The notes under the pieces: model-generated
What the model was told of the DNA's origin: nothing
Databases searched by the model: none
Seen by the model: only the letters and a program-made list of their open reading frames with translations
Assembly (NCBI RefSeq): GCF_031458255.1
Contig: NZ_JAVDYC010000001.1
Coordinates: 8,480,501-8,544,500 of the forward strand
Reading direction: 5' to 3'
Source of the DNA: Catenuloplanes niger
Lineage (GTDB): Bacteria > Actinomycetota > Actinomycetes > Mycobacteriales > Micromonosporaceae
Length of the DNA: 64,000 nt
In this document: piece after piece, positions 1 through 64,000 of the stretch
Layout of the letters: each line of letters starts with the position of its first letter
Position numbering within the stretch: the stretch's first letter is position 1
Made by a program: the position numbers and the translations under genes

Positions 1-31
1 CTGCGCGAAAGTCGAAAGAGGGGGCCGTCCG

Positions 32-1255
32 TTGAGCTCGCATCTCGCCGAGTACACCGGCAACGGGATCTATCTGACCGCACACGACGAGCAGTACATC
101 GACTGCGCGTCCGGCACGTTCAACGTTTCGCTCGGCTATTCCGCCAAAGAGGTTGTCGACGCACTTCACCGGCAATTGGACCGCCTCGCCCACCTGACGT
201 CCGAGCACACGCGGGACGCCTCGGCGCGCATATTTGAATCGATGCGCGAATATCTCCCGCCGCACATCGGCGCGTTCTGGTTCCGGGACATCACCGGCTC
301 GACCGCGAACGAGGCCGCGATCCGGATCGCCCAGAAGGCCACCGGGAACACCGACGTCTTCTCGCTCTTCCTGTCCCACCACGGCCAGTCCGTGGCCGCG
401 ACCGGCATCTCCGGCAACGCGTTCCGGCACCGGTCGTTCACGCTGCCGTTCCCGGGTTCGGTGAAGGTGCCGGCGCCGGACTGCGCCAACTGCTTCTTCG
501 GCCAGACGCCGGACCGGTGCGGGCTGCTCTGCGCCACCCGGGTCGCGGACTTCGCCGAGTACGCGTCCAGCGGCCGGATCGCCGCACTGATCATCGAGCC
601 GGTGCTCGGCAACGGCGGCAACCTGGTGCCGCCGGACGGCTACTTCCGCGAGCTGCGCCGGGTCTGCGACGACCTCGGCATCCTGATCATCGCGGACGAG
701 GTGCAGACCGGCTTCGGGCGCACCGGCACGTTCTTCGCCTCCACCGGCGTCGCGCGCGAGCTGCGACCGGACATCATCACGTTCGCCAAGGGCGCGGGCG
801 GCATCGGCATCCCGGTCGCGGGCGTGCTGATGCGGCCCGAGCTGGACGTGCTGGAGCCGTGGGAGCACTCCAGCACCGCGGGCGCGAACCCGCTGTCGCT
901 GACCGCGCTGGAGGAGACGGTCCGCTACATCCGCGACCACGACGTGCTGGACAACGTGACCGCCGTGGAGCAGCCGCTGCTGGACGGCCTGCGCGCTCTC
1001 GAGCGCGACTATGTAACCGTTTCCAACCCGCGCGGCGTCGGGCTCATGCAGGCGTTCGACCTGCCGGACTCGGACGCGGTGCACCGGTTCCTGCCGATCG
1101 CCCGGCGGCACGGCCTGATCATGCGCGGCAGCCGGTACGGCTTCGGCCGCGCGGTCAAGGTCCGGCCACCCCTGATCATCACGCCCGAGCAGGTCGACGA
1201 GCTGCTCGTCCGTCTCCGCGCGGCACTGCACACCTTCACCGAGGAGGGGTCATGA
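32..1255 (+). CDS. Class III PLP-dependent aminotransferase, possibly 5'-partial
   Basis: This is a fold-type I, class III aminotransferase of the AGXT2/4-aminobutyrate/2,2-dialkylglycine group. It moves an amino group between an amine donor and a keto or aldehyde acceptor through PLP. Counting from the TTG at the start, the cofactor aspartate is D222 in ADEVQTGFGRTG and the Schiff-base lysine is K253 in ITFAKGAGG. The Cys cluster CANCFFGQTPDRCGLLCA resembles one common in this group. AAGAGGGGG precedes the TTG, but the frame stays open to the window edge and the family usually has extra N-terminal residues, so the true start may lie outside. It overlaps the next gene by ATGA. With a dehydrogenase and two glycosyltransferases downstream, a cyclitol or amino-sugar role is inferred; the substrate is unknown. 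Confidence 0.85.
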   Translation: MSSHLAEYTGNGIYLTAHDEQYIDCASGTFNVSLGYSAKEVVDALHRQLDRLAHLTSEHTRDASARIFESMREYLPPHIGAFWFRDITGSTANEAAIRIAQKATGNTDVFSLFLSHHGQSVAATGISGNAFRHRSFTLPFPGSVKVPAPDCANCFFGQTPDRCGLLCATRVADFAEYASSGRIAALIIEPVLGNGGNLVPPDGYFRELRRVCDDLGILIIADEVQTGFGRTGTFFASTGVARELRPDIITFAKGAGGIGIPVAGVLMRPELDVLEPWEHSSTAGANPLSLTALEETVRYIRDHDVLDNVTAVEQPLLDGLRALERDYVTVSNPRGVGLMQAFDLPDSDAVHRFLPIARRHGLIMRGSRYGFGRAVKVRPPLIITPEQVDELLVRLRAALHTFTEEGS

Positions 1256-2289
1256 AGGCTCTCAGATACGGATCGGCCTGGAACGTGGACCTCGCGGACG
1301 TGCCGGACCTCCACGTGACCGGCGACGACGACGTCGTGGTCGACATCGCCTACTGCGGCATCTGCGGCACCGACCTGGGCATCGTCTCCGGCGCCTACCC
1401 GGTCGCGGTCCCCGGTGTCACGCTCGGCCACGAGGCCTCCGGGGTCGTGGCCGAGGTCGGCGCGGGCGTCACCACGATCGCGCCCGGCGACCGCGTGGTG
1501 ATCAACCCGACGCCGTACTGCGGGCGCTGCCGGATGTGCCGCACCGGCCGGATCAACCACTGTGTGGGCAAGCACGGCACGGAGAGCGGCGTCAGCTACG
1601 ACGGCGCGTTCGCCGGGCGGTACCGGACCACGTCCGCGTTCGTGCACCGCGTCCCGGACCACGTGCCGCTGCGCGCGGCCGCGCTGACCGAGCCGCTCAG
1701 CTGCGTCGTCACCGGCGTGCGGAAGATCCAGCCGACGTCGCTGGCGATGAACACCTACGTGATCGGCGCGGGCCCGCTCGGCCTGCTCTACGCCTGGATG
1801 CTGTCGCTGAAGGGCCTGAACCCGACCGTGGTCGAGCGGTCCCCGGCCCGCCTCGACTTCGCCCGCGACCGGCTGCCGGCCGGCAGCCGGATCACGGCCG
1901 GCCTGGACGGGGAGAACGACCTCGACATCGTCGTCGACACCACCTCGCACTTCCTGGAGGAGCTGTTGCCGCGGATGGCGCCGGGCGGCACGTTCATGTC
2001 GATCGGGCTCAAGGAGCGGGTCGCCGCGATCGACACCATGCTCATCGGCGACCGCAGCCTGAACATCATCGGCTCGATCGACTCGCTGCACGGCTCGTTC
2101 GAGGAGGCGTTCCACCTGATCGTCTCCGGCCGGGTCCCGGCGCAGCGACTGATCAGCCACACGGTGCCGCTGGCCGACTACCGCAAGGGATTCGCGGCGC
2201 TCGGCTGCGACATCGACGCCCGGGCCGTGGGCGCGGCACCGGAGGCGAGCTGCAAGGTGCTGCTGATGCCGGGTGAGCACGTTGCCTGA
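1252..2289 (+). CDS. Zinc-dependent medium-chain alcohol dehydrogenase
   Basis: A 345-residue MDR-family dehydrogenase that oxidises an alcohol or polyol using NAD(P). The catalytic zinc region is C35-G-I-C38-G-T-D with GHE at 59-61. The structural zinc loop has the classic four cysteines C90, C93, C96 and C104. A Rossmann glycine motif, IGAGPLGLLYA, lies near residue 165. The start is fixed by GAGGAGGGG just upstream and by the ATGA overlap with the aminotransferase. An oxidation-then-transamination pair on a sugar or cyclitol (as 2-deoxy-scyllo-inosamine dehydrogenases do in aminoglycoside pathways) would fit the neighbours, but this is inference. The GTG start of the next gene lies inside its 3' end. 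Confidence 0.88.
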   Translation: MKALRYGSAWNVDLADVPDLHVTGDDDVVVDIAYCGICGTDLGIVSGAYPVAVPGVTLGHEASGVVAEVGAGVTTIAPGDRVVINPTPYCGRCRMCRTGRINHCVGKHGTESGVSYDGAFAGRYRTTSAFVHRVPDHVPLRAAALTEPLSCVVTGVRKIQPTSLAMNTYVIGAGPLGLLYAWMLSLKGLNPTVVERSPARLDFARDRLPAGSRITAGLDGENDLDIVVDTTSHFLEELLPRMAPGGTFMSIGLKERVAAIDTMLIGDRSLNIIGSIDSLHGSFEEAFHLIVSGRVPAQRLISHTVPLADYRKGFAALGCDIDARAVGAAPEASCKVLLMPGEHVA

Positions 2290-3346
2290 GATCAGCGTGG
2301 TCATCCCGTACCGGGGACGGCCGGACAACCTGCGGTTGGCACTGTCCTCGCTGGCCGAGCAGACGCTCGCCCCGCAGGTCGTGATCGGCGCGATGGAGTA
2401 CAGCGCGGAGTACGTGGCGATCTGCCGCGAGTTCACGCCCGCGCTGGAGATCGTCTCGGTGCTCTCCGCCGCGCCGTGGAAGGTCGGCGAGGCCCGCAAC
2501 CTGGCACTGCGCCAGGCCACCGGCGAGGTCGTGGTGCTGATGGACGTGGACATGACGCTCCCGTCCCGGGCGCTGGAAAACCTCTACCGCCGCCATTTCG
2601 GGTACGGGCAGCGCGTCTGCGTGGTCGGCCAGATGCTCGACTACGACAACAACACCGGCGACGTGACGTCGGTCGTCGCGCAGCCGTGGGAGCACTACCG
2701 CAAGGTGCTCGACGACCTCCAGGCCCAGGACGTGGTCGACGCGGACCCGCGCCTGCACACGCCGCACGTGATCCCGTGGTCGTTCGCCTGGACCGCGCTG
2801 ATCGCGCTGCGCCGGGACGCCACGCCGTTCTTCGACGAGGCCTTCACCGGGTACGGCGTGGAGGACCTGGAGTGGGCCTACCGGGTCAGCCGGTCCGGCA
2901 CCCCGATCGTGATGGGCCGCGACCTGTACGGCGTGCACCTGCCGCACGTGCGCGACGTCGCGGCGAACCGGCGCACCGAGGCCGCCAACTACCGGTACTT
3001 CCTGCGCCGCTGGCCCGGCCACGACGTGGAACTGGCCTGCGCGCTCGGCGACTTCGAGGCGAACGCGGCCTACCCCGAGCTGCTGCGCGCGCTCGGCGGT
3101 GCCCGGCTGTCCGTGGTCCTCGAACCCGGCGACGTGCTCACCGTCGGCGTGCCCGACGACGACCCACGGCCCGCGGCCCGGGAACGGTTCCCGATCGTCG
3201 GCCTGGCACTGCCCTACGAGGACCACAGCATCGCCGAGGCCCGCCTGCTGCCGCCGGTGCTCCGGCTCGGCAGCCGCTTCACCGGCCTGGTGCGCGCCGA
3301 GGCGCACCGGGTCGCCCGCACCGTGACCGAGGAGGTCCCGTCGTGA
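2273..3346 (+). CDS. Family 2 glycosyltransferase (soluble, GT-A fold)
   Basis: A 357-residue GT2-type transferase predicted to move a sugar from a nucleotide-sugar donor. The N-terminus ISVVIPYRGRPDNL is typical of GT-A enzymes, the metal-binding DxD is D91-V-D93, and a GYGVEDLEWAYR segment near residues 190-200 matches the galactosyltransferase C-terminal ED motif. No membrane segment is visible. The GTG start overlaps the dehydrogenase by 17 nt; a TTG nine bases later is an alternative. The stop overlaps the next gene by GTGA, so translation of the four genes is probably coupled. The acceptor is unknown. Confidence 0.82.
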   Translation: MSTLPEISVVIPYRGRPDNLRLALSSLAEQTLAPQVVIGAMEYSAEYVAICREFTPALEIVSVLSAAPWKVGEARNLALRQATGEVVVLMDVDMTLPSRALENLYRRHFGYGQRVCVVGQMLDYDNNTGDVTSVVAQPWEHYRKVLDDLQAQDVVDADPRLHTPHVIPWSFAWTALIALRRDATPFFDEAFTGYGVEDLEWAYRVSRSGTPIVMGRDLYGVHLPHVRDVAANRRTEAANYRYFLRRWPGHDVELACALGDFEANAAYPELLRALGGARLSVVLEPGDVLTVGVPDDDPRPAARERFPIVGLALPYEDHSIAEARLLPPVLRLGSRFTGLVRAEAHRVARTVTEEVPS

Positions 3347-4893
3347 TCGTGCACCGTGACCCGCGCTGGTTCCCCGCGCTGTTCTGGACGTTCCTCGCGC
3401 TCGCCACCGCGTTCGTGGTGTGGCGGACCGCGGTGGTCAACTGGACCGTCTGGTACGGCCCGGCCGCCTGGCTGATCGAGCTGTTCGGCGTGCTCACCTC
3501 GATCTGCTTCATGCTCACGCTGCGCAGGGCGGCGAGCGCGGCACCCCGTACCGTCGAGGAGGTGGTGGCGACGGTCGACATCCTGATCCCGACCGCGAAC
3601 GAGCCGCCGCTCGTGCTCGAACCCACGGTGATCGGCGCGATGCGCGTGCGTGGCGTCCGGGACGTGCTGGTGCTCGACGACGGCGACCGGCCCGAGGTGC
3701 GCGAGATGGCGGCCCGGCACGGCGCCCGCTACGTCGCGCGGACCACGAACGAGGGCGCCAAGGCCGGCAACCTCAACAACGGGCTGCGGTTCACGGACGC
3801 GGAGTTCGTGGTCACGCTGGACGCCGACCACATACCGCTGCCGGAGTTCGTCGAGCGGACCGTCGGCTACTTCGACGACCCGCGCGTCGGGTTCGTGCAG
3901 TCGCCGCAGAGCTTCTACAACCAGGAGTCGTTCACGTTCCGCGGCGAGAAGGGGTGGCACGAGCAGGGCATGTTCTACGGCGGCATCCAGCCGACCAAGA
4001 ACTACACCAACAGCGCGATCTACACCGGTACGTCCGCGATGCTGCGCCGGGCCGCGATCGACTCGGCCGGCGGGTTCGCCCCGGACACGCCGACCGAGGA
4101 CATCCACACGTCGCTGCGCATCCACGCCCGCGGCTGGAAGTCGATCTACCTGGGTGAGTCGCTCGCGTACGGCCTCGAGGTGGAGAACCTGCGCGAGTAC
4201 TACCGGACCCGGCGGCGGTGGGCGGCCGGCAGCCTGCGCCTGCTGTTCCGGCACCCGGACTCGCCGCTGCGGGTGCGCGGCCTGACCGGCTGGCAGCGGC
4301 TCAACTACTTCAGCGCGATGATCACGCACCTGCAGGGGCCGACGCGTGTGCTCTACCTGCTGGCCCCGCTGGCCGCGCTGATCACCGGCGTCGCACCGGT
4401 CACCGGACCGTACAGCCAGTACGGTTTTGCCTTCCTGGCCTTCACGGTCGTGTCGGTGTGGATCGTGGTGGTGTTCGGCCGCGGCCACTACCACCTGCTC
4501 CACAGCGAGGCGTTCGGCGTGGCGGACACCGTACCGATGATCTCGGCCCTGAAGGCGCTGGTCGGCAACGACCGCAAGTTCGGCGTCACGGTCAAGCGCA
4601 CCGACCGGACCTCCAGCACCTCGCTGAAGAACACCTACCGGCTGTACACGCTGGCCGGCATCGCGGTGCTCACGCTCGCGGTGGTGCGGCTGATCCAGGG
4701 CGAGCACGTCGCGATCGCGGCCTGGGCCGGCGCGTTCATCGCGCTCAGCACCGGATACGCGCTGGCGTTCCTGATCTCGATGGAACGGTACGAGCGGGCG
4801 CCCGGCGAGCCGTGGTACGCCGCGCTCACCCCGGCCGAGCTGTACGACGCGGTCGTCGCCCGCGGCGGGTCACGCCGCCTGGTCACGGCCTGA
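3343..4893 (+). CDS. Membrane-bound processive family 2 glycosyltransferase (cellulose synthase-like)
   Basis: A 516-residue integral-membrane GT2 enzyme. Two membrane segments lie near residues 10-60 and about four in the last 180 residues, flanking a cytosolic catalytic core. The core carries D112-D113, DxD at D160-A-D162, T251-E-D253, and an RRRW motif near 290-293 equivalent to the Q/RxxRW acceptor-site motif of cellulose and hyaluronan synthases. This layout suggests sugar polymerisation or lipid-linked transfer coupled to export. The GTG start is set by the GTGA overlap with the preceding transferase and a GGAGG eight bases upstream. It is the last gene of the operon and a terminator follows directly. 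The product polymer or glycolipid is unknown. Confidence 0.85.
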   Translation: MIVHRDPRWFPALFWTFLALATAFVVWRTAVVNWTVWYGPAAWLIELFGVLTSICFMLTLRRAASAAPRTVEEVVATVDILIPTANEPPLVLEPTVIGAMRVRGVRDVLVLDDGDRPEVREMAARHGARYVARTTNEGAKAGNLNNGLRFTDAEFVVTLDADHIPLPEFVERTVGYFDDPRVGFVQSPQSFYNQESFTFRGEKGWHEQGMFYGGIQPTKNYTNSAIYTGTSAMLRRAAIDSAGGFAPDTPTEDIHTSLRIHARGWKSIYLGESLAYGLEVENLREYYRTRRRWAAGSLRLLFRHPDSPLRVRGLTGWQRLNYFSAMITHLQGPTRVLYLLAPLAALITGVAPVTGPYSQYGFAFLAFTVVSVWIVVVFGRGHYHLLHSEAFGVADTVPMISALKALVGNDRKFGVTVKRTDRTSSTSLKNTYRLYTLAGIAVLTLAVVRLIQGEHVAIAAWAGAFIALSTGYALAFLISMERYERAPGEPWYAALTPAELYDAVVARGGSRRLVTA

Positions 4894-4899
4894 CCGCTC

Positions 4900-4936
4900 C
4901 GCGGGTCCGGAGTCCCCGGGGGATTCCGGACCCGCG
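4900..4936 (+). terminator. Intrinsic terminator after the glycosyltransferase operon
   Basis: The arms CGCGGGTCCGGA and TCCGGACCCGCG are perfectly complementary (12 bp), with further pairing of TCCCC and GGGGA inside the loop. The hairpin begins seven bases after the stop codon. No T-tract follows, as is usual in high-GC actinomycetes. Confidence 0.65.
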
Positions 4937-5004
4937 CCGAGACCGGTCGTGGTGATCTTCGTTAACATGACCTTCGGTTACCGGCGCGGTCGAGACGAGG
5001 GCAG

Positions 5005-5712
5005 ATGCGACTTTTCGGTCTTGGTAAGCGGAAGGTCCAGCACGACCTCGGTCAGCAGGCGCAGATCCTCGCCCAGGTCCGGCAGGGCTTCGGCGCGCAC
5101 GTGCAGGGCCGTTTCCCGGACCAGGCCGCCGCGGTCGGCCCGTACCTGCAGGGCGACGACGGCCTGATGGTGGCCGCCACCATCCTGCGCGAGTTCGCCG
5201 ACACGGCCAACGACGCGCTCGCCGCGCAGTGCGCCGACATCTACCGCCGCAGCGGCCACCGCCTGATCGTCGACCGCCGCAACTACCGGTCACTGTGGAA
5301 GGAAGCCGGCCACGCGCTGCAGTGGCCGCTGTTCGCGCTGCCCTGCGGCCTGCACCCCTACATCCACGTGCAGGCCGCCGCCACCGTCATCGGCCGCAAC
5401 GCGCACCGCTTCGTCGACGTCACCGACTCCTACGCCACGCTCACCCACGTCTTCGAGACCCTCGACCTGCTGATCTGCGGGTGGGAGTTCGGGCGCGTGC
5501 GGGTCGACGCGGACTCCGCGATGCTCGCCGAGCGGCTCGTCCAGACCGCCACCGACATCCGCAACGCGATGCCGCAGGAGCCACCGCTGCCGAGGCCGGT
5601 CCGCGAACTGATGCGCCGCAACCACACCGTCGACGTCTTCCTGCCCACCGGCCAGCAGATCGTCGGCCAGTTCAACCCCGGCAAGACCATGCGCGAGAAA
5701 CTCCTCGCCTGA
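5005..5712 (+). CDS. Hypothetical protein
   Basis: A 235-residue protein I do not recognise. It is mostly helical in appearance, with no signal peptide, membrane segment or catalytic motif. Notable stretches are a basic start (MRLFGLGKRK), a Q-rich segment (LGQQAQILAQVRQGFGAHVQG) trimmed by nothing obvious downstream, and a C-terminal strand-like DVFLPTGQQIVGQFNPG. Codon use matches the neighbours, so it is very likely a real gene. The ATG follows GAGGGCAG. It stands alone, convergent with the hydrolase gene 48 bp downstream. Confidence 0.75.
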   Translation: MRLFGLGKRKVQHDLGQQAQILAQVRQGFGAHVQGRFPDQAAAVGPYLQGDDGLMVAATILREFADTANDALAAQCADIYRRSGHRLIVDRRNYRSLWKEAGHALQWPLFALPCGLHPYIHVQAAATVIGRNAHRFVDVTDSYATLTHVFETLDLLICGWEFGRVRVDADSAMLAERLVQTATDIRNAMPQEPPLPRPVRELMRRNHTVDVFLPTGQQIVGQFNPGKTMREKLLA

Positions 5713-5760
5713 CCCCGACGACGCGCCGGCCCCCTGGTCCGGCCGCCACCCGCGCGCGAT

Positions 5761-6630
5761 TCAGTGCGGCAGGTGGGTGGTGAGGAATCGGTGGATCAGG
5801 GTGGCCGTCTCGTCGAGGGCGGACTCGAGGAGGAAGTGGCCGCCCTCGAGGAGGTGGATCTCGGCGTTCGGGAGGTCGGCGGTGAAGGCCTGGGCGCCGG
5901 CCGGGCCGAAGATCTCGTCGTGGCGGCCCCAGACGGCGAGCAGCGGGACCCCGGTGGTGCGGAAGTAGTCGTGCACGCGGGGGTAGAGCGCGAGGTTCGT
6001 GGCGTAGTCGAGGAACAGCCGGAGCTGGATCTCGTCGTTGCCGGGGCGCCCGATCAGCGTGACGTCGTGCCACCAGGTGGTCGGGTCGACCAGGGTCTCG
6101 TCCGGGACGCCGTGCAGGTACTGCCAGCGGATCGCGTCGAGGGTCAGGGCGCCGCGCACGCCGGCCTCGGTCTCCGGGGTCTGCGCGGCCCAGTAGTCGC
6201 GGACCGGTGCCCAGAACGCGGGGACCAGGCCGGACTCGTACGCGTTGCCGCTCTGGCTGACGATCGCGGTGATCGCCGCCGGCCGGCGCAGCGCGAGGCG
6301 CCAGCCGATCGGGGCGCCGTAGTCCTGGACGTAGATCGCGTAGCGGTCGACGCCGAGCCGGTCGAGCAGGGCCTCGGTGAGGTCGGTGAGCGCGTCGAAC
6401 GAGTAGTCGAACTCGCCGGCCGGCGGCGCGTCGGACAGGCCGAAGCCGAGGTGGTCCGGCGCGATCACGTGGAAGTCGCCGGCGAGCGCCGGTATCAGCG
6501 TGCGGAACATGTGCGAGCTGGTCGGGAAGCCGTGCAGCAGCACGAACGTGGGCTTCGCCGGGTCGCCGGCCTCGCGGTAGAAGAGGCGCCGGCCGTCGAC
6601 GGTCGCGTACCGGTGGTGGATCTCGGGCAT
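5761..6630 (-). CDS. Alpha/beta hydrolase (haloalkane dehalogenase / epoxide hydrolase-like)
   Basis: A 289-residue alpha/beta-hydrolase with oxyanion-hole motif HGFPTSSH (from residue 33) and nucleophile motif VQDYGAP in which the nucleophile is Asp103, not Ser. An Asp nucleophile points to the haloalkane dehalogenase, epoxide hydrolase or fluoroacetate dehalogenase branch. A C-terminal EGGHFLLES supplies the catalytic His. The second in-frame ATG was chosen because GGAGG lies eight bases before it; the GTG-like upstream extension overlaps that ribosome site. It is divergent from a CGNR regulator gene and shares its operator-like repeats. Substrate unknown. Confidence 0.85.
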   Translation of the reverse strand: MPEIHHRYATVDGRRLFYREAGDPAKPTFVLLHGFPTSSHMFRTLIPALAGDFHVIAPDHLGFGLSDAPPAGEFDYSFDALTDLTEALLDRLGVDRYAIYVQDYGAPIGWRLALRRPAAITAIVSQSGNAYESGLVPAFWAPVRDYWAAQTPETEAGVRGALTLDAIRWQYLHGVPDETLVDPTTWWHDVTLIGRPGNDEIQLRLFLDYATNLALYPRVHDYFRTTGVPLLAVWGRHDEIFGPAGAQAFTADLPNAEIHLLEGGHFLLESALDETATLIHRFLTTHLPH

Positions 6631-6632
6631 CT

Positions 6633-6714
6633 CTCTAACCTCCATAACAAGCTTTGATAGTTAGAGCGAAGCATTGCGTGCGGTAACCTGTCAAGAGGCT
6701 CATGGGGGTTAGAG
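6633..6714. promoter_or_regulatory. Three GTTAGAG-type sites between hydrolase and CGNR regulator
   Basis: CTCTAAC at 6633-6639 and GTTAGAG at 6660-6666 form an inverted repeat, and a third copy, GTTAGAG, lies at 6708-6714 directly against the regulator's ATG. One half-site overlaps the hydrolase leader and one overlaps the regulator start. This is the layout of a self-regulating divergent operator. The binding protein is inferred to be the adjacent CGNR protein. Confidence 0.5.
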
Positions 6715-7185
6715 ATGGCGGATGCCGAGTTCCTGCTGACACTGCTCAACACCACACCCGTGATCGACGGGGTACGGACGGACCGGCTCGACGAGGCGTG
6801 GCCGGACCTGACGGACGACGACCGGCGGCGGCTGCGTACCGCCCGGGACCTGCTCCAGGACGTCATCCGCGGCCGGCGGCCGGTCACCGCGTTGGCGCCG
6901 CTGCTCGACGGCGTGCGCTCGGTGCCGTCCGTCACCGCGGACGGCGTCGAGTGGGCGGTCGACGCCCGGGGCGCCCACGCGCTGGTCGTCGACGCGGTCC
7001 TGGCCTGGGACGAGCTGCACCGGACCGCGCCGGGGCGGCTGCGGCCGTGCGCGAACGACGAGTGCGAGCTGTTCCTGCTCGACCGCAGCAAGTCCGGCAG
7101 CGCACGCTGGTGCTCGATGGCGACCTGCGGCAACAAGCTGAAGGCGCGCCGTCACTACGAGCGCGCGCGGCGCACCGTCGGCTGA
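6715..7185 (+). CDS. CGNR zinc-finger regulator (ABATE-type N-terminal domain)
   Basis: A 156-residue protein of the CGNR family, treated as stress-linked transcription regulators. The C-terminal zinc ribbon has C112, C117, C133 and C138 with the signature SMATCGNKLKARRHYER. The N-terminal part (about 1-100) fits the ABATE stress-sensor domain that normally precedes it. The protein is at the short end of the family (often 180-200 residues), so the sensor may be reduced. It is divergent from the alpha/beta hydrolase, and the GTTAGAG sites between them suggest it controls itself and that enzyme. Confidence 0.88.
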   Translation: MADAEFLLTLLNTTPVIDGVRTDRLDEAWPDLTDDDRRRLRTARDLLQDVIRGRRPVTALAPLLDGVRSVPSVTADGVEWAVDARGAHALVVDAVLAWDELHRTAPGRLRPCANDECELFLLDRSKSGSARWCSMATCGNKLKARRHYERARRTVG

Positions 7186-7310
7186 GGACCGTGTCGGGAG
7201 TCCGACAGCGGTGGGTCGTCCGGCTGATGCCCGGACCGCCGAAATGCCGGGTGGCGGGCGTGACCGGGGCGGGCAGAATGACTGCCGTCGTCGTCACGAG
7301 GGGGATCGCC

Positions 7311-7493
7311 ATGGAGGACGCGTTGCTGGCCTACAACGCCGGCCGCGTCGACGCGTTGGAGGGACGCCGGGACGCTGACCTGGCGGAACACCCGGAGACC
7401 GGCGCGGACTACCGGCGCGGATTTCTGGACGCGCGCATCGAGGTGGTCAGCATGCACGCGGAACTGCGGAAGCTGCTCGGCCACGAGGGCTGA
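7311..7493 (+). CDS. Small hypothetical protein (60 aa)
   Basis: A short acidic, helical protein (MEDALLAYNAGRVDALEGRR...) with no recognised family. The ATG is preceded by GAGGGGGATCGCC, a good ribosome site. An upstream in-frame ATG 33 bases earlier lacks one. Codon use is typical of the genome. GC-rich 15-bp tandem repeats start immediately after the stop codon. Confidence 0.6.
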   Translation: MEDALLAYNAGRVDALEGRRDADLAEHPETGADYRRGFLDARIEVVSMHAELRKLLGHEG

Positions 7494-7538
7494 CCGGCGC
7501 CCGCCGGCCCGGCGCCCGCCGGCCCGGCGCCCGCCGGC
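7494..7538. repeat. 15-bp tandem repeat, three perfect copies
   Basis: The unit CCGGCGCCCGCCGGC repeats three times without mismatch, starting at the base after a stop codon. Each unit is itself nearly self-complementary, so the RNA could fold. It may serve as a terminator region or be a replication-slippage product. Confidence 0.7.
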
Positions 7539-7578
7539 CGCGCGGCCCGGCGCGTCCGGCCCGACCCGGCGCATCTGA

Positions 7579-7620
7579 AGCGGCCCGGCGTGTAGCGGCC
7601 CGGCGTGTAGCGGCCCGGGC
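7579..7620. repeat. 15-bp tandem repeat (AGCGGCCCGGCGTGT), about 2.8 copies
   Basis: Two perfect copies of AGCGGCCCGGCGTGT are followed by a decayed third copy that runs to the 3' end of the LanC gene. With the block at 7494 it fills the convergent intergenic space between the small protein and the lanthipeptide locus. Confidence 0.65.
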
Positions 7621-7621
7621 G

Positions 7622-8971
7622 TCAGCGGGCCGGGCTCGGTGCGGGCGGTTCCAGCAGGTCCGGTGCGGCGGGGTCGTCGAGGCGGCGGAGGAAGGTCAGG
7701 ATGCCGGTGTAGCCGGCGGACCAGGACAGCGGCGCGTCCTGGCGGTCCAGGTCGACGAAGCGGGGCGCGTCGTCCGGGCCGTGGCTGCGGCGCAGCAGCT
7801 GACGGGCCACGTCGTGGGCGGCGTCGAGCCAACGGGAGTCGCCGGTGTGCCGGGCGCAGTCGATCAGGTAGGTGCCGACGCCGGCCAGGCCGCAGCACTG
7901 GCCCGGGTTCTGCATGCGCGGGATCCAGTCGACGCAGACCTCCGCGGCGGCCAGCGCCAGCTCCGCGAAGCGCGCGTCGCCGCGTTCGCCGCCGTCCGTG
8001 GCGGCGCCGAGCACGGTGGTGGCGTGCAGCAGCGTGCGGCCGATGCCGGACAGGCCCTGGCACCAGGAGACCGCGAGCGGCACGGCGCCGGGGCGGCGGG
8101 CCCGGACGATCAGGTCCGCGGCGGTGTGCGCGAGCGTGCCCGCGCGGTGCCGGGCCTCGGTGCGCACCACCGGGTCACCGGTCGCGGCCACGTACTTCAG
8201 CAGCAGGTCCAGCACCCCGGCGGTGCCGTGCGCGTAGCCGGCCGCGGGCTCGGTGCTCGGTGACGGCGTGCCGGTCACGGACAGCCGCATCGGCCCGGCC
8301 GCGAGCAGCGAGTCCACGCAGGCGCGGGCCGCGGTGCGGTCGCCGCGCAGCAGATGCCCGATGCCGCATCCGGCGATGCCGCTGATGATGTCGTCGTGCG
8401 GGTCGGCGGTGTCGAACGGCCGGTCCGGCGCGGCCGCGTCCGCCGCACCCGTCCGGGCGCGGAACAGCAGCGTGCCGGTGGAGCCGAGATAGAGGCCCGG
8501 TGGGCGCGGGGAGCGCCGGGTGGCGCGCGCCGCGTGGTCGAGAAGAGCTTCGAGCAGCGGCGGTACGGCGGGTGCGTCCCGATGATGCAGCAGCTCCAGG
8601 CCGAGCCCGGCACTGCCGGTGTAGAGCGTGGCGTCGAACGACGCGTACGCCGACTCCGGCGCCCGCAGCACCCGCGCCGGTGCCTGGTCGCGGATGATCC
8701 CGAGTACGTGACGGCGGAGTGCGGGTACGTCCGGGTACGGTCGCCGGCCGTACCCTCGGGTGGGTCCGGTCTGGGTGGTGACCGGTGCGGCGGCGAGCGT
8801 GCGCAGTGCCGCGAGCGCGACCGGGCCGTCACCGCCGATCAGGTCGTGCAGGAAACCGGCGGACGACCCGAGCAGCGCGGTCAGCGACGAGCACATGCGC
8901 GCGGCGGACAGCCCGTCCTCGGTCTCCACGATCACCGGCACCAGGCCGGTCGCGGCGAACGCGAGCGTCAT
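7622..8971 (-). CDS. LanC-like lanthipeptide cyclase, CCG type
   Basis: A LanC-fold cyclase that would add Cys thiols to dehydrated Ser/Thr to make (methyl)lanthionine rings. Counted from the ATG here (449 residues), the metal site is H248 in GYAHGTAG, C304 in SWCQGLSGIG and C359-C360 in QCCGLAGVG. These match NisC H212/C284/C330/H331, except that the last His is Cys, as in relaxed-specificity CCG cyclases. GLYLGSTGTLLF and LSWSAGYTGIL are further LanC landmarks. The first 90 residues are not recognisably LanC. The ATG overlaps the stop of the upstream fragment by ATGA. Alternatively the two are one protein split by a 1-nt deletion near 8995-9003: restoring one base gives 579 continuous residues. 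No kinase domain is present. Confidence 0.8.
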   Translation of the reverse strand: MTLAFAATGLVPVIVETEDGLSAARMCSSLTALLGSSAGFLHDLIGGDGPVALAALRTLAAAPVTTQTGPTRGYGRRPYPDVPALRRHVLGIIRDQAPARVLRAPESAYASFDATLYTGSAGLGLELLHHRDAPAVPPLLEALLDHAARATRRSPRPPGLYLGSTGTLLFRARTGAADAAAPDRPFDTADPHDDIISGIAGCGIGHLLRGDRTAARACVDSLLAAGPMRLSVTGTPSPSTEPAAGYAHGTAGVLDLLLKYVAATGDPVVRTEARHRAGTLAHTAADLIVRARRPGAVPLAVSWCQGLSGIGRTLLHATTVLGAATDGGERGDARFAELALAAAEVCVDWIPRMQNPGQCCGLAGVGTYLIDCARHTGDSRWLDAAHDVARQLLRRSHGPDDAPRFVDLDRQDAPLSWSAGYTGILTFLRRLDDPAAPDLLEPPAPSPAR

Positions 8972-9360
8972 GCCGAGCGCGTGCGCGTCGTCCGCCGGCC
9001 GCGCAGCAGCCCGGCCAGCGCCCGGCCCAGCTCGCGGACGTGCTCCGGCTCCGGGTAGACGGTGAACGCCTTGCCGACCGTGGCCGGATGCTCCCAGCCG
9101 GAGTTCATCGTGGCGAGCGCGGCGGTGCCGGCCGCGAGCTTGAAGTCGTGCCGGCCGGCCAGCAGGTACGGCACCAGCACCGCGGCCAGGTCCGGCAGGT
9201 CCGCGGCGCGCGCCGAGACGTGCAGCTTCCAGCCGTGCTCGGGAAGCCGCACGTCCCGCCGGGCGTAGGTCCACTCCGGCGTGCCGGCGACGGTGTACTC
9301 GTGGTCGTACGCACCGGCGACCTGCTCCCGGACGTACGGCGCGGACAACCAGCTCGTCAT
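8968..9360 (-). CDS. LanKC-type N-terminal (lyase) domain fragment
   Basis: A 130-residue reading frame starting MTSWLSAPYVREQ. It matches the start of class III/IV lanthipeptide synthetases (LanKC/LanL): HGWKLHVSAR, a region of LLAGRHDFKLAAGT, and GKAFTVYPEPEHVRELGRAL align with the conserved GWKiHVSA, pFKf and GKFvTiYP blocks. The following SDR/YGAF block and the whole Ser/Thr kinase domain are missing. The last nine codons (RRTTRTRSA) look out of frame, whereas the -1 frame continues as RPADDAHALG into the LanC gene. So this is either a stand-alone protein coupled to LanC or the N-terminus of a frameshifted fusion. Its ATG lies two bases after the stop of the putative precursor. Confidence 0.6.
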   Translation of the reverse strand: MTSWLSAPYVREQVAGAYDHEYTVAGTPEWTYARRDVRLPEHGWKLHVSARAADLPDLAAVLVPYLLAGRHDFKLAAGTAALATMNSGWEHPATVGKAFTVYPEPEHVRELGRALAGLLRGRRTTRTRSA

Positions 9361-9362
9361 CG

Positions 9363-9554
9363 TCAGGAGAGCGTGCGGCCGGTGGCGTCGCAGAACTCGG
9401 TGCCCTGGCTGCACGGGCCGCAGGTGGCCGGGCAGCGGTCCGCGGACAGCAGCGCCTCCTGGACGTCGCCGAACGCCACGTCCGGCTCGCCGCCCAACTC
9501 GCCGAGCGTGCGTGGGGTCAGCTCGTCCAGGGCGGACAGCAGTGCGACTGACAT
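9363..9554 (-). CDS. Putative Cys-rich RiPP (lanthipeptide-like) precursor peptide
   Basis: A 63-residue peptide with the layout of a RiPP precursor. The leader is acidic, Leu-rich and Cys-free (about residues 1-39; LLSALDELTPRTLGELGG) and the C-terminal core holds all four cysteines (C41, C45, C48, C55) plus several Thr and Ser. GGAAGGGAG stands five to ten bases before the ATG. It sits directly upstream of, and two bases from, a LanKC-type domain fragment and a LanC cyclase on the same strand. The core also contains CxxxCxxC, a spacing otherwise known from iron-sulfur sites. The mature product and its ring pattern are unknown, and I cannot assign a named precursor family. Confidence 0.65.
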   Translation of the reverse strand: MSVALLSALDELTPRTLGELGGEPDVAFGDVQEALLSADRCPATCGPCSQGTEFCDATGRTLS

Positions 9555-9621
9555 GTGAGCTCCCTTCCGTAACGGTTGTCCCCCCGATGCCCGGCGTGCC
9601 GCGGTCGCACCGGCAACGCCG

Positions 9622-9665
9622 ATCTGTCCGCGACCTCGGGGCATCTGTCCCGGGGGGACAGATGC
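9622..9665. promoter_or_regulatory. ATCTGTCC operator-like repeats upstream of RiPP locus
   Basis: ATCTGTCC occurs at 9622-9629 and again at 9643-9650, 21 bp apart (two helical turns). The second copy is the left arm of a perfect 11-bp palindrome, GCATCTGTCCC-ggg-GGGACAGATGC. The site lies between the divergent precursor gene and the AI-2E-family gene, where an operator rather than a terminator is expected. Confidence 0.5.
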
Positions 9666-9761
9666 GGGCTGCCGGGGGCCGTCCCGAGCCGGATCACCGC
9701 GTGCGCCGGTCCGCGCCGAGTCCGGCGGGTGGTGAGAGCGGAGATCCCATATGGTACGAGG

Positions 9762-10919
9762 GTGAAGGTCCTGAACGCGGCCAAGAGCCGATCCGCCCTG
9801 GGCACCGCCGCGCTCGTCGCCGGTCAGACGCTCGTCGTCATGCTGTTCGGTTACGTGCTGCTGAGGCTGCTCGGCTGGGCGTGGCCGGTCATCTGGCCCC
9901 TGACGGTGGCGCTGCTGCTGACCACGCTCACCTGGCCGCCGGCCCGGCTCCTGCGCAAGTGGGGCTGGCCGCCGGCGCTCGCCGCGACCGTCGTCACGCT
10001 GCTGTTCCTGCTGGTCGCGGCCGGCATCATCGTCGGCATCGTGCTGCCGGTCGCGGGGCAGGGGCCGGAGCTGGCCAAGGGCGTCGTCGACGGCATCACC
10101 CAACTGCGCGAGTGGGCGTCCGGCCCGCCGCTGAACATCGGTGACGCGCAGGTCGACAACGCGTTCAACACCGCGATCGAGCAGATCCAGTCCAGCGCGA
10201 GCAGCATCGTCAACTACACGCTCAGTGGCGTCGGCACGGTCCTGAACGGCGTGGTCACGACCGTGCTCGCGCTGTTCCTGATGTTCTTCTTCCTCAAGGA
10301 CGGGCCGCGGTTCCTGCCGTGGCTGAGCCGCCAGCTGCCCGGCCGGCTCTCCCGGGACATCCCGACGATCGCGGAGCGCAGCTGGCGGACGCTCGGCTCG
10401 TTCGTGCTGTCCCAGGCGTTCGTCGGCCTGCTCGACGCGGTGTTCATCGGCATCGGACTGTGGATCGTCGGCGTGCCGCTGGTGCTGCCGCTGGCGGTGC
10501 TGACGTTCGTCGCCGCGTTCGTGCCGATCGTCGGCGCGCTGTTCGCCGGGTTCGTCGCGGTGCTGATCGCGCTGGTCTTCGAGGGTTTCTGGTCCGCGCT
10601 GATCGTGCTGGCGATCATCCTGGTGGTGCAGCAGCTGGAGGGCAACATCTTCCAGCCGATGATCCAGAGCCGCGGGCTGGGCCTGCACGCGGCCGTGGTG
10701 CTGCTCGCCGTGACGCTCGGCGGCAGCGTGGCCGGCATCGTCGGCGCGCTGCTGGCGGTGCCGGTGGCGGCGCTGGTCGCGGTCTTCTGGGCCTACCTGC
10801 GCGAGCAGCTCAGCGAGCCCGGCCCGGACCCCGACCCGGCCTCGTCCGACTCGGCACCGGGCCCGGTGCCCGCCTCGGACGACCCGGCCCCGGAGACGGA
10901 CGGCACCGTCAAGGCGTGA
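9762..10919 (+). CDS. AI-2E family transporter (PF01594-type membrane protein)
   Basis: A 385-residue polytopic membrane protein of the AI-2E/PerM family, whose members export small molecules or act in Na+/H+ antiport. Two hydrophobic segments start the protein (TAALVAGQTLVVMLFGYVLL...), followed by a central soluble part (about 110-160) and a bundle of long hydrophobic helices ending near residue 350. The GTG start is uncertain: another in-frame GTG lies 30 bases upstream (MRAEIPYGTRVK). The tail is Pro/Asp-rich and probably cytosolic. It is divergent from the RiPP operon; whether it exports that product is speculation. Confidence 0.82.
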   Translation: MKVLNAAKSRSALGTAALVAGQTLVVMLFGYVLLRLLGWAWPVIWPLTVALLLTTLTWPPARLLRKWGWPPALAATVVTLLFLLVAAGIIVGIVLPVAGQGPELAKGVVDGITQLREWASGPPLNIGDAQVDNAFNTAIEQIQSSASSIVNYTLSGVGTVLNGVVTTVLALFLMFFFLKDGPRFLPWLSRQLPGRLSRDIPTIAERSWRTLGSFVLSQAFVGLLDAVFIGIGLWIVGVPLVLPLAVLTFVAAFVPIVGALFAGFVAVLIALVFEGFWSALIVLAIILVVQQLEGNIFQPMIQSRGLGLHAAVVLLAVTLGGSVAGIVGALLAVPVAALVAVFWAYLREQLSEPGPDPDPASSDSAPGPVPASDDPAPETDGTVKA

Positions 10920-10985
10920 CCGTCGAGGGCGGTCCCTCCACCGGAGGGTGCGGTCGAGCGGCGCCCGGGGGGTCGCGCCGGACGA

Positions 10986-13900
10986 GTGACGGGCGAGAAT
11001 GACCGGGTGCGGTTCGGGATTCTGGGTCCGGTGCGGGCGACGGGTGGCGACGGGCGGGTGGTGCCGCTCGGCGGGGCCCGGCTGCGTGCGCTGCTCGCCA
11101 TGCTGCTGCTCGACGCCGGCCGGCCGGTGCCGCTGGACCACCTGATCGACGGGCTCTACGGCGACCGGCCGCCGGCGGGCGCGGCCAACGCGCTGCAGTC
11201 GCAGGTGTCCCGGCTGCGGGCGGCGCTGCCGGTCGAGCGCGACGGTGGCGGCTACCGCCTGGCGGTCGACCCGGACGAGGTGGACGCGCACCGGTTCGCC
11301 CGGCTCACCGCGGCCGGGCACGACGCGCTCGGGGCGGCCGATCACCCGCGGGCGGCCGCGCTGCTGCGTGAGGCGCTCGGGCTGTGGCGCGGTGAGCCGC
11401 TCGCGGACGTCCGCGCCGCGCCGTTCGCGGCCCCGCAGGTCACCCGGCTGACCGAGGCACGGCGCCTGGCGGTCGAGGACTGGGCGGAGTCGGCACTGGC
11501 GGCCGGCACACCGCGCGCGGTGCTCGGGGCCCTGCGCGACCTGGTGGCCGCGGACCCGCTGCGCGAGCGGGCGTGGGCGCTGCTGATGCGTGCGCTGGCC
11601 GCCGACGGCCGGCAGGCCGAGGCGCTGGCCGCGTTCGGCACGGCCCGCCGCGCGCTCGCGGACGACCTCGGCGCGGACCCGTCGGCGGAGCTGTCCGCGG
11701 TGCACACCGCGATCCTGCGCGGCGCCCTCGGCGGCCCGGCACCGGGTGGTCCGGCACCCGGTGGCCCGGCAGGCGACCCCGGCGTACCGTCGCGTCCCGA
11801 CGGTGCCGGCCGGCACGGCGTGCCGGAGCAGCTGACGAGTTTCGTCGGCCGGGACGACGAGCTGCGGGCGGTCGCGGCCGCGCTGGCGGACGCGCGGCTG
11901 GTGACGCTGCACGGGCCCGGCGGCTCCGGCAAGACGCGCCTGGCCGTGGAGAGCGCGGCCCGGTACGGCGGTGAGGTGCGGTTCGTGGAGCTGGCCGCCG
12001 CGACCGCGCCGGACGTGCCGCGCGCGGTGTCCGACGCGATCGGGCTGCGCGACACCGGCCTGCGCAGCCGCGACCTGCGGGATGCCGGGCCGAGCGTGAC
12101 CGAGCGGCTGACCGCGGCGCTGACCGCGCGGGACGTGCTGCTGGTGCTGGACAACTGCGAGCACGTGGTCGCGGCGGCTGCGGCGCTGGCCGCCCGGTTG
12201 CTGGCGGCCTGCCCCGGTGTGCGGATCCTCGCCACCAGCCGCGAGCCGCTCGGCCTGACCGGTGAGGTGCTGCGCCCGCTGGGCGGTCTGCCGGAGCCGG
12301 CCGCGGTGCGGCTGTTCGCGGACCGGGCCGCGCACGTGTCACCCGGTTTCACCGCGGACGGGCAGAACGTCGCCGCGGTACGGGAGATCTGCCGCACGCT
12401 GGACGGCCTGCCGCTCGCGCTGGAGCTGGCCGCGGCCCGGCTGCACGCGCTGCCGGTGAGCGAGGTCGCGGCCCGGGTCGGCGACCGGTTCCGGCTGCTG
12501 AACCGCGGTAGCCGGACCGCGCCGGAACGGCAGCGCACGCTCCGCGCGGTCGTCGAGTGGAGCTGGGAGCTGCTCAGCGAGCCGGAGCGGGCGCTGGCCC
12601 GCCGGTTCACCGTCTTCCGTGGCGGCTGCCGGCTGGCCGCGGTCGAGGGCGTCTGCGGTCCGGACGCCGTCGACCTGCTCGGTGACCTGGTGGCGAAGTC
12701 GCTGATCGAGCGGGACGGCGACCGCTACCGGATGCTGGAGACGATCCGGGCGTTCTGCGCCGAACGCCGCGACGAGTCCGGTGAGGAGGCCGAGCTGCGG
12801 CGCGCGCACGCGGCGTACTTCCTGGGCCTGGCGCGCGCGGCGGACCGTGCGCTGCGCGGCCCCCGGCAGCTGGCCGCGCTGCGCGAGCTGGACGCGGAGC
12901 GGGACAACCTGCACGCGGCGCTGCGCGACGCCGACCCGGCGACCGGGATGCGGCTGCTGTCCGCGCTGTCGTTCTACTGGTGGCTGCGCGGCCTGCGGGC
13001 CGAGGCCGCGGACCTGGCCCGCGCGCTGCTGCGGCAGCTTCCGGAGCCGCCGGACGGGCTCGGCGAGGAGCACGCGCTGTGCGTGCTGTTCGCGCGGCTC
13101 GGCACGCCGGCCGGGGAGCGGCAGCCGGGCCGCTACCTGGCCGGGATCACCCGCCCGCCGGCGCAGCCGTTCCTGATGTACCTGTCCGCGATCGTGTCCG
13201 GCCCGCCGGCCGAGAGCCTCGCGGGCCTGCAGCCGATGCACCTGCACCTGCGCGATCATTTGGCCGGCGACCCGTGGAGCGAGGCGCTCGGCGCGATCGG
13301 CGAGGGCTGGATGCTGCTGCTGTTGAACGGCGGCACGCCGGAGCAGGCGGAGCCGGAGTTCCGCGCCGCGCTGGCCGGGTTCCGGGCGCTGGGCGAGCGC
13401 TGGGGCACCATGCTGGCGCTGAGCGGCCTGGCCGAGATGGCGTCCGCGCGCGGTGACCAGGTCGCGGCGCAGGAGCGGATGGCGGAGGCGATGCGGCTCG
13501 CGGTCGAGCTGGAATCCACCGTGGACACCGCCGACCTGTTGCGCGGTCGCGCGGAGAGCCGGCTGGCCACCGGCGACCTCGAGGGTGCGCGGGCCGACCT
13601 GGTCCGCACGGCCGAGCTGGCCCGCGAGTGCGGCGCGCCGGAGCTGCTGTCGGCGGCGCTGCTCGGGCTCGGCCGGCTGGCGTTGCGCCGCGGTGACCGG
13701 CCCGAGGCGCGCCGGTTGTGCCACGCCGCGCTGGACGAGTGCCCGGTCGACTGGTACGGCTCGTACGGCGTGCGGGTCACGATTTTGGCCGTGCTGGGCC
13801 GGATCGCGGAACTCGACGGTGACGACGCCGCGGCCGGTCGCCTGTTCCGCGAGATCTTCACGGTCGGCCCGGGCCCGGACGGGCTGGCCGCGGTCGGTGA

Positions 13901-14156
13901 GGCGCTGGAGGGTCTGGTCGGCCTGGCGGTCCGGGCCGGGGACCCGGAACGCGCGGCCACGCTGCTCGGTGCCGCCGGGACGCTGCTGGTCGGCACCGGC
14001 GCGACGCTGGAGGTGGCCGGCGCCGCGCCGCCGCGGCCCGGGACGGAGGCGGCGGTGGTGCGCCGGGCGCTCGGCGAGCGCGTCTTCCGGGCCCGGCACG
14101 CGGCCGGGGCCGCGCTGACCCGGGAGGAGGCGCTCGCGTACGCGATCCGTGCGTGA
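10986..14156 (+). CDS. SARP-family transcriptional regulator with BTAD, NB-ARC ATPase and TPR-like C-terminus
   Basis: A 1056-residue AfsR-like regulator. Residues about 8-95 form the OmpR-type winged helix and 100-245 the bacterial transcriptional activation (BTAD) domain. After a Gly/Pro-rich linker (APGGPAPGGPAG) comes an NB-ARC STAND ATPase with Walker A LHGPGGSGKT near 307 and Walker B LLVLDNCEH near 383. The remainder is Ala/Leu-rich helical repeats. Such proteins activate secondary-metabolism genes by binding heptameric repeats. A GTG seven codons later (MRFGILGPVRA) may be the true start. The exporter pair immediately downstream on the same strand is a plausible target. Confidence 0.9.
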   Translation: MTGENDRVRFGILGPVRATGGDGRVVPLGGARLRALLAMLLLDAGRPVPLDHLIDGLYGDRPPAGAANALQSQVSRLRAALPVERDGGGYRLAVDPDEVDAHRFARLTAAGHDALGAADHPRAAALLREALGLWRGEPLADVRAAPFAAPQVTRLTEARRLAVEDWAESALAAGTPRAVLGALRDLVAADPLRERAWALLMRALAADGRQAEALAAFGTARRALADDLGADPSAELSAVHTAILRGALGGPAPGGPAPGGPAGDPGVPSRPDGAGRHGVPEQLTSFVGRDDELRAVAAALADARLVTLHGPGGSGKTRLAVESAARYGGEVRFVELAAATAPDVPRAVSDAIGLRDTGLRSRDLRDAGPSVTERLTAALTARDVLLVLDNCEHVVAAAAALAARLLAACPGVRILATSREPLGLTGEVLRPLGGLPEPAAVRLFADRAAHVSPGFTADGQNVAAVREICRTLDGLPLALELAAARLHALPVSEVAARVGDRFRLLNRGSRTAPERQRTLRAVVEWSWELLSEPERALARRFTVFRGGCRLAAVEGVCGPDAVDLLGDLVAKSLIERDGDRYRMLETIRAFCAERRDESGEEAELRRAHAAYFLGLARAADRALRGPRQLAALRELDAERDNLHAALRDADPATGMRLLSALSFYWWLRGLRAEAADLARALLRQLPEPPDGLGEEHALCVLFARLGTPAGERQPGRYLAGITRPPAQPFLMYLSAIVSGPPAESLAGLQPMHLHLRDHLAGDPWSEALGAIGEGWMLLLLNGGTPEQAEPEFRAALAGFRALGERWGTMLALSGLAEMASARGDQVAAQERMAEAMRLAVELESTVDTADLLRGRAESRLATGDLEGARADLVRTAELARECGAPELLSAALLGLGRLALRRGDRPEARRLCHAALDECPVDWYGSYGVRVTILAVLGRIAELDGDDAAAGRLFREIFTVGPGPDGLAAVGEALEGLVGLAVRAGDPERAATLLGAAGTLLVGTGATLEVAGAAPPRPGTEAAVVRRALGERVFRARHAAGAALTREEALAYAIRA

Positions 14157-14198
14157 TCCGTGCGCGGCCGGTCAGCGCGCACCGCCACGCTGACCGGC

Positions 14199-15134
14199 AT
14201 GACCACTTCATCCGGGGTCCTCGCCGAGGGCCTTCGCAAACGCTATCCGCGGACGACCGCGCTGGACGGCTTCCACCTGCACGTCCCGGCCGGCAGCGTG
14301 CACGGGCTGCTCGGCCCGAACGGCGCCGGCAAGACCACCGCGGTGCGCATCCTCGCCACGCTGCTGCGCTTCGACGCCGGCCGGGCCGTCGTGGCCGGCG
14401 CGGACGTGACCAAGGATCCCGGCACGGTACGCGAGCGGATCGCGCTGACCGGCCAGTACAGTGCCGTCGACGGACTGCTCAGCGGGCGGCAGAACCTGGT
14501 GCTCTTCGGCCGCCTGCACCACCTGGGCGCGCGGGCCGCCCGGCGCCGCGCCGACGAGCTGCTGGAGCGTTTCGGCCTGACGGACGCGGCGCACCGGTCC
14601 GCGCAGACCTACTCCGGCGGCATGCAGCGCCGCCTGGACCTGGCCGCGAGCCTGATCCGCCGCCCGGCCGTGCTGTTCCTGGACGAGCCGACCACCGGCC
14701 TGGACCCGCGCAGCCGCAACCAGGTCTGGCAGGCCGTCCGGGACCTCGTGGCGGAGGGCACCACCGTGCTGCTGACCACGCAGTACCTGGAGGAGGCCGA
14801 CCAGCTCGCCGACCACGTCTCGGTGATCGACGCCGGCCGGGTGGTGGCGGAGGGCACCCCGGACGCGCTCAAGTCGGTGATCGGCGTGGACCGCCTCGAG
14901 GTGGTGGTCCGGGAGCCGGACGCGCTGGCGAAGGCGGCCGCGATCCTCGGTGCGGCGGACGCGGACGTGGACGTGGACACCCGCCGGATCCGGGTGCCGG
15001 TCACGGACCGGGTGGGCGCGCTGATCGACGCGGCCCGCGCGCTGCAGGACGCCGGCATCACCGTGGTGGACCTCGGCGTCCACCGCCCCACCCTCGACGA
15101 GGTATTCCTTCACCTGACGGGACACCAGGCATGA
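14199..15134 (+). CDS. ABC transporter ATPase, daunorubicin-resistance (DrrA) type
   Basis: A 311-residue ATPase that powers export through the permease encoded next. It shows Walker A GPNGAGKTTAVR, signature YSGGMQRRLDLAASL, Walker B AVLFLDEPTTGLDP and the H-loop region TTQYLEEADQLAD. The C-terminal extension (about 225-311) is the DrrA-type DUF4162 regulatory region. The ATG at MTTSSGVL was chosen over upstream in-frame starts because the ABC domain begins right after it. It overlaps the permease by ATGA and follows the SARP gene by 42 bp. Confidence 0.88.
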   Translation: MTTSSGVLAEGLRKRYPRTTALDGFHLHVPAGSVHGLLGPNGAGKTTAVRILATLLRFDAGRAVVAGADVTKDPGTVRERIALTGQYSAVDGLLSGRQNLVLFGRLHHLGARAARRRADELLERFGLTDAAHRSAQTYSGGMQRRLDLAASLIRRPAVLFLDEPTTGLDPRSRNQVWQAVRDLVAEGTTVLLTTQYLEEADQLADHVSVIDAGRVVAEGTPDALKSVIGVDRLEVVVREPDALAKAAAILGAADADVDVDTRRIRVPVTDRVGALIDAARALQDAGITVVDLGVHRPTLDEVFLHLTGHQA

Positions 15135-15922
15135 GCACGCTCGCCCACACCCTCGGCGACGCCCGCGTGATGACCGGCCGCTACCTCACGCACGTGGCCC
15201 GCGCGCCCGAGGAGATCGTCCTCTACTTCACCCTGCCGATCATGTTCACGCTGGTCTTCGGCTACGTGTTCGGCGCCGGCATGGCGGTCACCGGCGACAC
15301 GTACCGGGAGTTCCTGATCCCCGGTGTGTTCGTGATGACCATGCTGTACGGGCTGGGTGCGACCGCCACCGCGGTCGCGGTCGACATCAACCGCGGCGTG
15401 GTGGACCGGTTCCGGTCGATGCCGACCGCCCGGTCCGCGCTGATGGCCGGGCGCAGCGCCGCCGATCTGGTCCGCGCGCTGCTGGAGATGTCCGCGCTGA
15501 TCGTCTGCGGGCTGCTGGTCGGCTGGCAGGCGCACCGGGGGATCGGGCCCGCGCTGGCCGGCATCGGCCTCATCCTGTTGCTGCGCTTCGCGCTCACCTG
15601 GGTCGGCATCTGGATGGGCAGCCTGGTGCCGAACCCGGACACGGTCTCCGTGATCGTCTTCCCGCTGGCGTTCCCGCTGACCGCGCTCTCCAACGTCTTC
15701 GTGGCGCCGGAGCTGATGCCGTCCTGGGTGGGTGCGGTCTCGCAGTGGAACCCGATCTCCGCCACCGTGGCCGCGGCCCGGGACCTGTTCGGCAACCCCG
15801 GTGTGGGCGGCGACTCCTGGGCGGCCGCGCACGCGCTGCCGCTGGCGATCGCCTGGCCGCTGCTGCTGATCGCGGTCTTCGCGCCGCTCGCGATCCGCCG
15901 TTACCGCCGCCTCGGTTCCTGA
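15131..15922 (+). CDS. ABC-2 type transporter permease (DrrB-like)
   Basis: A 263-residue integral-membrane subunit with six predicted helices, including LYFTLPIMFTLVFGYVFG and the conserved ABC-2 C-terminal motif LPSWVGAVSQWNPISATVAAARDLFGN. It pairs with the preceding ATPase to export a small hydrophobic molecule, often an antibiotic or lipid. The ATG overlaps the ATPase stop. The position behind a SARP regulator suggests a dedicated exporter of a metabolite, but no biosynthetic core genes are adjacent. Confidence 0.86.
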   Translation: MSTLAHTLGDARVMTGRYLTHVARAPEEIVLYFTLPIMFTLVFGYVFGAGMAVTGDTYREFLIPGVFVMTMLYGLGATATAVAVDINRGVVDRFRSMPTARSALMAGRSAADLVRALLEMSALIVCGLLVGWQAHRGIGPALAGIGLILLLRFALTWVGIWMGSLVPNPDTVSVIVFPLAFPLTALSNVFVAPELMPSWVGAVSQWNPISATVAAARDLFGNPGVGGDSWAAAHALPLAIAWPLLLIAVFAPLAIRRYRRLGS

Positions 15923-16086
15923 TCCGCCGCACCGGGATGTTCTCGCATGATCCGTATCTGGACAATGCCCAATCGGCACCGAGAGTGATAGATAAATCAC
16001 CGAGCGAAACGGTTTATTGATCGATATGGTTCGGTCGTGCTGACTGACCTAAGTAGACCGGCGTTGCCTGCTGAGGGATACGGATC

Positions 16087-17220
16087 ATGAACGCCGAGGT
16101 GGCGGCGGTGCGGGCGTGGACCGCGTCCGGTGGGGAGTTCCCCTACGCGGAGGTGCTCTGCGCGTACCGGCGATGGGGTAAGGCTCTGGTTCCGATCGAT
16201 CTGCTGGACGCGCTGTCCGAGGCCCGGCCGCACGCGACGGCCGGGCTCCGGACACTGCTGGACGTGTTGCTGGACAAGCGGGACGGCACCTACGACTACC
16301 GCTCCTACCTGGCGCTGCCGTTGCTGGCGCCGCACCTGGCCGACCGTGACCTGCTGACCGTGCTGCTGGTCGCCGACCTGATGCGCTTCGAACTGGCCGC
16401 GGCGGACGACCCGGCCGGCCCGCTGCCGGTGATGCCGCCGGACGACGGGCTGGTGGACAAGCGGCTGCGGCACGGACTGCGGGTGATCCGGCCGGTGCTG
16501 GACCGGCTCGGCTGGGCCGTGCCGGTGGCCGGGCCGGGCGTGCGGGTCGAGGCGCGCGCGGTGTGGGCGACCACGGAGTCGGCGCTCAGTGACGGCCAGC
16601 GGCTGATGCTGCGCTGCACCGTGCTGCCGGTCGACGTGGTGCACGACGAGTACCTGTTCATCCGGGTGCTGCAGACGTTCGAGGCCGCGTTCGCCGCGCT
16701 GGTCCGCGACCTGGAACGCGCGGCCGGCGCACTGACCGACGGCGCGGTCTGCGCGGCGGTCAACGCGTTGCGGCACGCGGCCGCGCTGCTGCGGGAGGTC
16801 AGTCCACTCTGGTCGGTGGTGGCCACGATGCGGGTGGACGCGTTCCGCCGGTTCCGGCAGTGGACCGAGGGCGCGAGCGCGATCCAGTCCCGGCACTACA
16901 AGCTGATGGAGAGCTTGGCGCGCCGGCCGGACGTGGCGCGCCTCGGCTCGGCCGCCTACGACCACGTGCCGGAGATCCGGGAGCTGGTGCTGACCGGGCT
17001 GCCGTCGGTCGACGCGGCCTACCGGACCGCGACGCTGCCGCCGGAGGGGCGCGCGGCGGCCGGTGCGGCGATGGCCGACTTCGCCGCGGCCGTGGACGTC
17101 TGGCGCCGCACCCACCATCGGCTGGCCGTGCGCATGCTGGGCGCGGCGACCGGCGGCACCGGATACACCGGCGGCGCGTCGTACCTGGCCGAGGCGCGGG
17201 AGATCCCGGTGTTCAGCTGA
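16087..17220 (+). CDS. Tryptophan 2,3-dioxygenase-like protein
   Basis: A 377-residue protein of the haem-dependent tryptophan dioxygenase superfamily. FRRFRQWTEGASAIQSRHYK fits the TDO block containing SFQS...YR, WRRTHHRLAVRMLG supplies the proximal-His region (one of H340/H341), and GGTGYTGGASYL matches the substrate-binding TGGSSYL loop. The classic kynurenine-pathway enzyme is about 280-300 residues; this one is longer and diverged in its first 100 residues, as are TDO homologues in natural-product clusters that oxidise modified tryptophans. No other kynurenine gene is adjacent. The 165-bp region upstream is AT-richer and probably holds the promoter. Confidence 0.75.
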   Translation: MNAEVAAVRAWTASGGEFPYAEVLCAYRRWGKALVPIDLLDALSEARPHATAGLRTLLDVLLDKRDGTYDYRSYLALPLLAPHLADRDLLTVLLVADLMRFELAAADDPAGPLPVMPPDDGLVDKRLRHGLRVIRPVLDRLGWAVPVAGPGVRVEARAVWATTESALSDGQRLMLRCTVLPVDVVHDEYLFIRVLQTFEAAFAALVRDLERAAGALTDGAVCAAVNALRHAAALLREVSPLWSVVATMRVDAFRRFRQWTEGASAIQSRHYKLMESLARRPDVARLGSAAYDHVPEIRELVLTGLPSVDAAYRTATLPPEGRAAAGAAMADFAAAVDVWRRTHHRLAVRMLGAATGGTGYTGGASYLAEAREIPVFS

Positions 17221-17236
17221 CCCGCGCCCGCGTGAC

Positions 17237-17278
17237 GTGACGGAGGCGTCCCGCACTCGTGCGGGACGCCTCCGTCAC
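17237..17278. terminator. Bidirectional terminator, 20-bp perfect stem
   Basis: The arms at 17237-17256 and 17259-17278 are perfectly complementary over 20 bp (GTGACGGAGGCGTCCCGCAC), with a two-base centre. It sits between convergent genes, 16 bases after one stop and 14 before the other, so it should end transcription from both sides. Confidence 0.8.
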
Positions 17279-17292
17279 GGCGGTGTCGGTGG

Positions 17293-18570
17293 TCAGCGGA
17301 TCCGGTAGCGGGTCGCGGCGAAGTCGGTGAGCGTGTCGCCGGGTGGGATTGCGGTGCCGGCCGCGTAGAGGCGGCCGTCCCGGCCCCAGGCGAGCGCGGC
17401 CAGCTGGTCCGGCTCGCCGGGCAGGTCGGTGGTGAGCACGCCGCCGGTGCCGAAGCCGGTCCGGAGCGCGCCGTACCGGTCGTAGCGGACGAGCTTCCAG
17501 TCCGAGGTGCCGACCAACAGGTCGGTGCCGGCCGTCACCAGCGCGACCGCGCCGGACCCGGTGCCGGCCGTGCCGGTCACCCAGCCGTCGCCGTCGAACG
17601 ACGGATCGGCCGTGCCGTCCCACTGGAACCGGGCCAGCAGCAGGGCCTGCTGCGCGCCCATCGACTCGCGGTCGATCGCGGCCGTGACCACGTCGGCCTG
17701 CACGACCAGCGCGGTGATCTCCTCCCGGTCGTCGCCGGTGACCGGCGTCGTCACCACGCCGTCGCCGTCGAACGACGTGTCCGGCGTGCCGTCCTCGAGG
17801 TAGGCCAGCAGCGCGATGTCGAACCCGCCGGCGTCCGAGGTGGTGTAGCCGCCGACGTAGAACCGGCCGCCCGGTGCGAGCGCGACCGTGTTCGCGTGCT
17901 CGTTGCCGTTGACCGACGTGGTCACGGTCCCGTCGCCGCCGAACGTGGTGTCCGGCGCGCCGTCCGCGGTGTAGCGGGCCAGCGCGATCGAGCTGCCGTC
18001 GTTGTCGACCGTGGTGAAGCCGGCGACCAGGATGCGCCCGTCCCGCGTGATCGCCGCGGACGTGGCCTCGTCGTGGCCGAGGACGTTCGTGGTCACGAAG
18101 CCGTCGCCGCCGCCGAACGTGGTGTCCAGCGCGCCGTCCGCCGTGTAGCGGGCCACCCCGAAGTTCGCGTCACCGGTCGCGTCGACGGTCGTGCCGGCCA
18201 CCACGATCTTCCCGCCCGGCTGGGCGATCGCGGCGGTCGCCTGGTCCTCGCTGCCGGACAGGTCCGTGACGACCCGGCCGCCGGTGCCGAACGTCGGGTC
18301 GAGCGTGCCGTCCGGGCTGTACTTGACCAGCCCGAAGTCGCCGGGCCCGAAGTCCGCCGAGCCGGCCCGCCCGGCCACCACCGCACTGCCGCCGGTGACC
18401 GGGACCACGGCGTCACCGAAGTCGAACGCGGCCGCGAAGTCCGTGGGCGCGGCGGCGAACGTCGGGTCGAGCGCGCCCGAGGGGGCCGCGGCGTGCGCGG
18501 GCCCCGGCAGCGCGGTGACGAGCGCGGCGACGACGGCGCCGGCCGCGAGCGCTGTCCAGCGTCGTGACAT
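17293..18570 (-). CDS. Secreted delta-60 repeat (beta-propeller-like) protein
   Basis: A 425-residue exported protein. The signal peptide MSRRWTALAAGAVVAALVTA ends near PAHAAAPSG. The rest is a chain of about 50-60-residue repeats of the form GALDPTFGTGGRVVT...G.D.A.A...PGGKIVVAG, the delta-60 repeat predicted to form propeller-like beta structures. At least six copies are visible. Enzymatic residues are not apparent; a binding or structural role outside the cell is likely. It lies downstream of, and on the same strand as, a secreted glycosidase, with 154 bp between. Confidence 0.82.
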   Translation of the reverse strand: MSRRWTALAAGAVVAALVTALPGPAHAAAPSGALDPTFAAAPTDFAAAFDFGDAVVPVTGGSAVVAGRAGSADFGPGDFGLVKYSPDGTLDPTFGTGGRVVTDLSGSEDQATAAIAQPGGKIVVAGTTVDATGDANFGVARYTADGALDTTFGGGDGFVTTNVLGHDEATSAAITRDGRILVAGFTTVDNDGSSIALARYTADGAPDTTFGGDGTVTTSVNGNEHANTVALAPGGRFYVGGYTTSDAGGFDIALLAYLEDGTPDTSFDGDGVVTTPVTGDDREEITALVVQADVVTAAIDRESMGAQQALLLARFQWDGTADPSFDGDGWVTGTAGTGSGAVALVTAGTDLLVGTSDWKLVRYDRYGALRTGFGTGGVLTTDLPGEPDQLAALAWGRDGRLYAAGTAIPPGDTLTDFAATRYRIR

Positions 18571-18724
18571 GTGAACTCCCTTCGGTGCCGCCGGGGCCCC
18601 CGCCCCGGCGGTCGAACGAGCACATCATGGCAACCATGAATGTCCACTCGGAACACACTGTGGACGTTCCGACACTTGGGGAACACGGTCGGTGACGGCG
18701 GTGAACGCGCGACGGCGGCGCGGG

Positions 18725-21712
18725 TCAGCGGTGTCGGACGGTGAGCCGGTCCAGCGCGATCGTGCCGCCGTCCAGCCGCAGCCCGGCCGCGGCCGACCAG
18801 GAGGTCAGCGTGGCCGCGTCGACCGCGGCGCCGGCCGGTGCGTCGTGGATCCGGGTCCAGCGCCCGTCGTGCTCCAGCCAGGTGCTCAGCCGCCCCCAGC
18901 GGACCAGGACCGCGAGGCGGTCGCCGGGCCGCCAGGTCACGGCCGCGCAGCAACCGCCGGTCGCCTCCGGCCGGTCGCGCCCGCCGGTCCGCACGTCCGC
19001 GCCGGAGCTGCGGTGCCGGTGGTTGTACCAGGCCAGCGCGAAGTCACCGGACCCGCCGGACAGGCCCAGGAAGAGGCTGTCCTCCGGCTCGGAGCCGGCG
19101 AACGCGCGCGGCTCCACGACGACCGCGGTGCCGTCGGCCGAGCCGGTGACCGGCGCGGCGAGCACCGCGAACGCGCGCGTGCTCGCGGTCGCGGTCAGCG
19201 CGCCGTCCACGACCGCGAGCGCGGGGGAGGGCTCCGCGACCGGATGGTCGATCCGGTAGGCGGCCAGCCGGTCGGTGCCGAAGTCGTCGTCCCACGCGGT
19301 GACCGGGTAGTCGGCCGGGTCGAACTCGTACACCGTGGTGGTGAGCGCGGAGCTGACCCCGGCGCCGGTGCCGGCCAGCACGCGCAGCGGCAGCCCGGCC
19401 GGGTCCGCGCCGGCCGGCACCCGTACCCGCCAGGTGGTCTCGACTGTCTGCCCGGCCCGCAGCGGGCGTGCGCGATCGCTGTTCCCGGTGACGGTCCAGC
19501 CGCGCGGTGCCGTCAGGCTGATCCGTGCCCGCGGGACGGACGCGGACGCGGTGACCCGGGCGCGCACGTCGACCTCCTCGCCGGCGTCCACGGCGAGCGT
19601 CTCCGGGAGCGTGACCGTCAGGCTCGGGTCGGGTACGCGCCAGAGCTGGACCGCGGTGACGCCGAAGACGCCGGGCGCGGCGACGCGCAGCCGGTCGGTG
19701 GTCAGCGGCGGATCGACGCGCACCCGGTTCACGTCCCGGCCCACCGGCTGCGCCGGGGACCTGACCTGCCCGGGCACGTCCTGCCAGGTGCCGTCCGCAG
19801 CCTGGTACCGCAGCGTGAACGACGGGGGAGTGCGCACGCCCCCGCCGTCGTCGTAGAACACGATCCGCACGTCCGACACCACGGTCGCGGCGCCGAGATC
19901 GATCTCCAAATGGTCGGCCGGGTGCGGGGTGCCGTAGTTGGTCCAGCGGGTGGCCGGCACGTCGAGGTGGAAGTCCTGGCCGTCGATCGCGTCCACCGGC
20001 TTGTCCCCCCGCCAGGTGTGCGAGGCGCGCGCGGCCGGATAACCGGTCTCCCGCGGGTTCGCGGCGTCGTCCACCGGCTCCGGCAGCGGCGGCACCACCG
20101 GCGCGCCGACCGGGACGGTGACGTCGCCGGGCGTGGCGCGGTGCAGCACCTGGCGGCCGTCGACGAAGACCCGGAACCCCGCGCCCCGGCCGTACGCGGT
20201 GCCGTCCGCGTCCCAGCGCACGGACAGGTCGTGGCCGTGGTAGCTCAGGTTCTCCACCGCGAAGTGACGGTAGTCGTTGAGCGGCGCGATCCGGACCGTG
20301 TCGCCGGACTGCGGCCGGATGCCGAGCAGGCCGGACAGCACCAGGTCGGTGAAGGTGGAGTGGTTGTAGTCCTCGCTGTGCCCGGCGCCGTCGTAGAGCC
20401 ACCGGTCCTCGTCCGGGTGGTGCGCCTCCGCGACGTACGGCCGGCCGGCCTTGCGCTGCGTCAGCGCGTACCTGCGCAGCAGGTCCTGGTAGTCGGCCCG
20501 GTCGACGTGGGGCTGTGCCGGGTAGTCGAGCAGCTGGTTCGCGAGCGCGGTCAGCGTCTGGCTGGTGGCGAACGGCCAGCTCGGCCCGTTCCACCGGCAG
20601 CAGCCGTCCGGTGCCTCGTGCATGAACCACGGGCTGCGGCGCTCCGCGGTGGCCGGCCCGAACGGTGCGGCGAAACCCCGCGGGTCGGTCAGTTGCGCCC
20701 ACGCCACCGCGTTCTCCGCCGGGGGCAGGTGGAAGTACCAGGGGACGTAGCCCATCAGCTCGCGGTCCGCGATCGGCGTGGTCGCGTCGCGCTGCACGTG
20801 CTTGTAGAAGTCGCCGTCCCAGAGCTGCGTGAGCCGCTCGCGGAGCGCGTCGGCCTCGCGGTCGAATCGCTGCGCGGCCGCGGCGTCGCCGGCGCGGCGG
20901 GACAGTTCCGCGAGCGCGCGGGCGTCGCCGTACTGGTAGGCGTTGAGCGTCGGCCGGAAGCCGTCGCCGCCGTGGTACGGGTCCTCGGTCTGGTACGAGC
21001 CGGCCGTGTACTCCATCGCGTCCCACACCGGCGTCTGCCAGTAGAGGCCGCGCGACGGGTCGAGATGGCTCGCCTTCCACGTCTCGTACTGCCGGGTCAG
21101 CCGCGGCAACCGGTCGAGCAGGAACCGCCAGTCACCGGTGACCTCGGCCCGTGCCACCGCCGCGTCCACGGCCCAGAACGAGTACTGGTGGGCCCAGTCC
21201 GTGGTGTCCGTGTTGAGCGCCTCGGTGGCCGGCTTCGGGCCGGCGCCGGAGCCGGACAGCCAGTAGTCCAGGTAGTCGTCGAGGTAGCGGCGGTCGCGCA
21301 GCCAGCGGCCCTCGTAGAGGTGGTGCCCGGCGGCCGCGTTGATGCCGCCGAACGGTGCGGAGTAGCCGACCGGGCCGAGGAACTCCGTGACGATCCAGCC
21401 GTCGCGCGGCCCGGTGTACTTCAGCGCCTCCTTGAACGTGCGCCACCGGTAGTAGTAGGTGTCCTCGATCTCGGCGTCCGGCAGGTCCACGAACGGGATG
21501 TTCGCCTCGTACCACCCGGGCTCGGGCACGTCACCGAGCAGCGCGCGGCGGTCGAGGATCGCGGCCGGCCCGACCGTCTCCGGCGCGGTGGCCGGTGCGG
21601 CGCCAACCGCGGGTGCGGTGCCGGCCGTCGGCGCGGCCGGTGCGGTGCCGAGTATCGCGACGAGCGCCACCGTGCCGATCCGCATCGCATCGAACATGAT
21701 GCATTCAACCAC
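18725..21712 (-). CDS. Secreted (alpha/alpha)6 glycoside hydrolase, MGH1-like, with carbohydrate-binding domains
   Basis: A protein of about 990 residues. A signal peptide (MRIGTVALVAILGTAPAA) is followed by an (alpha/alpha)6-barrel catalytic region (about 60-480) with barrel motifs such as GRWLRDRRYLDDY, DTTDWAHQYSFW, LYWQTPVWDAMEY, GGDGFRPTLNAYQYGDARAL and WNGPSWPFATSQT, like mannosylglycerate-hydrolase/GH63-type enzymes. After it come an F5/8-type discoidin domain (about 560-680), an NPCBM-associated/NEW3-like Ig domain (about 700-790) and a C-terminal jelly-roll region. It probably hydrolyses an extracellular glycan or glycoside; the bond is not predictable. The start is uncertain: GTG here, or ATG 5 or 9 codons later; none has a strong ribosome site. 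Confidence 0.82.
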   Translation of the reverse strand: MVECIMFDAMRIGTVALVAILGTAPAAPTAGTAPAVGAAPATAPETVGPAAILDRRALLGDVPEPGWYEANIPFVDLPDAEIEDTYYYRWRTFKEALKYTGPRDGWIVTEFLGPVGYSAPFGGINAAAGHHLYEGRWLRDRRYLDDYLDYWLSGSGAGPKPATEALNTDTTDWAHQYSFWAVDAAVARAEVTGDWRFLLDRLPRLTRQYETWKASHLDPSRGLYWQTPVWDAMEYTAGSYQTEDPYHGGDGFRPTLNAYQYGDARALAELSRRAGDAAAAQRFDREADALRERLTQLWDGDFYKHVQRDATTPIADRELMGYVPWYFHLPPAENAVAWAQLTDPRGFAAPFGPATAERRSPWFMHEAPDGCCRWNGPSWPFATSQTLTALANQLLDYPAQPHVDRADYQDLLRRYALTQRKAGRPYVAEAHHPDEDRWLYDGAGHSEDYNHSTFTDLVLSGLLGIRPQSGDTVRIAPLNDYRHFAVENLSYHGHDLSVRWDADGTAYGRGAGFRVFVDGRQVLHRATPGDVTVPVGAPVVPPLPEPVDDAANPRETGYPAARASHTWRGDKPVDAIDGQDFHLDVPATRWTNYGTPHPADHLEIDLGAATVVSDVRIVFYDDGGGVRTPPSFTLRYQAADGTWQDVPGQVRSPAQPVGRDVNRVRVDPPLTTDRLRVAAPGVFGVTAVQLWRVPDPSLTVTLPETLAVDAGEEVDVRARVTASASVPRARISLTAPRGWTVTGNSDRARPLRAGQTVETTWRVRVPAGADPAGLPLRVLAGTGAGVSSALTTTVYEFDPADYPVTAWDDDFGTDRLAAYRIDHPVAEPSPALAVVDGALTATASTRAFAVLAAPVTGSADGTAVVVEPRAFAGSEPEDSLFLGLSGGSGDFALAWYNHRHRSSGADVRTGGRDRPEATGGCCAAVTWRPGDRLAVLVRWGRLSTWLEHDGRWTRIHDAPAGAAVDAATLTSWSAAAGLRLDGGTIALDRLTVRHR

Positions 21713-21832
21713 GGTCGATCATTTCGTGCATGTTACGCAGGGCACAGCTTCGCGGGTCGCCCGAATCGGCGGAATCCGGCTCGGCACAATGGTTCTGGTG
21801 AGTCGCCCGTCACTCTGGGCTGAAAGTCTCTA

Positions 21833-21850
21833 AACCCTATCGGGCAAGTA
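21833..21850 (+). promoter_or_regulatory. Conserved 18-bp element upstream of metNIQ
   Basis: AACCCTATCGGGCAAGTA differs at only two positions from an element upstream of the organosulfur operon (40456-40473). A -10-like TATTGT follows at 21854-21859. It lies 48 bases before the metN start codon. Its likely role is binding a sulfur-responsive regulator. Confidence 0.55.
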
Positions 21851-21897
21851 GTGTATTGTGGCGAACGCCCATCACCCCTTACCTCAGGACTCCTCTA

Positions 21898-22905
21898 GTG
21901 ATCAGCATCAGGGACCTGCACAAGGTCTACCGCGGGCGCGGCCGGGCCGTGACCGCGCTCGACGGCGTCTCGCTGGACGTCGCCGAGGGCGAGATCTACG
22001 GCGTGCTCGGGCGCAGCGGGGCCGGAAAGAGCACGCTGCTGCGCAGCGTGAACCTGCTGGAGCGCCCCGACTCCGGCACCGTCACCGTTGGCGGGGTCGA
22101 GCTGACCGCGCTGCCGGAGCGGCGGTTGCGCCGGGAACGGCAGCGCATCGGCATGATCCACCAGCACTTCGCGCTGCTCAGCTCGCGGACCGTGGCCGGG
22201 AACGTGGCGTTCCCGCTCGAGGTGACCGGCGTGCCGCGGGCGGCCCGGGCCGCACGGGTGGCGGAACTGCTGGAGCTCGTCGGGCTGGAGGGTCGCGCGG
22301 GCGCGTATCCGGCGCAGCTGTCCGGCGGGCAGAAGCAGCGGGTCGGCATCGCGCGGGCGCTGGCCGGCGACCCCAAGGTGCTGCTTTCCGACGAGGCCAC
22401 CTCGGCGCTCGACCCGGAGACCACGCACTCGATCCTGGGGCTGCTGGCCGACCTGAACAAGCGGCTCGGCCTGACCATCCTGCTGATCACGCACGAGATG
22501 GACGTGGTGAAGCGGATCTGCCACTCCGCCGCGATCATGCGTGACGGACGGTTCACCGAGTCCGGGCGGATCGCGGAGGTCCTGGCCCGGCCCGGCTCGG
22601 AGCTCGCGGCGGAACTGCTGCGCCTCGGACCGGTGCCGGACCTGCCGGGACAGACCGTGGTCGACGTGACGGTCAGCGGCGACCACGCGGACCGGCCGCT
22701 GATCGCGGAACTGGCCCGGCGCTTCGAGGTGGACGTGCGCATCCTCGGCGGCACGGTCGAGGACCTGGCCGCGACCCGCGCGGGGCGGCTGCGCCTGGCG
22801 CTGCCCGGCTCCGCCGACGACAACCGCGCCGCTCTGACCTGGCTGCGCGAGACCGGCGTCCCGACCGAGGTGGCCGGCGCTGACAAGACGGGAGTCGTGG
22901 CGTGA
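21898..22905 (+). CDS. metN: Methionine ABC importer, ATP-binding protein
   Basis: A 335-residue ATPase of the methionine uptake transporter family. Walker A is GRSGAGKST, the signature is LSGGQKQRVGIARAL and Walker B is VLLSDEATSALDPETT. The C-terminal 75 residues (VVDVTVSGDHADRPLIAELARRF...) form the NIL domain that binds methionine and causes trans-inhibition of transport. The GTG at MISIRDLHK was chosen because the ABC domain starts there; an upstream GTG would add 14 atypical residues. It overlaps metI by four bases. Confidence 0.93.
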   Translation: MISIRDLHKVYRGRGRAVTALDGVSLDVAEGEIYGVLGRSGAGKSTLLRSVNLLERPDSGTVTVGGVELTALPERRLRRERQRIGMIHQHFALLSSRTVAGNVAFPLEVTGVPRAARAARVAELLELVGLEGRAGAYPAQLSGGQKQRVGIARALAGDPKVLLSDEATSALDPETTHSILGLLADLNKRLGLTILLITHEMDVVKRICHSAAIMRDGRFTESGRIAEVLARPGSELAAELLRLGPVPDLPGQTVVDVTVSGDHADRPLIAELARRFEVDVRILGGTVEDLAATRAGRLRLALPGSADDNRAALTWLRETGVPTEVAGADKTGVVA

Positions 22906-23558
22906 CCTGGGAGGACATCTGGCCGCTGCTCGGTGAGGGGCTGTGGGAGACCGCCTACATGGTGGGTGTCTCCACGGCGATCACCGCGCTCGGCGGGCTG
23001 CTGATCGGTGTGCTGCTGGTGCTGACCGAGCGCGGCGGGCTGCTGTCCGCGCCGCCGGTCAACCTGGTGCTCGGCCTGATCGTCAACGTCGGCCGGTCGC
23101 TGCCGTTCATCATCCTGCTGGTCGCGGTCATCCCGTTCACCCGCGCGGTGGTCGGCACCACGATCGGCACGGACGCCGCGATCGTGCCGCTGACCATCGG
23201 CGCGATCCCGTTCTTCGCCCGGATCGTGGAGACCGCGATCCGCGAGGTGCCGCGCGATCTCGTCAACGCCGCGATCGCGGCCGGCGCGTCCCGGTGGCAG
23301 GTCGTCCACAAGGTCCTGCTGCGCGAGGCGCGGCCCGGCCTGGCGGCCGGACTGACCATCACGATCATCGCGCTGGTCGGTTACTCCGCCATGGCCGGGA
23401 CCGTGGGCGGCGGCGGACTCGGAGACCTGGCCATCCGGTACGGATACCAGCGCTTCGAGACCGAGATGATGATCGCGACCGTGGTGGTGCTGGTGCTGTT
23501 CGTCCAGGCCGTGCAGAGCCTCGGCGACCTGCTGGTGCGCCGCCTCTCCCACCGGTAG
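22902..23558 (+). CDS. metI: Methionine ABC importer, permease
   Basis: A 218-residue permease with five predicted helices. The ATPase-coupling (EAA) loop is AAIAAGASRWQVVHKVLLREARPGL cut here by the family consensus A..AGAS..q....vllpea. VGYSAMAGTVGGGGLGDLAI is the characteristic MetI motif. It forms the MetNI complex with the preceding ATPase. The GTG overlaps the metN stop (GTGGCGTGA), pointing to coupled translation. Confidence 0.93.
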   Translation: MTWEDIWPLLGEGLWETAYMVGVSTAITALGGLLIGVLLVLTERGGLLSAPPVNLVLGLIVNVGRSLPFIILLVAVIPFTRAVVGTTIGTDAAIVPLTIGAIPFFARIVETAIREVPRDLVNAAIAAGASRWQVVHKVLLREARPGLAAGLTITIIALVGYSAMAGTVGGGGLGDLAIRYGYQRFETEMMIATVVVLVLFVQAVQSLGDLLVRRLSHR

Positions 23559-23575
23559 CCCGTCTCCCGGACCGC

Positions 23576-23630
23576 CGTCCCTCCCGCGCGTGCGGCGGGC
23601 GACGAACGCGCGGAGGGACGCGCCGCCGTC
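23576..23630 (+). other. Hairpin between metI and metQ
   Basis: CGTCCCTCCCGCGCG pairs with CGCGCGGAGGGACG (14 bp with one bulged C) across a 26-base loop. Lying inside the operon, it may cause partial termination or protect the upstream RNA, so that metQ and metNI are expressed at different levels. Confidence 0.5.
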
Positions 23631-23712
23631 GGCTCACCGCGGAGCCTGCCCCACGCCGCCATCCCCGGGCGGTTTCATCCAGAGATATCCGTACAACGGA
23701 AGGCAGTTTGTC

Positions 23713-24528
23713 ATGCGTCGGACCCTGGTCGCGCTCACCGCGGCCGCCTCGCTCCTGATCGGCGTGGCCGCCTGCGGCAACGACTCCGGCTCGGAGAGCG
23801 GCAGCGACACGCTCACGATCGGCGTCAGCCCCGTCCCGCACGGCGAGATCCTCAAGTACGTCAGCGACGAGCTGGCCGCGGCCGAGGGCCTGAAGATCGA
23901 GATCGTCGAGTTCAACGACTACGTCCAGCCGAACACCGCGCTCCAGGACGAGCAGCTGGACGCGAACTACTTCCAGCACGTCCCGTACCTGGAGGAGGAG
24001 GTCGCGTCCAAGGGCTACCGGTTCACGCCGCTCACGCCGGTGCACATCGAGCCGCTCGGCGTCTACTCCAAGACGGTCAAGGCGCTCACCGAGGTCCCGG
24101 ACGGCGCCGTGGTCGCGATCCCGAACGACCCGTCCAACTCCGGCCGCGCGCTCAACCTGCTCGCCACCAACGGCCTGATCACGCTCAAGGACGGCGTGGG
24201 CGTCAAGGCCACCGAGGCGGACATCACCGGCAACCCGAAGAACCTCAGGTTCGAGGCGCTGGAGGCCGCCCAGCTGCCGCGCAGCCTCGAGGACACCGCG
24301 ATCTCCGTGATCAACGGCAACTACGCGCTCGAGACCGGCCTGTCCCCGGCCACCGACGCGCTCGCGCTGGAGACCGGCGAGAACAACCCGTACGCCAACC
24401 TGGTCGTGGTCCGCACCGGCGACGAGACCGACGAGCGCATCGTCAAGCTGGAGAAGCTCCTGCACTCCCCGCAGGTCAAGGACTTCATCACGCAGAAGTA
24501 CAAGGGCGCGGTCGTGGCCGCGTTCTGA
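23713..24528 (+). CDS. metQ: Methionine-binding lipoprotein of the ABC importer
   Basis: A 271-residue NlpA/MetQ-family lipoprotein. The lipobox is in LLIGVAACGNDSG, so Cys24 or so becomes the lipidated N-terminus. TIGVSPVPHGEILKYV, FNDYVQPNTALQDEQLDANYFQH and VAIPNDPSNSGRALNLL are hallmark MetQ motifs, the last contributing to the ligand pocket. GGAAGGCAG precedes the ATG. It delivers methionine (or another sulfur amino acid derivative) to MetNI, and the element at 21833 suggests control by sulfur status. Confidence 0.93.
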   Translation: MRRTLVALTAAASLLIGVAACGNDSGSESGSDTLTIGVSPVPHGEILKYVSDELAAAEGLKIEIVEFNDYVQPNTALQDEQLDANYFQHVPYLEEEVASKGYRFTPLTPVHIEPLGVYSKTVKALTEVPDGAVVAIPNDPSNSGRALNLLATNGLITLKDGVGVKATEADITGNPKNLRFEALEAAQLPRSLEDTAISVINGNYALETGLSPATDALALETGENNPYANLVVVRTGDETDERIVKLEKLLHSPQVKDFITQKYKGAVVAAF

Positions 24529-24530
24529 CG

Positions 24531-24545
24531 GCCCCCGGCGGGGGC
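24531..24545. terminator. Short GC hairpin between convergent genes
   Basis: GCCCCC-ggc-GGGGGC begins two bases after the metQ stop and faces the serine hydrolase gene. The stem is only 6 bp, so it is a weak terminator candidate. Confidence 0.35.
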
Positions 24546-24578
24546 GGGCCCGGCACGGCCCACCTCCGCCGGCACCGG

Positions 24579-26081
24579 TCAGGACAGTGCGGGCCGCGGG
24601 TTGAAGGGGCGGACGCGGGCGGTGGCCGCCGCGGTCCCGCCGCGGCGGTAGAGGCGGCCGCCGATGCGGAACCACCGGACGGAACCGTCGGGGCCACGGA
24701 CGAAGTTCGCCCGGATGCCCTCCTCGGTGCCGCCGCGCAACGGCAGGTCGACGACGTAGTCCTTGCGGTAGAACGCGAAACCGTCGACCGCCGCGCCGCC
24801 GGCCATCAGCACCAGCCGGCCCCGGTCGGCGACGAACTCGAACTCCTGTGTGTAGACGGTGCCGTCGACGTCGATCTGCTGGCCGGAGTAGCGGCCCAGG
24901 TACGGCGCGAGTTCGGCGTCGGTGAGCGTGAGCGGCGGCGCCGGGATGTTGCTGACGCCGGCGAGACGGCGCAGCGCCCAGTCGCCGACGAACAAGTCGT
25001 CGAGCAGCGCCGGACCGGCGTCGGAGTTGGTGAGCACGGTGAGGGCGACGTCGCGGGCCGGCACCATCAGGAAGCCGCTGTGCTGCCCGGACCAGTCACC
25101 GCCGTGCTGCACCACCGTGGGGCCCTCGGCCGTCGGCCGCAGCATCCAGGTGACGCCGGCGCCGTCCAGCTCGACGAAGAGCGTGCCGCCGGGGCCGGGC
25201 CGGGACCGCATCGCGCGGATCGCGCGACCGCTCAGCACCCGGCCGCCGCCACCCAGGTGGAACCGGGCCCAGCGGATCTGGTCGCGCGCGCTGGAGATCA
25301 GCCCACCGGCCGCGTGCAGCGACCGCGGGAGCCACCACGACTCCGGCGACACCACGAGCGTGCCGGTGGCCGGGTCGACGACGTGCGGCTGCGCGACCGA
25401 GGCGCCGGGAAGGTCGTCCACGGAGAACGCCGACCGGGTCAGGCCGAGCGGGTGCAGCAGGCCGCGGCGCACCTCCTCCTCGTACGGCCGGTGCGTCACC
25501 ACCTCGATCAGTCGTCCGGCCAGGGACAGCGCCGCGTTGTTGTACGCGAACACCCGGCCGGGCGGGTTGAGCTGCGGCAGGCGGTCCATCGCGGCGACGT
25601 AACGGGCCAGCGCGCCGGCGTCGTCGCCGGTGTCCAGGAAGAAGTCGCCGAGCCAGCCGCCGGTGTGGTTGAGCGCCTGCCGGACCGTGACCCGCGCCGA
25701 GGCCGCGGCGTCCGCGGTGCGGAACCCGGGGAGGTAGGAGCGGACCGTACGGTCGAGGTCGATCCGGCCCTGCTCGACCAGCCGCATGACGGCCGCGCCG
25801 GTGAACGTCTTGGTGGTCGAGGCGACGCGGAAGACGGTGTCACCGTCCACGGCCGTGGGCGCGTCGGTGCGGGTGACGCCGAAACCCCGGACGTACTCCC
25901 GGCCGCGGTACCACAGCCCGACCCCGACGCCGGCGACACCGTACCGCTCCATCCCGGCCCGGATCCGGTCCTCCAGCTCCCGGACGGCGGACGGCACCGG
26001 GACGCGCGCGGGAACGGCGGTGACCAGACCGCCGGCCGCGGTGGCGCGGAGAAGGGTGCGCCGGGACACGTGCTGTGGCAT
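24579..26081 (-). CDS. Secreted serine hydrolase of the beta-lactamase / D-aminopeptidase family
   Basis: A 500-residue penicillin-binding-fold hydrolase. The N-terminus QHVSRRTLLRATAAGG carries a twin-arginine signal. The catalytic SxxK is S88-T-T-K91 and YxN is Y180-N-N182. A C-terminal beta domain of about 110 residues (from LTLTDAELAPYLGRYSG) matches the extra domain of this family. Substrates may be D-amino-acid peptides or esters; true beta-lactamase activity is less likely. The ATG was chosen because GGGGG lies seven bases before it. Confidence 0.85.
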   Translation of the reverse strand: MPQHVSRRTLLRATAAGGLVTAVPARVPVPSAVRELEDRIRAGMERYGVAGVGVGLWYRGREYVRGFGVTRTDAPTAVDGDTVFRVASTTKTFTGAAVMRLVEQGRIDLDRTVRSYLPGFRTADAAASARVTVRQALNHTGGWLGDFFLDTGDDAGALARYVAAMDRLPQLNPPGRVFAYNNAALSLAGRLIEVVTHRPYEEEVRRGLLHPLGLTRSAFSVDDLPGASVAQPHVVDPATGTLVVSPESWWLPRSLHAAGGLISSARDQIRWARFHLGGGGRVLSGRAIRAMRSRPGPGGTLFVELDGAGVTWMLRPTAEGPTVVQHGGDWSGQHSGFLMVPARDVALTVLTNSDAGPALLDDLFVGDWALRRLAGVSNIPAPPLTLTDAELAPYLGRYSGQQIDVDGTVYTQEFEFVADRGRLVLMAGGAAVDGFAFYRKDYVVDLPLRGGTEEGIRANFVRGPDGSVRWFRIGGRLYRRGGTAAATARVRPFNPRPALS

Positions 26082-26277
26082 CGGAACCCCCACGGTTGAG
26101 GTCGGACCCTCAATCTAGACGCCCGACCCCGACATCGGTATCAGTCGATCTTGTCGTGCTTCGGCGCCGCCGGCCCACGGCCGGGACCGGCGCGGTGTCG
26201 CCCGATCGGTGCCGAACGGAACCGGTGGGCCGAACGGACGACCGTACCGGCACCGCGACCGGCTCTATGGTGACCGG

Positions 26278-26994
26278 ATGAGCTCGCTGGACACAGCGGA
26301 GAAGATCTTCTCGATCATCGGTGCGGTCGCCGGTGTGGCCGGTGCGATCCTCACCGGGTTCGGCCTCCACCGGATGCGCGCGAGCCGGCCGGCCGCGCAC
26401 CGGGCCGGTGGGCCGCATCGGGCCGGCGGGCCGCTCCGGTCGCGGGGGTTCCTGCTCGCCGGCGGCCTGGCGCTGCTGCTCACCGCCGGGGGCGTGCTGT
26501 ACTGGGGACTCACGCGGACCGGTCCACGTCACTTCGACGCGGTCCGGCGCGTGGCGCCGTTCACCGTGCTCCTGGACACGTCGGAGATCCCGCAGCGCAG
26601 CTTCGATCACGAGACGCTGGACAGCACGCCGAAGGACGACCGGGGATTCACCATCGAATGCCGGATGCCGCCCGACCAGGACGATCCGCGGCAGAACCGC
26701 ACCGGCTGCCGGCCCGGCACGATACCGGCCTACCATCTCGTGCCCAGCCCGAAGACCGGCACGACGGCCGCGCGCAGCGAGGGCGGCGACCTCGACGACC
26801 CGGACGGCTGCCACGGTCTGGCCGGCGCCTCCGACTGGGTCCGGGTCTACCAGGACCAGGTCTGGTGCCTGCGCACCGCCCGCAGCCTCGTGATGATCAA
26901 AATGGTCGAGCTGCCGGATGCCGTCCCGGCGGGCACCAAGTCCGTGCGCGTCGAGATGTCCGCCTGGACGGCCAAGGACCCGGCCGGCTCGTGA
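26278..26994 (+). CDS. Hypothetical membrane-anchored protein
   Basis: A 238-residue protein of no recognised family. It has two hydrophobic stretches, IFSIIGAVAGVAGAILTGFGL near the start and FLLAGGLALLLTAGGVLYWGL near residue 60, then an extracytoplasmic domain with four cysteines (in IECRMPP, TGCRPG, DGCHGL and VWCLR) that could form two disulfides. A His-Arg-Ala-Gly-Gly-rich stretch links the helices. It is divergent from the serine hydrolase. The ATG is the natural start for the first helix. Confidence 0.7.
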   Translation: MSSLDTAEKIFSIIGAVAGVAGAILTGFGLHRMRASRPAAHRAGGPHRAGGPLRSRGFLLAGGLALLLTAGGVLYWGLTRTGPRHFDAVRRVAPFTVLLDTSEIPQRSFDHETLDSTPKDDRGFTIECRMPPDQDDPRQNRTGCRPGTIPAYHLVPSPKTGTTAARSEGGDLDDPDGCHGLAGASDWVRVYQDQVWCLRTARSLVMIKMVELPDAVPAGTKSVRVEMSAWTAKDPAGS

Positions 26995-26999
26995 ACCGG

Positions 27000-27050
27000 G
27001 CCGGGTTCGTGTGCCGGGCCGGGTTCGTGTGCCGGCCCGGGTTCGTGTCC
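27000..27050. repeat. 18-bp tandem repeat, 2.8 copies
   Basis: GCCGGGTTCGTGTGCCGG is repeated perfectly at 27000-27017 and 27018-27035, then a decayed copy follows. The array starts six bases after a stop codon and fills the convergent gap before the CBS protein. Confidence 0.7.
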
Positions 27051-27061
27051 CGCGCGCCGGT

Positions 27062-27739
27062 TCAGAACGCGGGGTACAGGATCGCGGTGTCGTCGAATTC
27101 GAACGTGACGGCGTCGGCGACCTCGACGACGCCCGGCACCTGGCGGGTCAGCCGCACCGCCAGCTCCGCGGACGAGCGGCGGTCGACCGTGCCGGCCAGC
27201 GTGACCGTGCCCGCGGTGACCGTCACCGTGATCGTGCCGGGCTCGAGCAGCAGGACCCGGTGCAGGATGCCGCTCTCGATGTCGACGCGGATCGCCTCGT
27301 CCGGGCGCAGGTGGGTCTTCAGCAGGTCGGAGCGGGTGACGATGCCGATGATGCGGCCCAGCTCGTCGACGACCGGAAGGCGCTTGACCCGGCCGGCGTC
27401 CATCCGGCGGGCGGCGGCGGTGATCGACGTGGTGGCCAGCGCGGTGCTCGCCGGCGTCGACATCAGGTCCGCGGCGACCACGGCGTCGGCCTTGACGCGG
27501 GCCCGGCGGTTGCGGCGGCTCTCGAACAGCCGCGGCGCCTGATCCGTGCCGGCGAATTCGATCTTGTGAAGCAGATCCGTCTCGGACACCACACCGACCA
27601 CGCGGCCCAGCTCGTCCACGACCGGCACCGCGCTCACCCGGCGCCGCATCAGGACATCCACGATCGACCGGTACGGCGTGTCCGCGGTGACCGTCGCGAC
27701 ATCCTTGGTCATGACGTCCCCGACCTGCCAGTTCCTCAT
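27062..27739 (-). CDS. CBS-pair protein with C-terminal BON domain
   Basis: A 225-residue cytosolic protein. Two CBS motifs (about 8-60, VGDVMTKDVATVTADT; and 88-140, AADLMSTPASTAL) form a Bateman module that binds adenine nucleotides. The last 70 residues (GTITVTVTAGTVTLAGTVDRRSSAEL) are a BON domain. CBS-BON proteins are common in actinomycetes, and several are dormancy- or stress-linked. The second in-frame start was chosen because GGAGG lies eight bases upstream of that ATG. Confidence 0.9.
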   Translation of the reverse strand: MRNWQVGDVMTKDVATVTADTPYRSIVDVLMRRRVSAVPVVDELGRVVGVVSETDLLHKIEFAGTDQAPRLFESRRNRRARVKADAVVAADLMSTPASTALATTSITAAARRMDAGRVKRLPVVDELGRIIGIVTRSDLLKTHLRPDEAIRVDIESGILHRVLLLEPGTITVTVTAGTVTLAGTVDRRSSAELAVRLTRQVPGVVEVADAVTFEFDDTAILYPAF

Positions 27740-27845
27740 CAGAACCACCTCCAGCGCCCTTCACGCTACGGGCGCGCGGGTCCGGCCCGGCAGAGCCGGA
27801 GGACCCGGCCGCGGGGGACCTCCGGGCGGGCCTACAGTTCGGGTC

Positions 27846-28721
27846 ATGATCGAGCCGCTGGATCTCGGTACGTTCCCGACGCCGCTGGAGGACGCGCCGC
27901 GCCTGGCGGCATCGCTCGGGCTGGCACGGCTGTGGATCAAACGCGACGACCTGATCGGGGCCGGTGGCGGCGGCAACAAGGCCCGCAAGCTGCGCGTCAC
28001 CGCGGCGGAGGCGCTGGCGGCGGGCGCCCGCACGCTCGTGACGACCGGGGCGCCACAGTCCAACCACGCGCGCGCGACCGCCGCCGTGGCGGCCCGCCTC
28101 GGGCTGGGCTGCGTACTGGTGCTGGCCGGTGCCGGGCCGGCCGTCGAGCGCGGCAACCTGCTGCTGGACCGGCTCGCCGGCGCGGAGATCGTGTGGGCCG
28201 GTGACCGGCCGCCCGGCGACGTCGCCGCGATCGAGGCCGCGACCCGGCCGGGCGCGCACCTGATCCCGTTCGGCGGCTCGTCACCCACGTCCGTGCACGC
28301 CTACGCCGAATGCGCCCGGGAACTGACCGCACGGGCGGACTTCGACCGGGTGGTGGTCGCGGTCGGCTCCGGCGCCACCATGGCCGGGCTGGTGCTCGGC
28401 CTCGGTGCGGGCCGGGTCGCCGGCGTCGACACCGGCGCGCTGCCCGACCCGGGCGCCGCCGTCCGGGCACTGCTGCCCACCGATCCGGGCGAGCTGCGCA
28501 TCGACCGGGAGCGGATCGGCGCCGGATACGCCACGGTGACCGACGAGGTGCGGGCCGCGCTGCGGCTGGCCGCCCGCACGGAGGGACTGTTCCTCGACCC
28601 GATCTACACCGGCCGGGCGATGGCCGGCCTCGCCGCCACGGCCGGCGCCGGCGACCGCGTCGTCTTCCTGCACACCGGCGGCCTCCCCGGCCTCTTCGGC
28701 GTGGACCAGCCCGTCCGCTGA
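27846..28721 (+). CDS. PLP enzyme of the D-cysteine desulfhydrase / ACC deaminase family
   Basis: A 291-residue fold-type II PLP enzyme. The start FPTPLEDAPRLAASLG...LWIKRDDLIG and the lysine motif GGGNKARKL (K45) are diagnostic of this family, and TTGAPQSNHARATAA is the phosphate- and carboxylate-binding loop. The likely reaction is D-cysteine to pyruvate, ammonia and sulfide, or deamination of aminocyclopropane carboxylate; the sequence does not settle which. At 291 residues it is slightly shorter than the usual 325-340. It is divergent from the CBS-BON gene. A sulfur-related role would suit the rest of the window but is not shown by context. Confidence 0.85.
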   Translation: MIEPLDLGTFPTPLEDAPRLAASLGLARLWIKRDDLIGAGGGGNKARKLRVTAAEALAAGARTLVTTGAPQSNHARATAAVAARLGLGCVLVLAGAGPAVERGNLLLDRLAGAEIVWAGDRPPGDVAAIEAATRPGAHLIPFGGSSPTSVHAYAECARELTARADFDRVVVAVGSGATMAGLVLGLGAGRVAGVDTGALPDPGAAVRALLPTDPGELRIDRERIGAGYATVTDEVRAALRLAARTEGLFLDPIYTGRAMAGLAATAGAGDRVVFLHTGGLPGLFGVDQPVR

Positions 28722-28890
28722 CCGGCCGCATCCACGGCGGTGGCATCACCCGCACGACCGCCCACCGGGTGGGTGACGGGGTAGGCGCGGGCGGGCGCGG
28801 CCGTCCGCGAGGACGTAGAACGTGCCGGGTGCGTCGAGCGTGTGCGCGTGACGGTCCCGTCCGGCGGGGCCGGAAGACCTGTACGGGCGC

Positions 28891-29178
28891 CTAGCCCAGC
28901 AGGTCTTCCAGTTCGGCCTCGGTGCGGCGGACGAGGGCGCGACGCTCGTCCTCGTCCATCTCCGCACAACGGCGCAGCGCGGGCTCGGTCGCGGCGCTCA
29001 GTGCGTCGCCGTAGATCGACGAGTGCGCGGCCTCGCGGAGGTCGAGGTTGCCGGCCAGGACGCCCTCGGCCATCTCCTTCAGCGTGCCGTCCGTACCGGC
29101 GGCGAGCTTCTCCAGCAGGAGCCGGACCGCCTTCGTCATCCGCCGGTCACCGGCCAGCTCGTACGCGCTGTCGTGCAT
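28891..29178 (-). CDS. Small helical hypothetical protein next to a type VII-like gene
   Basis: A 95-residue all-helical acidic protein (MHDSAYELAGDRRMTKAVRLLLEK...). No family is recognised. GGAGAGGA precedes the ATG. It lies 19 bp downstream of a WXG-type protein gene on the same strand, so it is probably co-expressed and may be a partner or chaperone of that protein. Confidence 0.65.
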   Translation of the reverse strand: MHDSAYELAGDRRMTKAVRLLLEKLAAGTDGTLKEMAEGVLAGNLDLREAAHSSIYGDALSAATEPALRRCAEMDEDERRALVRRTEAELEDLLG

Positions 29179-29197
29179 GACGATCCGTCCTCTCCGG

Positions 29198-30283
29198 TCA
29201 TCCCGCGAGCGGGTGGGCGTAGCCGCCGCCGGACGGCGCGGGCAGGGCCGCACCGTCGAGGTCGGCGGCGCTGCTCCGGATGACGCCCAGCACCTGCTGC
29301 CCCACACCGTAGAGCGTGGTGAGCGCCTGTGTCGCGCTGCTGATCAGCGCCAGGATCCGGGCCACCTCGATCGCGACCACGCCGGCGGCGAAGACCGGTC
29401 CGACGACCGTCGCGGCGGAGGCCGCTCCGCCGGCGGCGGCGAGCGCGACCACGACGGCGCCGTCGATCATGCCTTTGATGAAGCCGCTCGTCGCCTCCGA
29501 GTAGTGGTAGACGCCCATCGAGATCTCCGCGAACCGGGCGGCGAGTTCCCGCATCGGCATCACCAGGAGGTCGACCACGGCCTGCGCGGTGCGGGCGAAG
29601 AACTGGTAGGCGGTCTCCCCGGCGTGCCCCTGCCACCACGCGGGATGCAGCGCGGACGCGCCGCCCTGCAGGTTGAGCGCGAGATCCTCCAGCGCGTTCG
29701 CCGCGTTCTCCAGCGACCGGCCGGCATTGGCGATCGACTGCCAGTCGCCGACGATGAAGTCGAGGGCGTCGTTGAGCGGGTTGGTGCCGGAGATCTGCTC
29801 CCACACGGCGATGATGTGATGGGCCGGGCTGATCAGGTCCAGATCGGCGAGCCAGTGGGTGTACTCGACGTCGTCGACGGGCGTGAGCCGGCCCTGCGGC
29901 TCGTGCACGTCGGTGAACGTGGGGGTGATCCCGGTCGCGGCCCACCTTCCCTCCTGCGCGGTGGCGGGCCCCGGTTCCCGGCCGGGCAGCGTCGCGTCCA
30001 TCTGCGCGGCCGCGGTGGCGTCGGTCTGCCGGTAGTAGTTCGCGGCGTGACGCATGCCCTCCGCGCTGACGTACAGGATGTCGGTCGCCTTCCGGACGGC
30101 CTCGATCGCCGACTCCATCGACGCCCGTGCGGCCGGCCCGATCATTCTGCTCAGCTCGCCCGGCCAGTCCTCCGGGATGGCGTACCGGGTGAGGTACTGC
30201 CGGACGGCCGACGCGTCGTCGCCCGCCCGGCCGAGCAGCGTGGCGAAGTCGTCGAGCGCGTGTGGTTCCACGGTGAATCCCAC
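29198..30283 (-). CDS. Type VII secretion-like protein with two WXG100-type regions
   Basis: A 361-residue protein. Its N-terminus (GFTVEPHALDDFATLLGRAGDD) looks like an EspC/WXG100-type helical hairpin. A second such region at about 200-300 contains PAWWQGHAGETAYQFF, a W-x-G turn. A hydrophobic Ala/Gly-rich stretch (about 270-320) follows. No C-terminal toxin domain is present. This pattern suits an ESX-secreted or ESX-associated structural protein. GGGGG lies near the GTG start. No EccC-type ATPase or other core component is present in the window. Confidence 0.65.
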   Translation of the reverse strand: MGFTVEPHALDDFATLLGRAGDDASAVRQYLTRYAIPEDWPGELSRMIGPAARASMESAIEAVRKATDILYVSAEGMRHAANYYRQTDATAAAQMDATLPGREPGPATAQEGRWAATGITPTFTDVHEPQGRLTPVDDVEYTHWLADLDLISPAHHIIAVWEQISGTNPLNDALDFIVGDWQSIANAGRSLENAANALEDLALNLQGGASALHPAWWQGHAGETAYQFFARTAQAVVDLLVMPMRELAARFAEISMGVYHYSEATSGFIKGMIDGAVVVALAAAGGAASAATVVGPVFAAGVVAIEVARILALISSATQALTTLYGVGQQVLGVIRSSAADLDGAALPAPSGGGYAHPLAG

Positions 30284-30333
30284 GGCCGGGCCCCCGTTCG
30301 GTGCAGTGAACCGCCCTCCGACCAGCGTAAAGA

Positions 30334-31548
30334 TTATTCGTGGCCGTGGATGTTCCCTGTTCGCGGCACAGCGGTGAGCGCGGGAAGGCCGGCGGCGGTG
30401 GTGGCCATCAGGGGCCGGAGCAGCGCGACGCCGCCGGGAAGGTCGCCGATGGACATCAGCCGGTCGCGCAGGCGCAGGCGCCGGCGGGTGGACGGGACCA
30501 TCCAGGCGGCGGCGCGGCGGCCGCTGAGCTGTTTACGGCGGGTGAACGGCAGCATCTCGGCCTGGTAGGCCGACAGCGCGGCGGGGACGTCGCCGGGGCG
30601 GGCGGCCAGGTGGTGCGCGAGCAGCCAGGCCCCGCCCATGGCCAGCGAGGCGCCCTGACCGGCCATCAGGGAGACCGCGTACCCGGCGTCGCCGACGAGC
30701 GTGACCGGGCCGCGGGTCCAGGAGGTCATCTCGACCTGCGCGACGCAGTCGTCGTACAGCCCGGGTCCGGCCGGGCAGCGCGCCAGCACGCGGGCGGCGG
30801 TGTCACCGAGACCGGCGAACAACGCGGCGAGCGGCGGACCGGTACCGGACGAGCCGATCCGGCGGGCGGCCGGCGGCGTGCGGTGGATCAGGCTCGCGGC
30901 CAGGCCGCCGCGACCGGTGGGGTAGACGCCGGCCTGTCGCCCGGGGGCGGCGATCACGGCGAACCGGGTGCCCAGCCAGGCGGCCAGGTCCGGGTCGTCG
31001 AACAGGTACGACGCGGTGCGGAAGCCGAGCGGGCGCAGGAACCGTGCCTCCGGGCCGAAGACCAGCTCACGGATGCGGGAGTGGATGCCGTCCGCGCCGA
31101 CGAGCAGGTCCGCGGTGTGCCGGGTGCCGTCGGTCAGCTCCACGTCCACCCGGTCACCGCGCGGGACCGCGGCGGCGACGCTCACGCCGTACCGTGGCGG
31201 GGTTTTCTGGACGGTGCGGAGCGCGGACTCCAGGTCGCCGCGGAGCAGGCTGAGCACGCGGCCGCCGAGGACGCCGGTCATCGCGGCGTAGCGGAGACCG
31301 CCGGTGCGGCGGCCGGACGGGGAGAGGTGGACCAGTTCGTCGACCGGGCTCGCACGATCCGTCAACGTGGGGAGCAGGCCCATCCGTTCGGCCACGTCGT
31401 ATCCGGAGCCGAAGAAGTCCATCAGGTAGCCCTCGCCGCGCGGACCGGGCGCGCGTTCGACGAGCGTGACCGTCCAGCCGTCGCGCGTCAGCCACCAGGC
31501 CAGCGTCAGCCCGGCGATGCCGGCGCCGCAGATCGTCGCGCGCCTCAC
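30334..31548 (-). CDS. FAD-dependent aromatic monooxygenase (UbiH/PHBH-like)
   Basis: A 404-residue group A flavin monooxygenase. The FAD site begins RRATICGAGIAGLTLAWWL (GxGxxG), DLLVGADGIHSRIREL is the DG motif, and TLVGDAGYAVSLMAGQGASLAMGGAWLLA is the GD motif. It would hydroxylate an aromatic or lipophilic compound with NAD(P)H and oxygen. The GTG overlaps the stop of the preceding TetR gene (GTGA), so the two form one operon, and drug or antibiotic inactivation under TetR control is a reasonable inference. Substrate unknown. Confidence 0.88.
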   Translation of the reverse strand: MRRATICGAGIAGLTLAWWLTRDGWTVTLVERAPGPRGEGYLMDFFGSGYDVAERMGLLPTLTDRASPVDELVHLSPSGRRTGGLRYAAMTGVLGGRVLSLLRGDLESALRTVQKTPPRYGVSVAAAVPRGDRVDVELTDGTRHTADLLVGADGIHSRIRELVFGPEARFLRPLGFRTASYLFDDPDLAAWLGTRFAVIAAPGRQAGVYPTGRGGLAASLIHRTPPAARRIGSSGTGPPLAALFAGLGDTAARVLARCPAGPGLYDDCVAQVEMTSWTRGPVTLVGDAGYAVSLMAGQGASLAMGGAWLLAHHLAARPGDVPAALSAYQAEMLPFTRRKQLSGRRAAAWMVPSTRRRLRLRDRLMSIGDLPGGVALLRPLMATTAAGLPALTAVPRTGNIHGHE

Positions 31549-32084
31549 CGGATCAGCTCCAGCAGCGTGTCCTCGACGCCGGTCAGGTCGAGCGCGGGGT
31601 CGAGCGCGCGATGCAGGCCGAGCGCGTCGAGTGTGGCGGTGAGCACGGTCGCGACCGGGGCCGCGCGATCGCCGAGGCCGTGGCCGGCGAGCCAGCCGGC
31701 CAGGTCGGCGCGGAGCGCGGCGAGCACGGCCGCGACGTCCGCGCGCAGCACCGGGTCGCGGGTGGAGCGCAGGAAGACCTCGCCGATCAGGATCGCGCCG
31801 GGACCGTCGGCCGGCCCGTCGGTGACCGCGCGGATCATCAGGCGTACGCCGTCGCGGGGGCCGGGCGAGGCGGCCAGGCCGGCGCGGAGACCGGCGGTGA
31901 GCGCGGCCAGCGCGGGTGCGACCGACTCGCGCAGCAGCGCGTCGACGGAGGTGAAGTGGTAGTGCACGGCCCCGCCGGGCACGCCGGCCCGCTGCGCGAC
32001 CAGGCGGGTGCTGACCCCGCCCCAGCCGGTTTCGACGACCAGCTCGGCGGCGGCGCGCAACAGCCGGGCGCGGGTCTGGTTCAC
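31545..32084 (-). CDS. TetR-family transcriptional regulator
   Basis: A 179-residue repressor. The HTH is at about 5-50 (RARLLRAAAELVVETGWGGVSTRLVAQRAGVPGGAVHYHF, in family order) and the rest is the helical ligand-binding domain. The GTG start was chosen because GGGAGGAGG lies directly upstream. A perfect 20-bp palindrome 22 bases before the start is the probable operator, so it should repress itself and the co-transcribed FAD monooxygenase, with release by a small ligand. Confidence 0.9.
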   Translation of the reverse strand: MNQTRARLLRAAAELVVETGWGGVSTRLVAQRAGVPGGAVHYHFTSVDALLRESVAPALAALTAGLRAGLAASPGPRDGVRLMIRAVTDGPADGPGAILIGEVFLRSTRDPVLRADVAAVLAALRADLAGWLAGHGLGDRAAPVATVLTATLDALGLHRALDPALDLTGVEDTLLELIR

Positions 32085-32105
32085 GCCGGTCCTCCTCCCG
32101 CACGA

Positions 32106-32125
32106 ATTTGGGCGATCGCCCAAAT
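32106..32125. promoter_or_regulatory. Perfect 20-bp palindromic TetR operator
   Basis: ATTTGGGCGATCGCCCAAAT reads identically on both strands. It lies just upstream of the TetR start and at the end of the kinase gene region, where the promoter must be. It has the length expected of a TetR dimer site. Confidence 0.8.
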
Positions 32126-32153
32126 CATCGCGCGGAACCCGGCTCGCCGCAAG

Positions 32154-32723
32154 TCAGCCGAGGTCGCCGGCGTTGTCGACGATCACGTCCGCGTTCGCCC
32201 GGACCTCCTCGGCCGCATAGAACGCCTCCTCCTGGCGCGCCCAGCGGTCCCAGTGCGGGGCGTAGCTCTCGCCGTCGCGCGCCAGCGCCCGCCGCTTGCG
32301 TTCCGCGTCCGGAACCTCGATCCAGACCAGGCCGCTGCGGTACGCCGAGAGCGCGCGAGCCCCGCAGCCCACTCCCTCGACGACCAGGTCGGAGCCGGCC
32401 GTCAGCGGCTCCCAGTCCCGGTAGGCGCCGGCGGCCCAGTCCCAGCGGCGCCACCGGGCCGGCCGCCCGGCGGCGAGCGGCGCGAGGATCCACTCGCGCA
32501 GCACCCGGACGCCGCCGAGCAGCCCGTCCCAGCCCGGGTAGAGGTCGTCCATCCGGACCAGTGGCGCCGCCAGCTCGGCCGCGAGCGCCGTGGCCAGCCC
32601 GGTCTTCCCGGCCCCGGACCGGCCCTCGACCGCCACCACCCGGGTGCGGCCGGCGGCCGCCGGCAGCGTCCGCGCCCAGGCGGCGAGCCGCGCCGCGTGC
32701 GTGCCCGCCGGGCCGGTCGTCAT
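32154..32723 (-). CDS. P-loop nucleoside/uridine kinase-like protein
   Basis: A 189-residue P-loop NTPase of the uridine-kinase-like type. Walker A is VEGRSGAGKTGLA near residue 35, and MDDLYPGWDGLLGG matches the substrate-binding DD(F/Y)Y region of uridine/pantothenate kinase-like enzymes. A lid-like basic segment (DAERKRRALARDG) is near the C-terminus. The substrate is unassigned. The ATG (MTTGPAGTH) is the first good start; upstream in-frame sequence is Arg/Pro-rich and non-protein-like. Confidence 0.8.
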   Translation of the reverse strand: MTTGPAGTHAARLAAWARTLPAAAGRTRVVAVEGRSGAGKTGLATALAAELAAPLVRMDDLYPGWDGLLGGVRVLREWILAPLAAGRPARWRRWDWAAGAYRDWEPLTAGSDLVVEGVGCGARALSAYRSGLVWIEVPDAERKRRALARDGESYAPHWDRWARQEEAFYAAEEVRANADVIVDNAGDLG

Positions 32724-33007
32724 CGCGGCCCGCGGAATCGGCACGGGGTGCTGGACATGCGCATGCGGTCGGCCTCCTCGGCGGTCGTCCGGCCGGATCG
32801 CGGCCGGTCGTGGCGGTGGTCCGGGAGGGCGCGGCGGCCGGAACGGTGCCGATGCGGGCCGCTCCCCACGCCACGATGATCGATCATGGCGCCGTCCCGG
32901 CGGCGTCCGCCCCGCCGGAGCGGTCCGCCCCGGGTGGCGGACCGGTGTGCGCCGGGCGACTGGTGAGCGTGAAATACAATCATGTCGGCCGATGTCAGGG
33001 GGTGGGC

Positions 33008-34207
33008 GTGACAGCACAGGCAGCACCGTGGTGGAAACAGGTCGACGACGCGGCGCAGCTGATCACCTCGGCGGTGAACGCCGCGGCGGCCCGGGCCGGC
33101 CGGGACGGCACCTACTCCCCGCCCCGCGGGTCGCCGCCGCCCCGCCGCCGGCGTCGCGCGGCGTCGTTGCGGCACCTGGCCGAGGTGATCCGCGCACACC
33201 GGCTGGCGCCCGGCCGGGCCGTCGACAAGGACGGCGTGGCCGGCGTGCTGGCCGGCGACCTGCGGTACCTCACCGATCCGGTGACGGTCGTCGCGGTCGC
33301 CAAGGCCTCGCACCTCATCGCCGCCGTGCCGTTCGGCGCGGACGACGCGCAACGGCTGACGGTGGCGGTCGACTACCTGAACGCGCTGCTGGCGGCCGCG
33401 CACGAGGCCGACCGGCGGGCACCGGACCGGTTGCCGGTCCCGCGCCCGGCCGCGGCCCTCGTCGCGCGCGACGCCGGCGGCCGGCGCACCGTGGTGACGG
33501 CGAACGCGGCCGCTCCGGGCCCGGCGGCGCCCGGAGCACCCGGCGGGCCGTCGTGGTGGCGGCGCCTGCGGCCCGGCCCGGCGTGGATGGCCCTGGCGGC
33601 GATCTTCGCGACCGGTGTCATCGTCGGCGTGACCGGCTCCCGCCTCGCCGACCCGCGGGCCGGCGCGGCCGAGATCCCGGCGGGTACGCCGGACCGCACC
33701 GGCCCGGCGAACGTGCCGGACCCGGCCGACCCGGTCTGCCTGCCGTCCGGCGCGGCGCGGCCGTCCGGTGCGATGGTGATGGGGCCGGCCGGCAGCCCGG
33801 ACACGGTGTCGCCGAACTGGTGGCCGAACAAGCCCGCCCTGGACCTGGCGCCCACCGACACCGGGTTCGTGGCCAGCGTGCCCGCGGACTCGCTCGCACC
33901 GTCCGACCTGATCGGCATCCGCAGCGGCATCACCATCATCAAGGGCCATCGGTACCGGTTCGACTTCACCGTGCAGAGCGACCGCCGGGAGGAGATCCTG
34001 CTGCGCATCCAGGACGAGGACCCGCCGGCGTACCGGGAGTCGCTGATGGAGAGCGTGCCGGTCGGGCCCACGCCCTGCCGGCTGAGCTACACCTTCACCG
34101 CGGCGGCGACCAGCCGGGCGAGCGGCGAGGTCACGTTCCAGCTCGGCGGCAAGGGCGCCTACCGCGTCACGGTCGAGGACGCGGTCCTCCTCGATCTCAG
34201 CGGCTGA
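33008..34207 (+). CDS. Hypothetical protein: cytosolic helical domain, one membrane helix, extracellular domain
   Basis: A 399-residue protein. Residues about 55-140 look like a regulatory helical domain seen in actinomycete regulators (LRHLAEVIRAHRLAPGRAVDK... TVVAVAKASHLIAAVPF). One membrane helix, WMALAAIFATGVIVGVTGSRL, is at about 195-215. The C-terminal 170 residues are probably extracellular and beta-rich, with two cysteines. AGGGGG precedes the GTG; another GTG lies two codons earlier. Function unknown. It is divergent from the kinase gene. Confidence 0.65.
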   Translation: MTAQAAPWWKQVDDAAQLITSAVNAAAARAGRDGTYSPPRGSPPPRRRRRAASLRHLAEVIRAHRLAPGRAVDKDGVAGVLAGDLRYLTDPVTVVAVAKASHLIAAVPFGADDAQRLTVAVDYLNALLAAAHEADRRAPDRLPVPRPAAALVARDAGGRRTVVTANAAAPGPAAPGAPGGPSWWRRLRPGPAWMALAAIFATGVIVGVTGSRLADPRAGAAEIPAGTPDRTGPANVPDPADPVCLPSGAARPSGAMVMGPAGSPDTVSPNWWPNKPALDLAPTDTGFVASVPADSLAPSDLIGIRSGITIIKGHRYRFDFTVQSDRREEILLRIQDEDPPAYRESLMESVPVGPTPCRLSYTFTAAATSRASGEVTFQLGGKGAYRVTVEDAVLLDLSG

Positions 34208-34375
34208 CCACCCGCGCTCCGCCGCGTTCCGGCCGGCAGTCGGGCCGCCGCCGGCCCGCGTCCGGCTGCGCGAGGCGGCTGTGCGAGGCCCGCCGCGTGT
34301 GGCGTCGTTGCGGGAGGCCGGCTGCGGGTGGTCCAGCGAGGCCGGCCGCGTGTGGATCCGGCTGCGCGGGCCGGC

Positions 34376-34954
34376 TCACGCGCCGGGTGCCGCCAGGGTG
34401 GACGCGTCCGGCCAGGCCATCCGGAACTTGGCCGGCGTGCCGACGAGCCGGGACGGGCCCGCACCGGCCGCGGTGACCGGGTGGCGACCCTCGTTCTGCG
34501 CGCCGAGCGCCAGGTAGAAGCGCTGCGCCGCCACGTTCTGCTCCAGCACCCACAGATGGAGGCGATCCGTGGCCGCCCGCCGGACCACCGCCCGTGCGGC
34601 CTCGGCCAGCAGTCGCCGGCCGATGCCGGCGCGGTGCAGATCGTGGGACACGTGCAGGTTGTCGACCAGGCTGCCCCAGACCGGATCGTGGTCGAGGACG
34701 ACGTGGGCGAAGCCGGCGATCGGTTCGGCCTCGCCGCGGCAGGCGATGATCGTCTCGGTGCCGGCCGGGTCGGCGAGCCGCGCAGACCAGACGGCCTGCC
34801 GCTCCGCGACCAGTTCACCGTCCAGATAGGAGTCGGCGTAGGCGCCGCGGTAGTGGCGTCGCCAGCTGTCCGCGTGCAGCGCGCCGATCGACGCGGCGTC
34901 GTCGGCGGTGCCGGGGCGGAGGGCGATCCGCGGGCGGGAGGTGCTGGTCGGCAC
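34376..34954 (-). CDS. GNAT-family N-acetyltransferase
   Basis: A 192-residue GNAT enzyme. The acetyl-CoA loop is HDLHRAGIGRRLLAEAARAV (R/QxxGxG/A), preceded by strand GSLVDNLHVS and followed by LHLWVLEQNVAAQRFYLALGA, a complete GNAT core. GGAGGCCACC directly precedes the GTG start. Substrate unknown. The 168 bp downstream hold only degenerate GC-rich repeats. Confidence 0.88.
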   Translation of the reverse strand: MPTSTSRPRIALRPGTADDAASIGALHADSWRRHYRGAYADSYLDGELVAERQAVWSARLADPAGTETIIACRGEAEPIAGFAHVVLDHDPVWGSLVDNLHVSHDLHRAGIGRRLLAEAARAVVRRAATDRLHLWVLEQNVAAQRFYLALGAQNEGRHPVTAAGAGPSRLVGTPAKFRMAWPDASTLAAPGA

Positions 34955-35262
34955 GGTGGCCTCCGGTCGCGGTGGTTGCCCGGCACGACCGTGCCGGACC
35001 GGGTCATCGCCCGGGGCATCCCGGCCGCGAGACGGAGGGTTGCCGGCCGGCGAGCCGGGGCTTCGCGCCGGCGCTCATGACCTGCCGCGCCAGACTACCA
35101 ACCGCATCCACCGAGGCCGGCCCACACCGCGCTCCGGCCACCGACAGCGGCAGCACCGGCCCACGTCCGGCGTGCCGGTTCGTGGCGCGGTCGCGCTGCT
35201 GGCAGAACGCGCCCGGCCGGTCGATCGGCCGGCCACGGCCGTGTGGCGTGCGGGGCGGCGGC
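34955..35262. other. Gene-free stretch
   Basis: These 308 bases hold no convincing reading frame. Apart from the GNAT ribosome site at the left end I see no terminator, repeat or RNA gene. Confidence 0.6.
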
Positions 35263-36120
35263 TCAGTCGGTGAAGGCCGTGACGAACGAGGACACGCATG
35301 ACGCGGGGGTGGCGTGCGAGGTGACGACGTACCCGGCGATGGTGACCGGTGGGTCCAGTGGCACCTGCCGGATCCGCGCCGACCGGGCCCCGGTGGCCCG
35401 CTCGGCCGGCAGCACCGTCCAGGCGCGGGGGTCGTCGCCGACCGCGAACAGCACGTGCACCGGGTCTCCGGCCGGCGGCCGGGACGGGGTGACCGGCAGC
35501 GCGGCCACGATCGCGTCGAACAGCGACGGATCGTGCCGGCGGTCCGGCAGGAGCAGCCCGTCCGGGTCGAGGTCCCGGACGTCGACACCGGTCCGCCCGG
35601 CCGCCGGGTGTTCCCGGGCCACGATCGCGTGCAGCGGGTCCGACCAGGTGTGCACGACGGCCGTACCGGCCGGGGAGGTGGTGCCCCGCACCAGCGCCAG
35701 GTCGAGTTCGCCGTCGCGGACCGCGTCCAGCCGCGCCGGTTCCGGCAGGTCGATCAGCACCGGCTCGGCCGGCCGCGGCCCGTCGCGCAGCCGGGTGAGC
35801 ACCCGGTCGAGCCGGTCGGTGACGCACGACTCGACGCCGATCCGCAGCGTCGCGGCCCGCTCGCCGGCCACCACCCGCACCCGGGCGGCCGCGGCCAGCG
35901 TCTCCCGGGCGGCGTCGAGAACGCGCCGACCGGCCGGGGTGAGCGTGACCCGCCGGGACGTGCGGTCGAGCAGTTGCACGCCGAGTTCGCGTTCCAGCCG
36001 GGCGATCTGCTGACTGACCGCGGGTTGCACGATGTGCAGCCGCTCGGCCGCGCGCCCGAAGTGCAGCTCCTCGGCGACGGTCACGAAGTAGCGCAACGCC
36101 TTCAGTTCCACCCACCTCAT
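35263..36120 (-). CDS. LysR-family transcriptional regulator
   Basis: A 285-residue LTTR. The winged HTH is at about 5-63 (LKALRYFVTVAEELHFGRAAERL...VSQQIARLERELG), followed by an effector-binding domain with periplasmic-binding-protein fold. It is divergent from an F420/LLM oxidoreductase with an ATC-N9-GAT site between, the classic LysR arrangement in which the regulator controls its neighbour. Confidence 0.92.
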   Translation of the reverse strand: MRWVELKALRYFVTVAEELHFGRAAERLHIVQPAVSQQIARLERELGVQLLDRTSRRVTLTPAGRRVLDAARETLAAAARVRVVAGERAATLRIGVESCVTDRLDRVLTRLRDGPRPAEPVLIDLPEPARLDAVRDGELDLALVRGTTSPAGTAVVHTWSDPLHAIVAREHPAAGRTGVDVRDLDPDGLLLPDRRHDPSLFDAIVAALPVTPSRPPAGDPVHVLFAVGDDPRAWTVLPAERATGARSARIRQVPLDPPVTIAGYVVTSHATPASCVSSFVTAFTD

Positions 36121-36122
36121 CT

Positions 36123-36137
36123 ATCACAAAAAGTGAT
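36123..36137. promoter_or_regulatory. LysR box (ATC-N9-GAT)
   Basis: ATCACAAAAAGTGAT is a 5-bp inverted repeat that also satisfies T-N11-A. It lies three bases upstream of the lysR start codon and 57 bases before the divergent oxidoreductase start, where an autoregulatory LTTR site is expected. Confidence 0.65.
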
Positions 36138-36194
36138 CGCTGCGGAGCGAGGTCGGCCATCGATTCCGCGGGCGCGAGCCGCTGGGATGGTCGT

Positions 36195-37076
36195 ATGCGC
36201 ATCGGAACCGCCCTTCTGTACGCCGCGACGCCCGCCGACACGGTGGCCGCCGCGGCCGACGCCGCCCGGCGCGGCCTGGACAGCTTCTGGACCAACCAGA
36301 TGGCCGGTGGCTGGGACCCGCTCACGCTGCTGGCCGGGCTCCGCGAGCGTCCCGCCGAGATCGGCACCGCGGTCGTGCTCACCTACCCGCGGCACCCGGT
36401 GACCATGGCGTCGGAGGCGCTCACGCTGCAGGCCGCCGGCGGTGGCCTGACGCTCGGCGTCGGCCCCGGCCACGCCTGGTACGTCGAGCACGCGCTCGGC
36501 CTGCCCTACACGTCGCCGCTGCGGCACACCCGGGAGTACCTGACGGCGCTCCGCCCGCTGCTGCACGGCGAGCCGGCCCGGCTGACCGGTGAGTTCGTCA
36601 CGGTCGACACCGCGCTCGACATCAGCGCGCCCGCGCCGCCGGTGCTGCTGGCCGCGCTCGGCCCGAAGATGCTCCGTGTCGCCCACGACCTGGCCGACGG
36701 CGTCGTCGCGACCTGGGTCACGCCGGAGATCGTCGCCGAGCGCCTGGTGCCCAGCCAGCCGCCCGGCGCCCGGATCGTGGTCAGCCTGGTCACGGTGCTG
36801 ACCACCGACCCGGACGCGGCCCGCGAACGGATCGCCCGTGACTTCGGCGCCGCCGGTGAGCTGCCGGCCTACGCCGCCTCGCTGCGCCGGGCCGGTCTGA
36901 CCGGCATCGCCGACACCGTGGCCGTGGGCGACGAGTCCGTGATCGCGGCCGCCGTCGACCGGCTCCGCGACGCCGGCGCCACCGACGTCGTGCTCATCCC
37001 GTCCGGCGACCCGGCCGCCCGCGCCCGCACCCTCGACGTCGTGACCAGGTCACATTCCTCCGCCGGTACGTCGTAG
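36195..37076 (+). CDS. LLM-class (F420-dependent type) oxidoreductase
   Basis: A 293-residue luciferase-like TIM-barrel enzyme. RIGTALLYAATPADTV, the segment GLDSFWTNQMAGGWDPLTLL, and TYPRHPVTMASEALTLQAAGG GLTLGVGPGH follow the F420-dependent LLM subgroup pattern. It probably transfers hydride with F420 rather than FMN, but the cofactor is inferred. It is divergent from a LysR gene that likely controls it. Confidence 0.82.
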   Translation: MRIGTALLYAATPADTVAAAADAARRGLDSFWTNQMAGGWDPLTLLAGLRERPAEIGTAVVLTYPRHPVTMASEALTLQAAGGGLTLGVGPGHAWYVEHALGLPYTSPLRHTREYLTALRPLLHGEPARLTGEFVTVDTALDISAPAPPVLLAALGPKMLRVAHDLADGVVATWVTPEIVAERLVPSQPPGARIVVSLVTVLTTDPDAARERIARDFGAAGELPAYAASLRRAGLTGIADTVAVGDESVIAAAVDRLRDAGATDVVLIPSGDPAARARTLDVVTRSHSSAGTS

Positions 37077-37179
37077 AGCTCCGGAACGCTCGGCCGTCCC
37101 GGGGCCGGTGCGGCTCCCGGGACGGTACCGGCGGCGACGCGGCATCGCGCGGGCCGGTGCGCGGACGCCGGGCGGCCGG

Positions 37180-38256
37180 TCAGGACGCCGGCCCGGCCTC
37201 GACGGTGGCGGTGAAGTCGGTCAGCGAGGTCGAGCGGACCGGGGCCGGCGGGTTGGACCGGACCGCGACGGTGGCGTGGACGGTGAGGTGCAGGCGGGTC
37301 GTCTCGCCGGCGCGGATGTCGACCGGCACCCGGACCGGCGTGACGGTGACCTGCGGCGCGACGCCCGGCACGTTGTCCGGCGTGGCCGGTGCCTGCGGCG
37401 TGACCAGCAGCTCGTGCGGCCCCGGCGGGAGGCGGTAGGCCCAGTTCTGCCAGGCGAGGCGCCGGGACCGGCCGTCGATGGTCAGGCGTGGCCAGGGGAT
37501 CCAGGTGTTGCGATCGACGGTGGGCCGCAGGATCATGTCGCGGCCGTCCTTGGAGTACTTCAGCGTCGTGTCCGCGGTGAGCAGCAGCACGCCGTGCGTG
37601 GTGTCGGCGACGCCGGGCGGCACGTCCGCGTGACCGAGGAACATGCCGTCCTCCGCCTCGGCCGGGTCGGTCCGGCCCTCGGCGGCGGTGGAGACCGCGA
37701 CCCGGTAGCGGTCGTCGATCACCTTCTTGATCCGGCCGACCCCGAACAGCGCGAGCGGGAACGCCGCCAGCATGCCGATGAGCACGACCACTCCGCCGAG
37801 CCCGCCGAGCAGCTGCGGCACGACCGCCATCGCGGCGAAGCCGGCGACGATGCCCCACGCGTGCGGTCCCGGCCGCCGCCGTGCCTGGGCCGCGGGCACC
37901 AGGATGCCGGGCACCCGCCCGTACGTGGCCGGGCTCCACATGTGCCACTCGGTGATCTCGCCCGCGACCGCCTCGACCCGCCGGATCGACTCGGCGCCGG
38001 TGTCGTCGCGGACCTCGACGAGGTGCGTGCCCGGTTCGACGACCGCGACCGCGCGGTCGAGACCGTGCCACAGCGGCCGGTCGTCCACGCCGATCGCCCG
38101 GGCCGCGCGGAAGTGCGGTGAGTCGAACCCGCCGCGGCGGACCCGGATCGCGATGCCGGCCGTGCCGGGCGGCAGCGCGGGCGCCGGCGCGGTGGCCGGC
38201 CACGGCAGGACGGGCGTGCCGGGGAACGGTTTCGGCGCGTCGAACGGGTTGCTCAC
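37180..38256 (-). CDS. Membrane protein of a type VII secretion-like cassette
   Basis: A 358-residue protein. The N-terminal third is soluble and beta-rich (IAIRVRRGGFDSPHFRAARAIGVD). Two membrane helices lie at about 155-205 (GIVAGFAAMAVVPQLLG, VVVLIGMLAAFPLALFGVG). The C-terminal part is again beta-rich. No known family is recognised. The GTG overlaps the stop of the WXG-domain gene upstream (GTGA), so it is translated with the cassette and may anchor or present its products at the membrane. Confidence 0.7.
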   Translation of the reverse strand: MSNPFDAPKPFPGTPVLPWPATAPAPALPPGTAGIAIRVRRGGFDSPHFRAARAIGVDDRPLWHGLDRAVAVVEPGTHLVEVRDDTGAESIRRVEAVAGEITEWHMWSPATYGRVPGILVPAAQARRRPGPHAWGIVAGFAAMAVVPQLLGGLGGVVVLIGMLAAFPLALFGVGRIKKVIDDRYRVAVSTAAEGRTDPAEAEDGMFLGHADVPPGVADTTHGVLLLTADTTLKYSKDGRDMILRPTVDRNTWIPWPRLTIDGRSRRLAWQNWAYRLPPGPHELLVTPQAPATPDNVPGVAPQVTVTPVRVPVDIRAGETTRLHLTVHATVAVRSNPPAPVRSTSLTDFTATVEAGPAS

Positions 38257-39320
38257 CGGGTCACGTCCAATCCGGCCTCGATCTCCTCGGGGGACATGTC
38301 CGTACCGTCGGCGGTGGCGTTCTTCGCGGCGCCGGTGGTGACGTTGTTGCCGATCGGGCCGACGTAGCCGCGCGGGTCGGAGAGCACGTCGCCGGCGATC
38401 CGGGCGACCATGGAGAGCGTGGCGGGCGCGGCGTGGCCGAGGCCTTCCGCGGTGAACTGCACGACGCTCTGGCCGACCTTGGCCTTCAGTGCGGCGGGGA
38501 GCACCTTCGCCAGGACCGCGCCCATCTTCTGCAGCAGCGAGACCACCTTGTCGATGATCCGGACCGCGCGGCTGGTGGCGATCGTGGCCTGGACGCCGGT
38601 CGCGGCCCCGGCGGCCGCGACGGACGCGCCCGCGGTGGGGACCGCGGCCGCCATCGCGATGCCCCATTCGATGATCATCCACTCGATCAACGTGGCGATG
38701 ATGCCGATGATGATCTGCTGCGCCGCCCCCATGATCTTCGAGAAGAGCGTGAGCAGACCGCTGATCGACGCGGCCTCGCCGCCGGTCGCCTCGACCGCGT
38801 TCGCGAATTCGTGCAGCCGGGTCTTGGCGGCGTCCGCGTCCTTGCCCTGCCACTCGATCAGGTCGTCGTCCGCGGCCTGCCGGGCGGCGGCGGCCAGCGG
38901 CACGAGCGCCTCGCCGAGCTGCTTCCACTGCGCCGCGTACGGCTCCATCCGCTCGGCGTTGCCGGTGACCAGGCTGAGCAGGTCCTCCAGCGGCTGGATG
39001 AAGTCGATCAGGAAGGTCAGCCCGGCCGAGATCAGCCAGTTCAGCGGGTCGATGGCGAACGAGACCGCGTTGCCGGTGAGGTCGGCGGCGGAGGAGTACA
39101 GGTCCGTCCAGTCGCCCTGGGTGACACCGGAGTAGGCGTTCTTGACCGGGTCGGCGAGCGGGATGACCGAGCCCGGGTCGGTGTCGATCACCCCGGCCGC
39201 GTACGGGCTGGACGGCTTGTCGTTGTTGCTGATGTACGCGTCCGTGCCCGTGGTGTCCCGCGGCTTCGGTGGCGGGGGTGTGGGCGCCGGGCCGGGCTGC
39301 GGCGTGGGGACGTCCGTCAC
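38253..39320 (-). CDS. WXG-domain type VII secretion-like protein
   Basis: A 355-residue protein. A Pro-rich start (TPQPGPAPTPPPPKP) precedes a segment rich in hydrophobic helices. At about 110-180 a WXG100-like helical hairpin contains IEWQGKDADAAKTRLHEF, with W-Q-G at the turn. A membrane-like Ile/Ala stretch (IIIGIIATLIEWMIIEWGIAMAA) follows at about 200-225. Coupled by GTGA overlaps to genes on both sides. Probably a substrate or scaffold of an ESX-like secretion system; no toxin motif is visible. Confidence 0.65.
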   Translation of the reverse strand: MTDVPTPQPGPAPTPPPPKPRDTTGTDAYISNNDKPSSPYAAGVIDTDPGSVIPLADPVKNAYSGVTQGDWTDLYSSAADLTGNAVSFAIDPLNWLISAGLTFLIDFIQPLEDLLSLVTGNAERMEPYAAQWKQLGEALVPLAAAARQAADDDLIEWQGKDADAAKTRLHEFANAVEATGGEAASISGLLTLFSKIMGAAQQIIIGIIATLIEWMIIEWGIAMAAAVPTAGASVAAAGAATGVQATIATSRAVRIIDKVVSLLQKMGAVLAKVLPAALKAKVGQSVVQFTAEGLGHAAPATLSMVARIAGDVLSDPRGYVGPIGNNVTTGAAKNATADGTDMSPEEIEAGLDVTR

Positions 39321-39646
39321 GACCCACTCCCGGAGAGCTTGTCCTGGAAGCGCTTGAACGCCGCGTTGAGCGCCTCGTCGAGCTGGGTGTACGCGTCCGC
39401 GTTCGCCGTGATCGCGCCGTGCTGGGAGTCGAACGCCTTGGCGATCAGGCCGACGTGCTCGCGTACCTCGTCGGCCTTGCCGTTGTAGTAGCCGACGAAC
39501 AGCAGTCCGAGCCCGCCCCACAGCACGCCCGGCGGGTCGGCCGCGGCCATCGCGGTCTTGATCTGGTCGGCGCTGGTGCTGAGCCCTTTGAGCACCTGGG
39601 CCGTGCCGGTCAGCTTGTCGGTCGGGACGATGACGCCGTCAGCCAC
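39317..39646 (-). CDS. WXG100-like small protein (type VII secretion target)
   Basis: A 109-residue helical protein of WXG100 size. Two long helices flank a turn containing VLWGGLG, in place of the canonical WxG. The C-terminal AFDSQHGAITANADAYTQLDEALNAAF fits the second helix, which often carries the ESX export signal. It overlaps the YbaB-like gene upstream by eight bases and the larger WXG protein downstream by GTGA. Likely exported as a dimer. Confidence 0.7.
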   Translation of the reverse strand: MADGVIVPTDKLTGTAQVLKGLSTSADQIKTAMAAADPPGVLWGGLGLLFVGYYNGKADEVREHVGLIAKAFDSQHGAITANADAYTQLDEALNAAFKRFQDKLSGSGS

Positions 39647-40037
39647 GGCCGTCTCCTCTCCTGCGCTCCGCGATCCGGTCCCGGGTGTGCTCCGGGATCG
39701 CGTCCCGCACCCGTTCCGCGGTCCGCTCGCCGTTGATGCCCTGGCCCAGCTCGGTCAGTCGCAGCGCGCGGTCGGCCTGCGCCTCCCGGATCGCCACCAT
39801 GATCATTTCGGCGAGATGGGCGCCGCGCCGCAGCGCCGAGTCGGGGATGTCGAGCCGGGACACCAGCCCGTCCTCGTCGACCTCGGCGCGCACGCTGCCG
39901 TCCTCGGAGAACCCCTCGCCGGTCAGCGCGCCGGCCTCGGCGAGGTAGCTCTCCAGCCGGGCCGTGTCGTGCTGGTTGCGGGCGCGCACGCGCTCGATGA
40001 GCGCGAGCACCTCCTCCTGGTTCTCGAAGGCCCTCAT
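39639..40037 (-). CDS. YbaB/EbfC-like protein of the type VII cassette (132 aa)
   Basis: A 132-residue protein with YbaB/EbfC-type core: an N-terminal helix (RAFENQEEVLALIERVRARN), strands GSVRAEVDEDGLVSRLDIPDSAL, then a long helix (AHLAEMIMVAIREAQADRAL). The family is best known for nucleoid-associated proteins, but actinomycete paralogues in ESX loci may act as chaperones. Overlaps its neighbours on both sides, so is part of one transcript. Confidence 0.68.
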   Translation of the reverse strand: MRAFENQEEVLALIERVRARNQHDTARLESYLAEAGALTGEGFSEDGSVRAEVDEDGLVSRLDIPDSALRRGAHLAEMIMVAIREAQADRALRLTELGQGINGERTAERVRDAIPEHTRDRIAERRRGDGRG

Positions 40038-40354
40038 CGCGGCGCCTGCCGCAGCCGGGCCCGCAGCTCGCTCAGTGACGGCGCCGGTGGTCCCAGCGTG
40101 GAGGAGCCGGTCAGCGCGGTGCGAATCTCCGCGTCCACCTGCGCGTTCGCCGCGCGGATCGTGCGCACCACCAGCTCGCCGAGCTGCGCGCCGGTGAGCC
40201 GGAACGCGCGCGGGCTCAGCTCCACCGAGCGCACCGCGCCACGCGGCCCGGCCACCACGGTCACCTCGTGGTCCTCGCTGGTCAGTTCCGCGGTCGCGGT
40301 CGCGACGACCTCCTGCACCTGCCGCATGCGCGCCGCGATGTCGATGTGATCCAT
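40034..40354 (-). CDS. YbaB/EbfC-like protein of the type VII cassette (106 aa)
   Basis: A 106-residue YbaB/EbfC-like protein and a diverged paralogue of the next gene: helix AARMRQVQEVVATATAELTS, strands HEVTVVAGPRGAVRSVELSPRAF, helix GAQLGELVVRTIRAANAQV. The ATG was chosen for GGAGGG upstream and because the domain starts there. It is first in the five-gene leftward cassette. The two YbaB-like proteins may form a heterodimer. Confidence 0.68.
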   Translation of the reverse strand: MDHIDIAARMRQVQEVVATATAELTSEDHEVTVVAGPRGAVRSVELSPRAFRLTGAQLGELVVRTIRAANAQVDAEIRTALTGSSTLGPPAPSLSELRARLRQAPR

Positions 40355-40455
40355 GGGCCCCGTTCCCTCCGGCCCGGGCCGGATCTCCCCGGGCTGGTCA
40401 CACCCTAGAGGACCATGTCGAGCCGGGTGGGGCACCCTACGGCGCAATGCTGCCC

Positions 40456-40473
40456 AACCCTATCGGCGAAGTA
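40456..40473 (+). promoter_or_regulatory. Conserved 18-bp element upstream of the organosulfur operon
   Basis: AACCCTATCGGCGAAGTA matches the element upstream of metNIQ at 16 of 18 positions. A -10-like TATGAT overlaps its right end (40472-40477), so a bound regulator would interfere with RNA polymerase. It lies about 60 bases before the leader-peptide start. Confidence 0.6.
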
Positions 40474-40533
40474 TGATTAGGTCAACGGTTTGCGCCGCTC
40501 ACGTGCGATAGCCGACACCCGGAGGTCATCTCG

Positions 40534-40647
40534 TTGACACCCCGGCACGCTCCGCGCTGGACTGGTCACATGTGCGGCACGCTGCGGCTCACCATCCGCG
40601 GCCACATCGACTTCGGTCGCGTGTGGTCGGCGTCCTGTCCGGCCTGA
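40534..40647 (+). CDS. Cys-containing leader peptide of the sulfur operon
   Basis: A 37-codon reading frame starting TTG, with GGAGG eight bases upstream. An internal ATG would give a 25-residue version. The C-terminal half, LRLTIRGHIDFGRVWSASCPA, has the pattern L-x-x-R-x-H-[IV]-D-x-x-R-x-x-S-A-x-C seen in short actinomycete leader peptides placed before cysteine and sulfur genes (from memory, not searched). The penultimate Cys codon TGT is at 40636-40638, and the segment around it is complementary to the ribosome site of the next gene. A Cys-sensing cis-regulator is inferred. Confidence 0.7.
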   Translation: MTPRHAPRWTGHMCGTLRLTIRGHIDFGRVWSASCPA

Positions 40648-40716
40648 TCCGAACCCCTCCGCATCACGCACCACACCCCAGCGCCGGGGCGAAGCCATGC
40701 CCGAATCCGGACAGGA
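40633..40716 (+). promoter_or_regulatory. Predicted translational attenuator pairing leader Cys codon with downstream Shine-Dalgarno
   Basis: TCCTGTCCGG (40633-40642), spanning the leader's Ser-Cys-Pro codons, is perfectly complementary to CCGGACAGGA (40707-40716), which includes the AGGA of the solute-binding protein's ribosome site. A ribosome stalled at the Cys codon would cover the first arm and free the site. The pairing is seen directly; the mechanism is inferred. Confidence 0.6.
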
Positions 40717-40724
40717 GCACCTTC

Positions 40725-42338
40725 ATGAGATCGCGTCTGTTACCCGCCGTCATCCTGTCACTACTGCTGGCCGCGTGCGGATCGGCTCCGGCCGCGAGCG
40801 CGGCCGGTGAGCCGAGGAGCGGCGGCGACCTGGTGTGGGCCGTCGAGACCGAGCCGCTGACGTTCAACCCGCACCAGTACGCGCAGGCCAAGGCGCGCCC
40901 GCTGGTCTGGAACTCGTTCGAGGCGCTGTTCACCCACGACGAGCAGGGCAACTACGTACCGTGGCTGGCCACCGGCATCGAGGGCGGCGACCGGGAGTAC
41001 ACCATCCGGCTCCGGACCGGCGTGACGTTCCACGACGGGGAGACGTTCGACGCCGCCGCGGTCAAGGCCAACTTCGACCTGCTGCTCTCCGACGGCTACA
41101 ACCCGCAGGTGCGCACCGTTCAGCTGCGCAACCTGAAGAGCGTCGAGGTCGTCGACCCGGTCACGGTGCGGCTGCACCTCTCCGTGCCGGACACGCTGAT
41201 CCGCGACTTCCTCACCACGCCGCAGGGCGCGCAGATCTCCCCGAGATCGCTCCGGAACGCGAAGAACCTCAAGGCCGGGGGTACGGACGTGGTCGGCACC
41301 GGCCCGTTCGTGCTCGACTCGTACACGGCCGGCCAGCAGGTGGTCTACCGGCGGAACCCGGCCTACGACTGGGCGCCGGCGACCGCCGCGCACACCGGGC
41401 CGGCCTACCTGGACACGGTCACCTACCGGTTCCTGAAGGAGTCGTCGGTGCGGATCGGCGCGCTCACCTCCGGCCAGGTGCGGGTCGTCGAGGGCGTGCC
41501 CGCCACCGACGAGGCCACCATCGCCGCGAACCGGCGGCTGCGCCTGGACCGCGGCCTCAACTCCGGATCCGCGTACGCGTACTACCTCAACGTCGACCAC
41601 GCGCCGTTCGACGACATCCGCGTCCGGCAGGCGTTCCGCGAGGCCGTCGACGTCGGCGCGGTGCTGGAGTCGGTCTACCGGGGCACCGCCACCCGGGCGT
41701 GGAGCGTGGTCAGCCCGTCGTCGCGGTTCTACGACGACACCCTCGAGGGCGCGTACGGCGGGGACGCCGCGACGGCGAACGCGCTGCTCGACGCGGCCGG
41801 CTGGACCACCCGCGACGCCGAGGGATACCGCACCCGGGACGGGCGGCGGCTGACCGTGCGGCTGGTGCAGAGCGCGCCGTTCGTCCGCGACCGGCGGGAG
41901 ATCCTGGCCCAGGCGGTGCAGGCCGCGGTCAAGCAGTCCGCCGGCATCCACCTGGACGTGCGGCTCGTCGACCAGGGCACGGCCACCGCGGCGCTGAACG
42001 ACGGCGAGTACGAGCTGTTCGACAACTCCCGCGCGGACACCGACGCCGGGGCCGCGCTCAACCTGCTGCTGCACTCCCGGGGCGCGATCAACCGTACCCA
42101 CCTGGACTCCCCGGAGCTCGACGGGCTGCTCGACCGGGGCCAGGCCACGCCGGACGCGGCCGACCGCCTCAAGATCTATCAGGAGGTGCAGCGGTACGTC
42201 GTGCGGGACCAGGCGGTCGTGCTGCCGCTCTACGCCCCGCAGGACCAGCTCGCGGTCTCCGACACGGTCGGCGGCACCGGCTTCGAGCCCACCGCGGGCG
42301 TGCCGGCCGGCGCGTACGACGTCTGGATCGGCGCATGA
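40725..42338 (+). CDS. ABC importer solute-binding lipoprotein (family 5, oligopeptide/nickel type)
   Basis: A 537-residue DppA/OppA-type lipoprotein. The lipobox is LLLAACGS, so Cys19 or so is lipidated. AVETEPLTFNPHQYAQA near the mature N-terminus and GVTFHDGETFDAAAVKANFDLLL are family 5 signatures. AGGAG lies before the ATG, partly locked by the predicted attenuator. It would bind a small organic sulfur compound or peptide and deliver it to the two permeases downstream; the ligand is inferred from the neighbouring monooxygenases and leader. Confidence 0.9.
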   Translation: MRSRLLPAVILSLLLAACGSAPAASAAGEPRSGGDLVWAVETEPLTFNPHQYAQAKARPLVWNSFEALFTHDEQGNYVPWLATGIEGGDREYTIRLRTGVTFHDGETFDAAAVKANFDLLLSDGYNPQVRTVQLRNLKSVEVVDPVTVRLHLSVPDTLIRDFLTTPQGAQISPRSLRNAKNLKAGGTDVVGTGPFVLDSYTAGQQVVYRRNPAYDWAPATAAHTGPAYLDTVTYRFLKESSVRIGALTSGQVRVVEGVPATDEATIAANRRLRLDRGLNSGSAYAYYLNVDHAPFDDIRVRQAFREAVDVGAVLESVYRGTATRAWSVVSPSSRFYDDTLEGAYGGDAATANALLDAAGWTTRDAEGYRTRDGRRLTVRLVQSAPFVRDRREILAQAVQAAVKQSAGIHLDVRLVDQGTATAALNDGEYELFDNSRADTDAGAALNLLLHSRGAINRTHLDSPELDGLLDRGQATPDAADRLKIYQEVQRYVVRDQAVVLPLYAPQDQLAVSDTVGGTGFEPTAGVPAGAYDVWIGA

Positions 42339-43258
42339 GGCATGTCCTGCGGCGGCTCGGCACCGGGCTGGTGGTGCTGTGGGCGGCGGCGACGGCCGCG
42401 TACCTGGCGCTGCTGCTCGCGCCCGGCGACGTCGTCGACCGGATCATCGGCGACGGTGCGGACACGCCGGAGATCCGCGCGCAGATCGTCCGCGATTGGC
42501 ACCTGGACCGGCCGGAGATCGTGCAGTACGCCGACTACCTGTGGCGGCTGCTGCGCGGCGACCTCGGCACCTCCTACCTGCTGCAGCGCCCGGTCGCGGA
42601 CGTGCTCGGCGAGCAGATCCCGCCCACGCTGCAGCTCGCCGCGCTGGCCGGTGCGCTCGGCGTGGCGCTCGCCGTGCTCGCGGCCGTGGCCGGTGCCGGT
42701 GACCGCCGCCCGTGGCTGCGCCGCGTGCTGTCCACCGCGGAACTGGCCGTCGTCTCCACGCCGTCGTTCCTGATCGGGATCGTGCTGCTCACGGTGTTCT
42801 CGTTCCGGCTCGGCCTGTTCCCGGTCGCCGGTGGCGCCGGGCCGGCCGCGCTGGTGCTGCCCGCGGTCACGCTCGCGCTGCCGATCGCCGGGCTGCTCGG
42901 CCAGGTGCTCCGCGACGGCCTCGACCGCGCGCTGGACGAGCCGTTCGTGGTCACCGCCCGCGCCCGCGGCCTGCGCGACCGCGCGGTCCTGGCCCGGCAC
43001 GCGCTCCGGCACGCGCTGCTGCCCGCGGTCACGCTGGCCGGCTGGCAGTTCGGGCTGCTGCTCGGCAGCGCGGTGATCGTCGAGCAGGTCTTCGGCCGGC
43101 CCGGCGTCGGCCGGGTCACGCTGGACGCGGTCCTCGGCAGCGACATGCCGGTCGTGCTCGCCGTCGTCGTCCTCGCGGCCGCGGTCCACGTCGCGCTGAA
43201 CACCCTGGCCGACCTCGCCTACCTGCTCATCGACCCCCGGCTGCGGAGGACCACATGA
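42335..43258 (+). CDS. ABC importer permease 1 (DppB-like)
   Basis: A 307-residue permease with six predicted helices. It begins RRLGTGLVVLWAAATAAYLALLL and has the conserved DppB-type LDRPEIVQYADYLWRLLRGDLGTS block. The coupling loop is TARARGLRDRAVLARHALRHALLP. It starts within the stop of the solute-binding gene (ATGA) and overlaps the next permease likewise. Confidence 0.92.
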   Translation: MRHVLRRLGTGLVVLWAAATAAYLALLLAPGDVVDRIIGDGADTPEIRAQIVRDWHLDRPEIVQYADYLWRLLRGDLGTSYLLQRPVADVLGEQIPPTLQLAALAGALGVALAVLAAVAGAGDRRPWLRRVLSTAELAVVSTPSFLIGIVLLTVFSFRLGLFPVAGGAGPAALVLPAVTLALPIAGLLGQVLRDGLDRALDEPFVVTARARGLRDRAVLARHALRHALLPAVTLAGWQFGLLLGSAVIVEQVFGRPGVGRVTLDAVLGSDMPVVLAVVVLAAAVHVALNTLADLAYLLIDPRLRRTT

Positions 43259-44112
43259 CGCCGGCCCTCGACCGGGTCCGCGGCACCCGGTGGACCGTCA
43301 CGCCACGGACCGGGCCGGGCATCGCGGCCGCGGTCGCGTACCTGACGCTGGTGGCGATCGCGGTGGCCGCGCCGGGTGCGCTCGGCGCCGGCGACCCACT
43401 GGCCGCGAACCCCCTCGACGCGCTGCTGCCGCCGTCGGCCGCGCACTGGTTCGGCACCGATCAGCTCGGCCGGGACGTGTTCGACCGGGTGGTGCACGGC
43501 GCACGGGCCTCGCTGGCCATCGGCGTCGCCGCCACCGCCGTCGCGGTGGGCGCCGGCGTGCTGCTCGGCCTGCTGGCCGGTCTCGCGCACCGGTGGGCCG
43601 ACGAAGCGCTGGCCCGCTCGTTCGACGCGCTCTCCGCGTTCCCGCTGCTGCTGCTCGCGTTGCTGTTCATCGCGCTCGCCGGCACCGGCACGCTCAGCCT
43701 GACGATCGCGATCGGCATCGCCACGCTGCCGCACTACGCCCGCGTGGTCCGCGCGCAGACCCTGCGGGTCCGCCGCGCCGGGTACGTGTCCCAGGCGGTC
43801 GCGTTCGGCCGCTCCCGGGCGGGCATCGTGGTCCGGCACGTGCTGCCGAACGTGCTCGGCCCGATCCCGGTCGTCGCGGTCATCGGGCTCGGCGAGGCGG
43901 TGCTGGCCGCGGCCGGGCTCAGCTTCCTCGGCATGGGACCGCAGCCGCCGTCCCCGGAGTGGGGCGCGATGCTCGCCGAGGGCCGCAACTACCTCTCCGT
44001 CGCCTGGTGGTCCGGCATCCTGCCGGGCGTCGCGGTCACGCTCACCGTCATCTCGCTGACCGTGACCGGCCGCCGCCTCCAGGCCCGCTTCGAGGGACGG
44101 GACCTCCGATGA
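43255..44112 (+). CDS. ABC importer permease 2 (DppC-like)
   Basis: A 285-residue permease. HWFGTDQLGRDVFDRVVHGARASLAIG is the DppC/OppC hallmark, and SQAVAFGRSRAGIVVRHVLPNVLGP is the ATPase-contact loop. It forms the channel with permease 1. ATGA overlaps at both ends couple it to its neighbours. Confidence 0.92.
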   Translation: MTPALDRVRGTRWTVTPRTGPGIAAAVAYLTLVAIAVAAPGALGAGDPLAANPLDALLPPSAAHWFGTDQLGRDVFDRVVHGARASLAIGVAATAVAVGAGVLLGLLAGLAHRWADEALARSFDALSAFPLLLLALLFIALAGTGTLSLTIAIGIATLPHYARVVRAQTLRVRRAGYVSQAVAFGRSRAGIVVRHVLPNVLGPIPVVAVIGLGEAVLAAAGLSFLGMGPQPPSPEWGAMLAEGRNYLSVAWWSGILPGVAVTLTVISLTVTGRRLQARFEGRDLR

Positions 44113-45755
44113 CCACTGTCGACGACGCCGCCCGGCCGGACACCACCGCGCCGGCCGGCGAGGCACCCGTGATGATCGCCGTCGAGGACCTGCACGTCAC
44201 GTTCCGGACCGCGCGCGGTGCGGTCGAGGCGGTGCGGGGCGTCAGCTTCACCGTCGCCGCCGGTGAACGGGTCGCGATCGTCGGGGAGTCCGGGTCCGGC
44301 AAGAGCGTCACCGCGCGCACGCTGGTCGGCCTCGCCGGACCGCGGGCCACCGTCCGGGCGGGCCGCCTGGAGATCGACGGGCGGGACGCGCGCGGCTTCA
44401 CCGAACGGGACTGGCAGCGGGTGCGCGGCCGGACCGCCGGGCTCGTGCTGCAGGACGCGCTGGTCTCGCTCGACCCACTGCGCCGGGTCGGCGACGAGGT
44501 CGGTGAGGCGCTGCGCACCCACCGGCTGGTCCCGGGCCGGCTGGTGGACGAACGCGTCGAGGAGCTGCTGACCGAGGTGCACGTGCCGGAACCGGCCCGC
44601 CGCGCCCGGCAGTACCCGCACCAGCTCTCCGGCGGCCTGCGGCAACGCGCGCTGATCGCGTCCGCGATCGCCGGCCGGCCGAAACTGCTGATCGCGGACG
44701 AGCCGACCACCGCGCTGGACGTGACCGTGCAGGCCGCGATCCTGGGCCTGCTCGCCGAGCGCCGGGACACGCTGCTGCTGATCAGCCACGACCTCGCCGT
44801 GGTCGCCGCGATCGCGGACCGGGTGCTGGTCATGCGCGACGGCCGGATCGTCGAGTCCGGGCCGACCGCGCAAATCCTCGGCGCGCCCCGCCACGCCTAC
44901 ACCCGGGTGCTGCGCGACGCGGTGCCGTCCGCGGCGTCCCGCGGTCGCCGGCTCGCCCCACCCGGCGGGCCGCTGCCGGTCGCGGCGCACCGCTCCGGCG
45001 AACCGGTCGTGACGATCAAGGACCTGACCAAACGGTACGGCGGGCACACCGCGGTCGCGGACGTGTCGCTCGACGTGCACGCCGGGGAGATCGTCGGACT
45101 GGTCGGCGAGTCCGGGTCCGGCAAGACCACGGTCGCGCAGCTGCTGTTCGGCACGGTCGCACCGGACGCGGGCACCGTCGAGTTCGAGCGCCGGCCCTGG
45201 TCCGGCGTGCCGGAGCGCCGGCGCCGGCCGTACCGCCGGCGCATGCAGTTCGTCTCGCAGGACCCGCTGAACTCGTTCGACCCGCGCTACCCGGTCGGGC
45301 GGATCATCGCGGAGGCGCTGCCCGGCCGCGGTGCCCGCCGCCGCGAGGTGCTCGCGCTGCTGGACCGGGTCGGGCTCGGCGAGGAGCACGCGGACCGCCA
45401 TCCCCGGCAGTTGTCCGGCGGGCAGCGGCAGCGGGTCGCGATCGCCCGGGCCGTCGCGCCCCGGCCCAGCCTGATCATCTGCGACGAGCCGGTCTCCGCG
45501 CTGGACGTGTCCGTGCAGGCTCAGGTGCTCGACCTGCTGGCGGAGCTGCGCGCCCAGGACGGCACCGCCTACCTGTTCATCTCGCACGACCTCGGCGTCG
45601 TCCACCACCTCGCGGACCGGGTCCTGGTCCTGCACGAGGGGCGCGTGGTCGAGGCCGGGCCGGTCGGCGACGTCTTCCACCATCCGCGGCACGACTACAC
45701 GAAGGCGCTGGTCGCGGCGTTGCCCACCTCGGTCACAGGAGGAACTGCCCCATGA
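44109..45755 (+). CDS. ABC importer ATPase, DppD-DppF fusion
   Basis: A 548-residue protein containing two complete ATPase domains. Each has a Walker A (GESGSGKSV near 65 and GESGSGKTT near 340), a signature (LSGGLRQRALIASAI and LSGGQRQRVAIARAV) and a Walker B (LLIADEPTTALD and LIICDEPVSALD). In most peptide/nickel importers these are two proteins; here one fused polypeptide should serve both nucleotide sites. It overlaps the permease and the first monooxygenase by ATGA. Confidence 0.92.
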   Translation: MTTVDDAARPDTTAPAGEAPVMIAVEDLHVTFRTARGAVEAVRGVSFTVAAGERVAIVGESGSGKSVTARTLVGLAGPRATVRAGRLEIDGRDARGFTERDWQRVRGRTAGLVLQDALVSLDPLRRVGDEVGEALRTHRLVPGRLVDERVEELLTEVHVPEPARRARQYPHQLSGGLRQRALIASAIAGRPKLLIADEPTTALDVTVQAAILGLLAERRDTLLLISHDLAVVAAIADRVLVMRDGRIVESGPTAQILGAPRHAYTRVLRDAVPSAASRGRRLAPPGGPLPVAAHRSGEPVVTIKDLTKRYGGHTAVADVSLDVHAGEIVGLVGESGSGKTTVAQLLFGTVAPDAGTVEFERRPWSGVPERRRRPYRRRMQFVSQDPLNSFDPRYPVGRIIAEALPGRGARRREVLALLDRVGLGEEHADRHPRQLSGGQRQRVAIARAVAPRPSLIICDEPVSALDVSVQAQVLDLLAELRAQDGTAYLFISHDLGVVHHLADRVLVLHEGRVVEAGPVGDVFHHPRHDYTKALVAALPTSVTGGTAP

Positions 45756-46942
45756 GTCAGTTGCATCTGGCCGTCGCGCTGGACGGCGCCGGCTGGCATC
45801 CGGCCGCCTGGCGCGTGCACCGGCCGGCGATCCTCACGGCCGGCTGGTGGGCCGGGCTGGTCGCGGAGGCCGAGCGCGGACTGCTCGACTTCGTCACCGT
45901 CGAGGACTCGCTGGCGCCGCCGTCCGAACTGCCCGGCGTGCCGGTCGACCGGGCCGACCGGGTCCGCGCGCGGCTGGACGCGGCCGTGATCGCGGCCCGC
46001 GTCGCGCCGCTGACCACGCACATCGGCATCGTCCCGACCGTCACCACCACGCACACCGAACCGTTCCACATCGCCAGCGCGATCGCCACGCTCGACTACG
46101 TCAGCACCGGGCGGGCCGGGTGGCGCGCGCAGGTGTCCGCGCGGCAGGCCGAGGCCACGCACGTCGGACGGCGCACGGTGCCCGCGCTGCACACGGCGCG
46201 GCCGGACCGGATCGCGGAGGTCGTCCGGCCGCTGTTCGACGAGGCGGCGGACGTGATCGAGGTGGTGCGCCGGCTCTGGGACTCCTGGGAGGACGACGCG
46301 ATCATCCGGGACGTGGCCACCGGGCGGTTCGTCGACAACCGGAAGCTGCACTACGTCGACTTCGAGGGGGAGTGGTTCAGCGTCAAGGGGCCGTCGATCG
46401 TGCCCCGGCCGCCGCAGGGACAACCGCTGGTGACCGTGCTCGGGCACGCGACGGTGCCGTACCTGCTGGGGGTGCGCGGCGCGGACGTGCTCTACGTGAC
46501 GCCTGACTCGGGCGCGCACGCCGCGGCCGTCGTGTCCGAGGTGCGGGCCTCGGAGCGGGCCGAGGGCCGCGACGGCGTACCGTTGCGGATCTTCGGTGAT
46601 CTTGTGGTCTTCCTCGATCCGGAGCCGGGCGCGGCGGCGCGCCGGAAGCGTGAGCTGGACGACCTCGACGGGGCGGAGCTGACGTCGGACGCGTTCGTGT
46701 TCACCGGTACGCCGGGGGAGTTGGCGGACCTGCTGGTGGAGTGGCGGGCCGCGGGGCTCGACGGGTTCCGGCTGCGGCCCGGGGTGCTGCCGGACGACCT
46801 GACACTGATCGCGCGGGAGCTGACCGCGCGGTTGCGGGAGCGCGGGCTGTTCCGCAGCGCGTATCCGGGCACGACGTTGCGGGAGACGCTCGGGCTGTCC
46901 CGTCCGGCCAGCCGCTACGCCGTCGCGGGAGGCGCCGCATGA
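45752..46942 (+). CDS. LLM-class flavin-dependent monooxygenase (NtaA/DmoA-like) 1
   Basis: A 396-residue luciferase-like monooxygenase. The barrel starts LHLAVALDGAGWHPAAWRV; TTHIGIVPTVTTTHTEPFHIASAIATLDYVSTGRAGWRAQVS is the FMN/substrate region (given in family order). Related enzymes oxidise C-S or C-N bonds of organosulfur compounds or chelators using reduced FMN from a partner reductase; none is in the operon. AGGAGG precedes the ATG. It follows the importer without a gap, so it probably acts on the imported compound. Confidence 0.85.
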   Translation: MSQLHLAVALDGAGWHPAAWRVHRPAILTAGWWAGLVAEAERGLLDFVTVEDSLAPPSELPGVPVDRADRVRARLDAAVIAARVAPLTTHIGIVPTVTTTHTEPFHIASAIATLDYVSTGRAGWRAQVSARQAEATHVGRRTVPALHTARPDRIAEVVRPLFDEAADVIEVVRRLWDSWEDDAIIRDVATGRFVDNRKLHYVDFEGEWFSVKGPSIVPRPPQGQPLVTVLGHATVPYLLGVRGADVLYVTPDSGAHAAAVVSEVRASERAEGRDGVPLRIFGDLVVFLDPEPGAAARRKRELDDLDGAELTSDAFVFTGTPGELADLLVEWRAAGLDGFRLRPGVLPDDLTLIARELTARLRERGLFRSAYPGTTLRETLGLSRPASRYAVAGGAA

Positions 46943-48309
46943 CCAAGCAGATCATCCTGGCCGCGCACTTCCCGGGCGTGAACAACACGACCGTGTGGAC
47001 GGATCCGGCGGCCGGGTCGCAGATCGAGTTCTCGTCGTTCGTGCACCTGGCGCGCACGGCCGAACGCGGGCTCTTCGACTTCTTCTTCCTGGCCGAGGGG
47101 CTGCGGCTGCGCGAACAGCGCGGCGAGATCTACGACCTGGACGTGGTCGGGCGGCCGGACACGGTGACGGTGCTGGCGGCGATCGCGGCGGTGACCGAGC
47201 GTCTGGGACTGGCGGGGACGCTGAACGCGACGTTCCACGAGCCGTACGAGCTGGCCCGGCAGCTGGCCTCGCTCGATCACCTGTCCGGCGGGCGGGCCGC
47301 GTGGAACGTGGTGACCACACCGAACGCGTTCACCGGGGAGAACTTCCGGCGGGGCGGCTTCCTGTCCTACGCGGACCGGTACACGCGCGCGGCGGAGTTC
47401 ATCGCGGCGTCGCGGACGCTGTGGGACTCGTGGTCGGCCGAGGACCTCGTCGTCGACGGGGACTCGTTCGCGCGCACCCCGGCGCCCGGAGCGTTCGCCT
47501 TCCACGGCACGCAGTTCGACATCTCCGGGCACTTCACGGTGCCGCGCAGCCCGCAACGGCATCCGGTGATCATCCAGGCCGGTGACTCGCCGGCGGGGCG
47601 GGACTTCGCGGCGGCGTCCGCGGACGCGATCTTCTCCCGGCACAGCACGCTGGAGGCCGGGCAGGCGTTCTACCGGGACGTGAAGGGCCGGCTCGCGGCG
47701 TACGGGCGGACGCCGGACTCGCTGAAGATCCTGCCGGCCGTCAGCTACGTGCTCGGCGACACGGACGCGGAGGCGCAGGAGAAGGCGCACCACATCCGGC
47801 GGCAGCAGGTCACGCCGCAGACCGCGATCCGGCACCTGGAGCAGCTGTGGAACCGGGACCTGTCCTCGTTCGACCCGGAGGGGCCGCTGCCGCCGTTCGA
47901 CCCGGACGTCTCCGGCGAGTCGATCGCGCAGGGCCGGACCAGGCTGTTCGACGACCCGGTCGCCACGGCGCGCGCGTGGCGGTCCCTGGCGGAGGAGAAG
48001 GGCCTGGGAATCCGTGACCTGATCATCGAGGTGACGGGCCGGCAGTCCTTCATCGGTACGCCGGCGGCGGTGGCCGAATCGGTCGACGCGTTCGTCCAGC
48101 AGGACGCGGCGGACGGCTTCATCCTGGTCCCGCACCTCACGCCGGCCGGACTCGACGACTTCGTCGACCGGGTGGTGCCGCTGCTGCAGGAGCGCGGCGT
48201 GTTCCGGACCGCGTACCCGTCCGGCGGCTCGACGCTGCGGTCGCTGCTGGGGCTTCCACCCACCTCGCCCGCGTCCGTCGCGTCCTTCCTCGGCGGCGGC
48301 CCGGCATGA
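46939..48309 (+). CDS. LLM-class flavin-dependent monooxygenase (NtaA/SnaA/DszA-like) 2
   Basis: A 456-residue enzyme of the NtaA/SnaA/DszA/SoxA subgroup. HFPGVNNTTVWTDPAAGSQIEFSSF, ATFHEPYELARQLASLDHLSGGRAAWNVVTT and HFTVPRSPQRHPVIIQAGDSPAGRDFAA are hallmark blocks. Members release sulfur from dibenzothiophene, dimethyl sulfone and similar compounds, or attack nitrilotriacetate. The sulfur-type leader and promoter element favour an organosulfur substrate. Overlaps the next frame by ATGA. Confidence 0.88.
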   Translation: MTKQIILAAHFPGVNNTTVWTDPAAGSQIEFSSFVHLARTAERGLFDFFFLAEGLRLREQRGEIYDLDVVGRPDTVTVLAAIAAVTERLGLAGTLNATFHEPYELARQLASLDHLSGGRAAWNVVTTPNAFTGENFRRGGFLSYADRYTRAAEFIAASRTLWDSWSAEDLVVDGDSFARTPAPGAFAFHGTQFDISGHFTVPRSPQRHPVIIQAGDSPAGRDFAAASADAIFSRHSTLEAGQAFYRDVKGRLAAYGRTPDSLKILPAVSYVLGDTDAEAQEKAHHIRRQQVTPQTAIRHLEQLWNRDLSSFDPEGPLPPFDPDVSGESIAQGRTRLFDDPVATARAWRSLAEEKGLGIRDLIIEVTGRQSFIGTPAAVAESVDAFVQQDAADGFILVPHLTPAGLDDFVDRVVPLLQERGVFRTAYPSGGSTLRSLLGLPPTSPASVASFLGGGPA

Positions 48310-49038
48310 AGATCCTGCTGATCACGCTCATCACGCACCTGCCGGACCCGCTCACCGGCGTGCGGCCGTCGACCACGCAGCGATTCCGGGACGTGGTGGA
48401 CAACGCGGTGCTGGCCGAGGAGCTCGGATTCGACGGGTACGGCGTGGGCGAGCGGCACGAACGCCCGTTCATCTCCTCGTCCCCGCCGGTCGTGCTCAGC
48501 CACATCGCGGCACGCACCGCACGGATCCGGCTGTTCACGGCCGTGACCACGCTCGCGCTGCTCGACCCGGTCCGCGCGTTCGAGGACTACGCCACGCTGG
48601 ACCACCTCTCCGGCGGGCGCCTCGAACTGATCATCGGGAAGGGCAACGGCGCGGCTGGGACCGCAACCGGGAGGCGTACGAGCTTTTCCGGCAGCCCAGG
48701 AGGCGATCGCGACCTGGCGGCCGATCTTCGAGGCGCGGCAGGCCGCGTTCCGGCGGCTCGGCGTCGACCCGGTGTTCACGTCCGTCGAGGACGCGGTCGA
48801 GCGCAGCTCCGCGCTGGTCGGCAGCCCGCAGCAGATCATCGAGAAGGTGCAGCGCTACCACGCCGCGTTCGGCCACGAGGTCATCCACCTGCACGCCGAC
48901 CGCGACGGCCTGACCCCGGCCCAGCACCGGAGGACGCTCGAACTGTTCCAGAGCGACATCGCGCCCGCGCTGCGCGCCGCGATCCCGAGCCGGCCGTTCT
49001 CTCCCGTCCCACCGTCTACCGTGGAGGCCGCCGCATGA
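48306..49038 (+). pseudogene. Disrupted LLM-class monooxygenase (two internal deletions)
   Basis: Pieces of one LLM enzyme appear in three frames. Frame 1 gives MKILLITLITHLPDPLTG to LELIIGKGNG (about 116 residues, to 48653). A second frame gives only WDRNREAYELFR (from 48656). A third gives AQEAIATWRPIFEARQAAFRRLG through to the C-terminus (48694-49038, about 114 residues). The family is about 360 residues, so roughly 115 central residues are gone. Frame 1 then stays open by chance into the following gene, giving a 610-codon fused frame. Overlaps with both neighbours are preserved, so polarity on the operon may be small. Assembly collapse is possible but would need two separate errors. Confidence 0.8.
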
Positions 49039-50138
49039 CCACGCCCCTGGCCGTTCTGGACCTGTCGCCCGTACCGTCCGGGTCCGGTCCCGGTGACGCG
49101 CTGCGCAACACGATCGACCTGGCCCGGCACGTGGAGGAGTTCGGCTACCACCGCTACTGGCTGGCCGAGCACCACTTCGCGCGGGGCGTCGCCAGCTCCG
49201 CCACGGCCGTGCTGATGGGCGCGGTCGCGGGCGCCACCCGCCGGATCCGGGTCGGGTCCGGCGCGGTGCAGGTCGGGCACCGGACCGCGCTCTCCGTCGC
49301 CGAGTCGTTCGGCACGCTCGACGCGCTGTACCCCGGCCGGATCGACCTCGGCCTGGGCCGGTCCGGTCAGCGCCGCTCGGAGACCGCGGCCCCGCCGGCA
49401 CCCGCTCCGGCCCGGGTGGTGGACGGGTTGCTCATCCCGGCGGCGTTCTCCTTCAGCCACCTCTTCACGACCCCACGATTCCGGGCGTACGGGAAGCTGC
49501 TGCAACAACCCGGCGCCGAGACCCCGGACTTCGCGGACCAGGTCGACGACCTCCTCGCGCTGCTGCGCGGCACCTGGGTGTCCCCGGACGGCATCGACGC
49601 GCACGCGGTGCCGGGCGAGGGCGCCGACCTGCAGGTGTGGATCCTCGGCAGCAGCGCCGGGCAGAGCGCCCGGGTCGCCGGCGCGCTGGGCCTGCCGTTC
49701 GGGGCGAACTACCACGTCAGTCCCGCGACCGTGCTGGAGGCGGTGCGGGCCTACCGGGACGCGTTCACGCCCGGCATGCTCGACCGCCCGTACGTGTCGG
49801 TCTCCGCCGACGTCGTGGTCGCCCCGACCGACGCCGAGGCACGCGAGCTGGCCTCCCCGTACGGGCTGTGGGTGCGCAGCATCCGCGGCGGTGGCGGCGC
49901 GATCCCGTTCCCCGGCCCGGCCGAGGCACGCGCGCACGTCTGGTCCGACGAGGACCGCGCGCTGGTCGCCGACCGCCTCGACACCCAGTTCGTCGGCGCG
50001 CCCGACACGGTCACCGCCGCGCTGCGCACGCTGCGCGACGTCACCGGCGCCGACGAACTACTGATCACCACGATCACCCACGACCACACCGATCGCGTCC
50101 GCTCCTACGAACTGCTCGCCAAGGAGTGGAACCGCTGA
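49035..50138 (+). CDS. LLM-class flavin-dependent oxidoreductase (MsnO8-like)
   Basis: A 367-residue luciferase-like enzyme. LAVLDLSPVPSGSGPGDALRNTIDLARHVEEFGYHRYWLAEHH is the MsnO8-family opening (family order) and DLGLGRS the FMN loop. GGAGG lies before the ATG, and the ATG overlaps the stop of the damaged monooxygenase. Last gene of the sulfur operon; the next gene is convergent. The specific reaction is unknown. Confidence 0.87.
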   Translation: MTTPLAVLDLSPVPSGSGPGDALRNTIDLARHVEEFGYHRYWLAEHHFARGVASSATAVLMGAVAGATRRIRVGSGAVQVGHRTALSVAESFGTLDALYPGRIDLGLGRSGQRRSETAAPPAPAPARVVDGLLIPAAFSFSHLFTTPRFRAYGKLLQQPGAETPDFADQVDDLLALLRGTWVSPDGIDAHAVPGEGADLQVWILGSSAGQSARVAGALGLPFGANYHVSPATVLEAVRAYRDAFTPGMLDRPYVSVSADVVVAPTDAEARELASPYGLWVRSIRGGGGAIPFPGPAEARAHVWSDEDRALVADRLDTQFVGAPDTVTAALRTLRDVTGADELLITTITHDHTDRVRSYELLAKEWNR

Positions 50139-50149
50139 GGCGGGCCGGA

Positions 50150-51046
50150 TCAGGCCGTACGGAGCGCCTCGAGGGCGGCCCGGGCCTGCGCGTCGGGGTC
50201 GGAGCCGAGCGGCCGGAGGACGACCGTGGTGGCGCCGGCCGTGTGCAGGGCGGCGACCTTGGCGGGGACGGAGTCGGCCGAGCCGATCAGCGTGAACAGC
50301 TCCTCGGCCGGCTTGCCGAGCCAGGCGGCCTGGCCGGCGACCATCTCGCCGGTCTCGGCGGCGGCCCGGGCCGGGTCGTCGCCGACGTGCAGGTAGGCGA
50401 AGGCGATCAGCTCGTGCGCCGGCCGGGTGCCGGCGGCACGGCCGCGTGCGATGTGCCCGAGCGCGTCGGTCAGCTCGGCCGGGCCGTTGCCCTCCGCGAC
50501 GATCGTGCCGTCCGCTACCCGGCCGGACAGTTCCAGCGACTTCGGCCGGACGACGCCGGTGACGATCGGCGGGACCACGGCCGGCGGGTGGACCAGCGTC
50601 ACGCCGTCGACGGTCACCTCGCGGCCGTGCATCGTGACCGTCTCACCGGCCAGCAGGCCGCGGGTGACGACGATCGACTCCTCGAGGCGGGACAGCGGCG
50701 ACTTCGGCGCCGCGCCGACCTGGCGCATCCAGTCGGTGACGCCGTGGCCGAGGCCGGCGACCAGGCGCTCCGGGTAGATCCGGGCGACCGTGGCCAGCTC
50801 CATGGCGAGCAGCGCCGGGTTGCGCAGCGCCACCGGCGCGATGCCGATGCCGACGCGCAGCGTGCGGGTCGCGGCGAGGGCGACGGTCGCGGCGCTGATA
50901 GCGCCGGTCCAGCCGAGGTCCTCGACCACCCACAGGTCGCCGGCGCCCAGCTCCTCCACGGTGGCGGCGAAACCGGCCAGCTCCTCCGGCCGCCGATCCC
51001 GATCGAACATGAAACCGATACGCGGGCGCGAGGTGTCAGTGATCAT
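50150..51046 (-). CDS. LLM-class (F420-type) oxidoreductase
   Basis: A 298-residue TIM-barrel oxidoreductase. IGFMFDRDRRPEELAGFAATVEELGAGDLWVVEDLGW and LVAGLGHGVTDWMRQVGA fit the F420-dependent LLM subgroup. It is on the opposite strand and ends 11 bp from the sulfur operon, so it is probably not co-regulated. The ATG (MITDTS) follows GGGTGGGAC; a GTG three codons earlier overlaps that ribosome site. Confidence 0.82.
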   Translation of the reverse strand: MITDTSRPRIGFMFDRDRRPEELAGFAATVEELGAGDLWVVEDLGWTGAISAATVALAATRTLRVGIGIAPVALRNPALLAMELATVARIYPERLVAGLGHGVTDWMRQVGAAPKSPLSRLEESIVVTRGLLAGETVTMHGREVTVDGVTLVHPPAVVPPIVTGVVRPKSLELSGRVADGTIVAEGNGPAELTDALGHIARGRAAGTRPAHELIAFAYLHVGDDPARAAAETGEMVAGQAAWLGKPAEELFTLIGSADSVPAKVAALHTAGATTVVLRPLGSDPDAQARAALEALRTA

Positions 51047-51116
51047 GTGTCCCACCCTAGGCCCGGTCGGTGCCCGGCCCGGTCGGTGGCCGGCGGTTCC
51101 CGCGGGGTGCGTGCGG

Positions 51117-53345
51117 TCAGCGGCGCACCCGGCGCTGCTCGACCGCGTAGGTGACGGTCACCGGCGGTGCGGTCCGGCCGGCGTGGTCGGTGCCGCCGGC
51201 GCAGGTGGCGGCGCGGCGGCCGGAACCGGTGGTGGTGACGGTCAGCGTGGCCCGGCGGGCCACCCCGGAGCCGGTGTCCGTGGTGACGCACGCCGGGACC
51301 GGCGTCGCGAACCGGCGGAACGGCCCGAACGGCATCACGCCGGTGACCCGGGTCGTGGGCGCGGTCAGGTCGACCCGGAGGCCGGTCAGCGACACGACCG
51401 CGGTGTGGCCGGCCCGGTCGGTGACCTGCCCGGTGACCGTCAACGACCGGCCCTCCGCGGTGAGGCGCCGCTCGGCCGGGCAGGAGGCGATCCCCGAGCC
51501 GGTGTCGGCGCAGGAGAACCGGACCGTGGGCGGCGTGGTGTACCAGCCGGACGCGGACCGGGTGCCGGCCACGGTGGCGACGATGGTCGGCGCGGTGCGG
51601 TCCAGGTTGACCGTGACCGTGGTGCCGGCCAGGTTGCCGGCGGCGTCGACCGCGGTGCCGGTGACCGCCTGACCCGCGCCGTCCGCGGTGACCGGGACGG
51701 CGGGCGGGCACCAGACGATCGGCGACTGCGCGTCCGCGCAGGTGAACGCGACCGTCACCGGCGCCCGGTGCCACCCGGCGCCGTCGGCCGGCTCGGACAG
51801 CACGGCGGCGATCACCGGCGGGGTGGTGTCGTCCGGCCGGACGGCAGTCGGCACCGGCGTGGGGCTCTGCCCGGTCTCCGGGTCCGGCGACGGACCGGGC
51901 GCCGGGACGGGGCCCGGCGAGCCGCTCGGCTCCGGGCCCGGCTGCGGCAGGGGCGCCGGGTCCGCGACGACCGGGCTCGGCGCGCCGGCGGGGCCCGGCG
52001 TGCCGGCCGGGCTCGGTGCCGGGATCGGGGCCGGTCCGGTTCCGGGTGCCGGCTCGGGGGTGACCGGGTTCGGTGCCGGTCCGGGTGCCGGGGTGGGTTC
52101 CGGGTGCGTGCCCGGGGTTGGTTCGGTGCCGGGTGCCGTCTCGGGTGCGGCCGGGCTCGGTGCCGGTCCGGGTTCGGGGTCGGGTCGCGGGAGCGGGGCG
52201 GGGTTCGGACCGGTGCCGGGTGCCGGCTCCGGATCGGCCGACGGAACCGGACCGCTGGTCGGCGCCGGACTTCCGGTCGGCACGGGGCTGACTGACGGGA
52301 CCGGATCGGCCGACGGAGCCGGGTTGGTCGACGGTGCCGGGCCGGCTGAGGGAGTCGGGCCGGCCGACGGTGCCGGGCCGGCGGAGGACACCGGGCTGGC
52401 GGACGGCGTCGGGCCGGTGGACGGCGGCACGTACACGCCGAGCGTCGTCGTGGCCGTGCCGCTGCCGCCGTACTCGTTGTAGGACTTGACCTGCAGCGTC
52501 CACGTCCGGGCCGGGTCCAGCGTCAGCGCGGCCGACGTGGCCGGCGCGTCCACCCGTACCGTCGAGGTGGTCGCCCCGCTGGTGTAGGTCAGCTGGTAGT
52601 AGGTCGGTGCCGGCCGACTCGCCGCCGGCACCCAGGAGACCTCGGCCGTGGCCGGGGACTCCGCCCGGCGGACGGCCGTGATCGAGACCGGGTCGGCCGG
52701 CCGCCAGCGCCCGATCGGCGACGTCGCCGTGGCGCAGCCGCCCCACTCGTTCGCCGAGGTGACCTGGATCTTGTACGTCATGGCCGGATCGAGCCCCGGC
52801 AGGCTGTGCGACAGTTCGGTGACGGTCCGGTCGACCAGTTCCGCGCCGTCCGAGTCCCGGGTCAGCAGCATCCGGTAGCCGGTGATCGGCGAGTACCCGG
52901 TGTGCGACGGCACCCGCCAGTACACCGTGCCGGTCGCCGGGTCGGACCGCCCGGTGGTCATGCCCGGCACCACGCCCGGTGCCAGCGTCCGCACCGTCAC
53001 GTAGCCCGTGCTGGTCCCGTTGCCGGCCGCGTCCACCGCACCGATTCGGATCTTGTACGTGACGCACGGGTTCGCACCATCCACAATGTACGACGTGGCC
53101 GCGACGGGCAGCGACACAGCCGGCTGCGCCACGTCGTCGCGCAGCACGTCGACGACGTAGTGGTCGGCGTCCGGCACGGTCTTCCAGCCGAGCGTGATCT
53201 GGCCGGGCGCGGCCGTGTTGCGTACCGCCGAGAAGGATTTGGGCGCCGCCGGCACCGCGAGGGCCGCGCCGGGCAGCCCGATGACGGCGGGCAGCGCCAC
53301 CAGCATGGCAGCGCCGAACGCCGCCAGCCGTTGCCGGACGCCCAT
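51117..53345 (-). CDS. Secreted fibronectin type III / Pro-rich / Ig-like repeat protein
   Basis: A 742-residue extracellular protein. The signal peptide is MGVRQRLAAFGAAMLVALPAV... ending near ALAVPAAP. Three fibronectin type III domains follow (about 30-325). A long low-complexity linker of P-[ST]-x-[GD]-P units (about 330-525; PSAGPAPSAGPTPSAG) comes next. Three Ig/HYR-like domains with paired cysteines (FTCADAQSPIVWC, FSCADTGSGIASC, ACVTTDTGSGVA) complete it. No enzyme domain, so an adhesive or surface role is likely. The ATG was chosen because CGGAGACGGC lies just upstream. Confidence 0.83.
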   Translation of the reverse strand: MGVRQRLAAFGAAMLVALPAVIGLPGAALAVPAAPKSFSAVRNTAAPGQITLGWKTVPDADHYVVDVLRDDVAQPAVSLPVAATSYIVDGANPCVTYKIRIGAVDAAGNGTSTGYVTVRTLAPGVVPGMTTGRSDPATGTVYWRVPSHTGYSPITGYRMLLTRDSDGAELVDRTVTELSHSLPGLDPAMTYKIQVTSANEWGGCATATSPIGRWRPADPVSITAVRRAESPATAEVSWVPAASRPAPTYYQLTYTSGATTSTVRVDAPATSAALTLDPARTWTLQVKSYNEYGGSGTATTTLGVYVPPSTGPTPSASPVSSAGPAPSAGPTPSAGPAPSTNPAPSADPVPSVSPVPTGSPAPTSGPVPSADPEPAPGTGPNPAPLPRPDPEPGPAPSPAAPETAPGTEPTPGTHPEPTPAPGPAPNPVTPEPAPGTGPAPIPAPSPAGTPGPAGAPSPVVADPAPLPQPGPEPSGSPGPVPAPGPSPDPETGQSPTPVPTAVRPDDTTPPVIAAVLSEPADGAGWHRAPVTVAFTCADAQSPIVWCPPAVPVTADGAGQAVTGTAVDAAGNLAGTTVTVNLDRTAPTIVATVAGTRSASGWYTTPPTVRFSCADTGSGIASCPAERRLTAEGRSLTVTGQVTDRAGHTAVVSLTGLRVDLTAPTTRVTGVMPFGPFRRFATPVPACVTTDTGSGVARRATLTVTTTGSGRRAATCAGGTDHAGRTAPPVTVTYAVEQRRVRR

Positions 53346-53438
53346 GCCGTCTCCGTTTCGCGGACTCTCTGTCGCATCAACACGGTCCACCCCGCCGGTG
53401 GCGGGCCGGGTGCGGCCGGGGTGCGACGCGGTTGCGGG

Positions 53439-54098
53439 CTATCCGCGCGGCCGGACCAGGCCCGCGTCGAACGCGGCGATGACCAGCTGGGCGCGGTCCC
53501 GGGCGGCGAGCTTGGCGAGCAGGTGGGTGATGTGCGTCTTGACCGTCTTGACGGAGATCACCAGCGCGGTCGCGATCTCGTCGTTCGACAGGCCGCCGCC
53601 GACCAGCGTCAGCACCTCCACCTCGCGCGCGGTCAGCCCGCCGGGCGCGGTGCCCGGCCGGCCGGGCCGGGGCGTACCGACGTAGTGCGTGACCAGCCTG
53701 GTCAGGATGGACGGGGCGAACAGCGAGACCCCTTCGGCCGTACGGTGGATCGCCTCTATCAGGTCCTCCGGGCGCGCGTCCTTGAGCAGGAAGCCGGAGG
53801 CGCCCGCGTGCAGCGCCTGCCAGACGTACTCGTCGAGCTCGAACATGCTCAGGACCAGCACCCGGGTGCCGGACAGCGCGGGATCGGCGCAGATCCGGCG
53901 GGTCGCCTCGAGGCCGTCCAGGTGCGGCATGCGGACGTCCATCAGCACCACGTCCGGCCGGGTGGCGCGGGCGCGAACCACGGCCTCGGTGCCGTCCGCC
54001 GCCTCGCCGGCCACCTCGAGCGCCGGGTCGCTTCCGATGATCATGGCGAGGCTGCGCCGGAGCAGCGGCTGGTCGTCGACGAGCAGCACGCGGGTCAT
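53439..54098 (-). CDS. NarL/LuxR-family response regulator
   Basis: A 219-residue two-component regulator. The receiver domain has acidic pocket D8-D9 and phospho-acceptor D54 in VLMDVRMP. The C-terminal LuxR-type HTH is at about 150-212 (LTAREVEVLTLVGGGLSNDEIA). It starts within the stop of the kinase gene (ATGA). It probably controls the divergent ABC-2 exporter. Confidence 0.93.
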   Translation of the reverse strand: MTRVLLVDDQPLLRRSLAMIIGSDPALEVAGEAADGTEAVVRARATRPDVVLMDVRMPHLDGLEATRRICADPALSGTRVLVLSMFELDEYVWQALHAGASGFLLKDARPEDLIEAIHRTAEGVSLFAPSILTRLVTHYVGTPRPGRPGTAPGGLTAREVEVLTLVGGGLSNDEIATALVISVKTVKTHITHLLAKLAARDRAQLVIAAFDAGLVRPRG

Positions 54099-54922
54099 GC
54101 GGCGGCGTCCGGGATGCGGGCGGTGAGCCGGAAACCGCCGTCGACCGGTGCCGCACCGAGCACGCCGCCGAGGCTGCCCACGCGTTCGCGCAGCCCGGCC
54201 AGCCCGTGACCGGCCCCGGGCGTGGCCCGCCAGCCGGGCTCCGGGCCGCCGTCCGCGACCGTGACCACCACGTCCGCGCCGTCGCGGTGCACCCGGACGC
54301 GCACGTCGGACGGCCCCGCGTGCCGGGCCGCGTTGGCCAGCCCCTCCCGGACCGTGCGGGCCACCGCGACCTGCACGCCCGGCGAGACCGGCCCGAGCTC
54401 GCCGACGGACAGGTCGACGCGCAGCCCGCCGCGGCCGGCGTCCGCGGCGATCGCGGCCAGGTCGTCGAGGCTGTCCACCGGCGTGAGCGGGTCGGTGGAG
54501 CGCAGCACGCCGAGCATGCGGCGCAGTTCGGCGGTGGCCTGCCGGCCGGCCTCCTCGATGTCGGTCAGCGCCGCCGCGACCTCCGGCGGTTTCGGCAGGT
54601 GGCGGGTGGCCGCGGCCCGCACCGTGATCAGGCCCAGCCCGTGCGAGACGATGTCGTGCAGGTCGCGCGCGATGTGCAGGCGTTCGGCCAGCACCGCCTC
54701 GGACGCGGCCCACGCGGTCAGCCGCGCCTCGTAGTCGGCCCGGTCCGCGCGCGCCCGGCGCACGGTCCAGACCGCGGCGCCGATCGCACCGCCGACCATC
54801 ACGGCCGGGACCACGCGGGCCAGCGGGCCGGACGTGCCGGCCGTGCACATCGCGGTGATCAGGACGCCACAGGTCACGGCCGCGACCAGCAGCGCGGGGG
54901 AAAGCGTGCGGCGGGGTCTCAC
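54095..54922 (-). CDS. NarL-type sensor histidine kinase
   Basis: A 275-residue kinase. Two N-terminal membrane helices (LLVAAVTCGVLITAMCTAG and VVPAVMVGGAIGAAVWTV) hold almost no extracytoplasmic loop, so the signal may be sensed in the membrane, as in exporter-linked intramembrane-sensing kinases. The HisKA_3 motif RDLHDIVSHGLG carries His89. The ATPase region includes VREGLANAARHAG (N box) and VADGGPEPGW with GHGLAGLRERV (G boxes). GTG start; coupled to the response regulator. Confidence 0.9.
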   Translation of the reverse strand: MRPRRTLSPALLVAAVTCGVLITAMCTAGTSGPLARVVPAVMVGGAIGAAVWTVRRARADRADYEARLTAWAASEAVLAERLHIARDLHDIVSHGLGLITVRAAATRHLPKPPEVAAALTDIEEAGRQATAELRRMLGVLRSTDPLTPVDSLDDLAAIAADAGRGGLRVDLSVGELGPVSPGVQVAVARTVREGLANAARHAGPSDVRVRVHRDGADVVVTVADGGPEPGWRATPGAGHGLAGLRERVGSLGGVLGAAPVDGGFRLTARIPDAAA

Positions 54923-54948
54923 CGCATCGACTGTAGTTCTCGGACCCA

Positions 54949-54980
54949 GGTCTGAGACCGGCGCCGGGATCGGATCCCGG
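54949..54980. promoter_or_regulatory. Two palindromes in the kinase/exporter divergent promoter region
   Basis: GGTCT-g-AGACC (54949-54959) and CCGGGATC-g-GATCCCGG (54964-54980) lie five bases apart between the divergent kinase and ABC genes. They are candidate binding sites for the adjacent response regulator. Confidence 0.5.
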
Positions 54981-55020
54981 TCCGATGTGCGCGCGCCCGG
55001 CGGGCGGTTGACTGACCGGC

Positions 55021-55734
55021 ATGATCTCCATTGATCGGGTCAGCAAGAGCAAGGGCCGGACCCAGATTCTGTACGACGTGAGTTTCGAGGCCCGGCCCGG
55101 CCGGGTCACCGGCTTCCTCGGGCCGAACGGTGCCGGCAAGACGTCGACGCTGCGCGTCCTGCTCGGCCTGGACCGGGCGGACGGCGGCACCGCGCTGGTC
55201 TGCGGCCGCCGCTACCGCGACCTGACCCGGCCGCTCACCCGGGTCGGCGCGCTGCTCGACGGTTCCGGCGCGCACCGGGCCCGCACCGCCCGCGCCCACC
55301 TGCGCTGGGTCGCCGCGTCGAACGGGCTGCCCGCCGCCCGGGCCGACGAGGTCCTCGAGGCGGTCGGCCTGACCGGCGACGCGGGCAAGCGCGCGGGCCG
55401 CTTCTCGCTCGGCATGAGCCGCCGGCTCGGGCTCGCGGCCGCGCTGCTCGGCGACCCGGAGGTGCTGATCCTGGACGAGCCGGTCAACGGCCTGGACCCG
55501 GGCGGCATCCGGTGGATGCGGAGCTTCCTGCGGGAGCGTGCGGCACAGGGGCACACGGTCCTGCTCTCCAGCCACCTGATGGGCGAGCTCGCCGAGACGG
55601 CGGACGACGTGGTCGTGATCGACAAGGGCCGGGTCGTGGTGTCCGGCACGCTGGCCGAGGTGACCGGCGACCACCGCACCCTCGAGGACGCGTTCTTCGC
55701 GCTGACCACGGCCGGCGGCGGTGCCTCGTGGTGA
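55021..55734 (+). CDS. ABC transporter ATPase (ABC-2 exporter)
   Basis: A 237-residue ATPase with Walker A GPNGAGKTSTLR, a variant signature FSLGMSRRLGLAAALL, Walker B VLILDEPVNGLDPGG and H-loop SSHLMGE. It resembles lantibiotic-immunity and bacitracin-type ATPases that work with small ABC-2 permeases. Divergent from a two-component system, which is typical of peptide-antibiotic detoxification modules. The GTG/GTGA junction couples it to the first permease. Confidence 0.9.
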   Translation: MISIDRVSKSKGRTQILYDVSFEARPGRVTGFLGPNGAGKTSTLRVLLGLDRADGGTALVCGRRYRDLTRPLTRVGALLDGSGAHRARTARAHLRWVAASNGLPAARADEVLEAVGLTGDAGKRAGRFSLGMSRRLGLAAALLGDPEVLILDEPVNGLDPGGIRWMRSFLRERAAQGHTVLLSSHLMGELAETADDVVVIDKGRVVVSGTLAEVTGDHRTLEDAFFALTTAGGGASW

Positions 55735-56471
55735 TCGCGGAGCTGCGCAAACTGCTCGGGATTCCGACCGCCTGGGCCGGCCTGGTCGTCGGCACGCTGC
55801 TGGCCCCGCTGATCGTGCTGCTCAACGCGCCGGCGACGCGCCGGGCGATCGCGGACGGCAGCTACGGCGACCTGTCGAACCTCGGGATGAACGACCTCGG
55901 CGTCGGGCTGCTCGGCCCGCTCGTGCTCGGCGTCGTGATCATCAGTAGTGAGTTCACGCCGACCGGCGAGCACTCGGCCGGCGTCACCCAGCTGCACACC
56001 ACGCTGACCGCGATGCCGCACCGGTTGCGCCTGCTGGCCGCGAAGACGGCCGCGCTGATCGCGGTGGTGCTGCTGCAGTCCGCGGTGGCCGCGACCGCGG
56101 TGCTCACGCTGACCCGCGCGCTGCACGGCGGCGCGATGCCACCGGTGGACCCGGTCCGCCTGGTCACGGTGCTGATCTACTGGGTGCTGCTGGCGCTGTT
56201 CGCGTACGCGATCACGCTGATCGTCCGCAACGGCATCGTGCCGCTCACCGTCCTGATCGTGAACAGCTTCTTCGTCTCCGTCTCCTACCTGCTCACCAAG
56301 GTCACCGACCTGGCCTACTACCTGCCGGACATCGCCGGCGCACGCATGTTCATCCGCGGCGACCGCTTCGACTACGCCATGTCCCCGCTCGTCGCCGGCC
56401 TCACCATGACCGCCTGGGTCGTCGCGCTGCTCGCCCTCGGCGCCTGGCTGTTCCACCGGCGGGACGCATGA
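55731..56471 (+). CDS. ABC-2 type permease 1
   Basis: A 246-residue membrane protein with about six helices (VIAELRKLLGIPTAWAGLVVG at the start; VLIYWVLLALFAYAITLIV in the middle). VIIISSEFTPTGEHSAGVTQLHTTLTAMPHR, in family order, resembles bacitracin/lantibiotic exporter permeases. GTG start overlapping the ATPase stop; a GTG one codon earlier is possible. Confidence 0.82.
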   Translation: MIAELRKLLGIPTAWAGLVVGTLLAPLIVLLNAPATRRAIADGSYGDLSNLGMNDLGVGLLGPLVLGVVIISSEFTPTGEHSAGVTQLHTTLTAMPHRLRLLAAKTAALIAVVLLQSAVAATAVLTLTRALHGGAMPPVDPVRLVTVLIYWVLLALFAYAITLIVRNGIVPLTVLIVNSFFVSVSYLLTKVTDLAYYLPDIAGARMFIRGDRFDYAMSPLVAGLTMTAWVVALLALGAWLFHRRDA

Positions 56472-57040
56472 CCTACCTGCATGCGGAGCTGCTGAAACTC
56501 TGGTCCCTGCCGTCGCTGCGGCTGACCGTGGCACTGACGCTGGCCGCGACCGGGCTGCTGCGCTGGGCGGCCGGCGAGCCGGGCGCGCTGCCGCTGACGT
56601 ACACCCAGGCGGGTTTCCTGGTCCTCGGCGTGCTGGCCGTCTCGTCCGAGCACGAGGCCGGCGCCCAGTTCCACACCACACTGCTGGCCATGCCCCGCCG
56701 CCTCCCGCTGCTCGCCGCGAAGTCCCTCACGCTCGCCGCCACCACCCTCCCGGTCGCCGCCACCGCATCCCTCACCTGCGGCGCCGACGCCACCGCTTAC
56801 CTCACCCTGACCACGCTGCTGTCCGCCGCGGTGACTACTGTCATTCGCTATCCGGTTGCTGCGCTTCTGCCGCTGCTGGCTGTGTATTTCATCGTCGGCC
56901 CGTTGTTCCGCGAGGAACTGGGCAGTTGGCTTCCGGACACCATGCTCACCCACGCGAGCCGTGGAACGCTTGCGACGACGGTATGGACGATCGGCGTTTG
57001 GGTGCTGGTCGCCGTTACCTTCACCCGAAGCGACGCCTGA
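56468..57040 (+). CDS. ABC-2 type permease 2 (short)
   Basis: A 190-residue membrane protein, diverged from permease 1 but sharing the YLHAELLKLWSLPSLRLT opening and the block VSSEHEAGAQFHTTLLAMPRRLPLLAAK. With four or five helices it is shorter than permease 1, so it may be a reduced second half of the channel. Overlaps permease 1 by ATGA. Codon use becomes less GC-biased in its last 70 codons. Confidence 0.8.
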   Translation: MTYLHAELLKLWSLPSLRLTVALTLAATGLLRWAAGEPGALPLTYTQAGFLVLGVLAVSSEHEAGAQFHTTLLAMPRRLPLLAAKSLTLAATTLPVAATASLTCGADATAYLTLTTLLSAAVTTVIRYPVAALLPLLAVYFIVGPLFREELGSWLPDTMLTHASRGTLATTVWTIGVWVLVAVTFTRSDA

Positions 57041-57170
57041 CGCCGATCACGGCGGTGTAGCGATCATGGCGAGTGGACAGCGGTGCAGACACTGCAGGTG
57101 ACCGGGTCCCCTCATCAGGAGGAATCGATGCCGCTACCCCCCCGTTTCGCGACGCGGAGTCAGTGCCAGG

Positions 57171-57884
57171 TTGCTTCGCAGTGTTTTTACCGTTTTGTTC
57201 TCGGCCGGTGCCCTGCTGATCCTTTCCATAGCGGTGTTGGCATCGCCTGTCGTCCTCGGGGCCATCGATACCGATGGTCTCGATGTGGGTCGTCTCGGTG
57301 AGATCGGGCAGGCTTACGGCCCTATCTCGACGCTGTTGTCGGCGATTGCGCTGTGTGTGGCCGTTCTCGTTCAGCGACGTCAGCTTCGCCAAGAACGTGT
57401 GGTGATGGCTCGGGAACTGCATGCGGATGTTCTCCGAACTGCCATGGAAGAGCCTGCCTACGGTCAATGCTGGGGCCCCAGAGTCACGCCCGAACACGTT
57501 GACGAAAGACTGTTCTATTACTCTAGTTCGATCTTGACAGCATGGTTTCATGCTTGGGAGTGCGGTGATCTGACCGACGAGGCCGTGCGATCCTATGCGC
57601 GCTCGATGGCAGACAGTGAAATCCCGAGAATGTACTGGATCGCATACGGAGGATGGCGCCTGTCTGCGGCGCGGGGGCCGGAACTCCGTTTCTTGCGGAT
57701 GGTGGACGGCGAATTTCGTGCGGCCATGGCGGGCGGGCCGCCTTCGAGGAGAGCGGAGCCAATTCCCGGAGGGGAACGGTTGAGAAGCCCGAGGGGGAGG
57801 GTGGCCCGCCGTCGGGACAGTTCAGTGCGCGCCTACTCGGTCCGCTTCGCGGAGCGTAGATACGCAAGAAATCCCCGCCATTGA
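57171..57884 (+). CDS. DUF6082-like membrane protein; start obscured by a C7 tract
   Basis: A 237-residue protein resembling DUF6082: two membrane helices (TVLFSAGALLILSIAVLASPVVLG; YGPISTLLSAIALCVAVLVQRRQL), then a helical cytosolic part (RELHADVLRTAMEEPAYGQCWGP). The TTG shown has a poor ribosome site. A much better one, AGGAGGAATCG-ATG, lies at 57128 but is in another frame. With one base fewer in the C7 run at 57137-57143, that ATG would read MPLPPVSRRGVSARLLRSVFT straight into this protein. Its 3' end overlaps the opposite-strand DUF397 gene by 52 bases. GC is lower than in the flanks. Confidence 0.65.
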   Translation: MLRSVFTVLFSAGALLILSIAVLASPVVLGAIDTDGLDVGRLGEIGQAYGPISTLLSAIALCVAVLVQRRQLRQERVVMARELHADVLRTAMEEPAYGQCWGPRVTPEHVDERLFYYSSSILTAWFHAWECGDLTDEAVRSYARSMADSEIPRMYWIAYGGWRLSAARGPELRFLRMVDGEFRAAMAGGPPSRRAEPIPGGERLRSPRGRVARRRDSSVRAYSVRFAERRYARNPRH

Positions 57885-58033
57885 TCTCCGTTGAGGTCGA
57901 GTGCAACGGTGGGCCTCGTGGAGTTGCGCACCAGAACGAGCGCGCCGCAGATTGCGACTTCCATGCAGTGATGGCTCGCCACGCAGCGGGCACTTCGCCT
58001 CCACTGTGGCTCGCTGATGTTTTGTTGCGTCAC
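57833..58033 (-). CDS. DUF397 domain protein
   Basis: A 66-residue DUF397 protein: PQWRRSARCVASHHCMEVAI, VLVRNSTRP and GDQWRGFLAYLRS match the W.kSs.....CVEVA..., vlvRdSk.p and W.aFl blocks. These small actinomycete proteins usually sit beside an XRE-family regulator and act in developmental control; no XRE gene is present here. AAGGAGAT precedes the GTG start. Confidence 0.8.
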   Translation of the reverse strand: MTQQNISEPQWRRSARCVASHHCMEVAICGALVLVRNSTRPTVALDLNGDQWRGFLAYLRSAKRTE

Positions 58034-58059
58034 GGGTGGGGATCTCCTTCGAACATGAA

Positions 58060-58100
58060 GAGGGCGGTGTCAGGAACAAAGCGTTCCTGACACCGCCCTC
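58060..58100 (-). terminator. Strong intrinsic terminator, 18-bp stem
   Basis: GAGGGCGGTGTCAGGAAC and its exact complement flank a five-base loop (aaagc). It lies 21 bases after the stop of the leftward gene at 58122 and ahead of the DUF397 ribosome site, so it should separate those two units. Confidence 0.8.
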
Positions 58101-58121
58101 GATGCTGAGCGGTGGTCCGAA

Positions 58122-59129
58122 TCAATCGGAAGGTGGAGTAGCGTACGGTGCGGCGGTGCCTGTTGATGGTGGCGGAACCGATTGCGGCGATACCTGAACC
58201 GAAGAAGGTGTGCCGGCTGGGTGTGACGTCGGCGGAACGGTCGTATCCGGTTGATCGGCCGGATCGGGCGGTACGGCGGTCGCCGGTACGGTTGGCACCG
58301 CCCCGGAGAAGTACTGCCCGCTCACCACCGTGCACCCCGGATGCTGGCCCTGGTTTTGGGGGAAGATGGAGAGGCTTGCTAATTGGCCGACCGGAACCGT
58401 GACCTTTCCCGACTGGCCGGGGGCGAGACTGACTATCGCAGCGTTGGGAAGGCCGTCCGTCGGCGACTTCACGATGCGCCATTCGCAGGCTTCCGTTACG
58501 GCCGCACGCAGCGTTACCACGTACTTGTCGGCGGGCGGGTCGGTGAGTGCAACCCGCAGTTCCGCAACGTCCTGCGGGCTGCCCTCTGAAGGAGGTGCCT
58601 GCGGGGGTGCCGAACCTGTAGGAACAATGGCGCTGAAGCTGACGGCAACTTCCGGGAGGGTTCTGCCGGCTTGCTCCGACGACGCATGCACGGGAGCTCG
58701 GCGGGTACCGGCTTCCTCCTGTGTCGATGTGGACTGCCCGGCCAGCGTCAGCCCGGTGGCCAGGCCGGTGGTCAGCAGGGCCGCCATCACGATGCCGGGC
58801 CGCCAGCCGTACGGGGAAGCCGTACTGGCCCAGTACGCGATCCAGCGCCTCGGTGCCGGCACGGGAACCGATGTCGCTCCTGAGTTGTCATTGGGGGGCC
58901 GACCGGTGGCTCGCCAGTAGAGCAGGTCGGCTTCGGCTTCGGGGAGTTTGCATCTGTCCGCGATCACCAAGAATGTCAAGGCCAGCCTCCACTGGCCCTT
59001 CGTGAACAAGTCGCGTGCGATCTCGAGCGCTCCCGACGCCGCCATCATCTTCGCCAGTGCTGCGTGATATTCGTCGTCGCGACGTGTCTCTCGAGAGCTT
59101 GCCGGCCGGTGTTGTTTGATTATTTTCAC
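58122..59129 (-). CDS. Hypothetical single-pass membrane protein with Pro/Thr-rich tail
   Basis: A 335-residue protein of unknown family. The cytosolic N-terminus (about 1-95) is helical (DDEYHAALAKMMAASGALEIARDLFTKGQW). One membrane helix, GIVMAALLTTGLATGLTLA, lies near 115-135. A beta-rich extracellular domain follows, then a low-complexity tail of Pro, Thr and Ser. The GTG overlaps the stop of the upstream gene and follows GGCAGG. The pair could be a regulator and membrane partner, but this is only suggested by the arrangement. GC is lower than in the genome around it. Confidence 0.65.
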   Translation of the reverse strand: MKIIKQHRPASSRETRRDDEYHAALAKMMAASGALEIARDLFTKGQWRLALTFLVIADRCKLPEAEADLLYWRATGRPPNDNSGATSVPVPAPRRWIAYWASTASPYGWRPGIVMAALLTTGLATGLTLAGQSTSTQEEAGTRRAPVHASSEQAGRTLPEVAVSFSAIVPTGSAPPQAPPSEGSPQDVAELRVALTDPPADKYVVTLRAAVTEACEWRIVKSPTDGLPNAAIVSLAPGQSGKVTVPVGQLASLSIFPQNQGQHPGCTVVSGQYFSGAVPTVPATAVPPDPADQPDTTVPPTSHPAGTPSSVQVSPQSVPPPSTGTAAPYATPPSD

Positions 59130-59671
59130 GGTTTCCTGCCTTTTTTGGACTTCAGATGTTTTTCGATCACCACTTGAGTTCTCTGGAACAGCCTTTCCGT
59201 CTTGTGGCGCCCAAATCCTGTAACCTTCATGGCCCCGTCGCGGCCGAATCGCTGAAACGACCACATGAGGTATACCCAGCGATCGTCCTCGGGGCAGGTT
59301 GCAAGGGCCTCATTTGCGCATGGAAACGACTTTGCGTGCTGTGTCATGACGCTTTCCAGCGCCGGTTCTTGCTGTTCTGGGTCCTGGCGTGCCGCACACC
59401 ACGGCGGGATCAGATCCTGTAGCGCGAGTAGATGACGCTTGTCGATCTCGTTCTTGCGTAGCGAGGGATCCTCCGGTGGGTGGTAGGTGAGGGAGTGTCT
59501 GACTGCGATCGCGCGGGTGTCCTCGAAATTCGGTGGTTTTCGACTCTCCAGGGATTTTGCGAGTTCATCCAGGAGGCAGGCCTGCTCCAGGCCCATGTGT
59601 CGTTGGGTCAGTAATCTGCTATTTGGATTGCCTGACTCGCCTTGGCTGCCCGGCCGGTCGTCGTCGCTCAT
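59126..59671 (-). CDS. Hypothetical protein with possible C-terminal helix-turn-helix
   Basis: A 181-residue protein I do not recognise. The C-terminus (DDRWVYLMWSFQRFGRDGAM... ERLFQRTQVVIEKHLKSKKGRKP) is basic and loosely like a sigma region 4 or HTH, following an acidic helical N-terminus. It is the first gene of a two-gene leftward unit with the membrane protein above (GTGA overlap). Base composition is much less GC-rich than the flanking DNA, which suggests recent acquisition. Confidence 0.6.
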   Translation of the reverse strand: MSDDDRPGSQGESGNPNSRLLTQRHMGLEQACLLDELAKSLESRKPPNFEDTRAIAVRHSLTYHPPEDPSLRKNEIDKRHLLALQDLIPPWCAARQDPEQQEPALESVMTQHAKSFPCANEALATCPEDDRWVYLMWSFQRFGRDGAMKVTGFGRHKTERLFQRTQVVIEKHLKSKKGRKP

Positions 59672-60176
59672 GTTCGTGGCCTCTAGTCAAATGCGGAATG
59701 GCCCGACTGCTCAGCAGTCGGGCCATTCCGAAAGTCTATTGGTTTGGGGGCGTGTGATTGCGCCCTGACGTCGTGCGCGGCGAGTGTTGCCCGCTGCCTC
59801 GCGTCGGGATAAACCATACCATATGCAACAAAAGTCCCGCAACGCCCGTATTCTGCTCTCTCGGTGCCGGGGCGCCGGTTGACGTCCGAGCTGGGCACCG
59901 GGAGGGTCGCCCGTCGTCCTCCCTGGAGAACGACGGGCGCTTCGTAGCGTGATGGGTGACGTCCCGTTCCTGTCGGCTGTGTGCAGCCCTGCTCAGTTGC
60001 CGACGGCGTGCTCCCGCGGAACCGGGGTGAGCCAGGTTGGGTCTTTGGAAGCGGTGTGACGGGGCGCACGACGGTGGAAACCGGGAATGCGGTCGCGCCG
60101 GGGGGACTTGTCGCGCACTGTAAGTGCGTCGGCCCGGGTGGGTCGTTACGTGCAGGTTAACGCGGCAGGGAGAGCG
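59672..60176. other. 505-bp stretch without a supported gene
   Basis: It holds a strong hairpin at 59695-59729, a second inverted repeat (CGCCCGTCGT at 59918-59927 with ACGACGGGCG at 59940-59949) and the promoter region of the MFS gene. Open frames across it lack coding character, and no tRNA or riboswitch was recognised. Confidence 0.5.
59695..59729. terminator. Hairpin with 17-bp arms
   Basis: GGAATGGCCCGACTGCT (59695-59711) and AGCAGTCGGGCCATTCC (59713-59729) are exact complements. It lies just upstream of the leftward hypothetical operon, where it would block readthrough from the right or act as a regulatory palindrome. Confidence 0.6.
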
Positions 60177-61454
60177 ATGACGGCGACCATGGAACGGCAG
60201 GTGGCAGCTGCCGCCACGCCGGGCGATCTGATGAGCACGACGCAGCGGTTCCGGCTGATCATCGTACTGGGGTCGCTGATCGCGATCGGTCCGCTCACGA
60301 TCGACATGTATCTTCCGGCGCTGCCCGCGCTCACCGCGGAGTTCGCGACCACGGCGGCGGCGGTGCAACTGACGCTGACCGGCACGCTGGCCGGGCTGGC
60401 GGCCGGGCAGCTGCTCATCGGCCCGCTCTCCGACGTGGTCGGGCGGCGAATCCCGCTGCTGGCCGGCACCGCGGTGCACGTGCTCGCCTCGGTCCTGTGC
60501 GTGTTCGCGCCGAACATCGGCACGCTCGGCGCGCTGCGCGTGCTGCAGGGGCTCGGTGCCGCCGCGGCCGCGGTCGTGGCGATGGCGATCGTGCGGGACC
60601 TGTTCACCGGGCTGCCCGCGGCGCGCATCCTGTCCCGGCTGATGCTGGTGATGGGCGCGGCGCCGGTGCTCGCGCCGACGCTCGGCAGCGCGCTGCTGTC
60701 CCGTACCGACTGGCGTGGGGTCTTCGCCGCTCTCGCGGTGTTCGGTGTGCTCCTGATCCTGATGACCGCGTTCGGGCTGCCGGAGACGCTGCCCCGCGAG
60801 CGCCGCCGGCCGGCCACCCCCGCGAGCGTGCTGCGTGCCTACGCCGGGCTGCTCCGGGACCGCGTCTACGTCGGGCTGGCGCTCACCACCGGCCTGACCA
60901 TGGCCGCGATCTTCGCCTACGTCGCGGGCTCGAGCTTCGTCATGCAGGGGGAGTTCGGGCTCACCGAGCAGCAGTTCGGTGTGGCGTTCGGCGGCGGCGC
61001 GGTCGGCATGATCATCGCGACGCAGCTGAACGTGCGCCTGCTGCGCTGGTGGACGCCGAGCCAGATCCTGGTGACCGCGCTGCTCGGTGGCCTGGCCGCC
61101 GGCGTGCTGCTGGTCGTGCTGACCGTGCTCGAGGTCGGCGGGCTGGCCGGTGTGCTGGCGCCGCTGTGGCTGGTGCTGGCCGCGGCCGGTCTGGCGTTCC
61201 CGAACGCGCCCGCGCTCGCGCTGTCCCGGCACGGCGAGGCGGCGGGCACGGCCGCCGCGCTGCTCGGCGCCGGCCAGTTCGGCATCGGCGCGCTGGCCGC
61301 CCCCGCGGTCGGCCTGCTCGGCTCGAACGCGCTCGCGATGGCCGCGGTGATCGCGGGCAGCCTGGCCGCGGCCGCGCTGGTGCTGCTCACGCTGGCCCGC
61401 CCGTGGCAGCTGACCGAGACCGTCCCGGCCGACGCCGCGGTCGCGGTGCACTGA
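60177..61454 (+). CDS. Bcr/CflA-type multidrug MFS exporter
   Basis: A 425-residue 12-helix major facilitator. GPLTIDMYLPALPALTAEF is the Bcr/CflA opening, LIGPLSDVVGRRIPLL is MFS motif A, and RVLQGLGAAAAAVVAMAIVRDLF is the antiporter helix 4-5 region. It would export drugs such as bicyclomycin or chloramphenicol, or small metabolites, by proton antiport. CAGGGAG precedes the ATG. GC returns to the genome level here. Confidence 0.9.
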   Translation: MTATMERQVAAAATPGDLMSTTQRFRLIIVLGSLIAIGPLTIDMYLPALPALTAEFATTAAAVQLTLTGTLAGLAAGQLLIGPLSDVVGRRIPLLAGTAVHVLASVLCVFAPNIGTLGALRVLQGLGAAAAAVVAMAIVRDLFTGLPAARILSRLMLVMGAAPVLAPTLGSALLSRTDWRGVFAALAVFGVLLILMTAFGLPETLPRERRRPATPASVLRAYAGLLRDRVYVGLALTTGLTMAAIFAYVAGSSFVMQGEFGLTEQQFGVAFGGGAVGMIIATQLNVRLLRWWTPSQILVTALLGGLAAGVLLVVLTVLEVGGLAGVLAPLWLVLAAAGLAFPNAPALALSRHGEAAGTAAALLGAGQFGIGALAAPAVGLLGSNALAMAAVIAGSLAAAALVLLTLARPWQLTETVPADAAVAVH

Positions 61455-61543
61455 ACTCGTCCCGCGCCACGACGTCTCCGCCTCACCCCCGGGTCGAGGC
61501 GGGGACGTACCCTCAGGGCGCGAGTGACGGAGGGTTAGGGAAG

Positions 61544-62230
61544 ATGCCTCAGCGGAGGAAGGCCCGGCCGGGCGGGGAGCTGGTGGCCGCGTCCGGCGTG
61601 ACGCCCACGTTCGAGAAGCTCCGCGACCTGGCCGACGACTTCTCGCAGTTCATGCTGCACTACAAGTTCGGGCTGGCCGAGGTCGAGACGAAGGTCAAGA
61701 TCCTGGCGGAGGAGCTGGCGCACAAGGGCCGGGGCAACCCGATCGAGCACGTCAGCCCGCGGTTGAAGACGCCGGCCAGCATCACGGCGAAGGCGACGCG
61801 GATCGGCTGTGCGATGACGGTCGACGAGGTCCGGGCGAACATCCGGGACATCGCCGGCATCCGGATCGTGTGCAGCTTCGTCTCCGACGTCTACACGGTC
61901 GCGGACATGCTCACCCGGCAGCCGGACATCAACCTGCTGCTCACCAAGGACTACATCGCGGCGCCGAAGCCGAACGGCTACCGCAGCCTGCACCTGATCG
62001 TGGAGATCCCGGTGTTCCTGTCCGACCGGGTCGTGGCGGTTCCGGTCGAGGTGCAGCTGCGCACGGTCGCGATGGACTTCTGGGCCAGCCTGGAACATAA
62101 GATCTACTACAAGTACGACCCGGACATTCCGGCCCCGTTGCGCGAGGAGCTGGTCGCGGCCGCCCACGACGCGGCCCGGCTGGACGAGCGGATGGAACGC
62201 CTGCACCGGGAGATCCACGGCCCACGCTGA
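61544..62230 (+). CDS. Small alarmone synthetase ((p)ppGpp synthetase, RelA/SpoT domain)
   Basis: A 228-residue synthetase-only RelA/SpoT protein. RLKTPASITAKATR, DIAGIRIVCSFVSDVYTV, KDYIAAPKPNGYRSLHLIV and VEVQLRTVAMDFWASLEHKIYYK are the substrate and catalytic blocks, the last containing the essential Glu-x-Gln. No hydrolase, TGS or ACT domain is present, as in YjbM/YwaC. It transfers pyrophosphate from ATP to GTP or GDP, adding an alarmone source besides the long Rel enzyme. Monocistronic, 89 bp after the exporter. Confidence 0.92.
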   Translation: MPQRRKARPGGELVAASGVTPTFEKLRDLADDFSQFMLHYKFGLAEVETKVKILAEELAHKGRGNPIEHVSPRLKTPASITAKATRIGCAMTVDEVRANIRDIAGIRIVCSFVSDVYTVADMLTRQPDINLLLTKDYIAAPKPNGYRSLHLIVEIPVFLSDRVVAVPVEVQLRTVAMDFWASLEHKIYYKYDPDIPAPLREELVAAAHDAARLDERMERLHREIHGPR

Positions 62231-62276
62231 GCGGTATCGGGGACGCCGCGGCCGTCCGGCTCCTACGGTGTAGGGC

Positions 62277-62615
62277 ATGACTCAGCTTCTCGTCACGCGG
62301 GACGGCCGGGGCCGGGGCGCGGACCGCCCGGCCCCCGTCCCCGGCCGGCTCGGTGACCTGCACGGACAGCGGCTCGGCGTGCTGGAACTGCCGCATCACA
62401 TGAGCCGCGGGCACCGCAGCCGCCGCCGCTACGACCTGGCCGATCCGGCCCAGGCGCGCAGCGCCTACCAGCACATACTCACCCACGCCGCGGGTGCGGG
62501 TGAGCTGTGCGACCTGGTGAACCGGGACCTGCTCGGCCGGATGTGGCCACACCTGCACCTGCCCGCCGCGGTCCGCGACGCCTGGCAGCGGCGCATCCCG
62601 GAGCTGGCCGCCTGA
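62277..62615 (+). CDS. Small hypothetical protein (112 aa)
   Basis: A basic 112-residue protein with no recognised family. A central HHMSRGHRSRRRYDLADPAQ segment leads into a helical C-terminus (ARSAYQHILTHAAGAGELCDLVNRDLLGRMWPHLHL). The start MTQLLVTRDGRGRG follows TAGGGC. Codon use is typical of the genome. GC-rich repeats start right after the stop. Confidence 0.6.
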   Translation: MTQLLVTRDGRGRGADRPAPVPGRLGDLHGQRLGVLELPHHMSRGHRSRRRYDLADPAQARSAYQHILTHAAGAGELCDLVNRDLLGRMWPHLHLPAAVRDAWQRRIPELAA

Positions 62616-62627
62616 CGCCGGCCCGGA

Positions 62628-62677
62628 CCGGCTGCCCAGGCCGGCTGCCCGGACGGGTCTGGGCAGGCCGGCTGCCC
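62628..62677. repeat. Short interspersed repeat CCGGCTGCCC, three copies
   Basis: CCGGCTGCCC occurs at 62628, 62641 and 62668, with partial copies between, just after a stop codon. It resembles the post-stop repeat blocks at 7494 and 27000 in position, though not in sequence. The rest of 62678-62900 shows no gene. Confidence 0.55.
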
Positions 62678-62900
62678 GGACCGGTGTCGCGTGCCGGTCG
62701 GTCCCCGGTCACCTCAGGACCCGGACCGGTCGGCACCGGTGAACCGGGCACCCGTCTTCGTGCGGCCGGCGTCGTTGCCGCCGATGGTCGCGGTGTCCAG
62801 CGCGGTGTCCTCGGTGAGGTGGTCCGGCGGCCGGCTGTCCTGGCCGTCGAGGCCGGGCGGCGTCGGTAGGGCGGCAATTGCGGAGAGTGACGGCTATTGG

Positions 62901-62949
62901 TTGACGCTACAACTTAGTGTCCGGTAGGGTGCAAGTTGTAGGTACAACT
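62901..62949 (+). promoter_or_regulatory. Promoter with overlapping inverted-repeat operator
   Basis: TTGACG (62901-62906) and TAGGGT (62925-62930) are -35- and -10-like, 18 bp apart. CTACAACTT (62907-62915) and AAGTTGTAG (62933-62941) form a perfect 9-bp inverted repeat that straddles the -10, and a third half-site TACAACT follows at 62943-62949. This is the layout of a repressor-controlled promoter, MarR-like in half-site sequence. Confidence 0.65.
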
Positions 62950-62960
62950 AAGGAGTCCGT

Positions 62961-63857
62961 ATGACCCCGCTCAGCACGACCGCGGCGGCCGACGCCCACA
63001 TCCCCGCGGGGCACCCGTTCGCCGCGCACCTGCGCCGTGCCGCCGCGCTCGGCGGTGCGGAGGCGCACCGCGGCTGGACCGAGGCCGACGGGCCGCTGCC
63101 CAGCCTGTACATCAGCCACGGTGCCCCGATGCTGTTCGAGATGACCGAGTGGATGACCCAGCTGCACGACTGGGCGCGGTCGCTGCCCCGCCCGAAGGGC
63201 GTCGTGATCGTGTCCGCGCACTGGGAGTCGGCGCCGCTCAGCGTGAGCAGCACGCAGGCCACCGAGCTGGTCTACGACTTCGGCGGCTTCCACCCGATGT
63301 ACTACCGGATGCGCTACGACACCCCGTCCGCCGGCCGCCTGGCCCGGGCCGTCGCCGGGTTGATGCCGGACACCGAGCCGGTGCACGAGCACCGTGGCCG
63401 CGGGCTGGACCACGGCGCCTGGGTGCCGCTGAAGATCATGTATCCGGAGGCGGACCTCCCGGTGCTGCAGCTGAGCATGCCCACCCACGACCCGGACCGC
63501 CTGCTGGACCTCGGCCGCCGCCTGCGTACGCTGCGCGAGTCCGGCGTGCTGGTGATCGGCTCCGGTTACATGACGCACGGACTGCCGTTCGTCGACTGGA
63601 GCCGGCCGGACGCGGTGCCCGGCTGGTCCTCGGACTTCGACACGTGGGCCGTCGAGGCGCTCGGCCGCGGCGACGTCGACGCGCTGGCCGCGTTCCGCGA
63701 CCGGGCGCCCGGCATGCCGTACGCGCATCCCACGGTCGAGCACTTCACGCCGCTGTTCGTCACGCTCGGTGCCGCCACCGACCCGGCCGCGCCGCCGACC
63801 TCGGTGATCGACGGCTACAGCATCGGGCTGGCCAAGCGGTCCCTCCAGGCGGCCTGA
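62961..63857 (+). CDS. LigB/DODA-family extradiol dioxygenase-like protein
   Basis: A 298-residue enzyme of the class III extradiol dioxygenase family. Likely metal ligands lie in LYISHGAPMLF (His near 52), VIVSAHWES and the RGLDHGAWVPL loop; GFHPMYYRMRYDTPSAG is the DODA-type substrate loop. Family members cleave catechols (DOPA dioxygenase, YgiD-like). The N-terminus is about 30 residues longer than in YgiD. GGAG lies before the ATG, and the repressor-type promoter upstream suggests induction by an aromatic or oxidant. Confidence 0.88.
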   Translation: MTPLSTTAAADAHIPAGHPFAAHLRRAAALGGAEAHRGWTEADGPLPSLYISHGAPMLFEMTEWMTQLHDWARSLPRPKGVVIVSAHWESAPLSVSSTQATELVYDFGGFHPMYYRMRYDTPSAGRLARAVAGLMPDTEPVHEHRGRGLDHGAWVPLKIMYPEADLPVLQLSMPTHDPDRLLDLGRRLRTLRESGVLVIGSGYMTHGLPFVDWSRPDAVPGWSSDFDTWAVEALGRGDVDALAAFRDRAPGMPYAHPTVEHFTPLFVTLGAATDPAAPPTSVIDGYSIGLAKRSLQAA

Positions 63858-63895
63858 CGGGTTTGCGCTGATGGCGCCGGGGAAACCGGGCGATC

Positions 63896-64000
63896 ATGAC
63901 GGATCACAAGGCGCGGATCACGCCCTACGAGGACGGGCCGCTGCTGGTGCGCGGCGACTTCGAACTGATGACGCCGGACGGGGAACTGATCGACGCGGGC
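63896..64000 (+). CDS. CDGSH iron-sulfur domain protein, 3'-partial
   Basis: The first 35 codons only (MTDHKARITPYEDGPLLVRG...). ITPYEDGPLLVRGDFEL is the usual N-terminus of small bacterial CDGSH proteins, which bind a 2Fe-2S cluster through a downstream CDGSH motif; that part lies beyond the window edge. It starts 38 bp after the dioxygenase and may be co-transcribed with it. Confidence 0.7.
   Translation, partial: MTDHKARITPYEDGPLLVRGDFELMTPDGELIDAG

Follow-up and report, generated by a model that had tools for sequence, protein, structure and literature searches.

The leader open reading frame (ORF) and the two complementary RNA arms that precede an importer-monooxygenase operon of Catenuloplanes niger form a real, conserved cis-regulatory element. 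We consider it reasonably likely that this element works as a cis-acting, cysteine-responsive translational attenuator, in which one single Cys codon lies inside the arm that pairs with the Shine-Dalgarno (SD) sequence of the first gene of the operon, encoding a solute-binding protein (SBP). The window, that is, the whole stretch of 64,000 nucleotides analysed, belongs to a host genome of 9.74 Mb contained in a single contig, and the features discussed here are collected in Table 1.

Table 1. Features of the leader region and the operon, with positions in the window.
Feature	Position	Strand	Basis
Degenerate CCTA-N9-TAGG dyad, 1 mismatch in 8	40459..40475	+	Best-match search, orthologous upstream regions
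TTGACA, probable -35 of the leader promoter	40534..40539	+	TTGAC spacing in 20/20 loci, alignment
TGGACT, possible -10 immediately 5' of the leader ATG	40558..40563	+	Inferred from a weak match to the -10 consensus
Leader ORF, 25 codons, MCGTLRLTIRGHIDFGRVWSASCPA, probably leaderless	40570..40647	+	ATG in 20/20 loci; weak NF042936 match
Arm 1, TCCTGTCCGG, Ser-Cys-Pro codons, anti-Shine-Dalgarno	40633..40642	+	Conservation, covariation
TGT Cys codon, proposed stall site	40636..40638	+	TGT in 26/26 leader-bearing orthologous loci
Arm 2, CCGGACAGGA, over Shine-Dalgarno AGGAG 40713-40717	40707..40716	+	Conservation, covariation
Solute-binding protein, SBP_bac_5, first operon gene	40725..42338	+	PF00496, E 5.6e-72
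ABC permease, Opp/Nik B type	42335..43258	+	Profile matches
ABC permease, Opp/Nik C type	43255..44112	+	Profile matches
ABC ATPase, two ATP-binding domains	44109..45755	+	Profile matches
Luciferase-like FMN monooxygenase, NtaA/DmoA-like	45752..46942	+	PF00296; TIGR03860 240.7 bits, under cut-off 279.7
FMN-dependent monooxygenase, NtaA/DmoA family	46939..48309	+	TIGR03860 396.2 bits, over cut-off 279.7

Complementarity of the arms in the window

A sequence-only reading of this DNA had claimed a perfect 10-bp complementarity between the Ser-Cys-Pro codons of the leader (arm 1) and the region of the SBP ribosome site (arm 2), and it was found exactly so. At the codon level arm 1 reads TCC-TGT-CCG-G, and arm 2 runs into the AGGAG located seven bases before the ATG of the SBP gene. 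When the leader was submitted to dinucleotide shuffling, 34 out of 20,000 sequences reached 10 bp against the SD region of the window, and among 4898 other 78-nt stretches of the + strand none reached 10 bp and 88 reached 8. The local fold predicted for the region includes the helix between both arms. The total fold energy is ordinary, being not above that of shuffled sequences (z -0.55 and -0.12), and the evidence rests on the specific arms.

Distribution of the leader and of the SD word

Orthologues of the SBP were detected at E <= 1e-120 in 69 of 300 genomes of the family, one of them at an assembly gap, which leaves 68 usable loci, with SBP starts picked automatically by SD strength (a few are doubtful, e.g., L053 and L096). 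Relatives whose SBP is at least 64% identical include members of Micromonospora, Actinoplanes, Winogradskya, Pseudosporangium, Plantactinospora, Catellatospora, Dactylosporangium and Virgisporangium, and in an order-level sample orthologues appeared in 10 of 348 genomes, all from the same family as the window. No leader was seen in the 330 nt inspected by eye upstream of the SBP gene of a Nonomuraea relative (L199, 60% identical).

A leader was found in 26 of the 68 usable loci, 20 of them of the type present in the window (HID) and six of a second type (SID). The SID leaders are all in the g29 group (Actinoplanes and relatives) and end in SIDLCRRAGLSCRR or similar, one of them being shortened, and in them the arm pair becomes TCCTGTCGC/GCGACAGGA. 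The spacer between leader and SBP gene varies from 46 to 236 nt among the orthologous loci. Two congeners (G002 and G003, loci L006 and L007) carry leaders 92% and 89% identical to that of the window before a broken or remnant SBP gene, and in another congener (G001, L013), whose SBP is 85% identical to that of the window, no leader was found and a promoter-like stretch lies near the SBP start.

The presence of the leader is associated with a specific SD word, GACAGGA, which was found in 23 of 26 leader-bearing orthologues against 3 of 42 others (Fisher 7e-12), and among these 42 are L097, L104 and L106, which on visual judgement hold leader-like remnants. The association is maintained when Micromonospora is excluded (9/12 against 1/40) and inside g29 alone (5/6 against 1/32). 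Three leader-bearing loci lack the word, one of them with GACGGGA, where G-U preserves the pairing, and two with GACTGGA, and the word is kept despite the lack of a leader in two Micromonospora loci (L068 and L070) and in one leaderless g29 locus (L055).

Probable start codon and promoter of the leader

The 37-codon open frame ending in SASCPA, from TTG 40534 to TGA 40647, is present as had been described, and the start at this TTG, with the good ribosome site attributed to it, is probably wrong. In the 20 HID loci preceding an SBP gene there is always an ATG at 25 codons from the stop, always without an SD, and always with a TTGAC 35-37 nt upstream, whereas the TTG frame is open through to the leader stop in only eight of them, and the GGAGG preceding the TTG exists in the window alone. 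Because of this conservation we take the TTGACA for a -35 element and regard the leader as a leaderless ORF of 25 codons. We discarded TTG 40534 as a start codon, as the spacing of TTGAC is conserved, the frame is mostly closed and the triplet belongs to the TTGACA; translation probably starts at ATG 40570 of a leaderless mRNA. A consensus promoter scan of the leader region reported no promoter, and hexamers resembling the TGGACT of the window occupy the same place across the compared loci, g16 excepted.

A CCTA-N9-TAGG dyad lies upstream of SBP orthologues both with and without leader, and in leaderless g29 loci it adjoins a TTGCCA-like promoter near the SBP start. The best match in 67 orthologous upstream regions was exact in 51, had one mismatch in 12 and was worse in 4; as up to 700 nt were searched per region, without a chance control, the single-mismatch matches may be due to chance. 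The dyad is probably the operator of a regulator, and the degenerate copy of the window is possibly a site for this regulator overlapping an upstream promoter.

Covariation of the arms and history of the leader types

The alignment of homologous operons had been proposed as a check of the pairing. For this, 17 distinct arm pairs taken from 28 loci (the SBP gene is broken in two) were aligned with rows anchored on the Cys codon and on GGAG, and not on the pairing itself. Pairing was detected in 94.1% of the arm cells (87.9% when columns were shuffled), with a covariation score of 0.185 (0.075 in the shuffles), and none of the 500 shuffles was as high for either value. When the register was slid by 1-3 columns, pairing fell to 32-48%. 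Counts of covarying pairs and of pair types showed no excess over the shuffles (347/500). The two outer pairs are C-G and G-C in the window, U-G and G-U in most Micromonospora, and G-C and C-G in the SID loci.

In a tree of 49 SBPs, HID leaders appear on several early branches and SID leaders within the g29 group, and the Dactylosporangium-Virgisporangium branch, outside all the leader-bearing ones, has no HID leader before the SBP gene. Since the SID peptide resembles Ms5788A and the HID peptide Ms4527A, both weakly, the SID leader may have evolved from HID step by step, or another leader may have taken the place of HID. With either origin each leader type fits its own SD, but few independent events are behind the covariation.

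Predicted accessibility of the SD

The ensemble probability of the arm helix is 0.98 in the window and at least 0.5 in 17 of the 26 leader-bearing loci, being below 0.5 in nine and near zero in some of them. When a ribosome was modelled as a 32-nt block over the Cys codon, opening the SD together with the start codon became cheaper in the window, from 10.1 to 6.2 kcal/mol. Over the 26 loci, the median cost of opening the SD was 9.1 kcal/mol for the free RNA, 6.2 with the block over the Cys codon and 9.1 with a block placed upstream, and the Cys-codon block lowered it by more than 1 kcal/mol in 16 loci and raised it in one. With arm 1 blocked, the unpaired fraction of the window SD goes from 0.08 to 0.22, meaning that it is still mostly paired elsewhere.

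The helix between SD and leader scored 22.0, compared to 16.2 in other windows with the same spacer (P 5e-7, 23 of 26 loci scorable). It was also above the control windows when only representatives were used (9 of 10 scorable, P 0.008), although in five of these nine some same-spacer control window scores as high as the SD helix or higher. All of these results are computational: the arms exist, are conserved and covary, they go together with the leader, and the SD is predicted to open more easily under the modelled ribosome. They support the proposal that the Cys-codon arm pairs with the SD.

Leaders preceding other genes and related families

In seven HID loci (L024, L030 and L033-L037) the leader precedes other genes, the identity of which is uncertain for L024 and L030. 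In all seven the best helix between leader and SD is ordinary and GACAGGA is absent. The expectation that the arms would be conserved wherever the leader is kept was then borne out for the SBP operon and failed for these seven loci. As SD pairing is missing there, TCC-TGT must be kept in them for another reason, and the direct pairing with the SD is a property of the SBP operon and not of every HID leader. No comparable pairing was found in six nirA leaders examined.

The host genome encodes three more leader-like ORFs, preceding nirA, a rhodanese gene and an SDF-family symporter gene, one of which scores over the family cut-off; with its loose threshold, the search also gave matches in 6 of 14 control genomes, none over the cut-off. 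The ORF at the symporter (L281, around 1485-1606) ends in RRRHVDHMRVSSALCPAR and lies 54 nt upstream of the gene, and its Cys-codon stretch TCTGTCCGG can pair, as judged by eye, with CCGGACAGA just 3' of it.

Compared with curated leader families, the 25-codon leader of the window gave 19.6 bits (E 0.0005) with NF042936 (Ms4527A), and its 37-codon reading 18.5 bits, both under the cut-off of 45, and NF042934 gave no match at E up to 1. The SID leaders showed weak matches to NF042933 (Ms5788A) and NF042934, all below the curated cut-offs. At E <= 0.001, leaders of the NF042934 family are present in at least 199 of the 296 genomes sampled from the class, and at least 177 genomes have one over the cut-off. 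We studied 70 parsed loci of this family, hand-picked among the matches listed (L108-L116, L118-L137 and L142-L181 were used), L117 being misparsed and excluded from the codon count and from the same-spacer control test. The motif [AHS][VI]D[LF]xR, placed 4-6 residues ahead of the Cys, fits 69 of the 70.

TGT encodes the first signature Cys in 59 of 69 NF042934 leaders, compared to 15 of 121 Cys codons in the downstream genes. The last Cys within three residues after the signature Cys is TGT in 52 of 69, and a cruder count gave 42 of 69 for the last Cys codon and 63 of 140 for the other Cys codons, so that the bias is strongest at the signature position. In these counts the loci are not independent, and in the 26 SBP leaders the pairing of the arm also demands TGT. 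This preference, an observation and not a mechanism, suggests the choice of a slow or pairing-competent codon.

The possibility that SD pairing extends to the whole NF042934 family was also considered and discarded. A permutation test detected an excess of leader-SD pairing (15.05 against 13.69, 63 loci; one locus per genus, 38 loci, P 0.0002), but this vanished against same-spacer windows (14.35 against 14.34, 53 loci, P 0.55; 30 genera, P 0.35), a control that drops short-spacer loci, some of which pair strongly at the leader stop (L157, L170, L171 and L173). As the same-spacer control shows no excess, we make no family-wide claim of SD pairing.

The operon and its probable link to sulfur

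The description of this operon as a sulfur importer was upheld in part: the neighbouring genes point to it, but the SBP family itself does not show a sulfur role. The SBP reaches 238.3 bits with TIGR04028, under the cut-off of 468.5. Further luciferase-like open frames follow the second monooxygenase gene. One of them (48306-50138, +) looks like two fused monooxygenase pieces and is possibly a broken gene. In one relative (L034) the HID leader precedes an SsuE-type FMN reductase gene (207.7 bits, cut-off 164.05), therefore tying the leader to sulfur supply. From the FMN monooxygenases and from the presence of the same leader before ssuE elsewhere, the operon probably serves sulfur uptake. Against Rfam, the window gave a single match, to a SAM-IV riboswitch (34967-35082, -) with 79.5 bits for a gathering score of 38, and in the leader region none reached the gathering score.

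Proposed mechanism and alternative explanations

In the mechanism that we propose, the mRNA would probably start at the leader ATG. With plentiful cysteine, ribosomes would traverse the 25-codon leader and leave, and the free arm 1, UCCUGUCCGG, would pair with arm 2, masking the SD of the SBP gene. When charged Cys-tRNA is scarce, a ribosome would linger at the UGU within arm 1 and keep it covered, in such a way that the SD would stay open and the importer-monooxygenase operon would be translated. What we infer here is that the start is leaderless, that the ribosome stalls at UGU, that cysteine is the signal and that the operon has a role in sulfur supply, and scarcity of Cys-tRNA at the TGT as the trigger would follow by analogy with a related leader family. 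A ribosome at the stop codon, three codons past the Cys, would also cover arm 1, so only the dwell time would separate both states, and sensing through a single Cys codon is weaker than through a poly-Cys tract.

The peptide itself could be responsible for the stall. By nascent-peptide arrest, the conserved HIDFGRVW before S-x-S-C would slow or stop the ribosome, with cysteine or another thiol signal exerting its effect either on the nascent chain or, given the peptide context, at the Cys codon, and the arms would report the stall in the same way. This sequence is found in eight genera, and as YIDFGRVW in a ninth, before differing downstream genes, a conservation that exceeds what a plain codon counter needs; pN/pS is 0.39 in codons 10-19 of seven representatives, and the motif before the Cys is kept across the wider family. 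However, synonymous sites are also conserved, with pS of 0.158 in codons 10-19 and 0.310 in codons 1-9, and RNA constraint may partly explain the pattern, while the SID leaders alter most of the motif and yet keep arms of at least 7 bp in five of six loci. Arrest is in our opinion unlikely. A UUCG hairpin over HIDFGRVW, predicted and conserved, was set aside as evidence since it varies little and some of the changes break pairs (L028 and L034 have GGC for GGT). A combined possibility, to which we give only a small chance, is that the leader family as a whole is a cysteine sensor with a single UGU, a minority Cys codon in these genomes, at near-fixed distance after HIDFGRVW or HVDLxRV, where nascent chain and slow UGU decoding would jointly provide single-codon sensitivity and the RNA output would vary from gene to gene, with an arm pairing directly to the SD in the case of the importer and other structures elsewhere.

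Control could instead be transcriptional: translation of the leader would govern termination by Rho within the spacer, with the SD pairing being secondary. The wide differences in spacer length fit with this, and Rho has been suggested for mycobacterial cys leaders in the excerpted text of PMC1262725, but no intrinsic terminator was found within 40400-40800 and the covariation maps to the SD pairing; we consider it quite improbable. It seems very improbable that the arm is a coincidence in which the Ser-Cys codons TCC-TGT happen to include an anti-SD word and are retained for the peptide alone. TCC-TGT or TCG-TGT is indeed retained in the seven HID loci whose SD fails to pair, but against it stand the two pairs in which both partners change together from one leader type to the other, and the fact that GACAGGA is strongly tied to the presence of the leader. 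The translational attenuator with the Cys codon inside the anti-SD arm is the reading that we prefer.

Discussion

If the attenuator proposed here is true, cysteine-responsive control by upstream ORFs (uORFs), so far a matter of poly-Cys leaders in mycobacteria, would extend to the Micromonosporaceae and to an operon for an importer and monooxygenases. The sensing codon would then lie within an RNA arm supported by covariation, which raises the question of whether a single UGU in a conserved peptide context is able to sense cysteine. Close relatives without leader (e.g., the congener G001 and the leaderless Actinoplanes group) are natural comparisons.

In the system of Canestrari et al. 2020 (Mol Microbiol 114:93), stalled ribosomes reportedly block a structure that masks the ribosome site of the next gene. 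By computation, a structure that hides the SD and that a ribosome over the Cys codon would open is also predicted here, and the run of consecutive Cys codons near the stop is replaced by a single one. In translational attenuation of the erm type, a ribosome stalled on the leader occupies one arm and thereby exposes the ribosome site of the following gene. The element proposed here would likewise free a downstream ribosome site by means of a stalled ribosome on one arm, but it would respond to an amino acid and not to an antibiotic, and through a single direct pairing between arm and SD instead of a two-hairpin switch.

Excerpts of earlier work provide the background for such control in actinobacteria. 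Conserved Cys-rich leaders have been reported (PMC4633059, PMC1262725), the Cys codons have been called probably essential (PMC9094748), short ORFs with contiguous Cys codons could control downstream translation through ribosome speed (PMC9031893), and translation attenuation through an occluded SD has been described, in a text that also states that cysteine genes of M. smegmatis are under translation attenuation (PMC13236596). Eight leader peptides have been listed for Streptomyces lividans, none of them described as cysteine-dependent in the excerpted text (PMC8079986). Our literature searches gave no direct description of Ms4527A or of an actinobacterial single-Cys attenuator. The leaders studied here share with NF042936, NF042933 and NF042934 a similar R-x-H-[VI]-D-x-x-R-V-x-S-x-x-C layout, whereas every HID and SID score is under the curated cut-offs. 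They resemble the actinobacterial cys-operon leaders in having Cys codons near the stop and no terminator hairpin found, but those have runs of Cys, and an SD-pairing arm is not mentioned for them in the excerpt of PMC1262725.

As far as the excerpts describe the mycobacterial poly-Cys uORF attenuators, these are, like the leader of the window, short ORFs with a Cys codon near the stop. They are leaderless and lie before sulfur genes, as is probably also the case for the leader of the window, and they exert translational control by ribosome speed at Cys codons, as is proposed here. In contrast to them, the leader of the window has one Cys codon near the stop instead of a run, this codon sits inside the anti-SD arm, and the target is an SBP_bac_5 importer with FMN monooxygenases in the Micromonosporaceae.
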